Shown here one piece after another: positions 1-33,073 of a stretch of 33,073 bases of DNA. The notes below the pieces were generated by a model that searched no databases, was not told where the DNA came from, and saw nothing but the letters and a program-made list of their open reading frames with translations. Location: positions 53,243-86,315 of the forward strand of contig JBBDXD010000028.1 in NCBI GenBank assembly GCA_040902535.1, written 5' to 3'. Both the position numbers and the translations under genes were made by a program. This DNA comes from Dehalococcoidia bacterium. Lineage in GTDB: Bacteria; Chloroflexota; Dehalococcoidia; DSTF01; JACRBR01. Within the stretch, counting starts at the first letter, position 1. Every line of letters starts with the position of its first letter.

Positions 1-55
1 GAAAGCCCGCGCTCGTATGTAGCACCCCTGCGCCTCTGCGGTGAACCGCTCTTAC
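1..55 (-). repeat. Composite repeat, copy A (cut by window edge)
   Basis: This 55-base segment is identical to 253-307. On the minus strand it reads GTAAGAGCGGTTCACCGCAG..., through CGCAGAGGCG, into one half of the GCGCGGGC/GCCCGCGC palindrome, which runs off the window start. It is the same composite (arm plus palindrome) as the copies at 79-151, 244-307 and 32058-32121. Confidence 0.85.
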
Positions 56-78
56 CGTCGTCGGTCTTCGGAGCGACG

Positions 79-151
79 GAACCGCCGAGACGCAGAGGCG
101 CAGAGGCGCAGAGATTTGTGTATTTCATGAGCGCGGGCTTTCAGCCCGCGC
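79..151 (+). repeat. Composite repeat, copy B: GAACCGC arm plus palindrome
   Basis: The arm begins GAACCGCCGAGACGC at 79 and contains three GCAGAGGCG-like units up to about 115. A 21-base near-perfect palindrome (GCGCGGGC, 5-base centre, GCCCGCGC) follows at 131-151. It faces copy C across about 92 unique bases, so B and C form an arm-palindrome...palindrome-arm inverted pair, an organisation like REP doublets (REPINs). No RAYT transposase gene is visible in the window. Confidence 0.8.
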
Positions 152-243
152 TTGTTTCGGTTCATGAAGTGTCATCGTCCGTCGAGGGATGCACGCCGAC
201 GCCGCGCACTTTCCGAACATCACGGACGAGCGGTCGCATTGCC

Positions 244-307
244 GCGCGGGCTGAAAGCCCGCGCTCGTATGTAGCACCCCTGCGCCTCTGCGGTGAACCG
301 CTCTTAC
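244..307 (-). repeat. Composite repeat, copy C, ending on a gene's stop codon
   Basis: The palindrome is at 244-264 and the arm runs to 307. Bases 253-307 equal 1-55 exactly. The outer end of the arm on the minus strand (GTAAGAGCGG) supplies the TAA stop codon, 304-306, of the zinc-ribbon gene. The repeat therefore abuts or has inserted at the 3' end of that coding sequence. Confidence 0.85.
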
Positions 308-516
308 GACCCCGCGAGGAAGTCCACGACGTTGCCCGCCATGCCCGTCGTGCGTCTGTACAGCTCCGTGTAGCCGCACCCGCGGCAGCTCACCGCGACG
401 AACTTGCGGTGCTGTAAGTTGAGCAATCGCGAGAGGAAGCCGCCGGCCGTCGCGATCTCGCCGCGCTCGCAGCCGCTGTAGCCGCACTTCGCGCAGCTGA
501 ACCGCTCCACCTGCAC
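304..516 (-). CDS. Small zinc-ribbon protein (DUF2082 / zinc_ribbon_13-like)
   Basis: This 70-residue protein has two CxxC knuckles, C8/C11 and C44/C47. Between them lies GEIATAGGFLSRLLNLQHRKF, and after them CGYTELY and NVVDFL. That pattern matches the family of short 'nucleic-acid-binding Zn-ribbon' proteins; the actual ligand and role are unknown. The start is GTG at 516, because the frame is closed upstream by TAG at 538-540 and there is no other start codon between. That TAG is also the stop of the preceding gene, so the two genes lie head to tail in one frame, 21 bases apart, probably as one transcript. The stop codon lies inside repeat copy C. The family assignment is from motif memory, not a search. 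Confidence 0.75.
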   Translation of the reverse strand: MQVERFSCAKCGYSGCERGEIATAGGFLSRLLNLQHRKFVAVSCRGCGYTELYRRTTGMAGNVVDFLAGS

Positions 517-537
517 GACGCGCCCGTCTTCGATGCG

Positions 538-1056
538 CTACAGCGGTTCGTCCTGCGGCAGCACGAGCGACGGCGGCGGCGGGGCGGGCGGCTCCGCACC
601 GGTAGCATCGCAGATGGCGGCGATGAGCGCGCTCGTCGGCGGGTAGTCCGCCAGGTTGCTCGCGTGCCGCGCGTATGTCACCAGCCCGTCCGTCGCCACG
701 ACGAACGTCGCCGAAGACGACGGTCGCACACCGAACGCCTCGTACGCGCGCCGCCCCGGATCGCTGAGCAGCGGATACGGCAGCAGCCAGTGATGCCGGA
801 ATCGCAGCGACTGCTCCGGCGCGCTCGCGACGATCGCCGCGATATCGGCGTCGACCTTCGCGAAGGCCTCATCGGCGTCGCGGAGCTGGGCTGCGTTATC
901 GCCGGTGAACGGATTGGCAAGGTCGCCGAGGAACACGAGCACGAGCGGCCGTTTTGCCCACAAGGACGAGAGTTGTACTTCCGCGCCGTCGTCGCGCTGG
1001 AGCGTGAAGTCCGGCGCCGGGAAGCTGGAGTCAGCGATGTGCGGCTGCGTGGTCAT
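538..1056 (-). CDS. AhpC/TSA-type peroxiredoxin-like protein lacking catalytic cysteines
   Basis: A 172-residue thioredoxin-fold protein. The N-terminus PAPDFTLQRDDGAEVQLSSL and the strand LVLVFLGD are typical of the AhpC/TSA peroxiredoxin superfamily, as is the later FGVRPSSSATFVVATDGLV. Where relatives carry CPFC or a peroxidatic cysteine, this protein has N48-P49-F50-T51. The only cysteine lies near residue 150, far from the active site. A thiol peroxidase mechanism is therefore unlikely, and a binding or structural role is possible. The ATG at 1056 is preceded by a GAGGGGGG ribosome site, so the longer frame to 1179 is not used. It ends in a Pro-rich tail, and the zinc-ribbon gene follows at once. 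Confidence 0.8.
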   Translation of the reverse strand: MTTQPHIADSSFPAPDFTLQRDDGAEVQLSSLWAKRPLVLVFLGDLANPFTGDNAAQLRDADEAFAKVDADIAAIVASAPEQSLRFRHHWLLPYPLLSDPGRRAYEAFGVRPSSSATFVVATDGLVTYARHASNLADYPPTSALIAAICDATGAEPPAPPPPSLVLPQDEPL

Positions 1057-1145
1057 AGTCCGTCCCCCCTCGAAGGCGGTTAGAAGCCCACTAGATGATC
1101 GACCGCGGCAAATGCCACTTAGCAGCGGTCGTCCCCTGGTTCCAG

Positions 1146-1180
1146 ATCCCGCTTCCCGCATCCCGCCTCGCGCTTCCAAC
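1146..1180. repeat. Heptad array 1 (atcccgc/ttcccgc)
   Basis: Five consecutive 7-base units: atcccgc, ttcccgc, atcccgc, ctcgcgc, ttccaac. They sit between the peroxiredoxin-like gene and the 3' end of the cohesin-domain gene. The units resemble those at 32144-32192 and the complement of those at 32007-32048. Confidence 0.8.
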
Positions 1181-1183
1181 GCG

Positions 1184-2203
1184 TCAACGGCGGGGCAGCC
1201 GGCGGTGGTCCCTACGACGCGCTTCCCAGCGGTCCATCAACACCACCTCGCGATCGCCGTAGTGCACGGCGAACGTGAAGAACCATCCGGCAGCCGCGAG
1301 CATCAGCGCGCCGCCGAAGAACGACCAGCGCCACCACTGGATCGACGAGTCGTCGTTGCCGGCGTCCGGCAGTCCGTTCGCGCGGTCCGTCTGACTGGGG
1401 TCGACGCCGCCGCGCGCCGTCGGAGCGTTCGAGTTGGAGATCACCGTGATGCGCGGCGTCGATGTCGGCTCGATCTCGCTCGCGGGAGGATTGCCGGGCG
1501 TGGGGGTAAACGTCGCGGTGCGGGTCGCTGTCGGTGTGCGCGTGGCCGTCGCGGATCCAGCAGACGTCGGCGTCGATGCGGCCGCGTTGGTGGCGCCGGG
1601 CGTATTTGTCGCCGCGGGCGTGTCAGACGGCGCCGGCGTCTGCGTCGGTGTCGGCGCGATGCTGCCGACGACGAGGATCGCAGCCGAACCGCTCGCCGTC
1701 GCGGTCGCGCCGTTTGCGTCGGTGATGGTGCGCACGCTCCACGCAAGGTTCGCGTTTCCGTTCGCGACGGCGCTGAACTGCACGGTCGCGACGGTGCCGG
1801 TGCCGCTCACTTCGTCGTTCCCGTCGAGCGCGTACTGGTAGTTAATGATGCCCGCGCTGACGATGTTCTGCAGCACGTTGCCGACGCTATCGTCGCCGGG
1901 GAAGGGCCCCGGCAGCACCTGCACGCCCGCCGCGCCGGCGTCCGCATCGACGACCTGTACGACGCTCGCGTTGTAGGTGACGCCGAGGTGCACCTCGTGA
2001 ATATCGAGCCCGCCGAGGTCGAGGGTCAGCGTGACCGTATCGCCGACGTCGAGCGAGGTGTTGGCCGGGTTCATGCTGACGCTGCCCGCAGGCGCGGCGT
2101 GGACGCCGGCGGCGAAGGTCAGCGCGAAGGCGACAGCGCAGAGCGCCGCTCCGGCGAACGGAAGGCGCGCGAGACCGCGACCGCGTACACGGCGTCCCTG
2201 CAT
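1184..2203 (-). CDS. Surface-anchored cohesin-domain protein with Pro/Thr stalk
   Basis: A 339-residue exported protein. An Arg-rich N-terminus and a hydrophobic stretch (about residues 13-35, ending AHA/AP) form a signal peptide. A cohesin-like beta domain follows, about 38-180: SVSMNPANTSLDVGDTVTL, HEVHLGVTYNASVVQV, GTVATVQFSAV. Next come about 90 residues rich in Pro, Thr and Ser (TPTQTPAPSDTP..., TATRTPTATRT), then one C-terminal membrane helix (WWRWSFFGGALMLAAAGWFFTFAV) and a basic cytoplasmic tail. ATG 2203 has GAGGAGC just upstream. It is likely a cell-surface binding protein; the partner is unknown. Divergently transcribed GT39 glycosyltransferases next door could glycosylate the Thr-rich stalk (inference). 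Confidence 0.85.
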   Translation of the reverse strand: MQGRRVRGRGLARLPFAGAALCAVAFALTFAAGVHAAPAGSVSMNPANTSLDVGDTVTLTLDLGGLDIHEVHLGVTYNASVVQVVDADAGAAGVQVLPGPFPGDDSVGNVLQNIVSAGIINYQYALDGNDEVSGTGTVATVQFSAVANGNANLAWSVRTITDANGATATASGSAAILVVGSIAPTPTQTPAPSDTPAATNTPGATNAAASTPTSAGSATATRTPTATRTATFTPTPGNPPASEIEPTSTPRITVISNSNAPTARGGVDPSQTDRANGLPDAGNDDSSIQWWRWSFFGGALMLAAAGWFFTFAVHYGDREVVLMDRWEARRRDHRRLPRR

Positions 2204-2312
2204 GGTGCTCCTCGATGGGGTATCGGAAGCTGAGCACGGGGCGCGCAAGGTGTTGGCACCCGCGCGGCGGTGGGTGCGCCGGCCCGGTGCGCGCCGCGTC
2301 TGACCGTTGGGT

Positions 2313-2318
2313 TATGAT
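2313..2318 (+). promoter_or_regulatory. Candidate -10 box (TATGAT) for a leaderless transcript
   Basis: TATGAT ends 8 bases before the ATG at 2327, and no Shine-Dalgarno sequence intervenes. Transcription would begin at or next to the start codon. No clear -35 hexamer is seen. Confidence 0.35.
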
Positions 2319-2326
2319 GCGCCTCG

Positions 2327-3991
2327 ATGAGCGCCCAACAGACCATCGAGGCGGCCCCGGCGCGGACGCGTGTCGCGAACCGCACGCTGCCCGCGTGGCT
2401 CACCAGCGCCTGGGCCATCGACCTGGCGTTCGTAACGGCGATCGCCGTCGTCGCGCTGGTCGTGCGCACCTACGACCTGGCGAACTACCCCTACGGGATC
2501 CACGGCGACGAGGCCTCGACGGGGCTGGACGGGCGGAAGATCCTCGATGGCGTCGACCTGTGGCCGTATACGGCGGCAGCGCTCGGGCAGCCCTCCGGGC
2601 CGATGTACTGGACGACGCCCTTCGTCGCCGTCATGGGCTCCACGATCGCAGCCGTGCGGTTGCCGATGGCGCTGCTGGGCGTGGGGACGGTCGTGCTCGG
2701 CTTCTTCGCGCTGCGCGAACTCTTCGACCGGCCGACGGCGTACATCGGCGCGGTGCTCATCGCGTTCTCCTCGTGGCTGATCTTCTACAACCGCACCGGC
2801 TACACCGCTTCCGCGATGCCATTCACGGAGTTCGCGTCGCTGCTCGCGGTGGCATTGGCGCTGAAGCATCGCTGGTGGCCATGGTCCGTGGCGGCGGGGT
2901 TCGTCGTGGGCGCCGGGATCTACGGCTACTACTCCTATCCCCTGTTCGCGCTCGGGCTCGGCGTTTTCGTGCTCGTGCACTGGGCGATCGAGCGGCCGCG
3001 GCCGGCGATCGTCCACGCGCGCAACGTGCTGGTGATGGGACTGATGGCGCTGCTCACCATCCAGTCCATGTGGCCGTACATCACGTCGGACGCCGTCGGC
3101 TATCAGCACGACCGAATCGTCTTCGCGGTGAGCAATACGCCTGAATACAAGGCCGCCGACGAGGCGGGCGATACCGGCGCGAAAGTCGACCTGTACTGGG
3201 AAAACGCCACGAACCTGTCGCGCACGCTCCTCACCGAGGGCATTCCCGACGCGTCGGACGGCTCGGGCACGACGGCGGCGCTCGACACGGTGACCGTCGT
3301 GATCGCGGGTGCCGGGCTGGGCGTCTGCGTGCTGCTGGCGATCAGGCGGCGGCGCGCGGCGTACCTGCTGCCGCTGATCATCATGCCGTTCGTGCTGTTC
3401 GGGCCGCTCTGGAGCCAGGGCGGCTACCATCGACGCTCGTTGGGGCTGCTGCCGTTCATCTTGATGGCGGCGGCTGTGCTGTTGGGCTACGTCTGGCAGT
3501 CGCTCGCGGAGCAGCGTCCTTCGCAGCGCGGCATCCTCACCGCGCTCGTGATCACGCTGCTGGCCGGTTACGGCGCCATCAACGTCGAACGCTACTTCGA
3601 TGCACCGCGCGACCAGCCGGTGTCGCGGTTCGTCTACAGTCCCGAACTCACGCACGCGGCGAACTTCATCAAGGACGAGCCAGACGACGCCAAGATCTAC
3701 TTCGCGTCGGAGCGCTGGAGCATCAACTACGAGACGGTGCAGTACCTGGTGCCCGACAAGTCCTCCGCGGACGGCGACCTCGAGGACCGATCCGAGCAGT
3801 TCGCCCGGGAAGGCACGCGGGCGGGCTTCGAGGACCTCGACCGATCGCGGACGGCTGTCATCGTGCTCGTCGGCTCGTACCGCGAGCAGGCGAATGCACT
3901 CGCCGCGCGCTATCCCGAAGCCGAGGTGCTCGACGGACCGCTGGCGGACGGCCAGCCTTCGTTCGTCGCCTTGCGATTGCCCCCGCAGTAG
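2327..3991 (+). CDS. GT39-type (PMT/ArnT-like) membrane glycosyltransferase, copy 1
   Basis: A polytopic membrane protein of 554 residues. After a first helix (about 31-47) comes the loop YGIHGDEASTGLDGRKIL with acidic pair D61-E62. This is the conserved catalytic-site position of GT-C family 39 enzymes, which transfer sugars from polyprenyl-phosphate donors on the outer membrane face. About ten further hydrophobic segments follow, then a soluble C-terminal part from about residue 420 (FVYSPELTHAANFIKDEPDDAKIYFASERWSINYE). The next gene is a clear paralogue with the same motifs, 16 bases downstream, so they are co-transcribed. The acceptor is unknown; protein O-glycosylation or a lipid-linked glycan are both possible. 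No ribosome-binding site is visible. Confidence 0.85.
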   Translation: MSAQQTIEAAPARTRVANRTLPAWLTSAWAIDLAFVTAIAVVALVVRTYDLANYPYGIHGDEASTGLDGRKILDGVDLWPYTAAALGQPSGPMYWTTPFVAVMGSTIAAVRLPMALLGVGTVVLGFFALRELFDRPTAYIGAVLIAFSSWLIFYNRTGYTASAMPFTEFASLLAVALALKHRWWPWSVAAGFVVGAGIYGYYSYPLFALGLGVFVLVHWAIERPRPAIVHARNVLVMGLMALLTIQSMWPYITSDAVGYQHDRIVFAVSNTPEYKAADEAGDTGAKVDLYWENATNLSRTLLTEGIPDASDGSGTTAALDTVTVVIAGAGLGVCVLLAIRRRRAAYLLPLIIMPFVLFGPLWSQGGYHRRSLGLLPFILMAAAVLLGYVWQSLAEQRPSQRGILTALVITLLAGYGAINVERYFDAPRDQPVSRFVYSPELTHAANFIKDEPDDAKIYFASERWSINYETVQYLVPDKSSADGDLEDRSEQFAREGTRAGFEDLDRSRTAVIVLVGSYREQANALAARYPEAEVLDGPLADGQPSFVALRLPPQ

Positions 3992-4007
3992 CAGAAGCTG
4001 ATCCGCG

Positions 4008-5684
4008 ATGGCATCTCGTGACGAAGCGGCGGAGGTCGCGGACAGCGGCCCGCATGCCGCGCCTGTCAGCGCCGCTCCAGCGAACGCCGCCGCAACGACC
4101 GGCCTGATCGCGCGCACCGGGCTGACGACGTTCGACATCGTTACGATCGTCACGCTGACCGCGTTCACGGCGGCGATGCGGCTATGGCGCCTGGACAGCG
4201 TGCCGCTGGGGCTGCACGGCGACGAGGCGTGGACCGGCCTCGACGCGCGCCGCATCCTCGACGAAGGCTGGATCGGCGTCTACGTGGACAGCGCGCTCGG
4301 CCAGCCGACGGGGCCGATCTACTTCGCCGCGCTGCTCTTCACGTTCCTGCCCGAAACGACGTTCACCGTCCGCTTCTCGATGGCGCTGCTCGGCATCGCG
4401 ACGATCCCGCTCGCGTACCTGGCGTTCTCGCGAATGTTCAACCGCACGGTGGGCGTCTTCGGCGCTGTGATCCTCGCGGTGATGACCTGGCACCTGCACC
4501 TGGGCCGGACCGGCTTCATGGTGATCTCGTGGCCCTTCATGGAAGTCGCCGTACTGCTGGCGCTGTGGCTCGCGTTCAAGCATCGCCGCCCGGAGCTGTT
4601 CGTCTTGGCCGGCTCGCTCACGGGCCTGGGCGTGTATACGTACAACGCGTACCTGCTGTTCGTGCCGGTTGCCTTCGTGCCCGTCGCATGGATGCTGTTC
4701 GAGCAGAGAAATCGCACGGACAGGCTGCGGGCGTTGTATCTCGCGTTCGCGTTCGCGGCGGTGGCGCTCTTGTTCGCCTTGCCATTGCTGCGCTTCATGC
4801 AGGAGGACAGCGAACTCTACGAACGGCATCAACGAGTCGTCGGCGTCACCCACTCCGAGGGATGGGACGACGGAAGTCTCGCCGACAAGGCCGACGTGCT
4901 GTGGGACCGCGCACGCGAGTGGCACAACGGACTGATCCTCGGCGACCGCCCCGATCAGGGCGATGGCATGGCCGAGTTCGGACTGCCGCCCGTCGAGCCG
5001 GTGATCTACTTCCTCGCGCTCGCCGGTCTCGGAATCGCGATCTGGAACATACGACGCAAGGAGTACGCCGTCTGCGTCGCGGCCGTGCTCATCTTGCCGT
5101 GGGGCGCGTTGCTCACGGTCAACGATGGCCTCTTTCGCCGGACGCTCGGCCTTGCGCCCTTCCTCGCGCTGCTGGCAGCGATTCCGCTGGCGATGCTGTG
5201 GGACGTCCTGCGCGAGCGGCGCCGCGACGTGATCGGCGTCGCCGGCATGGCGCTGGTCGCCGCCGTGCCGGCGTATGCCGGCGCGCAGGCGACGTACGAC
5301 TACTTCGGACCGGCGCAGGACACGTTCACGATGCGCGTCGTCTATCCCTATCAGCTCGAAGCTGCGACCGAGGTGATGGATGACTTGCCTCGCGACACCT
5401 ACATCTACTTCTACAGCGACCGCTGGCGCCTGACCTATGAGACGGTGCGCTTCCTCGCGCCTGACGTCGTGGGCGAAGACCGCTCGCGCGAGTACGGTTC
5501 CGCCGCCGATATGCCGGACAGCGAAGTGCGGTACGACATCGACCGCGAGGGTCGCGTGGCGTTCGTGGTGATGGGCGACTACCTGAGGGATATGGATCGG
5601 ATCATGCGAACGCACCGCGGCGGCCGGCTGATCGAGTCCACGCGCGATGATGAAGTGCTATTCCGCGCGTATGTGCTGGAGTAG
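4008..5684 (+). CDS. GT39-type membrane glycosyltransferase, copy 2 (tandem paralogue)
   Basis: A 558-residue paralogue of the preceding gene. The first-loop motif LGLHGDEAWTGLDARRILDEG places D72-E73 as in copy 1. The shared architecture includes LGQPTGPIYF, the RFSMALLGIATIPLAYL helix, a central multi-helix core, and a C-terminal soluble module with VYPYQLEAATEVMDDLPRDTYIYFYSDRWRLTYETVRFLAPD. That module is alignable to copy 1's SERWSINYETVQYLVPD. An N-terminal Ala-rich cytoplasmic segment (1-40) differs from copy 1. The pair probably arose by local duplication and then diverged. Donor and acceptor specificity cannot be read from the sequence. Translation may be coupled to copy 1, since the gap is only 16 bases and the ribosome site is weak. 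Confidence 0.85.
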   Translation: MASRDEAAEVADSGPHAAPVSAAPANAAATTGLIARTGLTTFDIVTIVTLTAFTAAMRLWRLDSVPLGLHGDEAWTGLDARRILDEGWIGVYVDSALGQPTGPIYFAALLFTFLPETTFTVRFSMALLGIATIPLAYLAFSRMFNRTVGVFGAVILAVMTWHLHLGRTGFMVISWPFMEVAVLLALWLAFKHRRPELFVLAGSLTGLGVYTYNAYLLFVPVAFVPVAWMLFEQRNRTDRLRALYLAFAFAAVALLFALPLLRFMQEDSELYERHQRVVGVTHSEGWDDGSLADKADVLWDRAREWHNGLILGDRPDQGDGMAEFGLPPVEPVIYFLALAGLGIAIWNIRRKEYAVCVAAVLILPWGALLTVNDGLFRRTLGLAPFLALLAAIPLAMLWDVLRERRRDVIGVAGMALVAAVPAYAGAQATYDYFGPAQDTFTMRVVYPYQLEAATEVMDDLPRDTYIYFYSDRWRLTYETVRFLAPDVVGEDRSREYGSAADMPDSEVRYDIDREGRVAFVVMGDYLRDMDRIMRTHRGGRLIESTRDDEVLFRAYVLE

Positions 5685-5689
5685 GTGCT

Positions 5690-5717
5690 CAGCGGTCAGC
5701 CGTCAGCCGTCAGCCGT
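5690..5717. repeat. Heptad array 2 (cagccgt x4)
   Basis: One cagcggt followed by three perfect cagccgt units, directly after the stop codon of the second glycosyltransferase. The 204-base gap to the next gene also holds the 26-base repeat at 5801-5826; nothing else was recognised there. Confidence 0.85.
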
Positions 5718-5800
5718 GGGGGGAGTGGATCGTCAGTCGTCGATGGGCGGGCGTTGGCGTGCCGACGACGAGCTGCGCGATGTGTCACTGCTCGTGACCA

Positions 5801-5826
5801 GATCCTTCGCTTCGCTCAGGATGACG
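5801..5826 (-). repeat. Interspersed 26-base repeat, copy 1
   Basis: On the minus strand this reads CGTCATCCTGAGCG-AAGCGAAGGATC. A near-identical copy with one length difference lies at 24849-24875 on the plus strand. Both copies are intergenic. Confidence 0.7.
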
Positions 5827-5888
5827 TCTGTTCGTCGCGATGGCTGGCGTGACGTCGTACGTGGCTTCGTCCGCACGGAGCTGCGCCC

Positions 5889-6374
5889 CTATGTTGACGA
5901 GGCTCGCAGTTGCTGCAGGTGCTCGCGATCGTGGCGTTCTTCCTGCACGAGGCGCAGGAAGTCGCCGAGCGTCATCGGCGACCCGCCGCGGACGTCGCGG
6001 TCGGTGTCGCTGAGCTGCGAGAACAGATACTGCGTCTCTTCCTGGCGTTCTTCGATCTCGGCGATCACGCGGTCGATCGGCCACGCGCGCCGTTCTTCGA
6101 CTCCGCGCGCGTTCGCGTCGTCGGTATCGATGCCGAACGTTTCCGGGCCAAGCGGCTTACGGGAGATGGTGGCGCGCAACACGATCTGCAAGAGCTGATC
6201 GTTGCCGCCGCCGACGTGCGCCAGGATGTCGCGGTTTCTCCAGCCCTCGGCGACGCTCGCGCGGTCCCAGAACTCAAGCGGCTGTGCGCGCGCGAACTCC
6301 AACAGCGCGCGATTGTCCTGCGCGAGCGTGCGCGCGATCGGCGCCACCCATTCCACGTACGAACGGTCACTCAT
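5889..6374 (-). CDS. DinB-fold / maleylpyruvate-isomerase-like protein
   Basis: A 161-residue predicted four-helix-bundle protein. The order of features fits the DinB/MDMPI metal-binding fold. Near the N-terminus is an amphipathic helix, then DRASVAEGWRNRDILAHVGGGNDQ with H53. The last helix has H148-x3-H152 in EERHDREHLQQL. The three histidines would bind a divalent metal. Family members include thiol-dependent S-transferases and many proteins of unknown substrate; no substrate can be assigned here. It starts 33 bases after the stop of the c-di-AMP receptor gene, so the two are probably co-transcribed. Confidence 0.75.
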   Translation of the reverse strand: MSDRSYVEWVAPIARTLAQDNRALLEFARAQPLEFWDRASVAEGWRNRDILAHVGGGNDQLLQIVLRATISRKPLGPETFGIDTDDANARGVEERRAWPIDRVIAEIEERQEETQYLFSQLSDTDRDVRGGSPMTLGDFLRLVQEERHDREHLQQLRASST

Positions 6375-6407
6375 GATCCACAGGGCTAGCTGGTCACTGA
6401 CGGCTGC

Positions 6408-6770
6408 TCACGTCTTCTCGAAACGCTCCACGTCGAGCACAAACAGGATGGCGCCGCCGACGCGCACCTCGATCGGTTCCTGCAATACGGAGCCTTCGCC
6501 GAAGAACGGTAGCGTCTGCACGGGCACGTACTCGGTGCGGGCGTAGCACTCCAGGCGGACCATGGCGACGATCTGGTCAACCTCTGCGGCCTCGACGCCA
6601 GAGAGAATCGTGGCGTTGCCCTTGCGGAGGAAGCCGCCGGTGCTGCTGATCTTGGTGGCCGGGTAACCCTGTTCGACGAGCTTCTTGGTGAGGCGTTCGG
6701 CGTCGGAGTCGGACGCGATGATGACGACGAGCTTGAGCTGGCCGTTCTGGCCATTTTGTCCGTTCTCCAA
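6408..6770 (-). CDS. Cyclic-di-AMP receptor, PII-like (PstA/DarA/CdAMP_rec family)
   Basis: A 120-residue protein matching the trimeric PII-like c-di-AMP receptors. Strand [33 protein letters not shown] leads to the signature TGGFLRKGN (44-52). [14 protein letters not shown] follows, and the closing strand is [21 protein letters not shown]. In this family the TGGFLR loop and the GGA strand line the nucleotide pocket. The start is uncertain. TTG 6770 sits three bases after a strong GGGAGGTG, while GTG 6794 lacks a ribosome site. The residues before LKLVV are an unusual NGQNGQNGQ run. The protein implies c-di-AMP signalling, which normally controls potassium, osmolyte or wall homeostasis. The DinB-fold gene follows in the same direction. 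Confidence 0.85.
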
Positions 6771-6830
6771 GACACCTCCCGTTGCGCCCGCCACATGGAT
6801 CGTAGTGCCGCGGGATCGAGGCTGTCAATT

Positions 6831-6872
6831 GACGGTCGTCAGTCGGCGGTCGTCGGTGGTCGGGGGTGGTTG
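6831..6872. repeat. Heptad array 3 (degenerate gtcggtc-type)
   Basis: Six degenerate 7-base units: gacggtc, gtcagtc, ggcggtc, gtcggtg, gtcgggg, gtggttg. They lie in the divergent gap between the c-di-AMP receptor gene and glyS. Confidence 0.6.
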
Positions 6873-6920
6873 GTTCAACGGCGTGAAGGGGGACGTCTTC
6901 AACATCCAAGCTTGAACCCG

Positions 6921-6936
6921 CTTGTCGTGAGACAAG
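6921..6936. promoter_or_regulatory. Perfect inverted repeat upstream of glyS
   Basis: CTTGTC-GTGA-GACAAG is a perfect 6-bp inverted repeat about 90 bases upstream of the glyS start. It could be an operator or a short RNA hairpin. No T-box features are evident around it. Confidence 0.3.
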
Positions 6937-7022
6937 TGCAGTGTGACGACGCACGATCAACCTGTTATGTCCGCACCCGAGCCTGTAGTCTGTCCCTCAC
7001 AACGCTGGAGGTGGATACAACC

Positions 7023-8387
7023 GTGGCCGACGCAGCGCACACCGATCCGGGGATGACCGGCGAAGCGAAGCCGAACGTCGACATGGAGACGCTTGTTTCG
7101 CTGTGCAAACGGCGCGGATTCATCTTCCAGAGCAGCGAGATCTATGGCGGCCTGCAGGGCGCCTGGGACTACGGCCCGCTCGGCGTCGAAATGACCGGCA
7201 ACATCAAGCGCGCCTGGTGGCGGGCGATGGTGCAGGAGCGCGACGACATCGTCGGGCTCGACGCGTCGATCCTCATGCACCCGGACGTCTGGCGCGCGAG
7301 CGGTCACGTCGAGACGTTCACCGACCCGATGGTCGACTGCCGCAACTGCCAGGGCCGCTTCCGCGCCGACGAGCTGGACTCCGACGTATGCCCCACCTGC
7401 GGCGCGAAGGGCCAGTTCACCGAGCCACGCATGTTCAACCTGATGTTGCGCACGTTCCTCGGGCCGGTGCAGGACGATGCGGCGGTGGTCTACCTGCGGC
7501 CCGAGACGGCGCAGGGCATCTTCGTCAACTTCGAAAACGTGGTGAACACCACGCGGCGCAAGCTGCCGTTCGGCATCGCGCAGATCGGCAAGTCGTTCCG
7601 CAACGAGATTACGCCGCGCAACTTCATCTTTCGCGTCCGCGAGCTGGAGCAGATGGAGATGGAGTACTTCTGCTACCCGGAGACGTCACTCGAACAGCAT
7701 CAGCGTTGGATCGAAGAGCGCCGCTCCTGGTACCGGCGCTTCGGCATGAAGATGGAGAACCTGCGCATCCGCGCCCACGCGCAGGAGGAGCTTTCGCACT
7801 ACTCGCAGGCGACGTCGGACTTCGAGTACCGCTTCCCGATGGGCTGGGGTGAGCTGGAAGGCGTGGCGCACCGCGGCGCCTACGACCTGACGCAGCACGC
7901 GAAGGCCAGCGGCAAGGCGCTCTCGTACTACGACGAGGAGCGCAAGGAGCACATCGTGCCGCACGTCATCGAGCCGGCGCTCGGCGTCGGGCGCTGCATG
8001 CTCGCGTTCATGACCGACGGCTACGACGAAGAGACCGACGACAAGGGCGAGAAGCGCGTCGTGCTGCGGCTGCACTCGGCCATCGCCCCGATCAAAGTCG
8101 CCATCCTGCCGCTGAGCCGCAACGAGAAGCTGGTGCCGGCGGCGCGCAAGGTACACGAACTGGTGCGCAAGCACTGGATGACGCAGTACGACGACGCGCA
8201 GAGCATCGGCCGGCGCTATCGCCGCCAGGACGAGATCGGCACGCCGCTATGCGTGACGGTGGACTTTCAGACCGTCGAAGAGGACGACGCCGTCACGATC
8301 CGCGAGCGCGACAGCATGGCGCAGGTCCGCGTGCCGATCGAAGGCGTCGTCGACGCTCTGCGAGAGCGACTGATCGACGTGTCGTGA
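7023..8387 (+). CDS. glyS: Glycyl-tRNA synthetase (class II, single-chain alpha2 type)
   Basis: Charges tRNA-Gly with glycine in the cytoplasm; 454 residues, close to the roughly 460 usual for the eukaryote/archaea-like homodimeric form. Visible features are [23 protein letters not shown] at the N-terminus, and [10 protein letters not shown]106/C109 and C123/C126 form a zinc-binding insert (CRNC...CPTC). RPETAQGIF (159-167) and [17 protein letters not shown] (class II motif 2, from 192) follow, then motif 3 EPALGVGR (317-324). The C-terminal anticodon-binding domain begins at about 355 with [11 protein letters not shown]. The start is GTG 7023, ten bases after GGAGGT; the longer open frame has no ribosome site. 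Motif 3 reads GVGR where I recall GxDR in many relatives. Its neighbours on both sides are transcribed oppositely, so it stands alone. Confidence 0.95.
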
Positions 8388-8447
8388 AGGAGCTGGATGT
8401 GCCAGTGGCCGTTCTAGTCGAGATCCGCTGCTTGAACGTAGAAGCCT

Positions 8448-8489
8448 AACTCGAAACTGGGAACTGACGACTCAAGACTTACAACTCAA
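8448..8489. repeat. Heptad array 4 (aactNNN/gactNNN), overlapping a stop codon
   Basis: Six units in strict 7-base phase: aactcga, aactggg, aactgac, gactcaa, gacttac, aactcaa. The last unit covers the stop codon (8486-8488) of the convergent nucleotidyl cyclase gene. Confidence 0.8.
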
Positions 8490-9316
8490 TCCCGCCACGC
8501 GACCTCGTACACGCGCACAGGATCGGCGAACCCCTTGAACATCGTGTCGCCGCGGTCGACGAACGTGTGCCCCTTGCCGATGGACAGCTCGCGCACGACG
8601 TTCACCGTGAAGATGGAGCCGCCGTCCGCGTAATCGCAGACGCGCGCGGCGAGGTTCACCGCGACGCCGAACAGGTCGTCGCTGTCCTGCACGGGCTCGC
8701 CCGCGGAAAGGCCGATGCGCACGTCGAGCGGCGGGCCAATATTCGTAGCATTGTGCGCAGCGAACGCACGCTGGATCGCGACGGTGCAGGCAACCGCGCG
8801 CGAGACCGAACTGAACGTCGCGAGGATGCCATCGCCGGTGGCCTTAATGCGGCGCCCGCCGTGATCGTCCAGGCATGACGCCAGGATCTTGTTATGCGCC
8901 GCGACGTGCCGCAGAGCCGCGTCATCGCCGAGGGCGTTGAGCATCGCCGTCGAGCCGGCCAGGTCGGTAAACATGATCGCCCGCAGGCCCGAGTCGATCT
9001 CGCCGGTGTCGGGCGCGGTCTGCCCGTTCGGCAGATCTTCCTGCCGCAGGTGCATCATCGCGTTCACAGTGATCGGTTCGACTTCGATGAAGGTGTCGGC
9101 GACCAGTCCGTGCGCTTCGCTGTGCACCGCCGTCGCCGCCTCCTGCGAAGGCGCCTCGACCAGGCAGTACACGTTGCCCGCGTCAGCGTTCCACCAGTAG
9201 GTGATGTAGCGGACGCCGTACTTCTCTTGGAACTGCAGGTCGCCAATGTGCGCCTGCTCCAGTTGCTCGCGCGTCAAACCCTGCGCGTTCCGATGGACGT
9301 CCATGAACAGCGGCAT
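8486..9316 (-). CDS. DUF4242 domain fused to class III adenylate/guanylate cyclase
   Basis: A 276-residue soluble protein. Residues 1-85 (MPLFMDVHRNAQGLTREQLEQAH, YITYWWNADAGNVYCLVEAPS) match the small ferredoxin-like DUF4242 domain. A linker leads to a class III cyclase domain, about 110-275. The metal-binding aspartates D118 (IMFTDLAGST) and D162 (KATGDGILATF) are present. So are the purine-contacting K158 and the transition-state pair N221/R225 (VAVNLAARVCDYA). It ends with the usual KGFADPVRVYEV. All catalytic residues are present, so it should make a cyclic nucleotide, most likely cAMP given K158. The DUF4242 part is probably a sensor or oligomerisation module (inference). ATG 9316 follows a purine-rich GAGAGAG. 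Confidence 0.88.
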   Translation of the reverse strand: MPLFMDVHRNAQGLTREQLEQAHIGDLQFQEKYGVRYITYWWNADAGNVYCLVEAPSQEAATAVHSEAHGLVADTFIEVEPITVNAMMHLRQEDLPNGQTAPDTGEIDSGLRAIMFTDLAGSTAMLNALGDDAALRHVAAHNKILASCLDDHGGRRIKATGDGILATFSSVSRAVACTVAIQRAFAAHNATNIGPPLDVRIGLSAGEPVQDSDDLFGVAVNLAARVCDYADGGSIFTVNVVRELSIGKGHTFVDRGDTMFKGFADPVRVYEVAWRD

Positions 9317-9350
9317 AGCTCAATCTCTCTCGGTAATGTCGGCATCAACC

Positions 9351-9380
9351 AGTGTAGGACCGGGCGGCAGGGGGCGGGAA
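9351..9380 (-). promoter_or_regulatory. Weak candidate promoter of the cyclase gene
   Basis: On the minus strand TTCCCG (9375-9380), 18 bases, then TACACT (9351-9356). The -10 box is good and the -35 is weak. Transcription would start about 28 bases before the ATG at 9316. Confidence 0.3.
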
Positions 9381-9398
9381 GCATCCAACGGCAAAGAA

Positions 9399-9420
9399 GT
9401 CTCCGTCGAACGGCGGAGAC
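9399..9420 (-). terminator. Intrinsic terminator after the CoA-transferase gene
   Basis: GTCTCCG (9399-9405) and CGGAGAC (9414-9420) form a 7-bp stem with an 8-base loop. On the minus strand the stem is followed by TTCTTTG. It lies 19 bases beyond the stop codon of the CoA-transferase gene. Confidence 0.6.
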
Positions 9421-9438
9421 ACGAGGAGGAGCGCGCGC

Positions 9439-10737
9439 TCACTCGACCGGCGTGCCCAAAACGCCCTTCTCACGCATCGCAGCGATGGCGTCGTCGCTGT
9501 AGCCGGCGCTGCGGAGCACTTCGTCAGTGTGTTCGCCGAGCGTCGGCGAGGGGCCCTGCACGCGCAGCGGCGTCTCCGACATCTGGAGCATCGGTCCCAT
9601 CTGGCGCACGGGCCCCATCAGCGGGTGGTCGAACGACGCCACGAACTCATTCTCCTGCACTTGCGGGTCTTCGAGCAGCTCTTCGGTGAACTTCAGCGGG
9701 CCGGCCGGCACACCCGCGGCATCGAGGATCGTCACCCACTCGTCCGTCGGCTTGGAAGCGAACAGCGCCTCCGCCTGCGCCACGAGTCCGGCGCCGTACT
9801 CCTTGACCTTGGGGTCGCTGGCGTCGACCTCATCCGGGCGCTTGCCGATGCGCCAGTCTTCCATGCTGAGTGCGCCGATCAGCTTCCTGCGCAGCGGCGT
9901 GCTGAGACATCCGACGGCGACGAATCCATCGGCGGTCTTGTAGCACCGATAGTAGATGTTCCCGACGACGGGCCGCACCGCGCTGATGACGCCGATCTGG
10001 TCCTTGTACGGGGCGCCCTGCTTGCGCAGCTCGTTGATCTTGTCGATCGCCGCCTCACGACGTTCCGTATCGACCGCATCGATCGACATGAAGCGCGTGT
10101 TCTGGATCAGCAGGGCGCTCGCCATCAGCGTCGTGCTGATGCACTGGCCCTTGCCGGTACGCTCGCGCGCGTAGAGCGCCGCGCAGATGCCCCACGCGAT
10201 CGCGATGCCCGTCGACAGGTCCGCCGATGGCAGCGCGTTGAGCAGCGGCACGCCGTTTTCCTGGCGCCCCTCGACGGACATCAGGCCCGTCACTGCCTGG
10301 GCGATGATGTCGTAGCCCGGGCGGTGCGAATACGGGCCGCGCCGTCCGAACGCCGTGTTGTCGCAATAGATCAGGCGCGGATTCTTCGCGGAGAGCGTCG
10401 CGTAGTCGATGCCCAGCTTCGGTGCCACGTCCGGCCGGTAGTTCACGATGACGATGTCGCAGCGCTCGGCGAGCCTGTGCGCGACCTCGCGCCCTTCCGC
10501 GGCGGTGAGGTCCAGCACGATGCCGCGCTTGCCGCGGTTGAGCGAGATGTAACCGCGGCCTTCCTTCAGCCCGAGCGGCTGGAAGCCGCGCCAGGGATCG
10601 CCTCCCGGCGGTTCGACCTTGATGACATCGGCGCCCATGTCGGAGAGCAGCATGCCGCCGAAGGGCGCCGCGATGATCTCGGAAAACTCGAGCGCCTTGA
10701 CGCCCACCAGCGGCCCGTTGTGTGCGTTCTCGCCCAT
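9439..10737 (-). CDS. Class III CoA-transferase (CaiB/BaiF family)
   Basis: A 432-residue enzyme of the formyl-CoA/carnitine CoA-transferase family, moving CoA between carboxylic acids. Landmarks in order: GVKALEFSEIIAAPFGGMLLSDMGADVIKVEPPGGDPWR, SLNRGKRGIVLDL, DIVIVNYRPDVAPKLGIDY, and GPYSHRPGYDIIAQAVTGLMS. LPSADLSTGIAIAWGICAALYARERTGKGQ contains D173, at the position of the catalytic aspartate that forms an acyl-enzyme anhydride. A C-terminal PTLGEHTDEVL closes it. ATG 10737 is preceded by AGAGGAC; the longer open frame is not needed. It is monocistronic, with its own candidate promoter and terminator. The substrate cannot be deduced. Confidence 0.9.
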   Translation of the reverse strand: MGENAHNGPLVGVKALEFSEIIAAPFGGMLLSDMGADVIKVEPPGGDPWRGFQPLGLKEGRGYISLNRGKRGIVLDLTAAEGREVAHRLAERCDIVIVNYRPDVAPKLGIDYATLSAKNPRLIYCDNTAFGRRGPYSHRPGYDIIAQAVTGLMSVEGRQENGVPLLNALPSADLSTGIAIAWGICAALYARERTGKGQCISTTLMASALLIQNTRFMSIDAVDTERREAAIDKINELRKQGAPYKDQIGVISAVRPVVGNIYYRCYKTADGFVAVGCLSTPLRRKLIGALSMEDWRIGKRPDEVDASDPKVKEYGAGLVAQAEALFASKPTDEWVTILDAAGVPAGPLKFTEELLEDPQVQENEFVASFDHPLMGPVRQMGPMLQMSETPLRVQGPSPTLGEHTDEVLRSAGYSDDAIAAMREKGVLGTPVE

Positions 10738-10781
10738 CCCGTCCTCTCGTTCCCGGCTCACGCTCCGCGCAGGGTGCGGCC

Positions 10782-10811
10782 AGTATAGGGCGGGGTGCTG
10801 GGAAGGGTGAA
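10782..10811 (-). promoter_or_regulatory. Candidate promoter of the CoA-transferase gene
   Basis: On the minus strand TTCACC (10806-10811), an 18-base spacer, then TATACT (10782-10787). The same TATACT and 18-base spacing occur in the strong tRNA-tuf promoter at 15502-15531. Confidence 0.5.
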
Positions 10812-10872
10812 GCGGGCGGCAGGAGACGTGCATCCCCCGGGAGGTCTCATCCGGCGAGTGAAGGTCGGCCGG

Positions 10873-11127
10873 CTACGGTTGCGTGGAGAGTTCCGCCGCC
10901 TCCGCCTTCTCCAGTTCGAACGCGGCGTGCAGCGCGCGCACCGCAACAGCCGCTCGACCACCTCCTGGTGGTCTTCCAGGAACTCGGTGCGGACGATGAG
11001 GTTCGTCGTGACGAACTTGCCATCGGGCCACATGTCCTTCTCGTCCAGGAATTCGGCGCCACCGGCTTCGAGCTCCAGGCGCGTCGCCCACGGCTCGGGC
11101 GCCCACGCGCCGTCAATCTGGTGTTAA
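10873..11127 (-). pseudogene. Remnant of an SsuA/NrtA-type ABC substrate-binding protein
   Basis: Reading the minus strand from about 11115 gives IDGAWAPEPWATRLELEAGG, then AEFLDEKDMWPDGKFVTTNL and IVRTEFLEDHQEVVERLL. This is the middle/C-terminal part of periplasmic binding proteins for nitrate, taurine or sulfonates. Near 10935-10945 the coding sense jumps by one base into the frame ending LHAAFELEKAEAAELSTQP and TAG at 10873-10875. There is no start codon or N-terminal two-thirds; similarity ends abruptly at about 11127. It is therefore a truncated, frameshifted fossil, left between the ribosomal-protein operon and the CoA-transferase. The bases from there to the terminator at 11175 hold nothing else I recognise. 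Confidence 0.75.
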
Positions 11128-11174
11128 TGGCGGCCAACCTGAAGTGTCAAGACCCCCTCGGACACAGAAGCAGA

Positions 11175-11196
11175 AGGGGCGCCGATTGGCGCCCCT
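11175..11196 (-). terminator. Intrinsic terminator of the tuf-rplA operon
   Basis: AGGGGCGCC-gatt-GGCGCCCCT is a perfect 9-bp stem with a 4-base loop. On the minus strand it is followed by TTCTGCTTCTGTG. It lies about 30 bases past the rplA stop codon, so the operon seems to end here. Confidence 0.75.
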
Positions 11197-11200
11197 CCGA

Positions 11201-11221
11201 GCTGACTGCTGAATGCTGACC
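11201..11221. repeat. Heptad array 5 (gctgact)
   Basis: Three 7-base units gctgact, gctgaat, gctgacc between the rplA stop codon and the terminator stem. Confidence 0.65.
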
Positions 11222-11227
11222 GCTTTC

Positions 11228-11941
11228 TTACGCCGGCGCCTTCATGGCGAGCGTGGGCGCCGGGTCGAGCTTGATGCCGGGGCCCATCGTCGTCGTCATG
11301 GTGATCGTCTTGATGAAGACGCCCTTGCCGCCCGTCGGCTTCGCCTTCACGATCTCCGACAGCAACGAGGCCATGTTCTCCGCCAGCGCCTGCTCGTCGA
11401 AGCTCACTTTGCCGACCGGCACGTGGATGATCGCCGTCCGGTCGAGCCGGAACTCGACGCGGCCCTGGCGCGCATCACGGACGGCTTTCGCCATGTCGTC
11501 CGCGTCGACGACGGTGCCGGAGCGCGGGTTGGGCATCAACCCTTTCGGACCAAGCACGCGGCCCAGGCGGCCGACCTTGCCCATAAGGCTGCGTTCGGCA
11601 AGCGCGACGTCGAAGTCCGTGTGGCCGCCTTCGACCTTCTTGATCAGGTCGTCGCCGCCAACTTCGTCGGCGCCCGCTTCCGTCGCGTTGCGCGCCGCCT
11701 CGCCCTCTGCGAAGACGGCGACTCGGACGGTCTTGCCGAGGCCGTGCGGCAGCAGCGACGTGCCGCGGATCTGCTGGTCGGCGTGACGCGGATCGAGCCC
11801 CGTGCGCAGGTGCAACTCCACCGTCTCATCGAACTTGGCGAACGACGTCTCCTTCGCGAGCTTGATCGCCTCTTCGGGCGAATACAACCGCTCGGGATCG
11901 ACGAGCTTCGCCTTCTCTTCGTACTTCTTGCCTCGCTTCAT
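11228..11941 (-). CDS. rplA: 50S ribosomal protein L1
   Basis: A 237-residue L1, the usual length, forming the L1 stalk at the E site of the large subunit. It often also acts as a translational repressor of its own operon. Diagnostic segments are [58 protein letters not shown] and the C-terminal [23 protein letters not shown]. It is the last gene of the block; a terminator follows, and rplJ and rplL, the usual next genes, are absent. A 123-base gap carrying a palindromic repeat separates it from rplK, longer than is typical for this pair. Confidence 0.97.
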
Positions 11942-12034
11942 CTCGCGTTCTCCTCCAGCGACGTCATTCCGCCCTTCGGCGGACCGAGCCGGCGTACTTG
12001 CACTCTGTGTGCGTTCGGCCTCCGTCGCTGCTAT

Positions 12035-12053
12035 CGCGGGCTGAAAGCCCGCG
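12035..12053. repeat. Solo GCGGGC/GCCCGC palindrome between rplK and rplA
   Basis: CGCGGGC-TGAAA-GCCCGCG matches the palindromic half of the composite repeat at 131-151, but the GAACCGC arm is missing. It lies inside the ribosomal operon, in the gap where L1 autoregulatory sites often occur. In the mRNA it would fold into a hairpin. Confidence 0.75.
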
Positions 12054-12064
12054 CTACGTAGCGG

Positions 12065-12490
12065 TCATGCTCCTACTTCGATGCCCATGCTGCGGGCCGT
12101 CCCTTCGATGATCTTCATCGCAGCGTCGACATCTGCTGCGTTCAGATCCTTCATCTTCATCTCGGCGATGCGTTTGACATCGGAGCGCGTGATCGTGCCG
12201 GCCTTCTCGCGCTTCTGCGCGCGGCTCCCCTTTTCGATGCCTGCCGCCTTCTTCAACAGGTCAGACGCCGGCGGTGTCTTGAGGATGAACGAAAACGACC
12301 GATCCTCGAAGATGGTGATCTCCGCCGGGATGATCGTGCCGGCCTGATTCGCCGTCTTCTCGTTGTACTCCTTGCAGAAGCCCATGATGTTGATGCCGTG
12401 CTGGCCCAGCGCCGGGCCGACGGGCGGCGCCGGATTGGCTTTGCCAGCCTCGATCTGCAACGTGAGTACTGCCCGAATCTTCTTTGCCAT
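12065..12490 (-). CDS. rplK: 50S ribosomal protein L11
   Basis: A 141-residue L11, the normal length, binding 23S rRNA at the GTPase-associated centre where EF-Tu and EF-G act. The N-terminal domain is [39 protein letters not shown] and the C-terminal RNA-binding domain runs from [17 protein letters not shown] to MGIEVGA. GGAG is about ten bases before the ATG. It follows nusG after a gap of about 117 bases filled mainly by heptad repeats. Confidence 0.97.
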
Positions 12491-12504
12491 CGTCGTTACA
12501 CTCC

Positions 12505-12604
12505 GAGTTGTAAGTCGTAAGTCATCAGTCGTAAGCAGACGCCCCCGAAGAGGACGCCCACCGTGAACCGTGAACTTACAACGTAGAACTTACAACTGAC
12601 TACT
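12505..12604. repeat. Heptad arrays 6a and 6b in the nusG-rplK gap
   Basis: 12505-12539 reads gagttgt, aagtcgt, aagtcat, cagtcgt, aagcaga. 12563-12604 reads gtgaacc, gtgaact, tacaacg, tagaact, tacaact, gactact. Both are in strict 7-base phase. They fill most of the space between nusG and rplK inside an essential operon. Confidence 0.8.
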
Positions 12605-12607
12605 CGC

Positions 12608-13246
12608 CTAGAGGCGCTCCACCTGCAAGAAGTCCAGCTCAACCGGCGTCTCGCGTCCGAAGAACGACACCAGCACCTTGACCTTGCCCTTCTCCAGGTT
12701 GATGTCGTCCACCGTGCCGACGAAGTCCTGGAACGGTCCATCGACAATACGGACGCTCTGGCCGACGACAAAGCCGACCTTGACCTTCGGCGCTTCGACG
12801 CGCATCTGGCGCAGGATGCGCTTCACCTCCGGCGGCTCGAGCGGCACCGGCTTCGTGCCCGACCCGACGAACCCCGTCACGCCCGGCGTGTTTCGCACCA
12901 CGAACCACGCGCGGCTCGAATCGATGTCGTCTTCCTTCAGGTCGATCATCTGTACGAGCACGTACCCCGGAAAGATCTTGCGCGCCACCGTCCGGCGCTG
13001 CCCATCCCGGATCTCGATCTCGTCTTCCGTCGGCACGACGACCTGGAAAATCAGATCCTTCGCATCCATGGTCTGGATGCGGTGCTCCAGATTCGTCTTC
13101 ACCTTGTTCTCGTAGCCCGAGTACGTGTGGATCACGTACCAGGAACGGCCTTCCTGGATCGCGGCTTCTTCGGGCGACTCCGCGCCGGCGGGGTCCTGCT
13201 GTTCGATCTCGGCGGCCTGAGCTGCGGCTTTGCCTTTTCGCGCCAT
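12608..13246 (-). CDS. nusG: Transcription termination/antitermination factor NusG
   Basis: A 212-residue NusG that binds RNA polymerase and modulates pausing, Rho termination and coupling to ribosomes. An Ala/Glu-rich N-terminal extension (1-32) precedes the NGN domain (SWYVIHTYSGYENKVKTNLEHRI to about 148, with FPGYVLVQM and NTPGVTGFVG). The KOW domain follows (about 158-212, VGQSVRIVDGPFQDFVGTV). The start lies three bases after the secE stop, and its ribosome site GAGGGA is inside the end of secE, so the two are translationally coupled. Confidence 0.97.
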   Translation of the reverse strand: MARKGKAAAQAAEIEQQDPAGAESPEEAAIQEGRSWYVIHTYSGYENKVKTNLEHRIQTMDAKDLIFQVVVPTEDEIEIRDGQRRTVARKIFPGYVLVQMIDLKEDDIDSSRAWFVVRNTPGVTGFVGSGTKPVPLEPPEVKRILRQMRVEAPKVKVGFVVGQSVRIVDGPFQDFVGTVDDINLEKGKVKVLVSFFGRETPVELDFLQVERL

Positions 13247-13249
13247 GCG

Positions 13250-13579
13250 CTAGTCCCTCAAGATCGTGTTATCCACGAACCAGTTGAATCCGATATCGAC
13301 ACCGCCAAGCATGGCGCCGATCGCGGCGGCGACGACGATCACAGCCACTGTGAGCCGCGTCGTCTCCTCGCGCGTCGGCCACGACACCTTCTTCAGCTCG
13401 CTGATGATGTCGCGGACGTACCCGGGCACCATGCGGTCGAAGAAGCCGCGCTTCCGGGCGGCCTCTGCCTGCGCTGTGGCCTGCTGCTTCTTCTGCGGTC
13501 GCGGCCCCGAAGGCTTGAAGCCCGGCGACTTCGCCGGCGGCTTGGAGATGAGCTGTTGGCGGCGCAGTGCGCGGCTCAT
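13250..13579 (-). CDS. secE: Preprotein translocase subunit SecE
   Basis: A 109-residue SecE of the single-helix type, clamping SecY in the Sec translocon. A basic, Pro/Gln-rich cytoplasmic segment (1-45) leads to the amphipathic helix with the conserved VRDIISELKKVSWPTREET motif. One membrane span follows (about 76-103, LTVAVIVVAAAIGAMLGGVDIGF). GGGAGGA precedes the ATG. rpmG is 15 bases upstream and nusG three bases downstream. Confidence 0.95.
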   Translation of the reverse strand: MSRALRRQQLISKPPAKSPGFKPSGPRPQKKQQATAQAEAARKRGFFDRMVPGYVRDIISELKKVSWPTREETTRLTVAVIVVAAAIGAMLGGVDIGFNWFVDNTILRD

Positions 13580-13594
13580 GTGACGTGTCCTCCC

Positions 13595-13759
13595 TTATCG
13601 GACCTCTCGGTGAGGCCGGTGGATGCGGCACCGCGGACAGAACTTGCTCAACTCCAGCCGGTCGGGGTCGTTTCGCCGGTTCTTCTGCGTGGTATATGTC
13701 CGCTCCTTGCACTCGGTGCAGGCGAGCGTGATGATCTGCCGGTCTTCCTTCTTCGCCAT
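13595..13759 (-). CDS. rpmG: 50S ribosomal protein L33 (zinc-binding form)
   Basis: A short 54-residue gene: [54 protein letters not shown]. Four cysteines (14, 17, 41, 44) make the zinc-binding C+ version of L33. ATG 13759 has GAGGACAG just upstream and the stop is TAA 13595-13597. Its place between tuf and secE is the conserved bacterial order. L33 is a large-subunit protein near the E-site tRNA. Confidence 0.95.
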
Positions 13760-13790
13760 CTGTCCTCAGGTTCGCTCAGGCGGACAATAC

Positions 13791-13820
13791 GGCCCGCCCT
13801 GACAGTGTATCGCGCGGGCC
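13791..13820 (-). other. Hairpin between tuf and rpmG
   Basis: GGCCCGC (13791-13797) and GCGGGCC (13814-13820) can pair across a 16-base loop just after the tuf stop codon. No T-tract follows on the minus strand, so it looks more like an mRNA processing or partial attenuation site than a full terminator. Confidence 0.3.
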
Positions 13821-13838
13821 GGCCGTACCAGTTCGTCG

Positions 13839-15038
<1,200 letters not shown>

Positions 15039-15112
15039 CTCGGGCTACTCCTCCTGCGGCCCCGGCCACGGGGCATGGTCCTGGTCCGGGAAATCCGGAT
15101 CACACTGTATGC

Positions 15113-15162
15113 CGGAACGGCCGGCGTTCCGTGTTCGTGATACCTGTCCGCCTCCGGCGGAC
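15113..15162 (-). other. Two perfect hairpins in the tRNA-tuf spacer
   Basis: CGGAACG-5-CGTTCCG (15113-15131) and GTCCGCC-3-GGCGGAC (15146-15162) are perfect 7-bp stems in the untranslated stretch between tRNA-Thr(GGT) and tuf. No T-tract follows either. They may mark RNA processing that frees the tRNA 3' end, or stabilise the tuf mRNA 5' end. Confidence 0.4.
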
Positions 15163-15172
15163 GCGTTTCTGC

Positions 15173-15248
15173 TGGAGCCCACAATCGGATTCGAACCGAT
15201 GACCTCACCCTTACCAAGGGTGTGCTCTGCCAACTGAGCTATGTGGGC
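15173..15248 (-). tRNA. tRNA-Thr (anticodon GGT)
   Basis: A full cloverleaf can be read. The acceptor stem GCCCACA pairs with TGTGGGC, and the D arm is GCTC...GAGC. The anticodon stem CACCC/GGGTG has loop TTGGTAA, giving anticodon GGT. The T arm is ATCGG-TTCGAAT-CCGAT, discriminator T, and CCA is encoded in the gene. It reads ACC and ACU codons. It is the second tRNA of the operon, just before tuf. Confidence 0.96.
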
Positions 15249-15322
15249 AGATCGGCACGATGTGGTTCCTCGGCGGGCGGGTGAGAATCCCGTCTGCCAA
15301 CCCACCAATGGGGACCCGGATC

Positions 15323-15398
15323 TGGAGCCCGAGAGGGGATTCGAACCCACTAACCTACCGATTACAAATCGGTTGCGCTGCCATTGCGCCACTCGGGC
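15323..15398 (-). tRNA. tRNA-Thr (anticodon TGT)
   Basis: Acceptor stem GCCCGAG/CTCGGGC. The anticodon stem ACCGA/TCGGT has loop TTTGTAA, giving anticodon TGT for ACA and ACG codons. The T loop is TTCGAAT and CCA is encoded. It is the first gene of the tRNA-tuf-rplA transcript. The 74 bases between the two tRNAs show no further tRNA; the tRNA-Tyr and tRNA-Gly found between the threonine tRNAs in some bacteria are absent. Confidence 0.96.
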
Positions 15399-15464
15399 AC
15401 GACGCCCCTTCTCGCGTCCGGACGGCCCGGGCGCCCAAGTAGGCTGGTTGTAAATCTGCCTGAC

Positions 15465-15490
15465 AAAAATAGGCCCCGCCACGTGGCGGG
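15465..15490 (-). terminator. Hairpin plus U-tract in the 5' leader (possible attenuator)
   Basis: CCCGCC-ACGT-GGCGGG (15475-15490) is a perfect palindrome. On the minus strand it is followed by GCC and TATTTTT (15465-15471), the form of an intrinsic terminator. It begins only about five bases after the predicted transcription start of the tRNA-tuf operon. It could attenuate the operon or simply cap the RNA 5' end. Confidence 0.5.
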
Positions 15491-15501
15491 TTTCGCGGCC
15501 C

Positions 15502-15531
15502 AGTATAGGAATCCAGATTCGGACAAGTCAA
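15502..15531 (-). promoter_or_regulatory. Strong housekeeping promoter of the tRNA-tuf-secE-nusG-rplKA operon
   Basis: On the minus strand TTGACT (15526-15531), an 18-base spacer, then TATACT (15502-15507), each 5/6 to the sigma-70 consensus. The start point would be near 15495, about 97 bases before tRNA-Thr(TGT). Confidence 0.8.
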
Positions 15532-15607
15532 GGAATTGGGGCGCGGCGCCGACTTGTCGGTCATTCGCCGCTCGGCTGGGAACGAGCGCCATACGCCGCT
15601 CGACCCG

Positions 15608-15631
15608 TCTTTCAGTCTATCAGTCTTTCAG
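15608..15631. repeat. Short 8-base tandem repeat (tctttcag/tctatcag)
   Basis: Three 8-base units, tctttcag, tctatcag, tctttcag, just past the stop of the LPDTG protein gene. The period is 8, unlike the 7-base arrays elsewhere. Confidence 0.6.
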
Positions 15632-15643
15632 CCGGAGCTTGGC

Positions 15644-16240
15644 TCAGCGGTGGTGTCGTCCTAGCGCGATCGCGGTGGTAGCGGCGCCGACCGCAGCGAG
15701 AGCCAGCAGCGCCAGTGCCATGCTCGGTGCGCCTGTGCTGGAGCCGCCCGATCCGGTATCTGGCAGGGCCGGCGGACCCTCGATCACTCGCGTCGGCTGG
15801 ATCGCCGGCACGCCGGCAGTCGGCGTGGCGAACGCTTGCGCACAGTCGAAAGCGACAACGAGGCTCGCAGCGTCGCCGGCGAGGTCAAGCGCGGTGGCGT
15901 ACACGTCGATGCTCAGCGAACCCTGGAATGGCGGCATCGTGCAATCGACGCGCGCCACGTCCGGTATGACGATGCTCGTCGAATCGGCCGGCAGCGAGAA
16001 GCTGTTCTGGCGCTCGTTGAGTCGAATCACCACCTGATATTCGTCCTCGCCAATGGCGTTGTCCGTCCAACTGATGACCGCATCGCCATCGAACCGGAGG
16101 TCGGTGGGCGCCGCGAGTTGCGCGCCTTCGGCGGTCGGACTCGCGACGGGCGTCGGCGTCTCATCGCCCGCCACTACAGGTGCCGCCACGCCGATCGCGA
16201 CGAGCAGCGACGCGCCGGCAGTACAGATCACGCGTAACAT
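15644..16240 (-). CDS. Exported protein with fibronectin-III-like domain and LPXTG-type wall anchor
   Basis: A 198-residue precursor. A signal peptide (MLRVICTAGASLLVAIGVAAPVVAG) is followed by a Thr/Pro-rich segment. A single beta domain (about 44-134) follows: LAAPTDLRFDGDAVISWTDNAIGEDEYQVVIR reads like a fibronectin type III repeat, with C100 and C133 available for a disulfide. The C-terminus is a textbook sorting signal: LPDTG (159-163), a hydrophobic span, and the basic end GRHHR. A sortase would cut after Thr and attach it to the wall; no sortase gene lies in the window. ATG 16240 has AGGAGG five bases upstream. The longer frame would translate the heptad array and is rejected. Confidence 0.85.
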   Translation of the reverse strand: MLRVICTAGASLLVAIGVAAPVVAGDETPTPVASPTAEGAQLAAPTDLRFDGDAVISWTDNAIGEDEYQVVIRLNERQNSFSLPADSTSIVIPDVARVDCTMPPFQGSLSIDVYATALDLAGDAASLVVAFDCAQAFATPTAGVPAIQPTRVIEGPPALPDTGSGGSSTGAPSMALALLALAAVGAATTAIALGRHHR

Positions 16241-16323
16241 GTCGCCTCCTGATGCCAGGGTGTGCGTACGTTGAACGATCGACCGGGCCGCGAGGTTAAC
16301 CTGCTCAACGTGACAATAGGGTC

Positions 16324-16379
16324 CAGCGACCAGCGACCAGCGACCAGCGACCAGCGACCAGCGACCAGCGACCAGCGAC
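16324..16379. repeat. Heptad array 7 (cagcgac x8, perfect)
   Basis: Eight perfect copies of cagcgac plus a partial cag, the cleanest array in the window. It lies between the PRC-barrel gene (stop at 16384) and the LPDTG gene. Perfect identity suggests recent expansion or ongoing slippage. Confidence 0.95.
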
Positions 16380-16383
16380 CAGA

Positions 16384-17172
16384 TTATTCCATCGTCGACA
16401 GGAGCATGCGCGCTTCGATCGTGTCGTGACGCGGCGTCCGTGATTCGCGCATCAGCGGCGCGCCCGTAGCCGAGGCGTAATAGTCGTACACACACATCAT
16501 GTACAGGCGGCTCATCAGCGCCAGCCGCTGGAACCGCGGCGCGCCGCCCAGCGCGTGCCGCGAGAGCCCGACGCGCACCGTCCGCGCATCGAAGTCGACC
16601 GCTTCGATCGACTGCGGAAGCACGAGCACCGGCTTCTTGCCGATGAACAGTTCCACTTCAGCCTCGATGTGGCAGACCGCCCACGTCCCGTCATCGACGA
16701 CGAAGTCACGCACGCGGCCCGCCGCTCCTTCACGCGCGCACAGTCGATACGCGCGTACCGAGCGGACGCTCCGCAAGTGCGGGTCGGCGGCCATCACGCG
16801 CTGCGCTTCTTCGAGCAATTGGCGGTCGTCAGGCTGGATGCCGAGCTGGGCGCCCACCCGCCGCGATAGCGAAGCCCCATGTTGCAGGTCGCGCCGCTGT
16901 TCGCCGACGGTCAGCTGACTGCTGGCAGCGGTCCGCTCGCGGGCTTCCGCCCGCGTGAGCCATACGTGCAGGCGCGGGACTGTGCAGTCTGACTGTTGGA
17001 TGTCAGCGGGCTCGATGAGCACGTACGAACGGCGGAACGGCAATCCCACCTGCACCACGACGTAGCGCACACGCCAGTCCTGATCGTCAAAGTACAGGTC
17101 TTCGATCGTGCCGAGCCGCCCATCGCACGCGTCGATGGCCTGTCCGAGCAGCGCGCTTGCTTCACGAAGCAT
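16384..17172 (-). CDS. Tandem PRC-barrel domain protein
   Basis: A 262-residue soluble protein. Two PRC-barrel-like beta domains can be seen. The first, about 1-75, reads ASALLGQAIDACDGRLGTIEDLYFDDQDWRVRYVVVQVG. The second, about 132-210, reads SVRAYRLCAREGAAGRVRDFVVDDGTWAVCHIEAEVELF...VLVLPQSIEAVDF. PRC-barrels occur in the photosynthetic reaction centre H subunit and in the RNA-processing factor RimM; stand-alone tandem forms are common stress or surface-associated proteins of unknown ligand. GGGGAGG precedes the ATG. The spacer between domains (RTAASSQLTVGEQRRD) is encoded by a stretch resembling a decayed heptad repeat. The 291-base gap upstream (17173-17463) holds nothing I recognise. 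Confidence 0.8.
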   Translation of the reverse strand: MLREASALLGQAIDACDGRLGTIEDLYFDDQDWRVRYVVVQVGLPFRRSYVLIEPADIQQSDCTVPRLHVWLTRAEARERTAASSQLTVGEQRRDLQHGASLSRRVGAQLGIQPDDRQLLEEAQRVMAADPHLRSVRSVRAYRLCAREGAAGRVRDFVVDDGTWAVCHIEAEVELFIGKKPVLVLPQSIEAVDFDARTVRVGLSRHALGGAPRFQRLALMSRLYMMCVYDYYASATGAPLMRESRTPRHDTIEARMLLSTME

Positions 17173-17463
17173 CGTCGCCTCCCCGTGTCACTGGCGGATT
17201 CGCGAGGAGGAGCGCCGAGCACGGGATACCTGCCGGCTGTCACGGAATCCACCGCTTCCCACATGCCTGCGAGGCTAGCTGTCGGGGTCGGCCGGAGAAG
17301 TTGGCCTACTTGCTATGCGAGATGCACCCCATGGCAGTTGGTTCCCCGCCCCGCCGTGCGGCGAGTTCGGCAGGATCGGAGCGTACGCGGGCGTGGCGCG
17401 CAGCCGGCTAAACAACACAATGCGGGCATTGCAGATCGATTGCAGCAGCCGCGCTGTCCGGGA

Positions 17464-18207
17464 TTATGTTGTCGACCGCTTCGTGATCGTCACCGGGCCC
17501 CACTCGCCGATCAGCCCCTGGCCGTGGCAGGATGCGCTCTCGCCGTTAACGATGTCTTTCTCCGTCATCAGCCCGAGCGCGATGATGAACTGGCCCATCT
17601 TCGGCACGTTGACTTCGTGGTTGACGCGCTCGCCATCGACAGAGAAGAACAGTTCATCGGACCCGTGGTTGTACGTCATCGCATAGCGATGCATCCGCTG
17701 CTCGCCATTCGGCAACGGCTGCTCCTTGAACATCGCGAAGAACTTCTGGCCCGCACCCTCCGGCTCCGGCGATCCCGGGAACGGCAAGCGCGCGTAGACG
17801 GTGGCGAAGCACTCGTTCGACACGAAGAAATCGACCGCCATGCCGGTCGTGAAGTCGAGGAGATTCACGGAGACGAACCCGTCGTAGAAGTCGTTCGCAA
17901 CGCCGTTGAGCTTCTGTGCGCGGATGTCGAGTTCGACCGTGATCTCGCCGCCCGACGGCACGGCGAATGTCTCGCGCGAGAAATACATGTGCTTGGCGTT
18001 GTCGAGGATCTGCACGGCGCCGTTCCCGCGCGTCAGCGGGACCGCCGCGACACGCATGACGCCGTTCTGGACGATGACGACGGCATCGGGCTCGCGGAAC
18101 TCCCAGCCGGGGAACCCGCCGATCACCCACAGACTCTCGGGTTTCATCAGGTCGGCGTAGCCGCCGTACACCTGCGTCGTCGTGCCGCGGTCCGTCTCGG
18201 TGGTCAT
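17464..18207 (-). CDS. Conserved protein, possibly lectin/glucanase-like (DUF6081-type?)
   Basis: A 247-residue protein without signal peptide or membrane segment. It is rich in predicted beta strands: FPGWEFREPDAVVIVQNGVMRVAAVPLTRGNGAVQILDNAKHMYFSRETFAVPSGGEITVELDI, then FFVSNECFATVYARL, HRYAMTYNHGSDELFFSVDGERV. The pattern, with a measured 'filled-in' envelope and a paired strand carrying the ligand face, is reminiscent of concanavalin-like sandwich proteins and of what I remember as DUF6081. That match is from memory and weak. No catalytic residues can be named. It is flanked by gaps of 291 and 132 bases, so it is probably monocistronic. Confidence 0.65.
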   Translation of the reverse strand: MTTETDRGTTTQVYGGYADLMKPESLWVIGGFPGWEFREPDAVVIVQNGVMRVAAVPLTRGNGAVQILDNAKHMYFSRETFAVPSGGEITVELDIRAQKLNGVANDFYDGFVSVNLLDFTTGMAVDFFVSNECFATVYARLPFPGSPEPEGAGQKFFAMFKEQPLPNGEQRMHRYAMTYNHGSDELFFSVDGERVNHEVNVPKMGQFIIALGLMTEKDIVNGESASCHGQGLIGEWGPVTITKRSTT

Positions 18208-18339
18208 GTGCGTGCCTCCGTCGCGTGATTCGGCTTCAGGCTAGATCGTCGCGCTGTTCGGGGGAATCCGCACCGGTGATTTGGATCCGCTCGAATGTGC
18301 GCCGGATGCATCGCGGGAGTGAGTGGGGCGAGTGGGAGG

Positions 18340-19062
18340 TTAATCGTCCTCTTCGCCGCTGACGCTCGCGGTAGAAAGTGAACGCCATCCTTCGGTGCCG
18401 GGCATTGGTGCACCGAGGTGCTCCCGGTCGTCGAGCAGCAGCTGGAAAAGCCGGTTCAGTTCCGCGAGCGGTTCCGCGTGATCATCGACACGCAGGCTGG
18501 TGCGATACAACAAGGCGTCGGGCTGCGCGCGGCCACCTGGCGCCGACACCATGGGTGTGACGAGAAGCGCCGCCGAGCGATGTCCGCGGCGGTCGCCGCC
18601 CGCGGCAACGCCTGCTGCCAGAGCGACGAGCAGACGAACTCCAAGCCAACACCCGGTTAGTGCCTCGAACCTCTCGGCCATACGCTCCAGCGGCTCCCGC
18701 CCCACTAGCAAGTTGCCCAGGGAGACGGAGTGCGCGCCTTCCACGCTGCCCGCCCAGCCCGTGCATTCACTCCCCGTGAATGAGAACGTTCTCCCGTGGC
18801 GATCGATGCCCGCGACTTGCCGGAGTTGCGGCGCAGCATCTTCAGCGAGGAGACCTTCGATTGCCGACTTGGGGGAGAGGCCGAGTTCCAGCAGCTTGAG
18901 TCCGACCACGCCAAGATCTGTGTTTCTGCGGGCCTGCGTCGCTATGGCGCCCACGCCGGTCATGGCATGAGGTACGCCCGAACCGACGAATAGGTCAGCC
19001 GTCGCGACAGCGACTCCAAACGCGGCGCTGCTCGGATCACGTCCGACGATACTGAGCGTCAC
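18340..19062 (-). CDS. DUF1028 family protein (Ntn-hydrolase-like)
   Basis: A 240-residue protein with the full DUF1028 pattern: TLSIVGRDPSSAAFGVAVATADLFVGSGVPHAMTGVGAIATQARRNTDLGVVGLKLLELGLS, then RQVAGIDRHGRTFSFTGSECTGWAGSVEG, GNLLVGREPLERMAERFEA, and AAGGDRRGHRSAALLV. Members are predicted N-terminal-nucleophile-like hydrolases of unknown substrate. The last part (VDDHAEPLAELNRLFQLLL) is the usual extra helix. The start is GTG 19062, since the nearby ATG is followed at once by TGA. It ends in an acidic GEEDD tail, like the next gene upstream, 29 bases away. Confidence 0.85.
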   Translation of the reverse strand: MTLSIVGRDPSSAAFGVAVATADLFVGSGVPHAMTGVGAIATQARRNTDLGVVGLKLLELGLSPKSAIEGLLAEDAAPQLRQVAGIDRHGRTFSFTGSECTGWAGSVEGAHSVSLGNLLVGREPLERMAERFEALTGCWLGVRLLVALAAGVAAGGDRRGHRSAALLVTPMVSAPGGRAQPDALLYRTSLRVDDHAEPLAELNRLFQLLLDDREHLGAPMPGTEGWRSLSTASVSGEEDD

Positions 19063-19091
19063 TTCATCGCCATATTGTTAGGGAATCGGCA

Positions 19092-19832
19092 CTAATCGTC
19101 GTCGTCATCGTCTTCTTCGCCGGCGCCGGGGGCCGAGCGCGGCACCATGGCGATCGGGCGCTCTGGATCTTCTTTGCGGCGCGATCGCGGCGGCAGCGCA
19201 TCGACGAGCGTGCGAAGCTTCTCGATGCCGTCCGCGCTGTCCGTCGCGACGACGAGCACGTTCGTATCGCGCAGCGCCTGCAATTCCGACTGGGTGAGGT
19301 CCGCCGGGATCGACGCCATCAGCGGCTTGCGCGCCAGGCCAAACATGCGGCGCAACTCCATCTGCTTGCGGACGGTCATCGCGCCCTTGATCTCGCCGAC
19401 GTAGAGCGCGTCCAGACTGAAGCCCTCGATCGCGCGCAACTCGTTGTCGCTGACGTCGTTGGGCACGCTGATCACGTATCCGATGCCTTCTTCCAGCACG
19501 GCGGTCGATGCCGTCTTGTCCGGATCGAACAGCACGAAGTCGTAGCCGCCGTCCTTGCACGCCTTCGAGGCGCCGTCGCTGCGGCCGTCGAGCCACGCGC
19601 CCGGTATTGCGTCCGCGATCTGCTTCGCGTCATCGGCCCCCGCCGACGATCCGGCCGACCCGACGACCACGGCGTCAGCGCCGCGCTGGGCCATCTCGGC
19701 GGCCGCGCGTGCGTCCCGCGCCAGCCCGACGAGCACCATCGTGGCGTCGGCCGTGTTGCGCGTCGTCACAAACCCCATCGGCTGCGCCTCGAGGCGGGAG
19801 ACCCTGCGGATCCGGTCGGCGAACTTGCTCAC
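19092..19832 (-). CDS. Conserved protein of unknown function with polyaspartate tail
   Basis: A 246-residue protein. Alternating strands and helices (TMVLVGLARDARAAAEMAQRGADAVVVGS, YDFVLFDPDKTAST, IGYVISVPNDVSDNELRAIEGFSLDALYVGE, KPLMASIPADLTQSELQALRDTNVLVVATDSADGIEKLRTLVDAL) suggest a TIM-barrel or Rossmann-like alpha/beta fold. A charged linker follows and the protein ends GEEDDDDDDD. I do not recognise the family. GTG 19832 is chosen because GGAGGA lies five bases upstream. TATGAT at 19852-19857 is a possible -10 box. It is probably co-transcribed with the DUF1028 gene 29 bases downstream. Confidence 0.75.
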   Translation of the reverse strand: MSKFADRIRRVSRLEAQPMGFVTTRNTADATMVLVGLARDARAAAEMAQRGADAVVVGSAGSSAGADDAKQIADAIPGAWLDGRSDGASKACKDGGYDFVLFDPDKTASTAVLEEGIGYVISVPNDVSDNELRAIEGFSLDALYVGEIKGAMTVRKQMELRRMFGLARKPLMASIPADLTQSELQALRDTNVLVVATDSADGIEKLRTLVDALPPRSRRKEDPERPIAMVPRSAPGAGEEDDDDDD

Positions 19833-19851
19833 TTGGCTCCTCCGTGCGTCG

Positions 19852-19857
19852 ATCATA
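19852..19857 (-). promoter_or_regulatory. Candidate -10 box (TATGAT)
   Basis: TATGAT on the minus strand, about 20 bases before GTG 19832. No convincing -35 was found. Confidence 0.3.
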
Positions 19858-19892
19858 GCCAAGACTCGGCTCAGGCGCAGGGCTCGCCGTGA

Positions 19893-19964
19893 TCAGGTGA
19901 TGTCCCAACCGCGATCCTGGACGCGTTGTTCGATGTCCATCGCAGAGTGAAGGGCGCCCAACAT
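19893..19964 (-). CDS. Possible 23-residue ORF after the toxin gene
   Basis: ATG 19964 overlaps the toxin's TGA by one base (TGATG), and the frame runs MLGALHSAMDIEQRVQDRGW to a TGA at 19893-19895. The overlap would allow re-initiation, but there is no ribosome site or recognisable domain. It may be the tail of a lost gene. Confidence 0.2.
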   Translation of the reverse strand: MLGALHSAMDIEQRVQDRGWDIT

Positions 19965-20206
19965 CACAACGGGTCGGGGAGCACGCGATAGGCGAGCCGG
20001 TAGTTCTGAAAGATCAATTCGCGATAGGAATCGATGCCGATCTCCGGGATCACGCGGCCAGCGCTGGATGGTCGAGAAGATGCGTAGCCGCAGCTACGAT
20101 GCGAGCGACAAATCGAGAGGCAGAGGCGGAGGGAGTGCCGGCTGATGAACTCTGCGATGCTTGCGAGGTCTCGTTCGGCCTCTACGTGCCAGACGAGTTC
20201 AGCCAT
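19964..20206 (-). pseudogene. ParE/RelE-family toxin with two compensating frameshifts
   Basis: The open frame of 80 residues begins MAELVWHVEAERDLASIAEFISRHS and ends GRVIPEIGIDSYRELIFQNYRLAYRV, both typical of ParE/RelE mRNA interferase or gyrase toxins. The middle, LRLCLSICRSHRSCGYASSR, does not fit. The neighbouring frame over the same bases (about 20050-20135) reads SASASRFVARIVAAATHLLD then HPALA, exactly the expected helix. One base gained near 20125-20140 and one lost near 20050-20060 would explain this. The toxin core helix is therefore scrambled and the product probably inactive, unless these are assembly errors. It overlaps the antitoxin gene by 25 bases. Confidence 0.75.
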
Positions 20207-20382
20207 GTACCCAACCGGCGCCTGGCTTCCTCGTGACTTATCAGGTTCTCGCCCTGTTCAGCGTCCTGCCCGCGGCGTAACACGGTCAATTGGAAGTGGA
20301 GTTCACTAATGATGGTTTCCGTCGAAACGCCCCCGGGCAGCCGATCGATCAGATCGAGAGCCTGCTGCTTTTCGGTCTTCAT
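20182..20382 (-). CDS. Putative antitoxin of the ParE/RelE module
   Basis: A 66-residue protein: MKTEKQQALDLIDRLPGGVS, TETIISELHFQLTVLRRGQD, AEQGENLISHEEARRRLGTW. Small acidic helical proteins ending in an xxSHEExxRRLxxWL motif commonly precede ParE/RelE toxins and are taken as their antitoxins. The toxin ATG lies within its last codons (25-base overlap), the usual arrangement. The gene itself looks intact even though the toxin is frameshifted. A promoter with TAGAAT ends six bases before the ATG and no ribosome site is present, so the mRNA may be leaderless. In such systems the antitoxin normally represses its own promoter. Confidence 0.7.
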   Translation of the reverse strand: MKTEKQQALDLIDRLPGGVSTETIISELHFQLTVLRRGQDAEQGENLISHEEARRRLGTWLNSSGT

Positions 20383-20388
20383 GGCGCA

Positions 20389-20416
20389 ATTCTACCAATC
20401 GATGGCAGCCTGTAAC
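20389..20416 (-). promoter_or_regulatory. Promoter of the toxin-antitoxin operon
   Basis: On the minus strand GTTACA (20411-20416), 16 bases, TAGAAT (20389-20394), then only six bases to the antitoxin ATG. Confidence 0.55.
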
Positions 20417-20489
20417 ACTTCCGCGACCCTCGACGCGTAGGCTGTTCCGCCGTGGTTATCTGTGGCGGGCTAGTCTCACTTGGAACGGC

Positions 20490-20516
20490 GATAGCAGTGG
20501 CTCCCCCCTGACTATC
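20490..20516 (+). ncRNA. Leader hairpin upstream of the SRPBCC gene
   Basis: GATAG-CAG pairs with CTG-a-CTATC, an 8-bp stem with one bulged A and a 10-base C-rich loop. It is followed 10 bases later by the terminator hairpin. Together they look like a structured leader or a short terminated RNA. I compared it mentally with fluoride, ZTP and guanidine riboswitch consensuses and it fits none well. Confidence 0.35.
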
Positions 20517-20526
20517 TGCCGCTGAA

Positions 20527-20567
20527 GCGGGGTCTTCGCGATTCGTTGCGAAGCCCCGCGGTTTTTT
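20527..20567 (+). terminator. Intrinsic terminator 19 bases before the SRPBCC start codon
   Basis: GCGGGGtCTTCGC pairs with GCGAAGCCCCGC (20527-20559) and is followed by GG and TTTTTT (20562-20567) on the plus strand. The ribosome site AGGAGG (20575-20580) and ATG 20587 come directly after. No plus-strand gene lies upstream. It therefore probably acts as an attenuator for the SRPBCC gene or ends a small RNA; it could also block antisense transcription. Confidence 0.75.
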
Positions 20568-20586
20568 CGGACGCAGGAGGAATGTC

Positions 20587-21321
20587 ATGTCGAAGATGGA
20601 ACACGAAGTCGTCGTGCAGGCGCCGGCCGATACGGTCTACCAGGTGTGGCGCAACTTCGAGAACTTCCCCAACTTCATGAGCAACATCGAACAGGTGCAG
20701 GACATGGGCGACGGCCGCTCGCACTGGAAGGCCAAGGGCCCGTTGGGCGTCAACGCCGAATGGGACGCGGAGATCGTCGTCGACGAACCAGGACGCGCGA
20801 TCGCCTGGCGCTCACTCGAGGACGGCGCCAACGTACATACCGACGGCGCAGTGCGCTTCGAAGCGGCCGGCGATGCAACGCGCCTCTTCGTCACCATGAG
20901 CTACGACGCACCGGCGCACGGCCTGGGCGAGCTCGCGGCGAAGATCTTCGCCAACCCCGAGAAGCAGGTCGCAGCGGACCTGCGCCGGTTCAAGGAGATG
21001 ATCGAGACCGAGGGACAGGCGGGCTACCAGCGTTCGACGGAAGAGGTGGTCGGGCACGGCACGCCAAACACGACGATGCGCGTGAACCCGCAGTCCGGCA
21101 CGTCGCAGGACGACGATAACGCCGTGCAGGGCAAGTACCCGACATCCGCCGGCACGGCCGAGCCGCCGTATGGCCCCGGCATGTCGAATGACGAAACGGT
21201 GCGCGGCGCGCCGCGTCCCACCACGACAGGCACGCCCGGCGGCACGCTCGGTGCGCCCACCGAGCGCGATCTGAAGCGCGACCAGGGGTCGATCTCGGAG
21301 CGGACGGATACGCGCACGTAG
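20587..21321 (+). CDS. SRPBCC (polyketide cyclase/dehydrase-like) protein with disordered tail
   Basis: A 244-residue protein. Residues 1-150 form a START/Bet v1-like hydrophobic-cavity domain: EHEVVVQAPADTVYQVWRNFENFPNFMSNIEQVQDMGDGRSHWKAKGPLGVNAEWDAEIVVDEPGRAIAWRSLEDGANVHTDGAVRFE. This version is often linked to membrane or general stress proteins. The remaining 95 residues are low-complexity, rich in Gly, Thr, Pro and charged residues, probably unstructured. AGGAGG lies six bases before the ATG. The terminator just upstream implies control by read-through. No other gene is in the transcript; an inverted repeat GCGCCAA/TTGGCGC follows at 21323-21348. The 185-base gap after it is otherwise featureless. 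Confidence 0.85.
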   Translation: MSKMEHEVVVQAPADTVYQVWRNFENFPNFMSNIEQVQDMGDGRSHWKAKGPLGVNAEWDAEIVVDEPGRAIAWRSLEDGANVHTDGAVRFEAAGDATRLFVTMSYDAPAHGLGELAAKIFANPEKQVAADLRRFKEMIETEGQAGYQRSTEEVVGHGTPNTTMRVNPQSGTSQDDDNAVQGKYPTSAGTAEPPYGPGMSNDETVRGAPRPTTTGTPGGTLGAPTERDLKRDQGSISERTDTRT

Positions 21322-21506
21322 AGCGCCAAGACGAAAGCGCATTGGCGCCCTGCCCGGGCACCCCGACGATCGCAGGCCTGAGTTTCGCCGCGTAGCTCGC
21401 CCACCGCGCGTATACCGGTGAGCCGCTCCCGTGCGTTCGCGCGTCGACACGCCCATCGATCCTAAACCCGCGCATCGATACGCTGTCCCTCGCAGGAGGA
21501 GACGGC

Positions 21507-22370
21507 ATGGCGCAGGATAAGCTCAGCCACCACTACACGAGCGTTAACGGCATCAAGCTGCACTACGTGCGCCAGGGCCTCGGTGAGCCGCTGCTGCTGA
21601 TTCACGGTTGGCCGGGCTTCTGGTACGAGTGGCACAAGAACATCGGCCCGCTCGCGCGGCACTTCGATGTGATCGTCCCGGACATGCGCGGCTTCGCCTA
21701 CAGCGACAAGCCCGACCTGCCGCCCGAGGTGGGTTACAGCGACACCGCCTTCGCCGAGGACATCAAGGCGTTCATCGACTTCTACCACTTCGACAAGGTG
21801 CGCATTGTCTCGCACGACTTTGGCGCCGTATGGGTGCAGCGCTTCGCCCGCATGTATCCGGAGCGTCTCGAGAAGCTGATGTTGTTCGACCCGCCGTACC
21901 CGGGCATCGGCGCGCGCTGGTTTCAGATGCCCCACCTGTTCAACACCTGGTACCAGATGTTCCACCAGATGCCGTGGGCCGAGGATCTCGTCGGGTCGAG
22001 CCGCGAGGCGACGCGCATCTACGTCCGGCACTTTCTCTCCGCCTGGTCGGCCAACAAGGACCTCTGGACCGATGACGAAGTGGAGGCGTACGTCGAGGCG
22101 TATTCGCAGCCCGGCGCGCTTCGGGGCGGATTTAACTGTTACAGGTCGGTGTTTCGCGGCGGCTACCAGGCGCAGGGCGATCTCACCATCAACACGCCGA
22201 CCACCGTGCTGTGGGGTGACAGCGACAGCATTCTGCCGTTCGAGTGGTCCGATAACTTGCCGCAGTTCTTCCCGAACCTCACCCTGAAGAAGGTCGAAGG
22301 CGTCGGGCATTTCATGATGCGCGAGGCCCCGGACCGCATCAACGCTGAGATCATCGAATTCATGAAGTAG
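21507..22370 (+). CDS. Alpha/beta hydrolase, epoxide hydrolase-like
   Basis: A 287-residue enzyme. The oxyanion motif HGWP (33-36) and the nucleophile elbow SHDFG with D104 identify the epoxide hydrolase/haloalkane dehalogenase branch, where an aspartate forms an ester intermediate. D238 (WGDSD) and H268 (VGHFMMREAP) complete the charge relay. A helical cap (about 135-215) is rich in Trp and Tyr (WFQMPHLFNTWYQMFHQMPW). HGxP favours epoxide hydrolase over dehalogenase, but the substrate is unknown. AGGAGG precedes ATG 21507. The SDR gene begins six bases after its stop, and a third gene overlaps that, so the three form an operon. Confidence 0.88.
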   Translation: MAQDKLSHHYTSVNGIKLHYVRQGLGEPLLLIHGWPGFWYEWHKNIGPLARHFDVIVPDMRGFAYSDKPDLPPEVGYSDTAFAEDIKAFIDFYHFDKVRIVSHDFGAVWVQRFARMYPERLEKLMLFDPPYPGIGARWFQMPHLFNTWYQMFHQMPWAEDLVGSSREATRIYVRHFLSAWSANKDLWTDDEVEAYVEAYSQPGALRGGFNCYRSVFRGGYQAQGDLTINTPTTVLWGDSDSILPFEWSDNLPQFFPNLTLKKVEGVGHFMMREAPDRINAEIIEFMK

Positions 22371-22376
22371 GCGATC

Positions 22377-23132
22377 GTGGACCTCGGCATGCAGGAATAC
22401 GTCGCGCTGATCACCGGCGCATCGCGCGGCATCGGGCGTTCGATCGCGCTCGCGCTTGCCGCCGAAGGCTGCGACATCGCGCTGGTCGCGCGCGGCGAGG
22501 ATGAGTTGCGCGCGGCGGCTGCCGAAGTCTCCGCGCTCGGCGCCCGCGCGATGCCAATCGTGGCGGACATCACCAAGCCTGAAGACGTCACACGCATGGT
22601 CGAGGAGACGATCGATACCCTCACGCGCATCGATATTCTGATCAATAACGCCGGCGGCTCCGCCCCGGACGACGACGAGGGCTGGCAGTACGCGTTTCGC
22701 GTCAACATCGAGGCGGCGGCACGGGCGACGCGCGCCGTCGTGCCGCACATGCGCGCGCGAGGCGGCGGCGCGATCGTACACGTCGCGTCGATCTGGGGCC
22801 GCGAGGCGGGCGGCGGCATCCCCTACAACGCCATGAAGGCCGCGATGATCAGCCATGCGAAGAACTCCGCGCTCACCCTCGCGAAAGACGGCATTCGCGT
22901 GAACTCGATCGCGCCGGGCTCGATCCTGTTTCCCGGTGGGTCGTGGGGGAAACGCGTCGAGGAGGATCCCCAGGGGATGGAGCGCTTTGTCGAAGAAAAC
23001 ATCGCGATGGGACGGTTCGGCACGACGGAAGAAGTCGCCAACGTCGTCGCGTTTCTCTGCTCGCCACGCGCAAGCTGGGTCACCGGCGCGTGCATCAACA
23101 TCGACGGCGGCCAGACGAAGAGCAACATCTGA
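22377..23132 (+). CDS. Short-chain dehydrogenase/reductase
   Basis: A 251-residue classical SDR. The cofactor motif is TGASRGIG (13-20), followed by NNAG (90-93) and the catalytic set S138, Y150 and K154 (YNAMK). The C-terminal MGRFGTTEEVANVVAFLCSPRASWVTGACINIDGGQ is typical of FabG-like enzymes. It reduces or oxidises a carbonyl/alcohol with NAD(P)H; the substrate is unknown. GTG 22377 is assumed; ATG 22389 is an alternative. It sits between the hydrolase and an unknown protein in a tight operon, suggesting one catabolic route in which an epoxide-derived diol or alcohol is next oxidised (inference). Confidence 0.88.
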   Translation: MDLGMQEYVALITGASRGIGRSIALALAAEGCDIALVARGEDELRAAAAEVSALGARAMPIVADITKPEDVTRMVEETIDTLTRIDILINNAGGSAPDDDEGWQYAFRVNIEAAARATRAVVPHMRARGGGAIVHVASIWGREAGGGIPYNAMKAAMISHAKNSALTLAKDGIRVNSIAPGSILFPGGSWGKRVEEDPQGMERFVEENIAMGRFGTTEEVANVVAFLCSPRASWVTGACINIDGGQTKSNI

Positions 23133-24064
23133 TGACGGACCGCCTCGCGAACTACGCCGCATCACTGCTCGTCGAATGGTTCGGCGGCCGCAGCGGGCGC
23201 GACTACAAGCTCACGTCGGCGCGCGAAGGCGACACGCCCGTCTTCCTCGCCGAGTCGCCGGAAGGCACACTCGCCATCGCCATCGCCGCCATGTGGGAGC
23301 CCGACGCAAATCCTTCGCTCGAACAAGCGCGGGAAGCGATGCAAGAGCGGCTCACCGCCGGGCTCGTGCGCGGCCCGTACCTGCTCTGGGCGCCGCCGCG
23401 CGCCGCACCGCCGCTCGATGAGCCCAACGCATCGGAGTTCGTGCAGCGCGTCCAGCAGGCCGCCGCCCCGCTCTCGCCGGGCGAGCGCGGCGAAGTCGAA
23501 CTATCCGTCAGCGTGCAACTCGCCAAGGTGCGCGACGAGGGCGGCTATGCATCGGTGATCGGCGGCCTCAGCCGCTGGTGGACGCTGATCACCGAGCGCG
23601 TCAACGGCACCTTCCACGTGAACAGCTCGAAGATGCGACGCGCGCCGCAGTCCGCCGCGCTGCGCGAGGCCGTCTTTGACCGCATCGGCGAGCTATCGAA
23701 GGGCATGAGCACCGGCGACGCGATCGAGTTCGACACCGTCGAGGCGTGGACCGTGCAGCGGCTGCGCGAAGATCCGCTCGGCGAGCGCGGCTTCGCGATC
23801 GTGCAGGCGCCGCCGGGCATCGATCCGTCGGAGGGCACGCTCATGCGGCGGTTGATCCGGAAGCGGCTGAAGGACGCCAACGCCGCGCTCGACGCCGTCG
23901 AGGCGGACCTCAAGGGCGTCGGCCTGATCGCGATCTACGAGTACGCCGAGCATGAAAACGTCGGCTCGTTCGTGAAGTCGCTGGACCCGGCGCTGTTCGC
24001 CAAGCTCCAACTCCTCGCGGCGGTGGTGGACGGCGAGATCCGCCCCATCTTCCAGCCCAGGTAG
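23132..24064 (+). CDS. Conserved protein of unknown function
   Basis: A 310-residue soluble protein; ATG 23132 overlaps the SDR stop codon by one base (TGATG), so translation is coupled. It opens MTDRLANYAASLLVEWFGGR. Later segments are GTLAIAIAAMWEP, LSPGERGEVELSVSVQLAKVRDEGGYASVIGGLSRWWTLITERVNGTFHVNSS, and FDTVEAWTVQRLREDPLGERGFAIVQAPPGIDPSEGTLMRRLIRKRLKDANAALDAV. It ends KLQLLAAVVDGEIRPIF. I do not recognise a domain. It lacks a signal peptide, membrane span, cysteines or an obvious metal site. Alternating strand and helix suggests an alpha/beta fold. Its role may be tied to the hydrolase and SDR before it. Confidence 0.75.
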   Translation: MTDRLANYAASLLVEWFGGRSGRDYKLTSAREGDTPVFLAESPEGTLAIAIAAMWEPDANPSLEQAREAMQERLTAGLVRGPYLLWAPPRAAPPLDEPNASEFVQRVQQAAAPLSPGERGEVELSVSVQLAKVRDEGGYASVIGGLSRWWTLITERVNGTFHVNSSKMRRAPQSAALREAVFDRIGELSKGMSTGDAIEFDTVEAWTVQRLREDPLGERGFAIVQAPPGIDPSEGTLMRRLIRKRLKDANAALDAVEADLKGVGLIAIYEYAEHENVGSFVKSLDPALFAKLQLLAAVVDGEIRPIFQPR

Positions 24065-24141
24065 CGAACCGAGGCGGCCGGTTGGTCGCCTGTCGCGCAG
24101 CGTCGCCCACGTTCAAACCCTGCGATTCGTGACGCCGCCCG

Positions 24142-24184
24142 GCCTGATCAGGCACGCGCAGTGCGGAACTTTCGATGGTAGAAT
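24142..24184 (+). promoter_or_regulatory. Palindromic operator candidate and -10 box before the PPOX gene
   Basis: GCCTGATCAGGC (24142-24153) is a perfect 12-bp palindrome. TAGAAT (24179-24184) is a good -10 box 29 bases before the start codon. No -35 match is seen between them, so an activator bound at the palindrome is possible. Confidence 0.4.
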
Positions 24185-24213
24185 CCAACCCCTACACACG
24201 ACGGAGGCGTCCC

Positions 24214-24834
24214 ATGTTCAAGAACACCGTCACCAGCATCGACCAGCTACGCGATGTGATCTCGCCGCCCGGACAACCGGCGCTGCGCAAGGAGATCAGC
24301 TGCATCGACGAGCACTGCCGCGACCTGATCGCCCGCTCGCCGTTCCTGCTGCTCGGCACATCGAACGCGCGCGGCCAGTGCGACGTCTCGCCGAAGGGCG
24401 ACGTGCCAGGCTTCGTGAAGGTGCTCGACGACAACACGCTGATCATCCCCGACCGCCCCGGCAATCACCGCACCGACTCCCTGCTCAACATCCTCGAGAA
24501 TCCGCACGTCGGACTGTTATTCATCATCCCCGGTGTCGAGTGGACATTGCGCGTCAACGGCGGCGCCTCGATCGTCCGCGACGACGACGTCCGCGCGATG
24601 TGCGCCGTCGATGGCAAGGCGCCGGCGCTCGCGCTCGCCGTGCACGTCGAAGAGGCGTACCTGCACTGTCCCAAGTGCTTCATCCGCTCGGGCCTCTGGG
24701 ACACCGACAACTGGATGCCCGCCGGCGAACAGCCGAACTTCGCGCAGGTCTCCCGGGACATGGCGGGCTACCAGCAAGTGCCGCTGGAGATCGTCGAAAA
24801 AGGGCTCGCCGCCTCCAACGCCGAACTCTATTGA
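24214..24834 (+). CDS. PPOX-type FMN flavoprotein (MSMEG_1061 family)
   Basis: A 206-residue member of the pyridoxamine-phosphate-oxidase-like split-barrel fold. The stretch RKEISCIDEHCRDLIARSPFLLLGTSNARGQCDVSPKGDVPGFVKVLDDNTLIIPDRPGNHRTDSLLNILENPHVGLLFIIPG is highly characteristic, with the RPGNxRxDSLxNILxNPHVGLLF core typical of the MSMEG_1061 subgroup. The late EEAYLHCPKCFIRSGLWD segment also fits. Members bind FMN or F420 and reduce unknown substrates. GGAGG is seven to eight bases before ATG 24214, so the longer frame from 24175 is not used. It is monocistronic. Confidence 0.88.
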   Translation: MFKNTVTSIDQLRDVISPPGQPALRKEISCIDEHCRDLIARSPFLLLGTSNARGQCDVSPKGDVPGFVKVLDDNTLIIPDRPGNHRTDSLLNILENPHVGLLFIIPGVEWTLRVNGGASIVRDDDVRAMCAVDGKAPALALAVHVEEAYLHCPKCFIRSGLWDTDNWMPAGEQPNFAQVSRDMAGYQQVPLEIVEKGLAASNAELY

Positions 24835-24848
24835 ATCGATGGCAGACA

Positions 24849-24875
24849 CGTCATCCTGAGCGCACGCGAAGGATC
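24849..24875 (+). repeat. Interspersed 26-base repeat, copy 2
   Basis: CGTCATCCTGAGCG-cacGCGAAGGATC matches the reverse complement of 5801-5826 with a small difference in the middle. It sits in the 135-base gap between two plus-strand genes. Confidence 0.7.
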
Positions 24876-24969
24876 CCATCGTGAAACAAACGTACCCATT
24901 GCCGGGCACCCGATCGCCGCAACATCGACCTGGGGCACGGACACCGAAATCATGCAGGAGGCGGTACCC

Positions 24970-25824
24970 ATGACAACCGACGCAACCGGATTCAAAGACG
25001 CAGTTCGCGAACAGTGGACGCACGCCGCCGGCGTCTGGGGAAAGTGGCATCCCAAGTTCTCCGAGATGTCGCGCGAAGCCACGCAGCACTTGTGTGATGC
25101 CGCTGACCTGAAGGCGGGCCAGAGCGTGCTCGACCTGGCCGGCGGCACCGGCGAGCCTTCGCTGAGCGTGGCGGCGCGCGTCGCCCCTGCGGGCGACGTT
25201 ACGTGTACCGACTTCGTGCCGGAGATGGTCGCCGTCGCGCAGGCCAACGCCGCCGACGCGAACGTCGCCAACATCAAGTTCCAGCAAGTCGACGCCGAAA
25301 GCATCCCCTTCCCCGACGCCAGCTTTGACCGCGTCGTCTCGCGCTTCGGCGTCATGTTCTTCCCCGACACGCAGAAGGCGCTCGGCGAGATCCGCCGCGT
25401 GCTGAAGCCCGGCGCCCGGGCGACGTTCGCCATGTGGCAGACTACCGCAAAGAACCCCTGGTTCGAGGAGATCAACGCCGTCGTCGCCAGGAGTGGCCAC
25501 TTCACACCACCACCCCCCGGCATGCCGACGCCGTTCCGGTTCGGCGAGGCGGGCTCGCTGCCTTCGGAACTACGCAGCGCAGGGTTCGAACATGTGAGCG
25601 AGAAGCCGCACGAGATCTCGTGGTCCTGGCCGGGGTCCCCCGAGGAGTATCTGGAGTTCGTCGAAGGGACGATGCCCGCGTTCCGCAAGGCACTCGAGTC
25701 GTCCGGCGCCGACGCCAAGCGCGTCAAGGAGGACATGCTGGGCGTCGTAGCGCAGCACTACGATGGCGAGCGTGTGAGCGTCCCCGGCAATATCTTCGTG
25801 GTGACGGCGCAGAAGCCGGGCTAG
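24970..25824 (+). CDS. SAM-dependent class I methyltransferase (UbiE-like)
   Basis: A 284-residue soluble enzyme with a Rossmann-type SAM fold. Motif I is VLDLAGGTGEPS (53-64), the motif II acid is in CTDFVPEM, motif III is in FQQVDAESIPFPDASFDRVVSRFGVMFFPD, and motif V is LGEIRRVLKPGARATFAMW. It methylates an unknown small molecule; UbiE-like sequences often act on quinones or natural products. ATG 24970 follows AGGAGG by eight bases, so the upstream in-frame ATG 24952, before the ribosome site, is rejected. It runs convergent to the ArsR gene 38 bases away. Confidence 0.88.
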   Translation: MTTDATGFKDAVREQWTHAAGVWGKWHPKFSEMSREATQHLCDAADLKAGQSVLDLAGGTGEPSLSVAARVAPAGDVTCTDFVPEMVAVAQANAADANVANIKFQQVDAESIPFPDASFDRVVSRFGVMFFPDTQKALGEIRRVLKPGARATFAMWQTTAKNPWFEEINAVVARSGHFTPPPPGMPTPFRFGEAGSLPSELRSAGFEHVSEKPHEISWSWPGSPEEYLEFVEGTMPAFRKALESSGADAKRVKEDMLGVVAQHYDGERVSVPGNIFVVTAQKPG

Positions 25825-25862
25825 CGCGCGTCCGTGCTTGTAGCCACACCCGGCGCCTGCGG

Positions 25863-26189
25863 TCAGTCGTCGGGCTGCTCGACCTGCCGCCTGAGCCGCG
25901 CCAGGCTCTCGTCCCAGAGCGGCGCGAACGTCGCGAGCCAGCCTTCGTAGATCTCGGCGAGCGATGACGTTTGCAGCCGATAGTGCTGCTCGCGCCCGCT
26001 CTGCGTCGCGTGCACCAGCATCGCCCGGCGCAGCACGCCGAGGTGCTTCGAGACCGCGGCGCGCGACACCTGCGGGAAGTGCGACGCGATCTCGTTCGGC
26101 GTCAGCGTCTCGCGGTCGCGCAGCAAGCCCAGGATCGCCCGGCGCGTCGGGTCGGCGAGTGCTGCGTACGCGTCGTTAGGCTTCGGCAA
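25863..26189 (-). CDS. ArsR-family winged-helix repressor
   Basis: A 108-residue DNA-binding protein. PNDAYAALADPTRRAILGLLRDRETLTPNEIASHFPQVSRAAVSKHLGVLRRAMLVHATQSGREQHYRL is the classic ArsR/SmtB winged helix, with the recognition helix at SRAAVSKHLGVL. It lacks the metal-binding cysteines of ArsR or SmtB. It belongs to the subgroup that pairs with an AHSA1/SRPBCC gene. The start is taken as TTG 26189, overlapping the end of the AHSA1 gene by 14 bases; no other plausible start lies near the domain. It probably represses its own operon through the two operators at 26643-26676. Confidence 0.85.
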   Translation of the reverse strand: MPKPNDAYAALADPTRRAILGLLRDRETLTPNEIASHFPQVSRAAVSKHLGVLRRAMLVHATQSGREQHYRLQTSSLAEIYEGWLATFAPLWDESLARLRRQVEQPDD

Positions 26190-26625
26190 TCTCTCGCAAC
26201 GCTTCCAGTTGGCGCGTCGTCCAGCCGCCTTCGAACCCGCGCTGGATCTCGCCCGCGGCCGCCCCCATGCGCTCGAAGCCATGGTGGAATAATTCGACGA
26301 CCGTGCCGCCGATGTGCGGCGTCAACCGAAGCGTGACCAGCGCCGGCGCCGTCCAGCCCTTCCCGCGCCAGTCCTGCTCGAACGTCAGCTCGCGTGGCGG
26401 GTCGTAGACGACCACGCGGCCTTCGAACCGCAGCTCGTCGCCGCCGGCGTCCGTCTTGACCATGGCGCCGACGCGGGGTTGGTACTCCACCAGCGTGTGT
26501 CCGGTGCCGTACCACCGTTTCATGCGGTCAAGGCTTTCGAACTCCTGCCATACGCGCTCCGGCGCGGCATCGATCCAGATAGCGCGACGGACGGCGAGCA
26601 GCCCGATCGCGGTCGTGGTAGCCAT
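26176..26625 (-). CDS. AHSA1/SRPBCC domain protein
   Basis: A 149-residue START-like protein of the AHSA1 (activator of Hsp90 ATPase homologue) group. AVRRAIWIDAAPERVWQEFESLDRMKRWYGTGHTLVEYQPRVGAMVKTDAGGDELRFEGRVVVYDPPRELTFEQDW is followed by TLRLTPHIGGTVVELFHHGFERMG and the last helix EGGWTTRQLEALREI. The function is a ligand-binding cavity of unknown ligand. ATG 26625 has GGAGGT six bases upstream; the longer frame to 26646 is not used. It is translationally coupled to the ArsR gene by overlap, a frequent two-gene unit in bacteria. Confidence 0.87.
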   Translation of the reverse strand: MATTTAIGLLAVRRAIWIDAAPERVWQEFESLDRMKRWYGTGHTLVEYQPRVGAMVKTDAGGDELRFEGRVVVYDPPRELTFEQDWRGKGWTAPALVTLRLTPHIGGTVVELFHHGFERMGAAAGEIQRGFEGGWTTRQLEALREIAEA

Positions 26626-26642
26626 AGCATGACCTCCTATAT

Positions 26643-26697
26643 GCAACCGATGGGTTACGTGTCACCAGATGGTTGCAGATGTTTGGCGGGCTGTCAA
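26643..26697 (-). promoter_or_regulatory. Promoter and tandem ArsR operators of the AHSA1-arsR operon
   Basis: TTGACA (26692-26697 on the minus strand), 17 bases, then AACCAT (26669-26674) as a weak -10. Two imperfect inverted repeats overlap it: GTCACC-AGAT-GGTTGC (26661-26676) and GCAACC-GATG-GGTTAC (26643-26658). They share the form GYAACC-N4-GGTTRC, centres 18 bp apart, covering the -10 and start region. Binding of the ArsR product there would block transcription. Confidence 0.65.
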
Positions 26698-26736
26698 GGG
26701 GCCGGCCGAAAATTCAGGCGGAGCGTTCGAGTGGGG

Positions 26737-27196
26737 CTAGATCGAGTACCGAGAAGGATCTTCGGCCTCGGCGCGGCGCACCAATTCGCCGAAGGAGACG
26801 CTGTCCATCACGTTGGCGATCGCATCGCGGACTTCCGTCCACACGCTCTTCAGCGTGCAACTCGCTTCGTCCGCGCACCAATCGCACGTGCGGTGCTGGC
26901 GGACGCTGGCGCAGGGCGCCGGCGCGAGCGGGCCATCGACGAGCCGGCTCACCTCGCCGACGAAGATCTCTTCGGCGTCTCGCGTGAGCCTGTAGCCGCC
27001 GTGCGCGCCGAGTCGGCTGACCACGAATCCGCCCGCCTTGAGCTGCGTGCGCCAGCACCTGCTCCAGGAACTTCACCGAGGCGTTGCACCGCCGCGCGAT
27101 CTCGGCTGCCGATAGGCCCGGCGCGTCCGTCCGTTCGACCTTCGCCAGTTCGAGCATGGCCTTGAGCTCCAGTTCGCCGCGGCTCGTCAATTTCAT
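26737..27196 (-). pseudogene. Rrf2-family regulator split by a frameshift
   Basis: The 5' part reads MKLTSRGELELKAMLELAKVERTDAPGLSAAEIARRCNASVKFLEQVL, the Rrf2 winged helix. At about 27044-27053 the coding sense moves by one base into the frame GFVVSRLGAHGGYRLTRDAEEIFVGEVSRLVDGPLAPAPCASVRQHRTCDWCADEASCTLKSVWTEVRDAI...DPSRYSI, ending TAG at 26737. Joined, they give a full-length Rrf2 protein of about 152 residues. It has a four-cysteine cluster (C-x8-C-x2-C-x4-C) resembling iron-sulfur or cysteine-type sensors. Either the gene is inactivated by one extra base or the base is an assembly error; the rest shows no decay. It begins 10 bases after the PrsW-like gene's stop. Confidence 0.8.
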
Positions 27197-27206
27197 CGAC
27201 CGCAGT

Positions 27207-28919
27207 TTACCCCAGCCATGGCGCCATCGACTCCAGCGGCGTGCCTTCGACGGGAGCGACGTGCTCGCGCAGCCGCCGCGCGACGATCGGGATGGCGGCG
27301 ATCATCGCCAGCGAAAACGCCGCGATGATGCCGTACGCCACGACGTCCAGCAGCACGCTGTCGATCGTATCGAGGCCGAAGATGCGCGAACCGAGCACGG
27401 TGGCGAACGCGTTCCACGCGGCGTGGATCAGCACGGCGGCGCCAAACAACGCCACCGCGATGCGATGACGCTTCGCGCGTGACCAGTACCACCAGCCCAC
27501 GCCCGCAAGCCCGCTGCAGATCACGTGCAGCGACGTGCTGCCGCCGCGGATCAGCATGATCGCCCACCAGAAGCTGAGGTCCTCGCTGATCGCCGCGAAC
27601 CCGTATAGCATCGCCTCCAGGAATCCGAACGCAGCACCGGCAAACGCCCCCAGCAGGAAGCACTGCGCGCGCGTCGCGTTCGGGCGCATCATGAAGCGCA
27701 CGCCCAGGCTCTTGCCGAACTCCTCGGACAGCGGCGCCAGCACGGACGCCGTGAACAGCCCGGCGATGAACTGCTCGTTGCCCGTCAGCAAGAAGTCGGC
27801 ATCGGCGATCGTGTCCCAGACGGCCTGCGAGTCCGCGGCGGACTCGAAGGCGCCATTGTGAACAAGCAGCAACACGACGGCGTACAACGCGCCGATCGTC
27901 TCGACGTAGACGGCGATGGCAATGGCGACGGACATGCTGATGGCGGCGGCGAGCGTGATCTGACGCCACGTCAGCCCGCGCACAGGCTCGCCGCGCAACA
28001 ACGATCCGCGACCGGCGAGCGCCGCGAACGTGATCCCCGGAATGATCGCCGCCAGCACGTGTAGCGGCGGCATCGGCGCGGCGAGCGGGCTCTCCAGGCG
28101 CATGTTCGCCTGCCCGAGCAACAACACGATGCCAAAAGCCAGTACTCCCAGCGCCGCGACGGGCGGCCTGAACCGCCCGGACCCCTCACCCATCGACGCC
28201 GAGATGCCGTGATACGTGAGGATGATGCCCGGCAGCAGCGTCATCGCCGCGATCGCGCTGAACCCCACCGCTTGCTCGACGACGCTGATCGGCTCCCCGA
28301 ACTCATCGACGCTGGCCTCGTTGTTCATCAACGTGAAAAAAAGCTGCAACATGCCGATGCCGATGACGGCGAGCAACACGCCGTACGCCGATCCGAGCAG
28401 ACGCGACCAGCGCGACAAAACAGTGCGCGCCCTGCGCCTCATCGACCAGCGGATGCACAGCGCGCCGAGCGCCAGCCCGAGCAGCGTGCTCGTCACCCCG
28501 AAGGCGAACAGCGCGTTCGAACCGGTGTACTCCGCCAGTTCGGGCGTGTTCATCTGCCGCACGACGGGGGCGGCGACCATCAGCGCCAGACCGGCCGTCA
28601 CCAGCACCAGCGCGAGCAGCGCGAAGCTCAGCTTCGCGAAGACACGCGCCGCGTACCACAGGACGCCCATGCCGAAGATCAAACCCGCGGCCACCGTAGC
28701 GCCGATCCCGATGAGCACAGCGGCGACGTTGACATCGGCCTCGGGCAGCATCCAGATCAGCACGCCGGCCACCACCACGGCTGCCCAGAGAATGACGCTC
28801 CCCACCGCGCCGCCCCACCATGCGAGGACAAGACGGGTTGTGTTGCTCATCGCAGGGCGCGGCGCGACCAGGGCCTGCTTCGCCGCCGGCGTCTGCTCGA
28901 CGGCCATCGCTGGTTCCAT
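27207..28919 (-). CDS. PrsW-like intramembrane protease
   Basis: A 570-residue polytopic membrane protein with about 14 hydrophobic segments. The C-terminal half carries the PrsW/CPBP-like active-site set: EE at 399-400 with K403 (LSEEFGKSLG), E435 and Y439 (GFLEAMLYG), H465 (STSLHVICSG), and H499 with N503 (IHAAWNAF). PrsW-type enzymes cut membrane-bound regulators such as anti-sigma factors. The N-terminal half (helices from 28 to 300) is an extra membrane module of unknown role. ATG 28919 is preceded by GGGGAG. The frameshifted Rrf2 gene follows 10 bases after its stop, so they share a transcript. The protease call rests on motifs alone. Confidence 0.75.
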   Translation of the reverse strand: MEPAMAVEQTPAAKQALVAPRPAMSNTTRLVLAWWGGAVGSVILWAAVVVAGVLIWMLPEADVNVAAVLIGIGATVAAGLIFGMGVLWYAARVFAKLSFALLALVLVTAGLALMVAAPVVRQMNTPELAEYTGSNALFAFGVTSTLLGLALGALCIRWSMRRRARTVLSRWSRLLGSAYGVLLAVIGIGMLQLFFTLMNNEASVDEFGEPISVVEQAVGFSAIAAMTLLPGIILTYHGISASMGEGSGRFRPPVAALGVLAFGIVLLLGQANMRLESPLAAPMPPLHVLAAIIPGITFAALAGRGSLLRGEPVRGLTWRQITLAAAISMSVAIAIAVYVETIGALYAVVLLLVHNGAFESAADSQAVWDTIADADFLLTGNEQFIAGLFTASVLAPLSEEFGKSLGVRFMMRPNATRAQCFLLGAFAGAAFGFLEAMLYGFAAISEDLSFWWAIMLIRGGSTSLHVICSGLAGVGWWYWSRAKRHRIAVALFGAAVLIHAAWNAFATVLGSRIFGLDTIDSVLLDVVAYGIIAAFSLAMIAAIPIVARRLREHVAPVEGTPLESMAPWLG

Positions 28920-29230
28920 GTGGCATCGCTCCCCGTCTGCGTCATCGCCGAAGTATCGGTTGGAGAGCGTAGCGGGGGCCAGTGCAGTCCAGATAGGTGG
29001 CCGTGTGGGGGATCTGCAGGAACATCCGGCGCGCCGTCTGTAACGAACCTTCGGCGCGGCCAAACCATCGTTGCATGTACCGCAGTCGACCTTTGGCGGC
29101 CCCGACAAATCTATGCTCCGATGCAAGGGCGATTTAACAGTCGTCAAACACTTTGGCCCATAGTCGTTAACCGTCGCCGCCGACACCACATGTGAGAGCG
29201 CCGAATCGGCTGAAAGGTGAACGGGACGCG
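28920..29230. other. Intergenic region without recognised gene
   Basis: 311 bases between divergent genes (PrsW-like, GYD-like). No convincing ORF, RNA gene or repeat is present. TTGACG on the minus strand near 29140 is a possible -35, but no -10 stands at the right distance. Promoters for both genes presumably lie here. Confidence 0.5.
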
Positions 29231-29590
29231 ATGCCAACTTACGTATCAATCGTGAACTGGTCGGGGTGTGAACAGCCGCGGATTACGGACGTACGTCGCG
29301 CCATCGAGCGGCAGCAGGTGACGCTACGGCGTCGCGGCATGCACTCGCTGGCGTTTTTGCCGGACGAGGGCGCATGCACCGGGATCATGGTGGCGACGTG
29401 CAACGACGCCGACGGCGTCGAGCAACTCGCCGCGTCGATCCTGCCGCACGCGGACGTGCTCGTCGAGTCAATGATGTTCGAAGACGAACCAGGAGTGCCC
29501 GCATGGATCACGCGCGAGGTTGTTCCCCCTCCCCCGCGCGACTTCCGCAGGGCGTTGCTGAAAGCGATTACGTCAGCGTCTGAGGCGTGA
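29231..29590 (+). CDS. Small GYD-domain-like protein
   Basis: A 119-residue protein beginning MPTYVSIVNWSGCEQPRITD, similar to the start of GYD-domain proteins (MPTYVxLVNWT). LAFLPDEGACTGIMVATCNDADGVEQLAASILPHADVLVESMMF follows. This is compatible with the ferredoxin-like alpha/beta fold of that family, but the GYD motif itself is not evident, so the match is tentative. ATG 29231 is used; AAGGTGA lies about 12 bases upstream. GTG 29192 is in frame but would add a basic extension. No partner gene is adjacent. Function unknown. Confidence 0.6.
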   Translation: MPTYVSIVNWSGCEQPRITDVRRAIERQQVTLRRRGMHSLAFLPDEGACTGIMVATCNDADGVEQLAASILPHADVLVESMMFEDEPGVPAWITREVVPPPPRDFRRALLKAITSASEA

Positions 29591-29657
29591 TCGGAACCTC
29601 TATGCGCGGCGGCGGGCTCAGGATGCCCGCCGTTTCGCCGTTTTCGCCGCTACCCGA

Positions 29658-29678
29658 GCGGGGGCTTTCAGCCCGCGC
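29658..29678. repeat. Solo palindrome (one mismatch) of the composite repeat family
   Basis: GCGGGGGC-TTTCA-GCCCGCGC, the same palindrome as at 131-151 with one change in the left arm. No GAACCGC arm is attached. It lies in the 233-base gap between the GYD-like gene and the 3' end of gatD; the rest of that gap shows nothing. Confidence 0.75.
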
Positions 29679-29823
29679 GGCTTGGGTGCACTAAGCGCGG
29701 TGGTCTCGCCGAACGCGCGTTGCGGGCAGAACAACTACTAATAGAATTTGTGGAATGCGCATCGCGTGGCTCGTTCGCGCCCACAACGAGCCTACGCCCA
29801 GTCGAGCACCAAACGTCTAACCG

Positions 29824-30573
29824 TCACGGACGCAGCTTAAGCGCCGCAGCGTGCGCGCGTTGCTCCGCGCGATCGTCAATCGGCCGTAGCTCGATATCTG
29901 CATGGCGGCGCCGGAGCGCCGTCGCAATGAGGTGATCCGCGAATGCCGGGTTCTTCGGCAACAGCGAGCCGTGTACGTACGTGCCGAACGCGTTTCGGTA
30001 GATCGCGCCCTCGGTGCCGTCCCGGCCGTTGTTGCCATGGCCGCTGCGCACCCGGGCGAGGGTCCGCACGCCCTCCCCGAGGTGCGTGCGGCCACCGTGG
30101 TTCTCGAACCCGACGATCGTCTGCATACCCGCCGCCGACGATTGCCACTCGCAGACGATGTTGCCGATGCAGCGCTTCGCGCCCTCGCCGGGGTGCGCCG
30201 TGTAGAGGTCGAAGATGCCGGCGCCCGGCAGTTCGGCGCCCGAAGCTTCGCGGTAAGAGCGCCCGAAGAGCTGGTAAGCGCCGCACACGGCCAGCAGCAC
30301 GACGTCGCGTTCCACCGCCTCGCGCACCGCGTCCGCCTTCGTTGCGAGCAGATCGTCGACGACGCCGCGCTGTTCGCGGTCCTGCGCGCCGCCGGCGAAG
30401 ATCAAGTCGTGCGCAGCGGCGTCCAGGCGGTCGCCGGGCCCCAGATCGGTCAGATCGAAGCCGATGCCGCGCGCCTCGCAACGATGCCGCAGCGCCATGA
30501 TGTTGCCGCGGTCGCCGTAGATGTTCATCAGGCGCGGATAGAGGTGCGCGACCCGCAGCGTGATGCCGCTCAT
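29824..30573 (-). CDS. gatD: Lipid II glutamine amidotransferase subunit GatD-like
   Basis: A 249-residue class I glutamine amidotransferase of the CobB/CobQ-like GATase_3 type. It starts ITLRVAHLYPRLMNIYGDRGNIMAL, a GatD signature. The nucleophile is C97 in LLAVCGAYQLFG, and H201 in GTYVHGSLLPKNP is the catalytic His. With MurT it hydrolyses glutamine and passes ammonia to amidate D-glutamate in lipid II. ATG overlaps the murT stop by four bases (ATGA), so the subunits are made together. The C-terminal 40 residues are Arg- and His-rich. Confidence 0.9.
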   Translation of the reverse strand: MSGITLRVAHLYPRLMNIYGDRGNIMALRHRCEARGIGFDLTDLGPGDRLDAAAHDLIFAGGAQDREQRGVVDDLLATKADAVREAVERDVVLLAVCGAYQLFGRSYREASGAELPGAGIFDLYTAHPGEGAKRCIGNIVCEWQSSAAGMQTIVGFENHGGRTHLGEGVRTLARVRSGHGNNGRDGTEGAIYRNAFGTYVHGSLLPKNPAFADHLIATALRRRHADIELRPIDDRAEQRAHAAALKLRP

Positions 30574-31988
30574 GTGCTTTCCCAGAAGCGCCCGGCGCCG
30601 CCGCGCTTCGCCAGCAGTTCGCGCACTTCCAGCATGGCGGTGTACGTCGGAATGACGTGCAGCGTCTCCCCGGGCGGCGTTGCCGCGAGCGCCGCCTGTA
30701 AGGCACGCGAGGCATCGCGCTCGATCGGGATCGCGTCGCCGAAGCCCGCGTACTTGAGCCGCAGCGCGAGGTCCTCGGCGCGCGTCCCGGCGGCGAGCAC
30801 GAAGTCCGCCTGCGGCTGCAGCGTCTCGTAGTCGGTGTCCCAGATCCACGAGATATCACGCCCGTCGGCGATACCGTCGTTCAGGAAGAACACGAAGCGT
30901 TTGCGCCCGTCGCGCGCGGCGATCGAGCGCATCACCTGGTTGAGGCCCGTCGGGTTCTTGCCGAGCAGCACACGCACGTCGCGGCCGTCGATCGAAAAGC
31001 GCTCCTGGCGTCCGAACGCCGCGGAAAACCCGTCGAGCGCCCGCACGATCGCCGCGTGCGGCAGCCCGAGGGCGATCGCACCCGCCGCCGCGGCGAGCGC
31101 GTTGTACGCGTTGTAGAGCCCCGACAACGGCAGCGTCACCCGCAGGTCGCCGTCTGCCGTCTCGATAGTGAGCGCCGTCGCATCTTCGCGCATCTCGACC
31201 GACGTGACCCGCACGTCGGGCTGCGGCCGCGCGTTGCCGCACGCCGTGCATCGCCAGTGGCCGATGTGCCCGTAGAACGTCGCGCCGTACGCAAGCTCAG
31301 CGCCGCACTGCAGGCAGGCGCGAAAGTCCGACGCGTGCTCTTCCCCCGCACCCCCTGCCGACGCGTCATCGACCCCGTAGTACACCACACGCCCGGGCGC
31401 AGCACGCCCAAGATGCGCCACCGCAGGATCATCCGCGTTCAACACGACCATCATGCCTTTGCCGTTTGCTGTTTGCTGTTTGCTGTGCGCGAGAGCGAGC
31501 GCACTCACCCACGACTTCGCCACCGTATCGACCTCGCCGTAGCGGTCGAGTTGGTCGCGAAACAAATTCGTGAACACCGCGACGCGCAGGGCGACCGAAT
31601 CGACGATCTTGGGCAGCGTCGCCTCATCCACCTCGAGGATCGCGAGCCGGTTCGCTGCGTCGGGTATCGCGCCGGCAAGCGACGCCTCCTCGACGAGCAT
31701 CGCCGCGACGCCGCGCATGAGGTTAGAGCCGCTGCGGTTGTGCAGCGGCGAAAGCCCCGCCTCTGCGGCGATGCGGTTGAGCATCAGCGTCGTCGTCGTC
31801 TTGCCGTTCGTGCCGGTGACGGCGATCGCGCCGGCGCCCGCCTGCGCCGCCAGGTGCGCGACGATCCGCGGATCGAGGCGCTCCGCCGCAAGCCCGGCGA
31901 TCGCCGTACCGCCGCCGCGGCCGAGCAGGCGGCTCGCCGTGGCGGCAGCCTTCCCGGCCCAGACAGCAGCGACGGTGCGGGGATTCAT
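30570..31988 (-). CDS. murT: Lipid II isoglutaminyl synthase subunit MurT-like (Mur ligase)
   Basis: A 472-residue Mur ligase of the MurT type. The ATP loop is GTNGKTTTT (59-67) and the central domain has AILEVDEATLP, FTNLFRDQLDRYGEVD and VVLNADDP. A CxxC pair typical of MurT (C225/C228 and C247/C250) forms a zinc ribbon. The C-terminal DUF1727 domain shows FVFFLNDGIADGRDISWIWD (366-384) and VIPTYTAMLEVRELL. It activates the D-Glu carboxylate for amidation with GatD-supplied ammonia. Residues 166-178 (AHSKQQTANGKGM) are encoded by a heptad array and look like an insertion in a loop before VVLNADDP. TATAAC nine bases upstream and no ribosome site suggest a leaderless mRNA. Confidence 0.92.
   Translation of the reverse strand: MNPRTVAAVWAGKAAATASRLLGRGGGTAIAGLAAERLDPRIVAHLAAQAGAGAIAVTGTNGKTTTTLMLNRIAAEAGLSPLHNRSGSNLMRGVAAMLVEEASLAGAIPDAANRLAILEVDEATLPKIVDSVALRVAVFTNLFRDQLDRYGEVDTVAKSWVSALALAHSKQQTANGKGMMVVLNADDPAVAHLGRAAPGRVVYYGVDDASAGGAGEEHASDFRACLQCGAELAYGATFYGHIGHWRCTACGNARPQPDVRVTSVEMREDATALTIETADGDLRVTLPLSGLYNAYNALAAAAGAIALGLPHAAIVRALDGFSAAFGRQERFSIDGRDVRVLLGKNPTGLNQVMRSIAARDGRKRFVFFLNDGIADGRDISWIWDTDYETLQPQADFVLAAGTRAEDLALRLKYAGFGDAIPIERDASRALQAALAATPPGETLHVIPTYTAMLEVRELLAKRGGAGRFWEST
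31461..31488. repeat. Heptad array 8 inside the murT coding region
   Basis: Four 7-base units gccgttt, gctgttt, gctgttt, gctgtgc. On the coding strand this gives the Lys/Gln/Thr-rich loop at residues 169-178 of MurT. It is the only array wholly inside a coding sequence. Confidence 0.85.
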
Positions 31989-31997
31989 CTCGGTCAG

Positions 31998-32003
31998 GTT
32001 ATA
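31998..32003 (-). promoter_or_regulatory. -10 box (TATAAC) of murT-gatD
   Basis: TATAAC, 5/6 to consensus, ends nine bases before the murT ATG, with no ribosome site between. The -35 position falls inside the heptad array at 32007-32048, so array length changes do not alter the -10 but would change what lies at -35. Confidence 0.5.
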
Positions 32004-32006
32004 TCG

Positions 32007-32048
32007 GACGCGGGACGCGGGACGCGGGACGCGGGATGCGGGAAGCGG
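32007..32048. repeat. Heptad array 9 (gacgcgg x6) at the murT promoter
   Basis: Four perfect gacgcgg units, then gatgcgg and gaagcgg. The array directly abuts the murT -10 box. Its complement resembles arrays 1 and 10 (ttcccgc, atcccgc). Confidence 0.9.
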
Positions 32049-32057
32049 GACAGATTT

Positions 32058-32121
32058 GAACCGCAGAGCCGCCGAGACGCCGAAGGACTTCTAATGACGA
32101 GCGCGGGCTTTCAGCCCGCGC
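32058..32121 (+). repeat. Composite repeat, copy D: GAACCGC arm plus palindrome
   Basis: GAACCGCAGAGCCGCCGAGACGC starts the arm at 32058; CCGCCGAGACGC is shared exactly with copy B. The palindrome GCGCGGGC...GCCCGCGC lies at 32101-32121. It sits between heptad arrays 9 and 10, making a dense repeat cluster between murT and the SDR gene. Confidence 0.8.
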
Positions 32122-32143
32122 GGATTCGCACTGTCGACCTTCG

Positions 32144-32192
32144 TTCCCGCGTCCAGCCTCAAGCCTCCCGCTTCCCGCCTCCAACCTCAATG
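32144..32192. repeat. Heptad array 10 (ttcccgc/ctccaac), overlapping a stop codon
   Basis: Seven units: ttcccgc, gtccagc, ctcaagc, ctcccgc, ttcccgc, ctccaac, ctcaatg. The last unit covers the stop codon (32187-32189) of the SDR gene. Confidence 0.75.
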
Positions 32193-32972
32193 CATCTCCT
32201 GCCCGCCCGAAATATTGATCGCCTGCCCCGTCATGTAGTCCGCGTCGTCGCTCGCCAGGAACGTGATCACCTTTGCGACGTCCGCCGGGTAGCCGATGCG
32301 CCCCAGCGGGATCGTCGGCAGCACGTTGCCGATGAGTTGCTTGAACATCTCGTCCGTCGCCTCGAAGCCCATCCCCGCGCCGCGCAGCAGCGGCGTGTCG
32401 ATCGTGCCGGGGCAGACGCAGTTGACGTTGATCTTGTGCTGCCCGACTTCCTTCGCGAACGCCTGCGTGAACAGCACGATGCCCGCCTTCGACGCGCAGT
32501 ACGGCGTCAACAGGCCGTAGCCCGTCTTACCCGCCTGTGACGCGACGCTGATGATCCGCCCGCCGCCGCCCTGCTTGATGAACTGGATCGCCGCGAGCTT
32601 CGAGCAGAGGAAGACCGACTTCAGGTTGACGGCGATCGTGCGGTCCCACGCCTCCTCCGGCATGTTGACGATCGGCACGGGCGGATTGCCGATGCCGGCG
32701 TTGTTCACGAGGATGTCGAGCCGCCCGAAGCGCTCGATCGTCTTGTCGAAGAAGCGCTGCACGTCGCCGCTGACGCTGACGTCCCCCTGCAGCTGGATGT
32801 ACTCGACGCCCGTACCGGATTCCTCAAGTTGCTTTCCGGTGTCGTCGAGGTGCGACTGCTCGAGGTCGACGAGCGCGAGCTTCGCGCCCTCGCGCGCGAA
32901 CCGCAGCGCCGTCCCCTGCCCGATCCCGCGTCCGCCGCCGGTGATGATCGCAACCCTGTCCTTGAGCAGCAT
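32187..32972 (-). CDS. Short-chain dehydrogenase/reductase (FabG-like)
   Basis: A 261-residue classical SDR. TGGGRGIG (11-18) binds the NAD(P) pyrophosphate. D36 in LALVDLEQ suggests NAD(H) preference. NNAG (90-93) and the catalytic S145, Y158 and K162 (YCASK) are present. The C-terminus PLGRIGYPADVAKVITFLASDDADYMTGQAINISGGQEMH is typical. The substrate is unknown; 3-hydroxyacyl or other secondary alcohols are usual. ATG 32972 has AAGGGA upstream; the longer frame is not used. It is separated from murT by about 200 bases of repeats and is probably a separate transcript. The 101 bases from its start to the window end contain nothing recognised. Confidence 0.9.
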   Translation of the reverse strand: MLLKDRVAIITGGGRGIGQGTALRFAREGAKLALVDLEQSHLDDTGKQLEESGTGVEYIQLQGDVSVSGDVQRFFDKTIERFGRLDILVNNAGIGNPPVPIVNMPEEAWDRTIAVNLKSVFLCSKLAAIQFIKQGGGGRIISVASQAGKTGYGLLTPYCASKAGIVLFTQAFAKEVGQHKINVNCVCPGTIDTPLLRGAGMGFEATDEMFKQLIGNVLPTIPLGRIGYPADVAKVITFLASDDADYMTGQAINISGGQEMH

Positions 32973-33073
32973 GTGTTGTCCCTTCCGCGAATGCCTGGTC
33001 GTGCCGAGAGTCTCTCGGGCGAAGCGGTAGGGGGCAAGCTGGTGGTACAACCGAGCGCCGGGGTTTACCCCCC

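Follow-up and report, generated by a model that had tools for sequence, protein, structure and literature searches.

The question raised by this locus is whether the 204-nt gap between a minus-strand open reading frame (ORF) starting at 20382 and the ATG of an SRPBCC gene at 20587 holds a riboswitch or an attenuator, as a preliminary description of the DNA had proposed from its layout, or a terminated RNA of a different kind. The gap lies within a 33,073-nt stretch of DNA from a Dehalococcoidia bacterium, referred to as the window. On its plus strand, the gap contains hairpin P1, hairpin P2, an intrinsic terminator, the sequence AGGAGG and the SRPBCC ATG, in that order (cf. Table 1). The AGGAGG motif, correctly identified in that description as a ribosome binding site, is present 6 nt 5' of the ATG and 8 nt past the U-tract, while 19 nt separate the end of the U-tract from the ATG. 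The absence of an upstream plus-strand gene likewise holds by a crude gene caller, which places the closest upstream end of a plus-strand gene 12,175 nt away and calls only opposite-strand genes in between. On the other hand, the term "stress-type" that had been attached to the SRPBCC gene was not substantiated, as Pfam gave only Polyketide_cyc and Polyketide_cyc2, and the NCBIfam models searched gave no match to the protein. The 66-aa ORF on the left border of the gap had no match in Pfam or NCBIfam either, and it is called antitoxin-like because of its position upstream of a short ParE-like ORF. The latter has a frameshifted appearance by inspection.

Table 1. Positions of the features discussed in the text (numbering of the window)
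Feature	Position	Strand	Details	Basis
PRC-barrel gene	16384-17172	-	downstream of the RF00379 riboswitch	
Short ParE-like ORF	19964-20206	-	80 aa; ParE_toxin 24.3 bits, cut-off 23	Pfam
Divergent antitoxin-like ORF	20182-20382	-	66 aa; left border of the gap	ORF list
Sigma-70-like promoter of the divergent ORF	20389-20416	-	GTTACA / 16 nt / TAGAAT with TG	
Hairpin P1	20437-20479	+	18 bp with a bulge and a 1x1 internal loop; 4-nt loop	fold
Hairpin P2	20486-20521	+	apical part with CUCCCCCC at 20501-20508	fold
Intrinsic terminator stem-loop	20527-20559	+	14 bp; bulged T 20533; loop 20542-20545 (4 nt)	fold
Terminator U-tract	20562-20567	+	TTTTTT	sequence
Ribosome binding site	20575-20580	+	AGGAGG	sequence
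SRPBCC gene	20587-21321	+	244 aa; Polyketide_cyc PF03364 (E 4.1e-14), Polyketide_cyc2 PF10604 (E 5.7e-10)	Pfam

The strong terminator that had been placed at 20527-20567 proved to be real: its 14-bp stem has an energy of -23.7 kcal/mol and is followed by six U residues, and the piece spanning 20522-20574 had a z of -3.31, with 0.2% of 1000 dinucleotide shuffles being as stable. A simple scan of the 1.6-kb region, which scored only a shortened form of the terminator (20545-20562), found one site versus 0.7 expected in shuffles and thus, taken alone, places it at chance level. Under a strict definition that was set post hoc (at least 9 bp, -18 kcal/mol or lower, and a tract starting with TTTTT and having at least 6 T in 7), the terminator was the sole match on both strands of 524,438 bases (contigs C28 and C18 of the own genome), whereas 40 shuffles of the 524 kb yielded 0.175 matches on average, and 0.05 at -23 kcal/mol or lower. 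A looser definition returned 13 sites in the 524 kb, compared with 4-7 in five shuffles. For eight of these sites, a same-strand gene ends 47-173 nt upstream, and for a ninth the distance is 339 nt; the others are the terminator of the SRPBCC leader and three sites that likewise follow an opposite-strand gene, one of these three being a bidirectional terminator seen from its reverse face. As a separate observation, an intrinsic terminator on the minus strand of contig C18 of genome G000 (position 116195, locus L116) has an opposite-strand gene upstream and is located 159 nt before a same-strand start, with no Rfam matches near it. The divergent ORF itself contains a second, weaker terminator-like site of -15.3 kcal/mol, whose T-run is at 20369. 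According to the study by Naville and Gautheret (2010, PMC2965389), 5' regulatory terminators have means of -16.5 kcal/mol and 7.0 bp, and 3'-end terminators of -20.2 kcal/mol and 7.6 bp, and the lower stability of the former agrees, in the authors' view, with structures that need alternative folds. Judged by these values, the terminator of the SRPBCC leader exceeds both means in strength and resembles 3'-end terminators more closely than 5' regulatory ones.

The bulged hairpin previously noted at 20490-20516 is real as well (-8.5 kcal/mol when folded alone) and forms the inner part of the longer stem of P2, whereas P1 was absent from the preliminary description. In comparison with 1000 dinucleotide shuffles each, the P1 piece (20436-20480) had a z of -3.5 and the 46-nt P2 piece (20481-20526) a z of -2.86, with 0.9% of the shuffles as stable as the latter. 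For P1 and P2 taken together, z was -2.48, and values of -2.5 or lower occurred in 2.9% of 726 tiles. All three structures form together in the fold of 20436-20574, and the segment 20440-20575 had a z of -3.39 (1/200 shuffles equally good). The plain energies were less distinctive, being matched by 6% of 45-nt tiles for the P1 piece, by 35% of 51-nt tiles for the P2 piece, and by 25% of 91-nt window tiles, or 5% of GC-matched ones, for P1 and P2 together, while 20480-20600 as a whole reached a z of only -1.54 (13/200 shuffles equally good). The figure of 25% for the 91-nt tiles and the z of -1.54, along with the results of the simple scan and the looser definition, are what one would cite in favor of functionless chance hairpins followed by a chance T-run. 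However, we consider such an origin extremely improbable in view of the expectation under the strict definition, post hoc as it is, both in the 524 kb overall and at such stability.

The lack of a match to any known aptamer, stated in the preliminary description, was borne out by the Rfam scan it had proposed as a check: at the gathering threshold, nothing was found at the leader in a scan of the whole window, and there were no matches at E≤10 within 20380-20640. In the literature on "riboswitch" and "SRPBCC", no leader of this kind was apparent from titles and the starts of abstracts. The leader DNA was then compared with other genomes, none of which is of the same genus, and a leader that arose recently might therefore escape detection. 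In 60 genomes of relatives, 393 of the class and 400 of the phylum (own genome included in each set), only the coding part of the gene (contig C2 of the own genome and contig C1 of G003) or short chance matches were retrieved; the 392 other genomes of the class gave only chance-level stretches of 17-36 nt (47 genomes at E≤0.1, best 0.0016), 399 other genomes of the phylum gave no match at E≤0.001, and there was none in plasmids and phages. No second copy of the leader was found in the own genome, and a repeated element was rejected on this ground. A search for the structure was performed with R1, a single-sequence covariance model (an alignment of the window sequence and its copy in the genome) whose E-values are rough. 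Besides its own locus, the model picked up two sites in 393 class genomes, one in G272 (E 9.2e-4 per genome, with some 0.4 expected over 393) and one in G008 (0.053), and, with laxer filters in 18 genomes of the order, also a site on contig C10 of G003 (0.0027, about 0.05 expected over 18). The match in G003 is located inside an opposite-strand 365-aa ORF, has several broken pairs and adopts a different fold on its own; that in G272 keeps P1 with a similar loop, has six broken pairs and lacks P2; and in G008 a 51-nt stretch replaces most of P2. The match in G272, a P1-like hairpin at 158-234 of locus L072 (contig C12), shares CGTGGTTATC at the loop. All three are treated as chance matches, with some reserve as to the P1 likeness in G272.

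Two other kinds of known element were tried and rejected. For 6S RNA, RF00013 was unmatched at the leader and, at E≤0.001, elsewhere in the own genome, with 5 of 14 control genomes matching this family, four of them above the cut-off. For an integron attC site, the plus strand of 19800-20600 contains no GTTRRRY, and RYYYAAC has just two occurrences, at 19956 and 20209, neither of which borders the hairpins; these core motifs are reverse complements of each other, so both strands were covered. Of the proposal of a riboswitch or attenuator layout, the part that stands is the arrangement, with an orientation and distances that agree with the published filters for 5' premature terminators (PMC2965389), whereas its riboswitch part is left with neither an Rfam match nor a homologous leader in the genomes searched. 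The riboswitch reading is thus not supported beyond the layout.

The relatives of the gene were also inspected for a similar arrangement. The nearest of them are 50-59% identical in protein, with N-termini that align by eye, and none comes from the same genus among the genomes searched. A terminator-like hairpin was detected in none of the 31 leaders of relatives in the own and class genomes (up to 220 nt each), a set in which the leaders of L077 (N-masked) and L083 (28 nt) are too incomplete for a test and two starts, those of L077 and L078, are doubtful. Applied to 12 named, more distant loci with approximate starts, this detector flagged two, namely L023 and L026. The hairpin of L023 is trivial (-4.8 kcal/mol), and the one of L026, on a Rubrobacter contig, has -17.3 kcal/mol and only four T in a row and is situated some 88 nt before the gene start, which is approximate (2995). 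As a side observation, the word GCAAC was found in 13 of 29 leaders, where shuffles predict 4.7, and TGTTAC in five of the 29, where they predict 0.3, both figures being uncorrected for the number of words tested. The 29 leaders are 32 rows minus two short or masked ones and one near-duplicate, and they include the leader of the window. By eye, the positions of both words are scattered. The SRPBCC family may use GCAAC as a promoter element; the word is missing, by eye, from the plus strand of the window's leader.

A regulated attenuator, in which P1 and P2 would bind a protein or a metabolite, or a leader ORF would stall, thereby changing termination ahead of the SRPBCC gene, requires a competing fold. 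The arrangement is favorable to it. The published filters for 5' premature terminators (PMC2965389) are the same orientation as the gene, a distance of at most 300 nt to the first codon and a shorter distance to this codon than to the upstream gene. Here the U-tract ends at 20567, 19 nt from the ATG, and about 145 nt lie between the terminator and the divergent ORF, which starts at 20382. Two structured hairpins precede the terminator, and attenuators evolve fast, many of them having no conserved features, according to the same study. When the 3' arm of the terminator was barred from pairing, the energy changed from -75.6 to -57.3, a cost of 18 kcal/mol, and the best fold paired 20469-20483 with 20523-20539 around P2. 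In transcripts starting at 20384 and ending at 20539 or 20545, this candidate antiterminator had pair probabilities of 0.4-0.7. However, 60% of shuffles of the 5' flank gave a pairing as good as this one, and its probability dropped to 0-0.12 when the RNA started at 20436. Furthermore, the duplexes between the leader and the terminator arms (-18.6 and -18.0 kcal/mol) were at the level of 300 single-base shuffles (means -18.2 and -18.7; 41% and 58% as good), and in full-length RNA the terminator pair 20530-20556 had a probability of 1.0 in 5/5 contexts folded. Nothing therefore singles out a switch among the folds computed. A leader-peptide attenuator was rejected, since the 19-codon GTG ORF at 20452-20511 has no Shine-Dalgarno sequence; by eye, it contains no codon run except two terminal Pro. 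A leader that sequesters the Shine-Dalgarno sequence was rejected as well, the mean probability of pairing of this sequence being 0.37-0.69 in five leader contexts versus 0.54 without the leader. Taken with the absence of an Rfam match and of a similar hairpin in the 31 relatives, these results make a regulated attenuator rather unlikely in our view.

Promoters were scored with sigma-70 weights. The promoter assigned to the divergent ORF scored 13.9, compared with 7.8 or less in 90% of the 228 blocks (290 nt each). The start predicted from it falls on the ATG at 20382, and a leaderless mRNA would be expected. For the plus strand, no sigma-70-like promoter was recognized in the gap, the best score being 5.2 versus a median best of 5.0 for 290-nt blocks. 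The top-scoring plus-strand candidate of the region (6.5) uses the U-tract as its -35 element and would start inside the gene. A start between the terminator and the ATG, which had been named beforehand as the result that would speak against the proposed leader, found no sigma-70-like support: among -10 candidates for such a start, TTTTTT scored 5.1 and other six-mers at most 0.6. The same scores bear on the possibility of a separate SRPBCC promoter that overlaps the terminator and starts transcription between 20567 and 20575, the terminator serving merely as an insulator. Such a promoter is in keeping with the ribosome site and ATG that directly follow the terminator, and the enrichment of GCAAC in relatives' leaders hints at a non-sigma-70 promoter of the family. 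Nevertheless, apart from the U-tract, the -10 six-mers are poor, the leader would measure only about 20 nt or less, and GCAAC is not seen on the plus strand here, and we regard this explanation as improbable.

The neighborhood offers a further explanation, namely that a toxin-antitoxin locus is decaying upstream and that the terminator is a relic of a lost element or gene, now exapted and dampening the SRPBCC gene. The ParE-like ORF is short, passes its Pfam cut-off narrowly and looks frameshifted, and the ORFs adjoining the SRPBCC gene differ, by eye and without alignment, among the own locus, contig C1 of G003, contig C59 of G004 and the paralogue on contig C2 of the own genome. Mobile-element terminators exapted upstream of genes are also described (PMC2965389). 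By contrast, the leader has no second copy in the own genome and no match in plasmids or phages, so that no mobile element was identified. Moreover, the toxin-antitoxin genes run in the opposite direction, and the stem is intact. We hold this origin to be unlikely.

Our preferred, still tentative explanation is that the leader encodes a short lineage-specific RNA ended by the terminator, and that the SRPBCC gene is expressed by leftover read-through at a mostly fixed level, with no ligand aptamer involved. Since only opposite-strand genes were called upstream for 12 kb, the transcript begins in the gap or is antisense to those genes. Transcription would start somewhere between 20383 and 20436 in the divergent gap, possibly at an alternative-sigma promoter, and an RNA of roughly 130-180 nt would fold into P1, P2 and the terminator. 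RNA polymerase would mostly stop at the U-tract near 20567, and the short RNA would presumably accumulate. The fraction reading through would serve as the SRPBCC mRNA, using the ribosome site 8 nt further, and its level would vary little, or would follow the general conditions of termination rather than a ligand-binding aptamer. This explanation is supported by the following observations: (i) such a terminator is rare, albeit by a post hoc definition (1 in 524 kb versus 0.175 expected), (ii) its energy and stem length lie on the 3'-terminator side of the published means (PMC2965389), (iii) P1, P2 and the terminator are each more stable than nearly all of their own shuffles, and (iv) the leader is no more complementary to the terminator arms than its shuffles are. 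Against it stand the failure to recognize a sigma-70-like plus-strand promoter in the gap, the alternative pairing with the 5' arm of the terminator that is predicted in unfinished transcripts from 20384, and the absence of a relative of the RNA from the genomes searched, which leaves selection on the RNA unsupported. On sequence grounds, a free small RNA (sRNA) and a mere terminated leader would fit these measurements alike. A more elaborate version, which we find very unlikely, is a lineage-specific dual RNA, whose terminated form would be a trans-acting sRNA pairing with Shine-Dalgarno sequences through the C-rich P2 loop CUCCCCCC, and whose read-through form would be the SRPBCC mRNA. C-rich loops of such a kind occur in other bacterial sRNAs. 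If the dual RNA were true, read-through would set both the sRNA and the gene dose.

Among the closest known systems, stand-alone bacterial sRNAs have reportedly been predicted from orphan terminators. The SRPBCC leader shares with them a gap in which no same-strand gene was called upstream and hairpins ahead of the terminator, but it differs in having no recognized promoter, no homologue and a gene that starts 19 nt past the U-tract. With terminator riboswitches, it shares a structured leader placed before a gene. One example, the c-di-AMP riboswitch RF00379, was matched in the window itself at 17248-17382 on the minus strand, upstream of the PRC-barrel gene, with 69.2 bits (gathering cut-off 38), whereas the Rfam search of the SRPBCC leader returned no family at E≤10. 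Six RF00379 matches above the cut-off are present in the own genome, and no literature pairing "c-di-AMP riboswitch" with "PRC-barrel" was found. If real, the SRPBCC leader adds one uncharacterized premature terminator or sRNA, without detectable homologues, in 524 kb of examined DNA where clear intrinsic terminators are scarce. No new sensor is indicated, and the useful result is a negative one, the layout being all that speaks for a riboswitch. Also among the closest systems are the candidate attenuators that Naville and Gautheret (2010, PMC2965389) described. In common with these, the leader has a terminator oriented with the gene, 19 nt from the ATG and closer to it than to the upstream ORF, but its stem is longer and more stable than that of the mean 5' terminator, it has no antiterminator above chance, and it recurs in 0/31 leaders of relatives. 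Because no known class was matched and no antiterminator rose above chance, we do not file the SRPBCC leader as a riboswitch but regard it as a candidate 5' premature terminator of a known arrangement.
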